From NCBI GenBank assembly GCA_014084085.1, contig NPFB01000167.1, forward strand, positions 24,841 through 50,828: a stretch of 25,988 nt of DNA, written 5' to 3'. Made by a program: the position numbers and the translations under genes. The DNA comes from Hondaea fermentalgiana (taxonomy: Eukaryota; Sar; Bigyra; Thraustochytrida; Thraustochytriidae). This document shows positions 1 through 25,988 of this stretch, in pieces. Position 1 is the stretch's first letter; each line of letters opens with the position of its first letter. The notes under the pieces were generated by a model. It had not been told where the DNA came from, made no database searches, and worked only from the letters and a program-made list of their open reading frames with translations.

Positions 1-36
<36 letters not shown>
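1..36. repeat. (CGGGCT)6 hexanucleotide microsatellite
   Basis: Six perfect tandem copies of CGGGCT open the window and may continue to its left. The repeat lies upstream of the receptor gene starting at 283. No function can be assigned. Confidence 0.95.
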
Positions 37-37
<1 letters not shown>

Positions 38-79
38 CGTGGCGCGGATCGGGGTCTGCGCGGCGAACCCGGCCGCGCT

Positions 80-160
80 CATTTGTGCCGCTTGCGCCGG
101 CGCCGGGCGGCACGAATGTGGCCCCCGCGCGGCGGGCACATTTGTGCGGCGGGGCGCGGG
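80..160. promoter_or_regulatory. Inverted-repeat-rich GC promoter region of the receptor gene
   Basis: CATTTGTGCCGC at 80-91 is matched by the near-perfect reverse complement GCGGCACGAATG at 107-118 (11 of 12 bases). A further small dyad, GCACATTTGTGC, lies at 136-147 and repeats the CATTTGTGC core. The segment is 120-200 bp upstream of the predicted start codon at 283, so a promoter or 5' UTR element is plausible. That role is inference from position and symmetry only. Besides this, bases 37-282 show only GC-rich sequence with no gene I can support. Confidence 0.35.
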
Positions 161-282
161 AGGGGCACAAGAGTGGGGGTCTGCGCCGGAGCCCTCGCCG
201 GCGCTTCGTTCCAGACGACCAGACCCTCGACGCGGCGCCGCGGAGACCACCTGCGCGGGAGCAGCGAGCCAGCCGCGCGGCG

Positions 283-1506
283 ATGAGGACGCTCGCGGCG
301 ACGCTGGCGGCGGGCGTGCTGCTCGCGAGCGCGCAGGAGTCCAGGGCCAATGTCTGCAGCTTCGAGGTCGACGGCCTCGCCTTCGATCTCAAATCTGCGA
401 GCAAGGAGTGCGTATCTGCTGGGGCTGGGCTGGGAGGGCGCGGGGAGGAAGACCACGCGGAAGATGCGGAGTGCGGCGAGCGTGCATGTCGAGGAGCGCG
501 AGATGAAGACTGACGCCATCCTGCCGAATTGCGATGTCCAACGATCTTTTTTTTGCACAGGTTGCCACCGTATCAGAAATACATGGCCGAGCAGCAACTG
601 TCGGCAATCTTTTACGTTAATATCTGCGAGCCTGTTGTAGCAGGCGTCACGGAAAAGGGACCATGCGCGGACCACCCAGACGCCGTGGCCGTGAGTGTCA
701 ATTACCAAACGTGCCAGCCCTGGGGACTTTTGCAAAATGAGCAGCCTTGGAAGGGCATCAATGGCAATGTAGGCGCGGGCATCGAAACTACCTACGCTGG
801 TCCGAGCGACGGGCTGTGCGCACAAGGTCGGGTTACCCGGATCCAAATCAAATGCGAAGAGACAATCACGGCGCCAACTTTTTTGGATACAGTCACCGTC
901 GGCCCAGACCATTGCGAAGTGACCTTTCTGTTCAGGTCCAAGACTGGGTGCGGAACCCCCGTTGGAGACGCCGGCGCATCGGGCAGCGATGCGGGAAACA
1001 CAGGTGCTGGTGGCTCATCTCCCACAGCGCCGTCCTCTTCTCCCGGTCACAAACCTGCTTCTTCGCCCACGCAACAAGGAAACGCGCACAGCGGGAGCAG
1101 CAATGACCCGGATACGGGCAGCATGTCGGTCTTCCTGACCCTACTCTTGGTTGGCACCTTTCTCTATTGTGTAATTGGCATCTTTCTCAACATGCGGAAT
1201 GAGGGACGTGAGGGTCTTGAAGCCGTTCCGCACATCGACTTTTGGCGCGCTCTGCCTGCCCTCGTTGTGCATGCTGCTGCAATCACCTTTTCGTGGGTAA
1301 AGGGTCTGCTTGGTTTTGGCGCCGAAGGTGGCTACCACAGCTTCTCGCCCACTAGTGCTCGCAGTGGCAATGTAAATGGGGCTGCGGACTACTCCATGCC
1401 ACCGCCGCCCTCCTCAGGCGGAGCAGCAGTCTCGCCAACAAGCGAGTCGCAAGTCCCCATTACCGGTCAACCGCGTGGACCTTCCGGGGAATACACAGTC
1501 ATATGA
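283..1506 (+). CDS. MRH-domain transmembrane sorting receptor, Atg27 / mannose-6-phosphate-receptor-like (2 exons)
   Basis: Predicted type I membrane protein of about 356 residues from exons 283-407 and 561-1506. Residues 1 to about 20 form a signal peptide (Leu/Ala-rich, ending ASA-QESRA). The lumenal part has the MRH pattern: FEVDGLAFDL, then YVNIC, paired cysteines, GRVTRIQIKC, and HCEVTFLFRSKTGC before a Gly/Ser/Pro-rich stalk. One TM segment lies at about 231-254. The cytosolic side carries the family-typical EAVPHIDFWRALPALV stretch. Two YxxPhi-type signals follow, YHSF at about 300 and YTVI as the last four residues. Yeast Atg27 also ends in a tyrosine sorting motif of this type, recognised by an adaptor complex. 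Family knowledge suggests cycling between Golgi, endosome and vacuole/lysosome, possibly with a role in autophagy or hydrolase sorting. I cannot decide between Atg27 and a true mannose-6-phosphate receptor. The gene converges with TOR, with 273 bp between stop codons. Confidence 0.8.
408..560 (+). other. Predicted intron 1 of the MRH receptor gene
   Basis: The donor is GTGCGT at 408 and the acceptor is TTTTTTTTGCACAG ending at 560, with a good polypyrimidine tract. The intron is 153 bp. It contains an in-frame TGA at 511-513, so the reading frame cannot be continuous. Joining 407 to 561 restores the frame (split codon GA|G, Glu) and brings the DLKSASKE segment next to LPPYQKY, as expected for an MRH domain. 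Confidence 0.8.
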
Positions 1507-1779
1507 ACAAAAGACACGCAATCAAATATTTTGGCACATACATGAGCTCAAGTCTTATTCTCTCCCTCCCTACCTCCCTCCCTTTCTCTATCGTCACCCT
1601 TTCACGTTGTCTGTCTGTCTCTCTGTCTGTCTCTCTGTCTGCCCATGTTATTGCTATACTATACCATGGTGAAAGCACCAACGTGCGCAGCACTTCTTCA
1701 ATCGGATGCAAGGAAATGTTTCATAAAATACAACTGTCTCTCAGGTTAAAGATCTCTTCAAGGGGAAACTGAACTGAGC
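1507..1779. other. Convergent intergenic region with pyrimidine tract
   Basis: This holds the 3' ends of the receptor gene (plus) and TOR (minus). A C/T-rich tract covers about 1559-1641, ending in alternating CTGT and CTCT tetranucleotides (1609-1640). No canonical AATAAA was noticed on either strand, and no gene is seen. Confidence 0.7.
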
Positions 1780-4700
1780 TTACCAGCATGCGGACCAGCC
1801 TCTGTAAAGTTGCGCTAGGTTTTCGTGAGAGGTGGCCTGATTGATGAGTTTCTCCACCTGCTCTTTCACCGACAATGCACTTGGTTCGCCATCGACCTCA
1901 CCCGAGCCAGCAAAGTCTGTCCCTTGCAACTTGTCGCGTACGCGGTCAATCACATCCACAGCGCGCTGGTTCAAGGTTGACTTCTCTGGTTTCTGGGGTC
2001 CACTTCCCGCGATCTTGTCGCTTGACGCGGAATGCCGTCTGTTTTCACTTCTTGCTGCAGTCGATGAAAATCCATTCGCAGTTGCGTCTTTGCTTGCACC
2101 AGCTTCCGCCACAGCGGCAGCGACGGCGGCAGAGGCACTTACAGCAGTGTCACCTTCCTTGCCATCCTTGTCTGGATTAAGAATGCGCCAGGAGACAAGC
2201 GGGTCGTAGACAAAGGCCTCAAGCATGGTGAGAATCGATTCGTGGTTTTCGCGCAAAACATGCATGACCGCATGGCACGTGTGTCGAAAAGTACCATCAA
2301 TCCCGGACGCCTCCATAGCCTTCACGAGCATTCGTGTGAGACGAAAGGGCACCGTTTCCGGAAAGTTCTCGCGATGCATGGTGGACTCGAAACAATCGCC
2401 AAAGTCAATGTGCAAAATTCGACCGGAGCTGCGCTCGAGCATCAAATTGGAGGGATGCCGATCGCCAAGTCCCAAAATGTAGCCCACCATGGACATCGCT
2501 GCGAGGGAGCGTGTGTAGTTGGTCCGACGATCAATCCAAACCTCGGAATTCGGACTTTTCAGCCAAAGAACACGTGCCAGATCCTGCCCAGAGGTGTTAT
2601 CCAGCGCATGCTGAAAGATCTCAACCTTTTGCATCACCGTCAGGTCATCGTACTTGGTGTAGAACTCATTCATCAGCTTGTGCTCAACTTGAATCGGAAT
2701 GCGCCGCGACTCGCGGTACTCTTCAATAAGGCGGTGCAGAGTGTCGGTGTGAGGCACCCACTCCACAACACCCGAACTCGAGGAAAGGGGAACCACGGCG
2801 TACCGCTGGATCTCGAGACCGAGCTTGCTTGTGTCTTCGTCAAGATGCAAGAGTCCGTTCACGAGACCAAAGAGCTGCATGACACGTTCGTCCATGCGCA
2901 AGTCCTCGTTGCCCTTCAGAAGAAACATGTGAGAGAACCCGTCACTGCCCATGATGGTGATCACTCGAGGTCTTTGCTTGGAACTAATGATGCGAACCGA
3001 CGGCTCGAAACCTGCAATGCGAATGACCGGCGCACCCACCTGATAGGTGCCAGGAACGGCGAGCTGCAGGTCGCGCGCGCGCAAGAGAATGGGCGATACG
3101 TTTCGAAGCTCAATCTGCTTGTGCTGGAGTTGCTGCTTGATTTGACGGAAAACGCCATAGTACAGATCCCAAGCCTGGTCCAAAAACGTCTTGTTTTTGT
3201 TCCCTGAGGCTTTGAACTGCCAAAGCCATTCTGCAGCCTCTTCCAGATTCAGGCCATACGCCTGCACAAAAGCTACCTCGTGCAGGGTTTGAGGCCCATC
3301 TTCGTCCATGTCGTGGTGTAACGAAATGAGAATTTCCGCCATCGCATCCACGTCAGGGTTCTCTGTAAAGTATGCTCGCGAAGCGTCTTCGAGCCGAACA
3401 TACCACTTTTCGTGCCAGAGCACCGCGATACGAATGAGTTCACGGGATACGACAATCGCTTCCTCCGCAAGGGCCGGGTAAAGATTGTGCATGCCGCGAA
3501 TCACGTGCTTTGCGGCAGCAGAACGCGCGGGGTCATCCGACTTGGACGCCACCGTTAGGGGGTAAATGAGCGTCTGCGGATGCGCTTCTCCAATGCGAAG
3601 CAAGAGCTCGCACACGAGATCGCCATCGGTCTTGAGACGCGCAATCAGTTGCGGAATGACGCCCAGCCACACATCAATCTCAAGTGTTCCAAAACCCTCG
3701 TGCACGGAGCGCTTCACCGCCTCCTCTTCGTAATGACTGAACCAAAGAGTCAAGAGTCGAAGAATGTCTTGCAAGACGTCAACTCCGCGTTCACGTCCAA
3801 GAGAGATGGAGCGAAAGAAGCCATTGATCGCAGGCACGACAAATTGTCGCTGATCTTGGAGCGCCCCACCCTCGTCCGTCTTTGCTTCACCATCCGCATG
3901 CGCAGCGGCAAGTTGCGGCGAGACCGAAGCTCGAAAGTTGGCCAAAGCCCAGGCATGCCAGGCCTTGTAGTTGTTTGGATCCAAGTCCGTCGCGTCCCGA
4001 TAACACTGCAGAATCTGTCCGAAAATGTGCTTGCTCTGTTCTTCGAGCAGCAGCGGGTCCCGTGACATGAGACTGTCACCTCTCAATGACGTTGAGTCAT
4101 AGCCTTTGTGAATCGTCGCTGTGATGGACATGCGCGCGCGTCGAGGGCGCGCTCGAGAGCGTGGCACAGGGCCTAAGCGTGGGGATCCTGGAGGTGATGT
4201 CGGCCGCGCGTCAGATTCATGGTTTGCCCCACCGCGCCCATTCTGTGCAGATGGCGCGCGCTCCATCGGCTGCTGGGGAGCAACAGGAGGGCGGGCTCCA
4301 GAGTCCGTGTCGCGTGGGCTCGGCGCCAAGGCGGCCTGTTTGTCCTTGACTGCGATCAGCCACGCACCCAACTTATTACTGCACTGGACCACGAGTTTAC
4401 GCAGCGCGTCTTTGCGTTGGAAATTCACGTCGAGCGCTTGTAAATCAGGAATAAGATAATCTTCAAGATCCGCATCGCTTTCATCAACACGAGGGCCTTT
4501 GCCCTCGGCTTCGTCAGCTGCATTCATCTCCGCGCGAAGCTGATCGAGATCACTCATGCTGAACAACGCGTTTGCATCCCCGATCACCGCCGCGGACGTC
4601 TTTGGCTCGTTCGAGGCGAAGACATCGCCGCCGTCGGAAAGGTCCCCGCTTCCCTCCTCGTCACCACTCGTGAATGCGGATCGAGGCGACCCAGCCTCTT

Positions 4701-7700
4701 CACTGACCTTGTCACCTCTTCGCAGCTTGTGCAAGCGTCGGGAAGAACTCGCAAACATACTACCATCGTTGCTGCTCTGGCCACTGTCATCCCTTGCGTG
4801 CTCACGTGTGGCGTGTTCCGTACGAAGAAATGAGGAACTTTGCAGACCAAGGTCGAGCGGGTGGTCTGCTTCCAGGCATCGCATGAGTACCAGTCGGAGA
4901 CGTCGCAGACGGTGAACCGCCTCGACGTGGTGGCCGCTCGCCCAAATGTACTTTACATACGCAAAGGCCACGCGTGGTTTCACCTTGAACTTGCGCGCAC
5001 GAATGTGGGCGCGCCCGCGCTCGCTGGGGGTCACCATGTGAAAACTCATGTCTTCCTTGCTAAAGAACTGGAGATCTGCCTTTTCCTCGTCATAATCAAG
5101 TAAAGCAGTCAAACTTCGCGTTCCCTCGGCACGCAACGACATGCCTTGATTGTCGATGTTGGCTCCGATGCCAAGACGCATCAAAGCCTGCAGCGAAAGA
5201 TTCAAAAGCTTTTCTTTGCGCGCAATCTTGGCAAAATGGAGCCAGGTGTCCAGATCGTCAACGGGATCGACAATGATGCTCCGATAGGCAAGAATCAGCA
5301 TGTAGGACGAAGCTGTATTCTGCACACCTTGCAGCCGTGCCGACCATACGCGCCGCAGACGATTGAGATATAATTTTGCCTCCTCGGTGTTCTCTTGGCG
5401 CAAAAGCTTCTTGTAATCTAGAATCTCTTGAAGCTCGACCATGTGCTGGACTTGGATCAGATGCGGATACGCACGTCCGTAGCTCTCCGCGACGAGCGAG
5501 GTGAGCGCTTTGTCCAGGATCGTATACGAATGATCGATAAAGGTTTGGGCATGCTCTAACCGGCCTTCATGCAGTGCCAAAATCACATTCAGGGTGCAGC
5601 CATCCGTGCGACTTGTATCAAGATAAGGAACAAACCGAGCAAGGTTTTCCCACTTGCCCAACGCATACGATGCAAGACCACCAATGGTCGCGAGCTTTTG
5701 CGCGTACCACCGAAGGTCTGACTCCGTGCTTTGTTCAGCATTCGTTGCCATATTGCTGCGCTGTGAAATCTCTTGCGAGTACCCCGAGACTTCGGCCACC
5801 TCGCGATGTTTTGACAATTCTTTTTCGACTTCGTTTGACACAACGCCTGAAAACGCGCCCATGCCCTTGTAGTAGTCGCGAATGTCGCGAGATACCGGAC
5901 TCAAGCTGTCGCCTGCAGCGTCAAAGGGGCTGGTCGCACGCACGGCGCCCACATATGCCTGATCCGGAACGTGTGGGCCTAGGTCGACGGGTGACGAGAG
6001 GCCCACCAACGGCTGTGGGTACGAAGTTGGCGACTTCTCACCAAGCGAAGAATAAATTCGGTCTGTTGACGCGCTCTCGGCGTTGTTGGGGGCTGGAACG
6101 AAGCTTCCACTTTGGCCAAAGAGCGCCTTGAGTTCGGGTTGGGGCCTTTCGGTGGCGCTCTTTGGCGAACGAGGGCCTGTCACTTCATCTTCGCCATAGG
6201 CCAATCGGAGTGCTCCAAGTCGTGACTCAGAGAGTTCCTCGTCCGTGTTGTGGGAAACTACGGATGAAGAGGCGTGCGAGCGATTCCGCATAAGCACCCC
6301 GATGGGCTGGCCGAGCGTCGACGTGGTGCCGCCGGGACCCTCGTCCAGAGATCGACGCCGACCCGAGGCATGGTCACCATTGCCCAAGGACGGATCGAGA
6401 ATGGCGAGATGATCCGAGGATCCTCGAAATTTGGGCAGAAAGTGTGACAAGACAGGTGGAGACGGGGCAGAGCCCGGTGAAGACGGCGTTGCATCGGCTC
6501 GGGGAGAGTGCGCGCTGCCCTCGCGAGGTGACGACGCGACTCGTGCAAGACTTTGATCGATCTCGCGCAGCTCAGCCCAGTGACCCTCGAGGAGGGACAG
6601 CACAGAATTCCACCCTCCGACCTTGTTGAGACAGCGCAGCCGGCCCACCGTCAGATTGAGTTGCTCCTTGACGGGCCACGATGATCTTGAAAGGCCATTG
6701 CGGCTTGATGAAGGTTGGCGGCCGCGCAAATCGCACTCGAGCTGATGCAACTTTTGATCGTATGCCTGCAATGCCTCGTCCCATTTTTGCAGACGCTCGT
6801 ACCACAGAGGTTTGACTTCCGTTGTTTCGGAAAAGTGAGATCGCGCAAACAGGACAACTCCAGCTGCAGCGTGGTGCATTTCGAGATTGTTGTTGATGTT
6901 GATGAGCTTTTCAATGCAGTCCTCAGGAACGGTGCGAAACTCGAGCTCTTTAAAGCGCAGCGCCTTGGCATACGCCTGACAACGGATTGCCACATCGCTC
7001 AACACACGAAGATCGATGGGCAGCGGCTTGTCATCGTGTTCCATAAAGTCCACAAGACCTAGGAAGACCTGCAAAAGGTCTTTGGGGATCTTGGGCGATT
7101 TCATCGCCAGCTCCATTTGATCGACCAGGCTATCACGCGCATTACTCTCAAGGTTGTCCCAACAGGAGAGAAATGCGGCGTTGAAGAGCTCGCGCGCGAC
7201 GGGGTCGTACGTTTCTGCGAGCGCATGGCATACATAAATAGCCTCAATGGGTGACTGCCGCAACAGCGCGAGCGTGAAGCGTCGCATCCACTCAAGCCAC
7301 TCTGCTTCTGTGCTGATTTGCGCCGTGTGCCATGCGGGTTTGAGCTGGCTCAGATCCATACTGTGCGAACGAACCATGGACTGCGTGCGTGTCTTGCGCG
7401 TCGCACTTTCCTTGAGTGGTTTCTCAAGGTACAAAAGTTCCACTTCGTTTTTGGCGTTGAGCCACTTTGGGCGGTCGAGCGCCTGTCCCCGAAGCACGCG
7501 GTTAACCAGGGCCAGATAAGACTCAATGGCTGCGCCTTCCTTGCCTACGATTCCTGTCGTCGAATGCGGTGATCCAGGCAGCAACAAGAAGAGGCCGGAC
7601 GCTACCACTTCACCAAGGGCCTTCTCCACAAGGGATACATAGACGGCAAAGTCTTCCTCGAGACGAAAGACAAGAGACTCGAGAGCTTCCATGACGAGAA

Positions 7701-10700
7701 TAAAGAGGGTCCGTTCTCCCTTGTTGCGAGCCACTTGCGCGGCAGCACTCGCTGTTGAGCTCGATGCCTCGGTCGCCGAAGATTCGCTCGACTCGGGCAC
7801 AGAGACAGAAGCTGCAGCTGCCGCACTACGCGCTTTGCAATCTTCCAAGGCATGCACGATTGGATGAATAATAAGAGAAGCGTACTCACTGACGTTGCAT
7901 GAGCGTATGATGAACTTGAGCGTGCTTACAGACTTGGCGCGAATCTCCAGCGGGACCAACGTACTATCGATGAGCGCACACAGCGTCGGGATGACGAGAT
8001 AGAGGTGTTCGTCAATGGCGGATCTGAAGCGTGACAAGACGTGCAACACATGCGTTGAGTCGACAAATTGAAGAGCGTCTCGCTCGCTGTGCAAAAGACT
8101 GAGCATGTCATCGAGCACGGTAGCCATATAAGGCCGCAAGGCGTCCGGCGAAAGAGTATCCACCAGAGCGTCTACGAGTTCTACGATGGCAGTCTTGTGT
8201 TTTCCGTTCCAGATTTCGTGGTTCAGTTCAAAGATTGCCGCCACATATGGCGTGATGTCGTCTTTGACAATTTTCACGAGAAAGATCAGCTCTTGAAGCT
8301 TTTTGGAAGTGATAGGTCGGCCATGCAGGCCCGCGCGCTGGATAACGTGGATCAAACGGGGCATGACGAGCGGGAGAAAGAGCGAAAAATTTGACTCGAG
8401 CGCCCGAAAAACACGATTGATCGCCTCGATGGCCGACATGAGATGCTCTTCGTGCTCAAGCTGACTCCGCGCAAGGACCTTGGACAGCGCCGTAATGGCG
8501 ACGCGAGGATAGTACTCGGCGTTCATTTGCACGGCTGACGGAAGGATTGCGCTTGCAGAAGTTTGATCGAGGAGGTCTGCCTGGACCTCTTCGTCTGCAA
8601 GCTGGTCTTGAATTTGCTGGTTGGCTGCGGCTGCTGCATAGGCTGCGGCTCCAGTGAATACCTGGGCACCATTCGTGGCATGCCAGGCACTGTTCGCTCC
8701 TGCAGCTTCATCGAGGGCCGAGCCCGCAGACACGCTCTGCGCTGCTACTGCGGTGCTTGCATTTGCAGGACCGGTAGCTTTCGTCGCGTCTGCACGCGTT
8801 CCCGCAGCGCCTGAAACCGAGATCGTAGAGGCCTTCACGGGCGTCTGCGCCAACACGTTTGGTCGATTGGCTGCAGAGGCTGCAAAGCTATGATCTCCAG
8901 GCTTGCTGCTGAGATTCTCGGCGCCCGTCGAGCGACCAGGGGCTTGGTGGAACTGATACAAGGTACTCTGGCGGCGCTTGTTCTTTGAAGTGTGCGACAT
9001 GACATTAATTTGCTGGGCCACAACGCGGATCGAAGACTTGCGCCGACCTCGACCTCGTCCGTTCAGAGCACGCGCAGACGCTCTGCGCGCCTGATTGCTG
9101 CTGCTCGTAAGTGTGTCTTGAAACGTAGGATTTGCCGTTGCCGCGCGTCGGTGCGCACCACCTGGAATGAAACCTGGCGGCACACCCGCGACGTGGGCAT
9201 TTGTCCCAGTGACCCCAGGTGGTCCCGGCAGCATCATCAGACCGGAGTCCTGGCTCTGCTGCGGTTCAGCACTTGGGAAAAGCGCGGATCCTCGTCCTCC
9301 AGGATGGCCAAAGTTCGCTCCGCCAAGGGTGCGACGAGCTCCGCTGTGGTCGCCGCCAAGAATGCTCGACATTTGCTCGAGGCCGGACATGGGAAAGGCG
9401 TCGGCAGGTGGCGGGCCCGGTGGCGGAGGTGGCGGAGGCAGAGGTGGGAGATCCGGGAACGCAGTGGACGGAAGATGAGCCGAAGATGGTCGAGGCACTG
9501 GACGAATGACAGGCGAGACTTCATGTGCTGGAACCGAGGGCTGTGGAGAATGTAAAATAGCAGCTTCATTGATCCCCTTGGGAAGGGAATCATGGCTCTC
9601 CTCTGTTGCGAGGGTCTCGGACGAAGTCCCAGGCACAGGATACAAATCAGACTTGACGAGATAGGAAGTCCGGCGAGATCGGGATCCCCAGAGACCCCCA
9701 GAAGCTGCTGGCATTGGTCTCGAGCCGGGAGCCTCACCCGACTGCCAGCCAGACCGAGTGGTCGCACGGGCTCCAGAAAGTATCGCGGTCTCCAGCGGTC
9801 GGTTGTGATCTGCAAACAAAGTGGGAGGCGGCTGCAAGGATGAAGAGTTTTTGGACAGAGCCCGAAAGGAGCCACTGCCGAAGCCATCAGTGGTGCTAGC
9901 AGACGCGTGATAGGAATGTTGCTGGCCGTGACTATCGAGGTCGAAGCTGCTACCCTCTACAAAACTATCTGTAAAGTACACTTCCTCCTCGGGTTCGCTT
10001 GAGCTGTCGTCTGCTTCATCATCGGAATCGACTTTCCTTGCAGCGAAAGCTTGGAGAACTGCAGCTGGAAGGTCGCGACTGCCGCCAAAGGCCAACAAGA
10101 GCTTTGGAATGGACGCTGCACTTTCGCCTTCAAGAGAACTTCCGACACCTTCCGCCGCGAGTTGCTGGTGATTCGTAAAGAGCCAGGGGTCGAGAGCGCC
10201 GAGTACACCATAGGTGATCATCGCTTGCTTGCGAAGTTCTACAGGAGCGCCCGGCATGACCATGGTCTTGAGAATGCTTTGGAGAAGTTGGGGGAAACAC
10301 AGGTAAGGCCAAATGGGAAGAGCTGCGTTGCTTGCCATGATGGCGAGCGTGGAAAGTGCCACCTCTCGCTTGAGAAAGGTGGAGGACGATCCGTCATCAA
10401 GAATGGTGACAATGATGGGAAGCACGCGCGCCAAGAGTGGCGAAAGCGTCGCTTCATCACCGACACGTGCAACTTCGCCCAAAGTTGCAAGCATGGCCGT
10501 TGCTACACCACGATGCACGCGATGAATCTTCGGGAGAAGAGTGTCAATGACCGTGGAAATGTGCGGACGCGCCAACGCTGGATTCAATGACCGAATGAGG
10601 AGACCAAGCAACATGACCGACTCTTCTCGGTGCTTTGGTTCGACGGCAAAATTCAGCTCATTGAGATGGCGTAAGAGCACCGTGTGCACAGATGGCATAA

Positions 10701-13700
10701 TCCTCGAAGGCGCTTGTGATGCGAAGCAACCTAGCGCATCCACTGCGACGGCGCGAACTTCAAAGTTTCGATCATTGGCCAGCACCATAAAGGAGCGGAT
10801 AAGCTCTGGGCTCTGCAAAAGAATTGGGGCGAATCGTTGCGAGAGGTCTTCCACCACGTACTGGCGCAACGCCACGTCCTCATCCGTCATGGCCACCATG
10901 ACGAGCCGCGCCATGATGTGATGGACAGCATGCATGTCAAGGGACGGAACGCGGTCATCGTCTGCATATCGATCCTCCTCGTCAACGACAAAGACTCCAT
11001 TTGATGAGGCTTGCGTATTGGCGGTATTAGAGGTTAGCGGAGGCGTTTGCGGTCTTCCTTGCTGCTGCTGTTGCTGTTGCTGCTGTTGCTGCTGTTGCTG
11101 CTGCTTTGGCTTTGTGCTGTTCGAAGCGGCTGAGGCATTGTTCGTTGCATCGTCCTTATTTCGAGCATCCACAGAAAAGATGCCAGCATGCGCAAACATG
11201 CTCTCCGAAAGTGAGAATCGTTGGCGAGGGTCTGACCCAGAGCTCTGTGAAGACCTCTTGCTTAATATTCGCGAAGGCGACCCTGATGCAAAGGTTTTAC
11301 CCGAGACTGCAGCGGCGAGCTTGCAGGTGGCAGCATGAGCCGCAAGCGCACGCGTGAGCACATAGCCTGCAGCTCGGCATGCTTCCATTCTCACGCGGGG
11401 ATCCGCGGCCTCGAAATGCCGCGCGACAAGTGATACGAGAATCGGGATAAGGTCAATGCTCTCAAACTTGAACGTCGACAAGGTCCTGAGAGCCAGAATT
11501 TGCATTTGCGCGCTTGGGTCAGAGTCCGCGTACTGCTCCTTTTCCGATCTTTGCTTCAAGACGTTGGAGTTCACGGTCGTACCGGTGTTGGCCCAAAAAT
11601 TTGCGGCCCTCCATTTGAAGTCCTTCCAGACTTCCCGCATAGACGACCCATTGTCCGAGGTGCGCGAATCCGCACGAGCGGAGCGGTGAGAAGCGCTTGC
11701 GGGCGACGCGTTTGCAGCGCTTTCTCGTCTGGAAACATACGAGCTGAGCGTCTCGGTCTCGAGTTGGTTGTTGAGGGCAAGCTTGCGCGTGAGCTTGAAC
11801 TGCTTTTCTTGGACGTGCTGCTGAAAAGCGCGATTTTTCTTGCCGCCGCGGACCGCGGAGACAGACAAAATGGCCGTCACTTCCTGAAGAAGACGCGCCT
11901 GAAGGACAATGGCGTCGTTGGCAAGGGTGTCGGTGAGAACAGCTAGCGTGGCGACGAGGCCTTCGCTAAGACCGCCACCGAATAAATAGGGAATGAGGGC
12001 GCGGAGAGGTTCATTAGAACCGAGGACGCCTACAACGTTGTGGGACTGCAAAAGCAGGCGGAGACAGTAAAGTGCCTCGGGGCAAAAGGGCCATCTGGGT
12101 GTGGCCGTGAGGCCGTCGCGAATGGTTTCGATGACTTGCAAAAGGTGGCTTTCGATAATCGCAGAGGCCTTGTTGAGCGTGCTCATTTGGCCAAGAGCAC
12201 GAAAAGCTGCCGGGCGGCTGCTCACGCGTGCGCTCTTTGCGGATTCGTCAGTGTTTGTTGTGCCGTTCGCAGACGAATTGGAAGTAGTCGAAGCCGACGA
12301 AGGTGGCACTGGGGACGAGATGGGAGGCGTTGAAGAGGGCGGCGGGGGTGGTGGCGTCGATGGCATGCTGCTGCTATTGGCTTTGCCCCGATCCCAAGTC
12401 GCGGCTAAGCGATGTTGCCCCGCGGAAGATGATGCGGAAGTGGCGGCTTGGCCTTGACCTGATCCCGAAGTCGGAATTCCTGCGTTCATGGGAGATGAAC
12501 TTGCCGACGAAATGAGGTAACGAAGACTTTGTGAGAGAAAAACAGCAACCGATGACGGATCTGGACAATGCAGCGCCAATCGAGGAAGAATCATCATGAC
12601 AGTTTCTCGTACGAGCGGATCGCTATGGAACCGCACATCGGGAAGCCAAATGCACTGGTCAAAAATTTCATCGAAACGAAAGCGTATGAACTCCCCCGTA
12701 CACTCGCCAATCAGCTCGTAGAACCCTAGCAAAGCGCCGTGCAAGGCCGCAGCATTGCGAAAACTCTGTCCACTCGAATGCGAGGGGGTAGATAGGCCTG
12801 CATCACCATTTGCACCGGGACCAGCACCCGCAGCAGCACCAGCGCCACCCGCGTGGTCGTGGTGGTGGTGATGCAATGCGTCACCCGATCCTGTTGATCC
12901 GTGTCCGCTGCCGCTGATGAAGCCAAAGAGGCTGCTTGGCTTGCTCCCCGCAGCGGCTCGCTTGAGCTTCGAGAAGCGACGACTTCGTGGAGATGTGACA
13001 CCGCCTCTGGACCCCGTACTGGCGCTGCGAGCGCCGGAAAAGGATCCGTATGGGTCTGGGAACTGTTTTCTTGCGAGTTCCCAAATGTCGTTGTACAGTT
13101 TGTATTTTTGACGCGCCTCGCGCTGTGCGATGACGCGCAGTGCGTAACGAAGAGCAATGGAGGCCGTGAAGCGAATACGCAAGTGTTTGTCACACAGTGC
13201 ACTGTAAATACTGCCAAAGAAGTCTTCGCTATGAATGTTAAACAGTGTTGGCGCGTTGAGGGCAAACTCTTTGAGCATGAGCACAGCGGCCAAGCGCTTC
13301 ATTTCATGATTCGTTTTGGCGTCGAGCCAGGCGATTGCCTTTTTGGACTCTCGCTCGACAAAAAAGGATGTCACAGAGGCTGGACCGGTAGCCAAAGATC
13401 CGAGCACGTGACATGCAGATTCGAGCGCCACGAGGCCAGCGCTCTTGTCCGAGGCAGGAATGCGGCCCGAAGCTTCCTGCTGGACGATGCGTGTTAAAAG
13501 GTTTATGACCACTACCTGAATGTTTCTATTTTTCACCTCGGGGTGAGCCATGTGAACGATTTCGTTAATGAGGATCGTGCACGCGAGACTGTCTGTGGAG
13601 CTCGAGGTTTTCTTCCACACCTCCATTTGAGCAATGACAGTTTTTAGAACGCGAGCAAAGCTCTCGCTTGACCGGCTGCGACTTTCTTGCTCCAAGTAGC

Positions 13701-14146
13701 GCCGCACGCGCTTTGTCGCGATGATGCGGTCATCTTTGTTTTTGGTGCGGAGCGACTACAGGTGGATAGGCCAAGCAAGACAAAGCGTCAGTATGTTGGG
13801 GTTGGTTATTCGTGCCTTCCACCACCACCATCACCACCACCACCAACACCATTTCTTCTTCTTCCTCTTTGAGAACAAGCTCTTGATCTCTCGCGGCACG
13901 TGCGTCTCCCATGCCGCCATGATTCTCCTACGCGCTCCACCTGCGGCCTGGCGGCCTCGACCCAGTCGGGCCTGCGTAGTCGTGCGGCAAGGGACCGGCA
14001 CGGGTCGAGGGCCTCGCGTCGAATTCACATTTTTCCCTCCACCCTCTCCTCTCCAGACGTCGCTGCGACGGGAAACTCACGTCGAGGGTCTTGCGCAGCG
14101 TCTGCTGGCCCTTGTCGTTGACCTGCTGCGACTGCCGCAGGTTCAT
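1780..14146 (-). CDS. TOR: Target of rapamycin (TOR) phosphatidylinositol-kinase-related Ser/Thr kinase, giant form (2 exons)
   Basis: Central nutrient/growth kinase, about 4013 residues against roughly 2500 in animals, plants and yeast. Exon 1 is 14146-14081 and exon 2 is 13755-1780. N-terminal HEAT repeats occupy most of the first half, the FAT region starts near 2210, and the FRB domain is about 3464-3560 (LWHEKW, then LEDASRAYF, then DQAWDLYYGVF). The kinase domain has a likely ATP-site Lys3636, catalytic motif GDRHPSNLML (D3787, N3792) and HIDFGD (metal-binding D3806). The FATC domain forms the last ~32 residues (ATSHENLAQLYRGWSACW). Extra length comes from low-complexity inserts: Gly/Ser/His-rich in the N-terminal HEATs, a 15-Gln run, about 500 residues near 1250-1760, and Ser-Pro-rich inserts near 2424-2654 and 2983-3260. 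The ORF is open upstream of the GTG at 13707 only to a TAG at 13756-13758 and has no ATG there, so an upstream exon is needed. The gene diverges from the NEL ligase gene. Confidence 0.97.
11059..11103 (-). repeat. CAG/CAA repeat encoding 15 glutamines in TOR
   Basis: Fifteen consecutive glutamine codons, a mix of CAG and CAA (read as CTG/TTG on the plus strand), lie in a low-complexity linker of the TOR HEAT region, flanked by Lys-Pro-Lys and Gly-Arg-Pro. The mixed codons suggest a coding-constrained run and not a fresh pure-repeat expansion. Confidence 0.95.
13756..14080 (-). other. Predicted intron 1 of TOR
   Basis: On the minus strand, exon 1 (14146-14081) encodes MNLRQSQQVNDKGQQTLRKTLD and ends at a consensus GTGAGT donor. 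The acceptor CCACCTGTAG ends at 13756 and exon 2 continues SLRTKNKDDRIIATKRV in phase 0. The joined sequence resembles the first helices of TOR proteins elsewhere (the LxSxNxExRxxAAxxLxxYV-type start). The intron is 325 bp and contains GGT/GGA- and GAA-type microsatellites. Splicing is inferred and no transcript was available. Confidence 0.8.
13820..13866. repeat. CCA/CAC and TTC microsatellites in TOR intron 1
   Basis: A (CCA)n-type tract with CAT/CAA interruptions is followed directly by a CTT/TTC tract. Both fall inside the predicted TOR intron, so they do not encode protein. The TTC side reads GAA-rich on the sense strand of TOR. Confidence 0.85.
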
Positions 14147-14468
14147 GCTGGCCGCGCCGCCGCCGCCGCCGCCGCGCGTCGGTCTCCCGGAGGATTTTTT
14201 TGCTCTGCGCCGCCTCGTCTTCGCGCGAGGGCATTCTCCACTTGCGGCGCCGGGCGCAAGTGCGAAATGCCCGCCCTCGGAAGTGAAGTATACGCGCCGC
14301 AAGTGGCGAGGCGCGGCGGCGGGCCGGTTTTGCAGCGTCGTACGCGCGAGAAGAGGGGCAAAGCCCCGGATTGATTCCTTTCGCGGCGGCAGCGTCAGTC
14401 GGAGCTTCCCAAATCCGAATCGAGAAACCCGCGAGCTGGCCGAAGCCAGGAACTCGCCAACGGAGAAG
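14147..14468. promoter_or_regulatory. Shared divergent promoter of TOR and the NEL ligase, with ACTTGCG-type inverted repeats
   Basis: Only 322 bp separate the predicted start codons of TOR (minus, 14146) and the NEL gene (plus, 14469). Inside are CCACTTGCGGCG at 14238-14249 and its exact reverse complement CGCCGCAAGTGG at 14295-14306. A third core, CGCAAGTG at 14255-14262, pairs with CACTTGCG in the first copy. Three oriented copies of one core within 70 bp of a divergent intergenic region suggest a transcription-factor site. No TATA box is evident. The function is inferred. Confidence 0.5.
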
Positions 14469-16712
14469 ATGCTCGTCCACTCGGCGCGGACGTCCACGAC
14501 GAAGCGGGACACGGACGCCTGGCTGGAGAGCGAGGGCGGGCCCGGCCTCGCTCTGGCGCTTGCCGGGTGCCGCAAGTTCTGGGCCGACGACGAAGACAGC
14601 AACGACCAAGGTCCCAAGACGGGCGAAAACGCCAGCGACGCCCAAGGGCTCAGCGGCGGGCGCCAGCGGACGCTCATTGTGATTCCGCCAAAGTGGCGTG
14701 AGGTGGCTGTGTTGGCGCTTGGCGAAACGCGATTGCCACGGCTCGACTTTCGCTGCTCTGTCATTTTGACGAGTTGTCCCAAGCTCGAACGTGTGGACGA
14801 AGGATACACCGTAAATGGGGACCTGACCATCGAGCACTGCAACGAGCTCGTCGAGTTGCCGCCGAATTTAGCCGTCTACGGCTCGCTGACGATTCTTCGC
14901 TGCGCTAAATTCGCGCGACTCGGACCTGGAACCTTTGTTTCGGGGGACTGCCGCATCCAGGGTTGCAAAGCCTTCCAGCACCTCCCCTCAGAGTTCCGAA
15001 TCGGCGGAAATTTGGAGTTAAACATGTTGGACGAACTCGAGACGCTTCCTCGTGATCTTGCGATAGGAGGGCGTGCAATCTTTTCCTATGGCCCGACGCT
15101 GGCTCTCCGCACGGACGAAGAAATTCTCGCGCGGACCGCTCCCAATCGAGTCAAGAGCGAGATGGTAAGAAAACTGCAAGTACCTACGCATCGCCGAGCC
15201 GTCGTGGCAGGAAGCTTGCGTGCTCTCGGCTGCAAGCGACTTGAGCTGGGCGAAAACTCGTGGGTAGGCGGGTCGCTTTGCGTCGCTTCGGAGGGCGGGC
15301 CGACGGGCCTGCTGGGTTCATCGACAATTCCATCCCCGCGACTTCTTCCATTTTCAAGACTATTCGTCGGTGGAAATCTATATCTTGAAGGTCTCACCGG
15401 CGCCGCCGAGCTCTCGGAGAACTTGAACGTACGCGGCGAATTTGTCGAGCTGCGTTCCTGCTGGGGCGTTTCTCACCTTCCCTCGAGTTTGTTTGACGTG
15501 CGCAGTGCGACGAAGCCGCTGTATATTCGACTTATTGGAACTGGTCTTCGCGGAGGCGCTCTTGATGTCGTTCGAACCATGCAAGTACCTCACGTGAACG
15601 TGGAAATTTCGGGCGCTCAGCTCGAGGAACTCGCGGCTGCCGCGCAGCAGTCCAGCAAGCAGCTCGCGGAGCAAGAGCTCGCGGAGCATATTCGTAACTG
15701 GCACCCAACACTTCACCTCGAAGTCGACCCGGCTTATCAACGAGGGCTCCAGCTCTTCCTCACCAAACTGAGGAGCTCCAAAGAATACATCAATGAGATG
15801 CTCCGCGTCGGCCTCGTGCGCCGTGTGCGTGAAGCATTGGAGCTGCTAGCTCAGGAAGATCTTTCTACGCGTTCCGAGTTACTCTCGCGCGTGTGTGATA
15901 GTGTCGACAGCTGCGGAGATAAGCCCATCTGGGCACTGAACCAAATATGCGCTCTGGCCGCCATTATCAAAGCTCGCAGGGACGCTGACGCGCTTCGCGA
16001 GGTGGGACGAGCCATCATGCGGCTTGGAATTGTACATGACTTTGCAATGCGCAAAGTGACGGCGCTGGGTCCGAGTGTTGACGAGGTGTGCGTGTTTTTG
16101 AGGTACGAAGTTGATCTTCGCGAGCGCCTCGCGCTTCCTGTATCAGCGGTAGAAATGCTGTATCCTCACTATGTAAACATTGGGTCAGAAGACCTCGAGG
16201 CGGCCGCACGAGCTGTGGAAGCCGCCACGGAATCCTCATTCCAGCAGTGGCTCTCTGCTTGGGATGAGTGGCGTCGATTCCTGCGTTGGCAGCAAGTCGT
16301 TCCTTATGATCAGCTGCAATGTGCTGATGCTTCTTTTCGATTTTCGGGAGCATGGTCTCGCGCGGTTGTGCTCCGTGGCGAAGAGTGCGGATATGACGAG
16401 GTGGCCGAGTATTGGGAACGCACAGGGCTAGACCTTTTCACGAATTCTCGAGTTGATGCACAGACGTTATTTTGCGGGTTGTTGCGTGCGCCCGGCCCGT
16501 CTGAGTCCTCGCGTTTGCAGCTCGAGGGCGGAATCATTATGGCAGAGGATGCAGGAGAGCAGAGAGACATTGACGCGGCCGAATCCGCGTCGTTCGCGCG
16601 ACACCGCGCGGAAACAGGGGGCGGTGGCCGTCGTCGCAATGCTCTGTACCGCCTCTGGGCAAGCATCTGTTCCATCCTTCCTTCGCGCAATAGCAAGGCT
16701 CTTTTGGTGTGA
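14469..16712 (+). CDS. Leucine-rich-repeat NEL-type (bacterial IpaH/SspH-like) E3 ubiquitin ligase
   Basis: 747 residues, no intron. Residues ~90-375 carry irregular LRRs with a clear 21-residue register. At 114-197 four units follow the pattern xVxGxLxIxxCxxLxxLPxxL, and further copies lie near 285-330. From ~390 to 610 the sequence matches the NEL domain: the catalytic CxD motif is C482-G-D484. It is followed by the helical signature (LGIVHDFAMRKVTALG, VDEVCVFLRYEVDLRERL, then the SEDLEAAARAVEAATESSFQQWLSAWDEW region). In bacterial members the Cys forms a thioester with ubiquitin and the LRR selects substrate and restrains the ligase. Here that activity is inferred. A Gly/Arg-rich tail ends in a short hydrophobic stretch. 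The start was chosen at 14469 because the ORF further upstream is Pro/Arg-rich shadow coding antisense to TOR exon 1; an ATG at 14145 is the alternative. Probably acquired from bacteria and now embedded among eukaryotic genes. Confidence 0.88.
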   Translation: MLVHSARTSTTKRDTDAWLESEGGPGLALALAGCRKFWADDEDSNDQGPKTGENASDAQGLSGGRQRTLIVIPPKWREVAVLALGETRLPRLDFRCSVILTSCPKLERVDEGYTVNGDLTIEHCNELVELPPNLAVYGSLTILRCAKFARLGPGTFVSGDCRIQGCKAFQHLPSEFRIGGNLELNMLDELETLPRDLAIGGRAIFSYGPTLALRTDEEILARTAPNRVKSEMVRKLQVPTHRRAVVAGSLRALGCKRLELGENSWVGGSLCVASEGGPTGLLGSSTIPSPRLLPFSRLFVGGNLYLEGLTGAAELSENLNVRGEFVELRSCWGVSHLPSSLFDVRSATKPLYIRLIGTGLRGGALDVVRTMQVPHVNVEISGAQLEELAAAAQQSSKQLAEQELAEHIRNWHPTLHLEVDPAYQRGLQLFLTKLRSSKEYINEMLRVGLVRRVREALELLAQEDLSTRSELLSRVCDSVDSCGDKPIWALNQICALAAIIKARRDADALREVGRAIMRLGIVHDFAMRKVTALGPSVDEVCVFLRYEVDLRERLALPVSAVEMLYPHYVNIGSEDLEAAARAVEAATESSFQQWLSAWDEWRRFLRWQQVVPYDQLQCADASFRFSGAWSRAVVLRGEECGYDEVAEYWERTGLDLFTNSRVDAQTLFCGLLRAPGPSESSRLQLEGGIIMAEDAGEQRDIDAAESASFARHRAETGGGGRRRNALYRLWASICSILPSRNSKALLV

Positions 16713-16760
16713 GAGAAGAAGAACAATGTATATACTTTTTTTATCGTCTTACAAAATAAA
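16713..16760 (+). terminator. Candidate polyadenylation signal of the NEL gene, overlapping the convergent gene
   Basis: The only AATAAA after the NEL stop codon is at 16755-16760, inside the last codons of the minus-strand gene that ends at 16749. If used, the two mRNAs overlap at their 3' ends. Confidence 0.4.
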
Positions 16761-18698
16761 GTCTTGAAGTAACCTGTCGAGCTCGTCTGTGTTTTCCTCG
16801 ACAAGTCCATCAAACGAGGATGATGAAGAAGAAAACGAGGCACCAGCACCAAAAGTAGCCGTTCCTGTTTGATCTGGAAGGAGGCTAGCGCCAAGCATGG
16901 CGTCCACAGCTTGTTGAGACGGCTCGGTCCCGGTGTTGTTTTGGACAAAGATTGAACGCGTTTGTAACGACGCGCCCGGTCGATGGCCAGACGAAGGTTG
17001 AGTTTTGGAATAGGGCTGCGGCAAAGCGAACGAGGACGCCTGATTTTGGCGCCTATTTTGCGTGTGATCGTTCTGCGAGCGCCGATCGAGGTGGTGTGTG
17101 GGTGCGTGGCGAATGGCCTGCTGCTGTTGTTGTCTCTGATTGTGTCTCTTCTGGCGTTGGGCCTCTTCATTGGCCTGGTGCTGCTTCAGCGCACTGACCT
17201 CGCGCACGAGATCCCGCAAAGCATCTTCCTGCCGGCGAATTTGCTTCCGCAAGGTGTCGCATTCGCCAAGAATTTCTTCTCGAAGAACCGAAAGCCGGGC
17301 ATGTCCGACCTCGGCGTGTCCGTAATAAAAGTCGCGGCCCGGCGCAGCACCTGCCGTATATGGGTCATGGGCTCGTGTCGCGATGTCAACGTCTCGTCCC
17401 TGTGCAGGAAGAAACTCGCGAGGCTGATTGGAAGGCATACTCATTTGAACGTGGTGTCGCGCGGGAGAATGTTGTGGGGACACTGGATTGGCATCTCGAG
17501 GCTTTCGAAAGTGCTGCGGCGACCCGTCATTCGCTTGGTGATTGGCTTGATGATGCAGATGCTGGTTTCCTGTTGCTTGTTGATTCGAAGTGTTATTGTT
17601 GTTGTTGTTGTTGTTGTTGTTTGTGCTCTCAGTATCCGCAACTTTCATTGACGATACGGGGGCGGTCTCGTGGTGATCCTGATGCTTGGCACCGGTATAA
17701 CGTCCCTTTTCTCGCTCAAAGGCCATGCGAAGTTCTTCGCGCTCGCGCTCAAGACGTTCCTCCTCTTTGCGTTCCTCTTCCTCGCGCTCGCGCCGTTCTC
17801 GTTCGAGACGTCGACGCTTTTCTTCAAGCTGCTCTCGAAGAAATTGCTCTGTTTCGTGTTGCTTGCGAAGTTTTTCTTGGATACGGAGCTGCTCCTCTGG
17901 AGCCGCGCGGTCGAAATGGAATCGGGAGTGACGAGCGCTTTCCGATTCACGATGCGAATTAATACCCGGACTCATGTGCCGAGAACTCGTCTTGTTGTCA
18001 AAGTCGAGCGGGGGCACAAAGCCTGATGCAAGCGCTGTGTAATTGGAAACCTTGGCAGTATTATATGGAGTGAAGCCATACGTTGATGGTTCTTGCGGAC
18101 GCGTGGGCGATGCGAGAGCAGACTGCATGTATGACGTTTTACCCTTTGGCGCGCCGTCAGTAGGATATGCAGATCCAGCGATGAGATCATGCTGATGGTG
18201 TGTTGGTGATGTCAAGGTACTTTGCGTTCGAAGATTGGCAATGAGACCACCGTGAGAGTCTCGAAGGGGCGCCCCTGCTCCTCCTTTGCCAAACGGATTG
18301 TAATTCGCAATTTCTTGACGCTCGCGCTGTTGCTCGCGCTGAAGTTCGAGTTTTTCCTGCGCCTTGCGTTCATTTTTCAGCGCAATTTGTATGTCAAGCT
18401 CGCGCCTAAACTGCTCCTGTTTGCTCAATTTGGCCAAATGTGCCTCATCGGGAGGGGCATGTTTGGCTTGCAGCGTTTGAGCAAAGGCGCGCGGAGGCAG
18501 CGGTCGCGTGGGGGATGACGGTGCATTCCCGCTTGCCTCGCTTTGCATGATCGCCGATGCTAGCTGCGCTCCGCCCGGCGCCCAGGCGGTCGCTGATTGT
18601 TGATAGAGATCTTGACGCGAAGGCTTGGCGTGGCCGCCATATTCGCTCTCGACCCCAACGCCAAGGTCGCGGACCGCACCGCGCGGGTCGGCAAACAT
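16749..18698 (-). CDS. CSPP1-like centrosomal / ciliary coiled-coil protein
   Basis: 649 residues from an ATG, single exon. Near residues 85-150 it has the arrangement known from CSPP1 (centrosome and spindle pole associated protein 1) and related basal-body proteins: a charged helix (FRRELDIQIALKNERKAQEK), then NYNPFGKGGAGAPLRD. A strong Arg/Glu-rich coiled coil follows at about 263-333, then a disordered His/Asn/Gln-rich linker with ten Asn in a row, then a second coiled coil at about 465-526. It ends in an acidic helix (DELDRLLQDFIL). The family acts at centrosomes, spindle poles and the ciliary axoneme or transition zone, so this gene implies a flagellated stage. The assignment rests on the NPFGK-GAPLR motif plus architecture; most of the chain is low complexity and not diagnostic. 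The gene converges with the NEL gene, with 36 bp between stop codons. Confidence 0.72.
   Translation of the reverse strand: MFADPRGAVRDLGVGVESEYGGHAKPSRQDLYQQSATAWAPGGAQLASAIMQSEASGNAPSSPTRPLPPRAFAQTLQAKHAPPDEAHLAKLSKQEQFRRELDIQIALKNERKAQEKLELQREQQRERQEIANYNPFGKGGAGAPLRDSHGGLIANLRTQSTLTSPTHHQHDLIAGSAYPTDGAPKGKTSYMQSALASPTRPQEPSTYGFTPYNTAKVSNYTALASGFVPPLDFDNKTSSRHMSPGINSHRESESARHSRFHFDRAAPEEQLRIQEKLRKQHETEQFLREQLEEKRRRLERERREREEEERKEEERLEREREELRMAFEREKGRYTGAKHQDHHETAPVSSMKVADTESTNNNNNNNNNNTSNQQATGNQHLHHQANHQANDGSPQHFRKPRDANPVSPQHSPARHHVQMSMPSNQPREFLPAQGRDVDIATRAHDPYTAGAAPGRDFYYGHAEVGHARLSVLREEILGECDTLRKQIRRQEDALRDLVREVSALKQHQANEEAQRQKRHNQRQQQQQAIRHAPTHHLDRRSQNDHTQNRRQNQASSFALPQPYSKTQPSSGHRPGASLQTRSIFVQNNTGTEPSQQAVDAMLGASLLPDQTGTATFGAGASFSSSSSSFDGLVEENTDELDRLLQDFIL
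17592..17621 (-). repeat. AAC/AAT repeat encoding ten asparagines
   Basis: Ten consecutive Asn codons (GTT/ATT on the plus strand), nearly pure AAC, lie in the disordered linker of the CSPP1-like protein. Confidence 0.95.
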
Positions 18699-20164
18699 CG
18701 TACCCCGCCCAGCGCTGGGCGAGAGAGCGAGAATTGATCTCTTTCGTCCTGCGCCGGACGAACGAATGAACGTTGACTCAACCTGCCACGGGTGACAAGG
18801 CCGTGGTTCTCACGTGCATGTATGTATCCGTTGGTTATTATCGTACCATCATCGTACGTAGCAAGTATTTTACTTATGTGTTTACGACTTGACTGTGAGT
18901 GCAAAGGACAGACTGAAATGAGGGGACAGGTGGCCAAAGGGCTATTTCTCTCTGGTCAAATGAGAATCATGAAATCCCTAGATTGTCATTCTTTGGTCGG
19001 ACAAAGTTTTGTCGAGTAGTGAAAAGAGTGCGCATTGAGAATTGACTCGGCGGATTGTGCGGCATCGCGCATGCTGTGAGCTGCCAAGGATTTTATTTCC
19101 TCTCTCTCATTTTCGTAGGGATCTCGCCGATCCATGCACGTAATCTGATGAACAATTGCGATGTGTCTTCTCCCTTCACGGCCTCACAAGCAAAGAAAGA
19201 CCTGTGCCACTGCGCGGAACAGAAAGGTCCCCTAAATTGGGGTTCATTTTCAATTTCGAGCGGGCAATGTTTTAGCCAGCCTCTTGCCGACTCACTGCAG
19301 TGAGCCTTACTTTCATGCAAAAGCCGGAGACGTCAATCCACACAGGTCCTTTTCTTCTTCTTCTTCTTTTATTTCTTCTTCTTCTGTTTCTATACCTCTT
19401 CTTCTTCATTCTAACTAGTACTACCTTGACCCAATGAGCTGCGTGACCCACTTCTTCTTCTTCAGCTCGTTCTCATCCTCTTCTCCTGATCGCAGTCAGT
19501 CCTGCCATCGCTTCTCGTATGTCCTTCCATGCGCGTGGCAGCCCCCCTGGCCGGGTATCTCCGGCGGCCACCGCGCCGCGAGCTGCACCCGGCCTGCTTC
19601 CCCTTGTATAGACACTCCTCATGCGTCCCATCCCAGACGCCCACGGGACCCCCCGGGAGGTACCGGGACTGGCGGGTGCTGTCCCGATGTCCTTTCTTGC
19701 GGTGATTGCTCGCGTCGACGCAGGCGTCCCAAGGTGGCAACGACGGGCGGAAGCCGCACCGTGGCGGCAGACAGTCGCGCAGCTGCTCGATTTCTCTGCT
19801 CGATTGCCGCTGGCGGCTGCATCGAGCGGAACTTTTGCGTCGCGGAGAGCTCGGAGAGGGAAGATCGGGGCCAGGGCCTTTGCTGCTTGGCGAACGAAGC
19901 AAATGCGGAATTGCAGGTGGAAACGGCAGCGACCTTTGGGCGAGCCAAGAGCGAGAGATCTACGGGTGAGATCATCTTTTGCGTGAAAAATTGGCGGGCC
20001 GGAAAGCAGAGCAGAAATTTCGGGCCCGGAGACGGGGTCGAAGCGTGAGACGCAAGTGTTTATCGTCTCGAGACGTGTGTGTGAGCTTGAGAAGCAGGTA
20101 TCCTTCGATTGGGCAGGAAGGGGACGTAGAAAGCTTGAGACGCATTGTGATCCAAGAAACCGAG
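18699..20164. other. 1.47-kb intergenic region with CTT tracts: divergent promoters, no supported gene
   Basis: This separates the start of the minus-strand CSPP1-like gene from the plus-strand tetraspanin-like gene. A CTT/TTC-rich tract runs from about 19349 to 19416, with another patch near 19451-19464. The segment from about 19520 to 20050 is GC-rich with several short open frames on both strands, but none has domain-like composition. It probably holds the 5' UTR and promoter of the tetraspanin-like gene, and an upstream non-coding exon cannot be excluded. No tRNA or other RNA gene was recognised. Confidence 0.6.
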
Positions 20165-21523
20165 ATGCCCAGCGTCGTCGTCAGTCATGTGCATTCACTC
20201 GAGTCGCGGCGCAATATGGACCAGAATCGCTCATTTGCATCGTCCGGGTCATCTGCGAAAGTATCCATGACGAACTCGCTTCAAGGCCAAGACAATGACG
20301 GCAATTTCATGTTTGCCGTGGCTTTTGCCTGTGTCGTATCTGGAATATGCGCACTATGTACCATGGCGCTGTCGCTGATCATGTATTTAAGCTCTCGTGG
20401 GCGTTACGAGGTTGGAGAGGCTTTTATGAGCAGCATTGGAGAAAGCCCTCTACTATGGCGTTTCATCGTATTCTTCCCCATTGGCGCAGGCGGCATCATT
20501 GCTTGTTTGAACATTTTGACTGCCTATCTCGCTCGCCTGTCGTTTTTTCAAGCTCGGGATTTCTCTATTGACGCCGATCCTGAGCTCGCACTGCGCGCAG
20601 AAGACGCGCTGACAATTTCAGATGTCGAGGAAGGTGTGCGTAAAAAGTATGGCGGCATTAAACAATACGCAGCCATCGTATGCCTTGCTCTGTCGCTGGC
20701 ATTTGTGATTGTACAAGCCGTTTTCGCGATGACGCTTCAGGGGCTCGTGAATGAGATTGATGTTGCCGTTCGCGACGGAGAGCTTAACGACGCCGAGCCT
20801 GGCAGCACCAAGGCGCGAATTCTCGATGTTCAAGTGGCCATGTTCAACGAGTGCTGTGTATCCCAAAACTACACAATGCAAGGCGCAATTGAAGCCTGCC
20901 CGAGCAACTACACAGTTGGCAGTCCTGTATCTTGTGAGGTGGAGGATCGTTTGTTATTTTTCCGCGATGCCTTGTGCACATGCTATCTATCAAGCGAGGA
21001 GGCCTATGAGACATACTTGCATCAGATTCGGGACTTTGACGTTTGCAACATTCTTTCCAAAGCAGACGTTCACGTTGACAAGAACGCAAACGTGCCGGGA
21101 ACGGGCTTGAGCATGTCAAACGTTTTTTCTGTAAGTGACACTACAGTGGTGGGAGACCCGTCTGAGGGAGGATGTGGTGTGGGCTATGCCAAAGGCTTCC
21201 AGTATGTCTTTTATCTGTGGTTGGCATCCTTTCTGCGACCGATTGTGGCATCCTTTGTCGCTTTGGCTCTCGTCCAGCTTCTTGCGGTTCTCTATGGGCT
21301 ATATCGCATCAGAACTGGATACGGAACCGCGTTAATACATGCTCGACTTCGCTTCGAAGAAGAGGAAGAATTTCGCGCTTTGCGCGCGTCGACTGTCGGA
21401 CACTCTCGATCCAAGAAGAAACCCCCTGGAGCGAAGCAGTCGTGCGAAGAGTTTGAGCCGAAAGGTAAGCCTCGTGCCAACCGTGTCATTTCACTTCCAG
21501 GAGCCAATACCAGCCACAGGTAA
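20165..21523 (+). CDS. Four-TM tetraspanin-like membrane protein
   Basis: 452 residues from the first in-frame ATG (20165); the frame is open further upstream but only with non-ATG codons. A second Met is at residue 18. Predicted TM helices are at ~48-75, 97-122, 167-191 and 355-381. Between TM3 and TM4 lies a ~160-residue loop with eight cysteines, including a CC pair at 230-231 and a late GGCGVGY at ~335-341. It has two N-Y-T sequons near 235 and 248. This topology (large cysteine-rich second extracellular loop beginning with a CC motif) is that of tetraspanins, though the canonical CCG is CCV here and the loop is longer than usual. The C-terminal ~70 residues are a basic/acidic cytosolic tail (EEEEEFRALR, then RSKKKPPGAK). 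It could equally be a lineage-specific 4-TM family. Likely at the plasma membrane or in endomembranes, exact role unknown. Confidence 0.7.
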   Translation: MPSVVVSHVHSLESRRNMDQNRSFASSGSSAKVSMTNSLQGQDNDGNFMFAVAFACVVSGICALCTMALSLIMYLSSRGRYEVGEAFMSSIGESPLLWRFIVFFPIGAGGIIACLNILTAYLARLSFFQARDFSIDADPELALRAEDALTISDVEEGVRKKYGGIKQYAAIVCLALSLAFVIVQAVFAMTLQGLVNEIDVAVRDGELNDAEPGSTKARILDVQVAMFNECCVSQNYTMQGAIEACPSNYTVGSPVSCEVEDRLLFFRDALCTCYLSSEEAYETYLHQIRDFDVCNILSKADVHVDKNANVPGTGLSMSNVFSVSDTTVVGDPSEGGCGVGYAKGFQYVFYLWLASFLRPIVASFVALALVQLLAVLYGLYRIRTGYGTALIHARLRFEEEEEFRALRASTVGHSRSKKKPPGAKQSCEEFEPKGKPRANRVISLPGANTSHR

Positions 21524-21810
21524 ACAAGCTCTTTTCGTGCTTTTAGTGTTGCAGCTGGCCTTTGACCTCGCCGCTCTTTGCTGAAAATGTTTAAAGTTGG
21601 TCAACTTTGAGAATCAAGTAGCACGCCACCCCTTGACTATTGCGCGAATGGCAACCACACTGGTCGAACTAGATCAAGGTGGAATATAATAAGACTGCAG
21701 ACATAGAATAGATTGGTTGTTTCACTTGTTCGTCCCAGCATTGCAACTTTTCCAATCGTGGATGCTGTATTCAGAGGTGGTGATAAAGTACCTGACACTT
21801 TGTACCCCAT
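21524..21810. other. Convergent intergenic region with AAAGTTGGTCAACTTT dyad
   Basis: 287 bp between the stop codons of the tetraspanin-like gene and the convergent Erv/ALR gene. It is more AT-rich than the flanking genes. A 7-bp inverted repeat (AAAGTTG/CAACTTT) occurs at 21593-21608, about 70 bp after the plus-strand stop codon. No gene is seen. Confidence 0.6.
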
Positions 21811-23727
21811 TTAATTGAGCGTAAAGTCTTCGTGGCGAAAGAATTCCCCTCGGTCTTGAAGCGACTTTGGCTCAGGATCGACAATGCTTGCATCAAAAGT
21901 GTATGCGCGCTGAAGAAATTGTCCCGCAACCACTGCCACATCAAGGTCGGCACAAAGCGCCTGCGTGTGACGGAGAAGAGATTCGAGGTAAGATTTGTCA
22001 ACGGCGGCCTCTCCGGTCGCTGCAAGCGTCGTGCTGAGTGCCTGGAAAGCGCCGCGGACGGTTGCGAGCTTGGTGGCCGCCTTGAGAACGTTGACAACAG
22101 CCGCAGTGCGCTGTGCAGACAAAAGCCCATGCGTTTGTTGCGCGCGATGGCAGTCAGCGTCGATATTGGGCCAATAGCGCGATGTGTAAATTGCATCTTG
22201 CTCGGCATGATACCACGCCTCCTGGCGATAAATGGAGCTGTTAACAGCATTGTGCAACTTCCAGATGAAGAGACGCAAGGATGAGGGCGTGTCGATGGCT
22301 ATAAGTTTGTCAGCAAGGGTGAGGGTGCCATCGATGTTGTCGACTGGATCATTCCAGCCCAGCAAGAGGTACTCGATCGGGTAGAGATCGCGCTCACGGC
22401 CAAGAGCCACGTACTTGTTGAGATGGAAGCGGCAGTACGGACACGGGTACATGGTTGCAAAGAGCGGCATGTAGGCCTTGAAAGCTTTGACAATCTCCTC
22501 GCTCTCTTTTGCGCAGGCGATCTCAGCCACGGTATGCTTGAACTTCCACACGGCATTTCCGATAAAGTATGGAAAGGTGAGACGCATATCTGCGTTGCGC
22601 ACGTACGCGCGACCGAGGGGGACATCCAAGAAGGCGACGTATTGCGAAAGGTCGCCAGTGGCACGGTGATCCACGCCAGACTCTGCAAAGCGTTCGCGGT
22701 TCTTTTGAAAACCATTCAGATAATGACGCGTCAAACGCCACGCACGACGAACCCGCTTGCGCTCACTCGGGCCAAGCGATGGCCAAGCCTCCAGGACGTC
22801 GCACGCAAAGGGCTCGAATTCATGCTTGTGCTCTTCAAACCAGTCACTGTCGTCATTCTGCTCCTGAGCGCTTTCGGCGTTGCTACAAGCGACAAGCAAC
22901 CGCGGCATAAAGTCTTGATACCACCATTGCACCTGGATCATGGAGCCGTCGACGCGTTCTTCATGATGCTCTAAAATTACGCGGTTCCACTTGGCAAGGT
23001 AAGCTTCAGCACTCATGTCGGACGGCGGAAGCATTGACGCTGCAAAACCCTCGGCGTAGCCAGCCTCGGTTCGTGCAAGTTTTGCGCGCTCGTCATGAGC
23101 TTGTTGAAGACTCTGCTGCCTCTCTTCCTGTGCCTCGCGTGCTTCGAAAACGGCAGCGGCGTGTGCAAGGTCACAAAGCTTGCCCGAAGTAGCGTCCTTT
23201 TCCATGTTTGTGAGAAGAGCAGCTCCGACATGGACTTTGAATTCGAGCTTGGTCTCATCGTGATTTGCATTTTCCTCATTGACGCGACTATGCTCAGCAA
23301 GTGCCTCTGGAGAAAGCGATGCGACGTCAAAGTTAGCAATTCGATCGTCCAAGGCTGTATTTTCTTCATGCACGGCTTTGCGCAGCTCGTTCCAGGCGCT
23401 TGCGTCAATCTCGTGAATGTCCAGCGCGAGCACAAGTTCGACTATTGCGTCGATGAAAGCGACAAAGTTGCGCCACGTGTACGGAAGTTCTCGAGCCGTA
23501 AGATGCGTGTGATAGTTTGCGGAAAATTGTCCGCGGTGCACGCGATAGGCTGCGCCTTGGATCAGCCTAAAGAGACCTGTCTGCAATTCAAGCAAGCTCG
23601 TTCCATCATTATCTCCCCCGAGCTTTTCGATGACCTGAAGGACCTGTGCTTTGCCAGCCTCGTCGAGAGCCACAAAGGCTTCTTCGAGCTCCTTGCCGGC
23701 GGGGAGAGACGAAGCTCCGCTGCCCAT
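21811..23727 (-). CDS. N-myristoylated protein with C-terminal Erv/ALR sulfhydryl oxidase domain
   Basis: 638 residues if translation starts at 23727. Residues ~385-500 match the Erv1/ALR FAD-linked thiol oxidase fold: GNAVWKFKHTVAE (W394, H398), the redox motif C429-P-Y-C432 after a Tyr-Pro, and FIWKLHNAVN (H492, N493, N496). In that family these residues bind FAD and pass electrons from thiols to oxygen, making disulfides. A second shuttle CxxC, common in Erv1 and QSOX, is not seen. The N-terminal ~380 residues are mostly helical and charged (a Gln/Glu/Arg-rich coiled coil near 220-250) and match no domain I know. MGSGASS at the start is a typical N-myristoylation signal, so the protein is predicted to sit on the cytosolic face of a membrane, unusual for a disulfide-forming enzyme. 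The same frame is open for 215 more codons to an ATG at 24372, which would remove the myristoylation site; that extension looks non-conserved and is not adopted. Confidence 0.75.
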   Translation of the reverse strand: MGSGASSLPAGKELEEAFVALDEAGKAQVLQVIEKLGGDNDGTSLLELQTGLFRLIQGAAYRVHRGQFSANYHTHLTARELPYTWRNFVAFIDAIVELVLALDIHEIDASAWNELRKAVHEENTALDDRIANFDVASLSPEALAEHSRVNEENANHDETKLEFKVHVGAALLTNMEKDATSGKLCDLAHAAAVFEAREAQEERQQSLQQAHDERAKLARTEAGYAEGFAASMLPPSDMSAEAYLAKWNRVILEHHEERVDGSMIQVQWWYQDFMPRLLVACSNAESAQEQNDDSDWFEEHKHEFEPFACDVLEAWPSLGPSERKRVRRAWRLTRHYLNGFQKNRERFAESGVDHRATGDLSQYVAFLDVPLGRAYVRNADMRLTFPYFIGNAVWKFKHTVAEIACAKESEEIVKAFKAYMPLFATMYPCPYCRFHLNKYVALGRERDLYPIEYLLLGWNDPVDNIDGTLTLADKLIAIDTPSSLRLFIWKLHNAVNSSIYRQEAWYHAEQDAIYTSRYWPNIDADCHRAQQTHGLLSAQRTAAVVNVLKAATKLATVRGAFQALSTTLAATGEAAVDKSYLESLLRHTQALCADLDVAVVAGQFLQRAYTFDASIVDPEPKSLQDRGEFFRHEDFTLN

Positions 23728-24515
23728 CTTTGCACGCGATTGCAATACGTTTTGCGTCCCTCGACCCGACCCCGTAGTGCGAGGAAAGAAAACATCCTTC
23801 GAGCCGTTACGAGGGGACGGGACACTCTGAAAGTGTCCTATTCGACTCTTGAGCGTTTGCTCAACAACCAGAAAGAAACAAGAAAACCAAAACAAAATAT
23901 CTCCTGGAAGGCAGCTGTGGCAAGTTCTAAAGCTCATCGGGAGTCTGCCCACTTGTTGTTTGAATTTTGCTGGCAGGTTTCTAAAAAGATCGAATCTGAC
24001 CTTGTCAATTTCCTTGACCAAGCAATTTGGCTTCTTGTACACCTCTAGCGTGAGAAAGATAAATCCAATGCAGTGACCGCTGGACGGTGAATAGTGGAAT
24101 CTTTGCCGCAAAGCGTCCGGAGGTTGTTCGGCATCAATGAAAGCAAGGCGGGGTTCGCCATCACACCTGTTCAACCTTGGGCGACGAGAGAATTCATTGC
24201 AGCCTTGGCGATTCCCCGCCTCGACTGAGACATCATGGTTGCGACGCAGCGCGCAACAAACTTCAAGTGCGTTGTCGCAGAACTGGTTGGCACGAATCAC
24301 GAAAAGACTCTCGCTCCCCCAAACTTGCCCTTGTAAAGAGGAACCGACAGGAAGACTTGAGCGTGAGGACATGATTCTATTTCATAATTTACGTCCAAAT
24401 GCCCAGCAGTGGAATTTTATGTACGCGCCTGGCGGCGCTGCAGTACAATCTGATGGAGCCAAATTTATGTCATAGTCGGATCGGAGTTGTAAAAAGGAGC
24501 AAGGGCAAAATTCTT
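23728..24515. other. 788-bp spacer holding the 5' region of the Erv/ALR gene
   Basis: This lies between the chosen start of the Erv/ALR gene and the stop codon of the next minus-strand gene. The minus strand is open in the Erv/ALR frame for 215 codons (to 24372). Its predicted peptide is Cys- and Phe-rich with no recognisable domain and the DNA is more AT-rich than the gene body. It most likely represents 5' UTR and promoter. No other gene is supported. Confidence 0.5.
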
Positions 24516-25622
24516 TCACGTGGTACTAGGTGACTTCCTATAACAATAACCCGCGTTGTTTCGGCAACAATACTTGCAAGTAAGACTATTTGGAACATCC
24601 GCGTCGGGTTTGCTACAGCCACAGAAAACATTGCAAGGGTAATAGTAGATTCTGGAGTAGTCGTCGTCGCACCCCTCCGTGTAATCGATTCCAGGATCTT
24701 TGCTGAGCCTCCAGCGGACAGGATCTCTCCAATTGTCGCGGCAGCAGAAATCGTAGCGATCTCCATTCCATTCACAAATAAAGTTGTACTCGCCCAATCT
24801 AGTTATTCGCGGCAAACGGCCAAAGCCATCAGGGCAGTCAGGATCGATAACCGCGCATGCCCCCTCATCGTTCTTGCAGCACATATCACACTTCAAGCTG
24901 GTTTTATCGCTTGCATCGGGCTGACTGCAGCCGCACGCGGAGGCGCAGCTACCTGCGTAAAACTGGGAGTAGCCAGCAGGACATTCGGCATCGTAGTCGA
25001 CGAGGGGCGCAAGACTTAGTCGCCATCTGACAGGATCCGTCGGGTCGTCTCGGCAGCAGAAATCGTACAAAGCTCCGTTCTTTCCACAGATCTCGTCGTA
25101 GTCATTCTTCACAAGCAAGCGTCGGCTGAAACCTGCGGGGCAGTCACCAATCAGTAAATTTCGTAAACCTAGGCCAAGTCCCAGGCCAAGAGCGAAGAGA
25201 CTGACAAGAATACAGGCACAGCATAGATCCACAAAGCAGGCATCTGCTTTCGGGTCCTTGTCGTCGTTAGCTGAATTTCCTGCACCCGGATTCACCACAA
25301 TGTTTGTGCTGTTCAGCGTATTTGTGTAGGTTGTGTGGAAGCTCACCTTTGCAGGTCCCGTGCCTTCGACTGGGTCTGCCACAGAGATCTGAGGCGCGTG
25401 CTCGAGTTCATCCGGTACGTCCTCTAGATCGTCGTCGTCAGAGCTTGCAGAGTCGTCTTCTTGTACGCGTCCAGGGCGATTGTCATTGAGGGCAGTGCTT
25501 GTGGCGGCAGCCACGTCATGCAGAGGTACATCGGGACGTTGCGTCCTCGCTGCCGCTCCGGTACCTTGAGCTGCTTGTCTGCCGCTAAGGCTTGCCAACG
25601 CGGTGACACGGCCTATGCCCAT
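24516..25622 (-). CDS. Single-TM protein with tandem 12-cysteine ectodomain repeats, unrecognised family
   Basis: 368 residues. The first ~128 residues are disordered and acidic (a DDDDLEDVPDELE patch at ~62-74). One TM helix follows at ~131-156 (CCACILVSLFALGLGLGLGL). Two homologous repeats make up the rest, at ~160-257 and ~262-361. Each has twelve cysteines in the same order: opening DCPxGF, then xxIC, then YDFCCRD, then DPVRWRLS, a Cys-rich core around CGCSxPDA, and a closing CxxCC plus a final Cys. With no signal peptide and an internal TM the likely orientation is type II, with the repeats outside. I do not recognise the repeat; a small disulfide-rich adhesion or ligand-binding module is the obvious guess. 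The ATG is preceded by CTCCAG, which also fits a splice acceptor, so an upstream exon is possible. The gene is head-to-tail with the Erv/ALR gene. Confidence 0.82.
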   Translation of the reverse strand: MGIGRVTALASLSGRQAAQGTGAAARTQRPDVPLHDVAAATSTALNDNRPGRVQEDDSASSDDDDLEDVPDELEHAPQISVADPVEGTGPAKVSFHTTYTNTLNSTNIVVNPGAGNSANDDKDPKADACFVDLCCACILVSLFALGLGLGLGLRNLLIGDCPAGFSRRLLVKNDYDEICGKNGALYDFCCRDDPTDPVRWRLSLAPLVDYDAECPAGYSQFYAGSCASACGCSQPDASDKTSLKCDMCCKNDEGACAVIDPDCPDGFGRLPRITRLGEYNFICEWNGDRYDFCCRDNWRDPVRWRLSKDPGIDYTEGCDDDYSRIYYYPCNVFCGCSKPDADVPNSLTCKYCCRNNAGYCYRKSPSTT

Positions 25623-25988
25623 CTGGAGGTCGAAGTCTCACGAGTTCCTTTCAATCACCTTGTGCATGTACTTCAATACGTCTTCAGGGAAGTCGCAATC
25701 GAGATTTGCTTGAGCTCTGCCGCAGGCGTGTGCACGTCCGGGTGTGGCATCGGCTGCTGCCAGGAATCTTTGTCGTACTGCCCAGGATTCCTCGGAGGCA
25801 CGGATCCTTTGGCAACGGAGGCACGGATCCTTTGGCAACGGAGGCACGGTAAACGTTTGCTTCCAAGTCCGGTCAATCAATGCAACACACTCTCTTTTCC
25901 TTAACCTCTGCGGCAACGACGTATGGCGAGCGATTTTCAGTTGCACAGAAAACAGATTCTTTCTTGGGTATGATTTTACGCAGTGATT
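25623..25988. other. Upstream region of the 12-Cys gene; open frame ending just before its start
   Basis: The minus strand is open from a GTG at 25946 to a TGA at 25638-25640, in the same frame as the 12-Cys gene and 15 bp before its ATG. The peptide (ending DFPEDVLKYMHKVIERNS) shows no domain and has no ATG start. It could be 5' UTR, or an exon whose intron removes the TGA. No other gene is seen to the window edge. Confidence 0.4.
25794..25849. repeat. 23-bp tandem repeat, 2.4 copies
   Basis: Two identical 23-bp units (25794-25816 and 25817-25839, each beginning GGAGGCACGG and containing the GGATCC hexamer) are followed by a 10-bp partial third unit (25840-25849). The repeat lies upstream of the 12-Cys gene. 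Perfect identity suggests a recent slippage or duplication. Confidence 0.95.

What the first reader, a model, noticed from the sequence alone, without database searches (positions are those of the whole stretch)
14469..16712. A bacterial-effector-type LRR-NEL ubiquitin ligase gene lodged in a eukaryotic chromosome
The NEL E3 fold is unrelated to HECT or RING ligases and is known chiefly from LRR effectors that bacteria inject into hosts. Here a 747-residue protein has a 21-residue LRR array and a C-terminal region with C482-x-D484 plus the downstream NEL helical signature. It is flanked directly by TOR and a CSPP1-like gene, both eukaryotic. Gene transfer from bacteria and domestication as an endogenous ubiquitin ligase is the simplest reading. 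The catalytic residues are intact, so it is probably active.
Basis: partly seen in the sequence, partly recalled or inferred. Interest (0 to 1): 0.92.

Follow-up and report, generated by a model that had tools for sequence, protein, structure and literature searches.

The report
Domesticated bacterial-type ligase with U-box tail
The genome of the marine protist Hondaea fermentalgiana carries at least 13 gene copies built around the NEL ubiquitin-ligase domain known from bacterial injected effectors, likely taken from bacteria long ago, and where bacterial NEL proteins have their E2-binding end this family has a different conserved tail that is predicted to fold like a eukaryotic U-box, so it would be a natural hybrid ubiquitin ligase.

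Summary
ORF 14469-16712 (+) encodes 747 aa with a 21-residue LRR array and a NEL domain (Pfam PF14496, 94.7 bits, cut-off 24; residues 424-608; C482-x-D484). It lies beside TOR in the genome of the thraustochytrid Hondaea fermentalgiana. (1) It is no lone lodger: the 36 Mb genome has 13 NEL places on 12 contigs, all with C-x-D, in frames that also carry LRR, SPRY or armadillo repeats; a full-length relative (50% identity) is an MMETSP transcript. (2) In bacteria the part after the catalytic NEL is a helical E2-Ub-binding 'thumb'. Here similarity stops before it; a conserved tail takes its place whose 29-row profile, AlphaFold model and Foldseek matches point to a U-box fold, although Pfam's U-box model finds none. 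In the tree the family is one clade next to LRR-effector-type bacterial NELs. Most likely: one ancient acquisition, thumb exchanged for a U-box-like module, expansion into endogenous E3 ligases with exchangeable substrate readers. Activity, E2 binding, substrates and direction of transfer are untested; the window copy's own tail is among the most divergent. Ten searches of an open-licence library listed no paper describing this.

The parts
14469..16712 (+). LRR-NEL ORF, 747 aa, ATG to TGA, uninterrupted
   Evidence: N-terminus matches that of P0002
14724..15611 (+). LRR region, residues about 86-381, 21-residue units in the first block
15738..16292 (+). NEL catalytic domain, residues 424-608
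   Evidence: Pfam; PDB sequences; fold
15912..15920 (+). C482-G-D484, predicted catalytic motif
16302..16538 (+). conserved tail, residues about 612-690, U-box-like fold (prediction), in the place of the bacterial E2-Ub-binding thumb
   Evidence: passages of PMC12506513
16623..16709 (+). C-terminal segment, residues 719-747, with a low-confidence predicted helix at 721-736; function unknown
1780..13707 (-). TOR kinase, divergent neighbour (761 bases between the ORFs)

Best explanation
This gene belongs to a multi-copy protist family of NEL ubiquitin ligases that was likely acquired once from bacteria carrying LRR-NEL effectors and that apparently lacks the bacterial E2-binding thumb, whose place is taken by a predicted U-box-like module. 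In the proposed mechanism the N-terminal repeats (LRR here; LRR, SPRY or armadillo in paralogues) pick the substrate, the U-box-like tail docks a ubiquitin-loaded E2, ubiquitin passes to the NEL cysteine (C482 here), assisted by D484, and then to the substrate lysine. That is a relay comparable in logic to RBR ligases (RING recruits, cysteine receives) but built from unrelated parts. Shown by calls: the domain, the C-x-D motif, the family, the partners, the end of sequence similarity before the thumb, and the profile and predicted-fold match of the family tail to U-boxes. Inferred: transfer from bacteria, E2 docking by the tail, thioester relay, and use as an endogenous ligase.
Confidence: 0.68

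Rival explanations
1. Endogenous NEL ligase whose NEL domain binds E2 by itself; the C-terminal tail has a U-box-like shape but no E2 function, at least in the window gene.
For: No Pfam U-box match in any tail scanned; P0001 and P0002 lack the DPV motif and match no U-box alone.
Against: Tail conserved across the family with two invariant and eight nearly invariant columns among 29 rows, and it stands where the bacterial E2-binding thumb would be.
Confidence: 0.18
2. Catalytically dead scaffold or ubiquitin-binding decoy derived from a NEL ligase.
For: Two bacterial NEL-like places lack the C-x-D motif (L141, L135), so loss does occur in the superfamily.
Against: C-x-D kept in 13 of 13 genome copies and in 33 of 33 NEL-bearing related proteins; NEL is the best-conserved region between P0001 and P0002 (63%, against 48% N-terminal, 51% LRR, 43% tail, 28% C-terminal end).
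Confidence: 0.06
3. The proteins are secreted by the protist to act on prey, hosts or competitors, i.e. a eukaryotic effector family and not an endogenous ligase.
For: Architecture like bacterial injected effectors; thraustochytrids are described as decomposers and parasites (start of the abstract of PMC11642839 in the search listing).
Against: Armadillo and SPRY partners and open frames up to about 2,000 aa or more; secretion signals were not looked for with a dedicated tool.
Confidence: 0.06
4. Bacterial contamination or misassembly.
For: Short windows can be chimeric; reads could not be inspected.
Against: 13 places on 12 contigs, beside TOR and, at other loci, kinesin, tubulin and ABHD18; G+C and GC3 near those of neighbours; a full-length relative among MMETSP transcripts.
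Confidence: 0.02

Closest known systems
IpaH/SspH/SlrP/NopM LRR-NEL type III effectors (Pfam NEL, PF14496)
   Different: Encoded in a eukaryotic genome as a family with 13 places; similarity ends before the thumb, U-box-like tail instead; SPRY and armadillo fusions; four family members 23-26% identical to the Sinorhizobium NEL in alignment A4
U-box domains (Prp19, UBE4B/Ufd2, CHIP; also AvrPtoB and LubX)
   Same: Predicted fold and motif order of the family tail: (D/E)PV, hairpin, helix, then a D..N region
   Different: No Pfam U-box score; sits behind a cysteine-type E3 domain; P0001's own copy lacks the DPV motif
RBR ligases (Parkin, HHARI; recalled)
   Same: Proposed logic: an E2-recruiting RING-type module plus a catalytic cysteine in one chain
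   Different: Unrelated catalytic fold; order of modules reversed; relay here is inference
TRIM/SPRY and NLR-type immune proteins (recalled)
   Same: Repeat or SPRY reader plus effector domain, multicopy family
   Different: No NB domain among the Pfam matches of the family; NCBI names such as 'Disease resistance protein TAO1' probably reflect LRR similarity only

Membership tests
NEL catalytic domain family (PF14496) | Profile score over the curated cut-off | tested here: met
   94.7 bits, cut-off 24
NEL catalytic domain family (PF14496) | C-x-D catalytic motif at the aligned position | tested here: met
   C482/D484 on invariant columns with four bacterial NELs
NEL catalytic domain family (PF14496) | NEL helical fold | tested here: met
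   Model pLDDT 84-98 over 421-609; the eight Foldseek matches at E <= 0.001 are NEL effectors
NEL catalytic domain family (PF14496) | Cysteine-dependent ubiquitin ligase activity | not testable with these tools
   needs a bench assay
Bacterial LRR-NEL effectors (IpaH/SspH type) | LRR before NEL | tested here: met
Bacterial LRR-NEL effectors (IpaH/SspH type) | C-terminal helical E2-Ub-binding thumb | tested here: not met
   alignments stop at 605-613; no pair of long antiparallel helices after residue 609 in the model; tail profile does not match bacterial thumbs
Bacterial LRR-NEL effectors (IpaH/SspH type) | Encoded by a bacterium with an injection system | tested here: not met
   eukaryotic genome, Hondaea fermentalgiana
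U-box | Pfam U-box score over cut-off | tested here: not met
   0 of 29 tails; 0 of 14
U-box | U-box fold | tested here: inconclusive
   prediction supports it for a paralogue tail (modest scores); weak in P0001's own whole-protein model (7b9v_u E 0.96 prob 0.63, 2fd4 E 3.5 prob 0.75; matched residues not given)
U-box | E2 binding | not testable with these tools
   needs a binding assay

The most novel reading that the evidence does not exclude
A previously unrecognised class of eukaryotic E3 ligases: NEL-U-box relay ligases, in which an E2-recruiting U-box and a bacterial-type NEL cysteine domain work in one chain, made by replacing the bacterial thumb, and which radiated in thraustochytrids into a family with LRR, SPRY and armadillo readers.
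Probability: 0.5. Interest if true: 0.93.

Novelty: new variant of a known kind. Interest (0 to 1): 0.86.

Why it matters
NEL ligases are reviewed as a bacterial family of injected enzymes (PMC9320238, title and passages). A eukaryote that keeps at least 13 NEL gene copies as its own, with a U-box-like module where bacteria have their E2-binding part, would show how a pathogen-type ligase is tamed, would add an unrelated cysteine-type E3 to the eukaryotic set, and would make the question 'which part of a NEL recruits E2' testable on a natural swap. It also offers NEL enzymes for study from outside pathogens.

Tried and rejected
Rejected or not supported: a lone, recent insert (13 places; supported pairs with non-Hondaea rows). 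Compositional island: GC3 of the gene 0.62 against 0.53-0.59 in six neighbouring ORFs, no sign of recent transfer. U-box by Pfam: none, so the U-box claim rests on profile and fold comparison. The first tail profile of 14 rows gave no U-box match in the PDB; its top row (E 0.36) was a DNA polymerase iota chain, taken as chance because the 29-row profile did not list it. A protein search with alignment A2 gave two proteins annotated PF20530 and without NEL, one of which I looked at (LRR-rich); the genome and viral scans with A2 gave none. Acetobacter plasmid matches cover the LRR part only. Phage records: one unannotated Escherichia phage record (E 1e-6) and three at E 6, not pursued. In the VIA list for the whole model LRR rows dominate, so folds absent there mean nothing. 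PMC7145615 (passages) mentions a NEL-homologous domain in green-algal NLR-like genes under a SUPERFAMILY label; I did not test it. PMC7029713 (one passage) lists PF14496 among query profiles for Giardia. PMC12221091 (passages) names no NEL or SspH in its main text. PMC6557245 (passages) uses PF14496 for bacterial effectors. Several paper searches showed only the top of longer lists (20 of 64, 20 of 32, 20 of 2,206), and asked for a whole-word stem and so was a weak test.

Rows dropped before counts: tail profile A6 holds 29 of 33 NEL-bearing P-proteins (left out: P0019, whose model diverges in the tail; P0024 and P0028, missed by my pattern; P0033, by oversight). The tree used 22 of the 31 places listed and 5 of 84 named bacterial loci; of the 80 loci I tried five, and L044, L045, L095 and L097 failed my pattern. 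Eight Hondaea P-proteins were replaced by their genomic loci. The Pfam scans covered 11 of the 12 other genomic copies; L014 was left out because its frame runs off the fetched stretch, and L015 was scanned from after its withheld letters. Neighbour scan: one ORF at each of 10 loci; 9 had a family at E <= 0.001, one of these below the cut-off (L010) and one of unknown function (L011). The 9 of 398 genomes include the centre, which was chosen because it has NEL.

Full report
What is there. The ORF at 14469-16712 (+) encodes 747 residues without interruption. Pfam finds one family, NEL, at residues 424-608 with E 6.7e-27 and 94.7 bits against a cut-off of 24. NCBIfam's IpaH, SspH2 and SlrP models match at E 1.6e-13, 4.2e-13 and 6.2e-11 but far below their own cut-offs. 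Among PDB sequences 13 match at E <= 1, twelve of them NEL effectors. The LRR strands repeat every 21 residues in the model; the autocorrelation control is given under the observation check. C482 and D484 align with the invariant C-x-D of rhizobial and Serratia NELs.

Where it is. A search with one of the paralogues (L009) found a 100% identical NEL part in a protein of Hondaea fermentalgiana, a thraustochytrid (Stramenopiles, Labyrinthulomycetes); contigs of 98176 and 58105 bases occur in both lists, others differ slightly. The window is part of contig C76 of a 36.0 Mb, 238-contig genome. The gene lies head to head with TOR, 761 bases apart, and tail to tail with a 649-aa ORF whose CSPP1 label I could not confirm. 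ATG27-like and Erv1/Alr-like ORFs lie further out. GC3 is 0.62 against 0.53-0.59 for six neighbouring ORFs.

It is a family. The genome has 13 NEL places over the cut-off, none with a stop inside; the 14 control genomes of that search had none. All 13 keep C-x-D. Partners differ: SPRY plus LRR in L015 and L016, armadillo in L018, LRR-type stretches in others. Neighbours at other loci include kinesin, tubulin, ABHD18, a PQ-loop protein and a class-III aminotransferase. Outside Hondaea, P0002 (MMETSP transcript) matches the window protein over its whole length at 50% identity. One search lists 31 proteins: eight carry Hondaea names, one names Durusdinium trenchii, one is another MMETSP transcript, one is named SspH1 with its organism cut off, and 20 have no name. 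In the trees the pairs window+P0002, L009+P0006, L018+P0016, L013+P0014, L016+P0023 and L017+P0032 each reach 96/87 or better, so part of the expansion is likely older than the species; the organisms behind the unnamed rows are unknown to me, and some very close rows (P0014, P0023) could be near kin of Hondaea.

The window copy. P0001 and P0002 are among the most divergent here: no DPV, and no match to U-boxes as a pair. P0001's own whole-protein model still shows hairpin, helix and short helix in the same order, at block pLDDT 72-94 over 621-680, and its Foldseek list includes AvrPtoB's domain (E 3.5, prob 0.75) and a spliceosome chain I take for Prp19 (E 0.96, prob 0.63); the answer does not say which residues matched. 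Whether this copy still binds E2 is open.

Origin. In a survey of 398 genomes from the phylum of one Bradyrhizobium genome, 9 had NEL places over the cut-off, the centre included. In the tree of 64 rows the 37 protist-type rows form one clade (100/99), joined at 99/96 with 11 rhizobial/Serratia-type rows apart from 16 other bacterial rows. The simplest reading is one transfer from a bacterium with LRR-NEL effectors, then expansion. The tree is unrooted, the stem long (1.87), one row is flagged for composition and one for length, and the bacterial sample is narrow, so direction is inference.

How it likely works. Repeats choose the substrate; the tail (or, in this copy, possibly NEL itself) receives E2~Ub; C482 takes the ubiquitin as a thioester; D484 assists; the substrate lysine receives it. 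The chemistry of the NEL cysteine is established for bacterial members (PMC12506513, passages); for this family it is inference. Function in the cell is unknown; the range of readers and the copy number suggest several substrates, perhaps including immune-like recognition, for which there is no direct evidence.

In print. Ten searches of the paper library listed no description of NEL ligases in thraustochytrids or of NEL-U-box proteins. The library holds only open-licence papers and long lists were seen only in part. Database entries exist with names such as 'Disease resistance protein TAO1', and Pfam already assigns NEL to them, so the domain call is not new; the family as such, the missing thumb and the U-box-like tail are, as far as these searches go.

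Noticed in passing
L017:2339-7128 (G000:C172): The NCBI model P0030 ('Tubulin beta chain', 1271 aa) merges a NEL ORF with the separate downstream tubulin ORF (L017:5647-7128): probably an annotation error.
   Followed up: partly
protein P0015: A record named Durusdinium trenchii encodes an armadillo-NEL protein with a dsDNA_bind (PF01984) domain at its end on an 11 kb contig; may be thraustochytrid contamination of a dinoflagellate assembly or a real dinoflagellate member.
   Followed up: no
16623-16709: Residues 719-747 carry a predicted helix (low confidence) and an LPSR stretch shared with P0002; the L017 protein has a similar LPSS stretch. Could be a membrane or sorting element.
   Followed up: no
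14145-14468: The NEL frame is open upstream with an in-frame ATG at 14145, so a longer N-terminus is possible.
   Followed up: partly
L141 and L135: Two bacterial NEL-like places in very long frames lack the C-x-D motif: probable inactive NELs.
   Followed up: no
G000:C76:15000-24840 (L112): The part of the window's contig next to the window reads N in the stretch checked; not pursued.
   Followed up: no
21811-24372 and 529-1506: Erv1/Alr-like (36.9 bits) and ATG27-like (47.6 bits) ORFs, both over their Pfam cut-offs, support the eukaryotic context.
   Followed up: no
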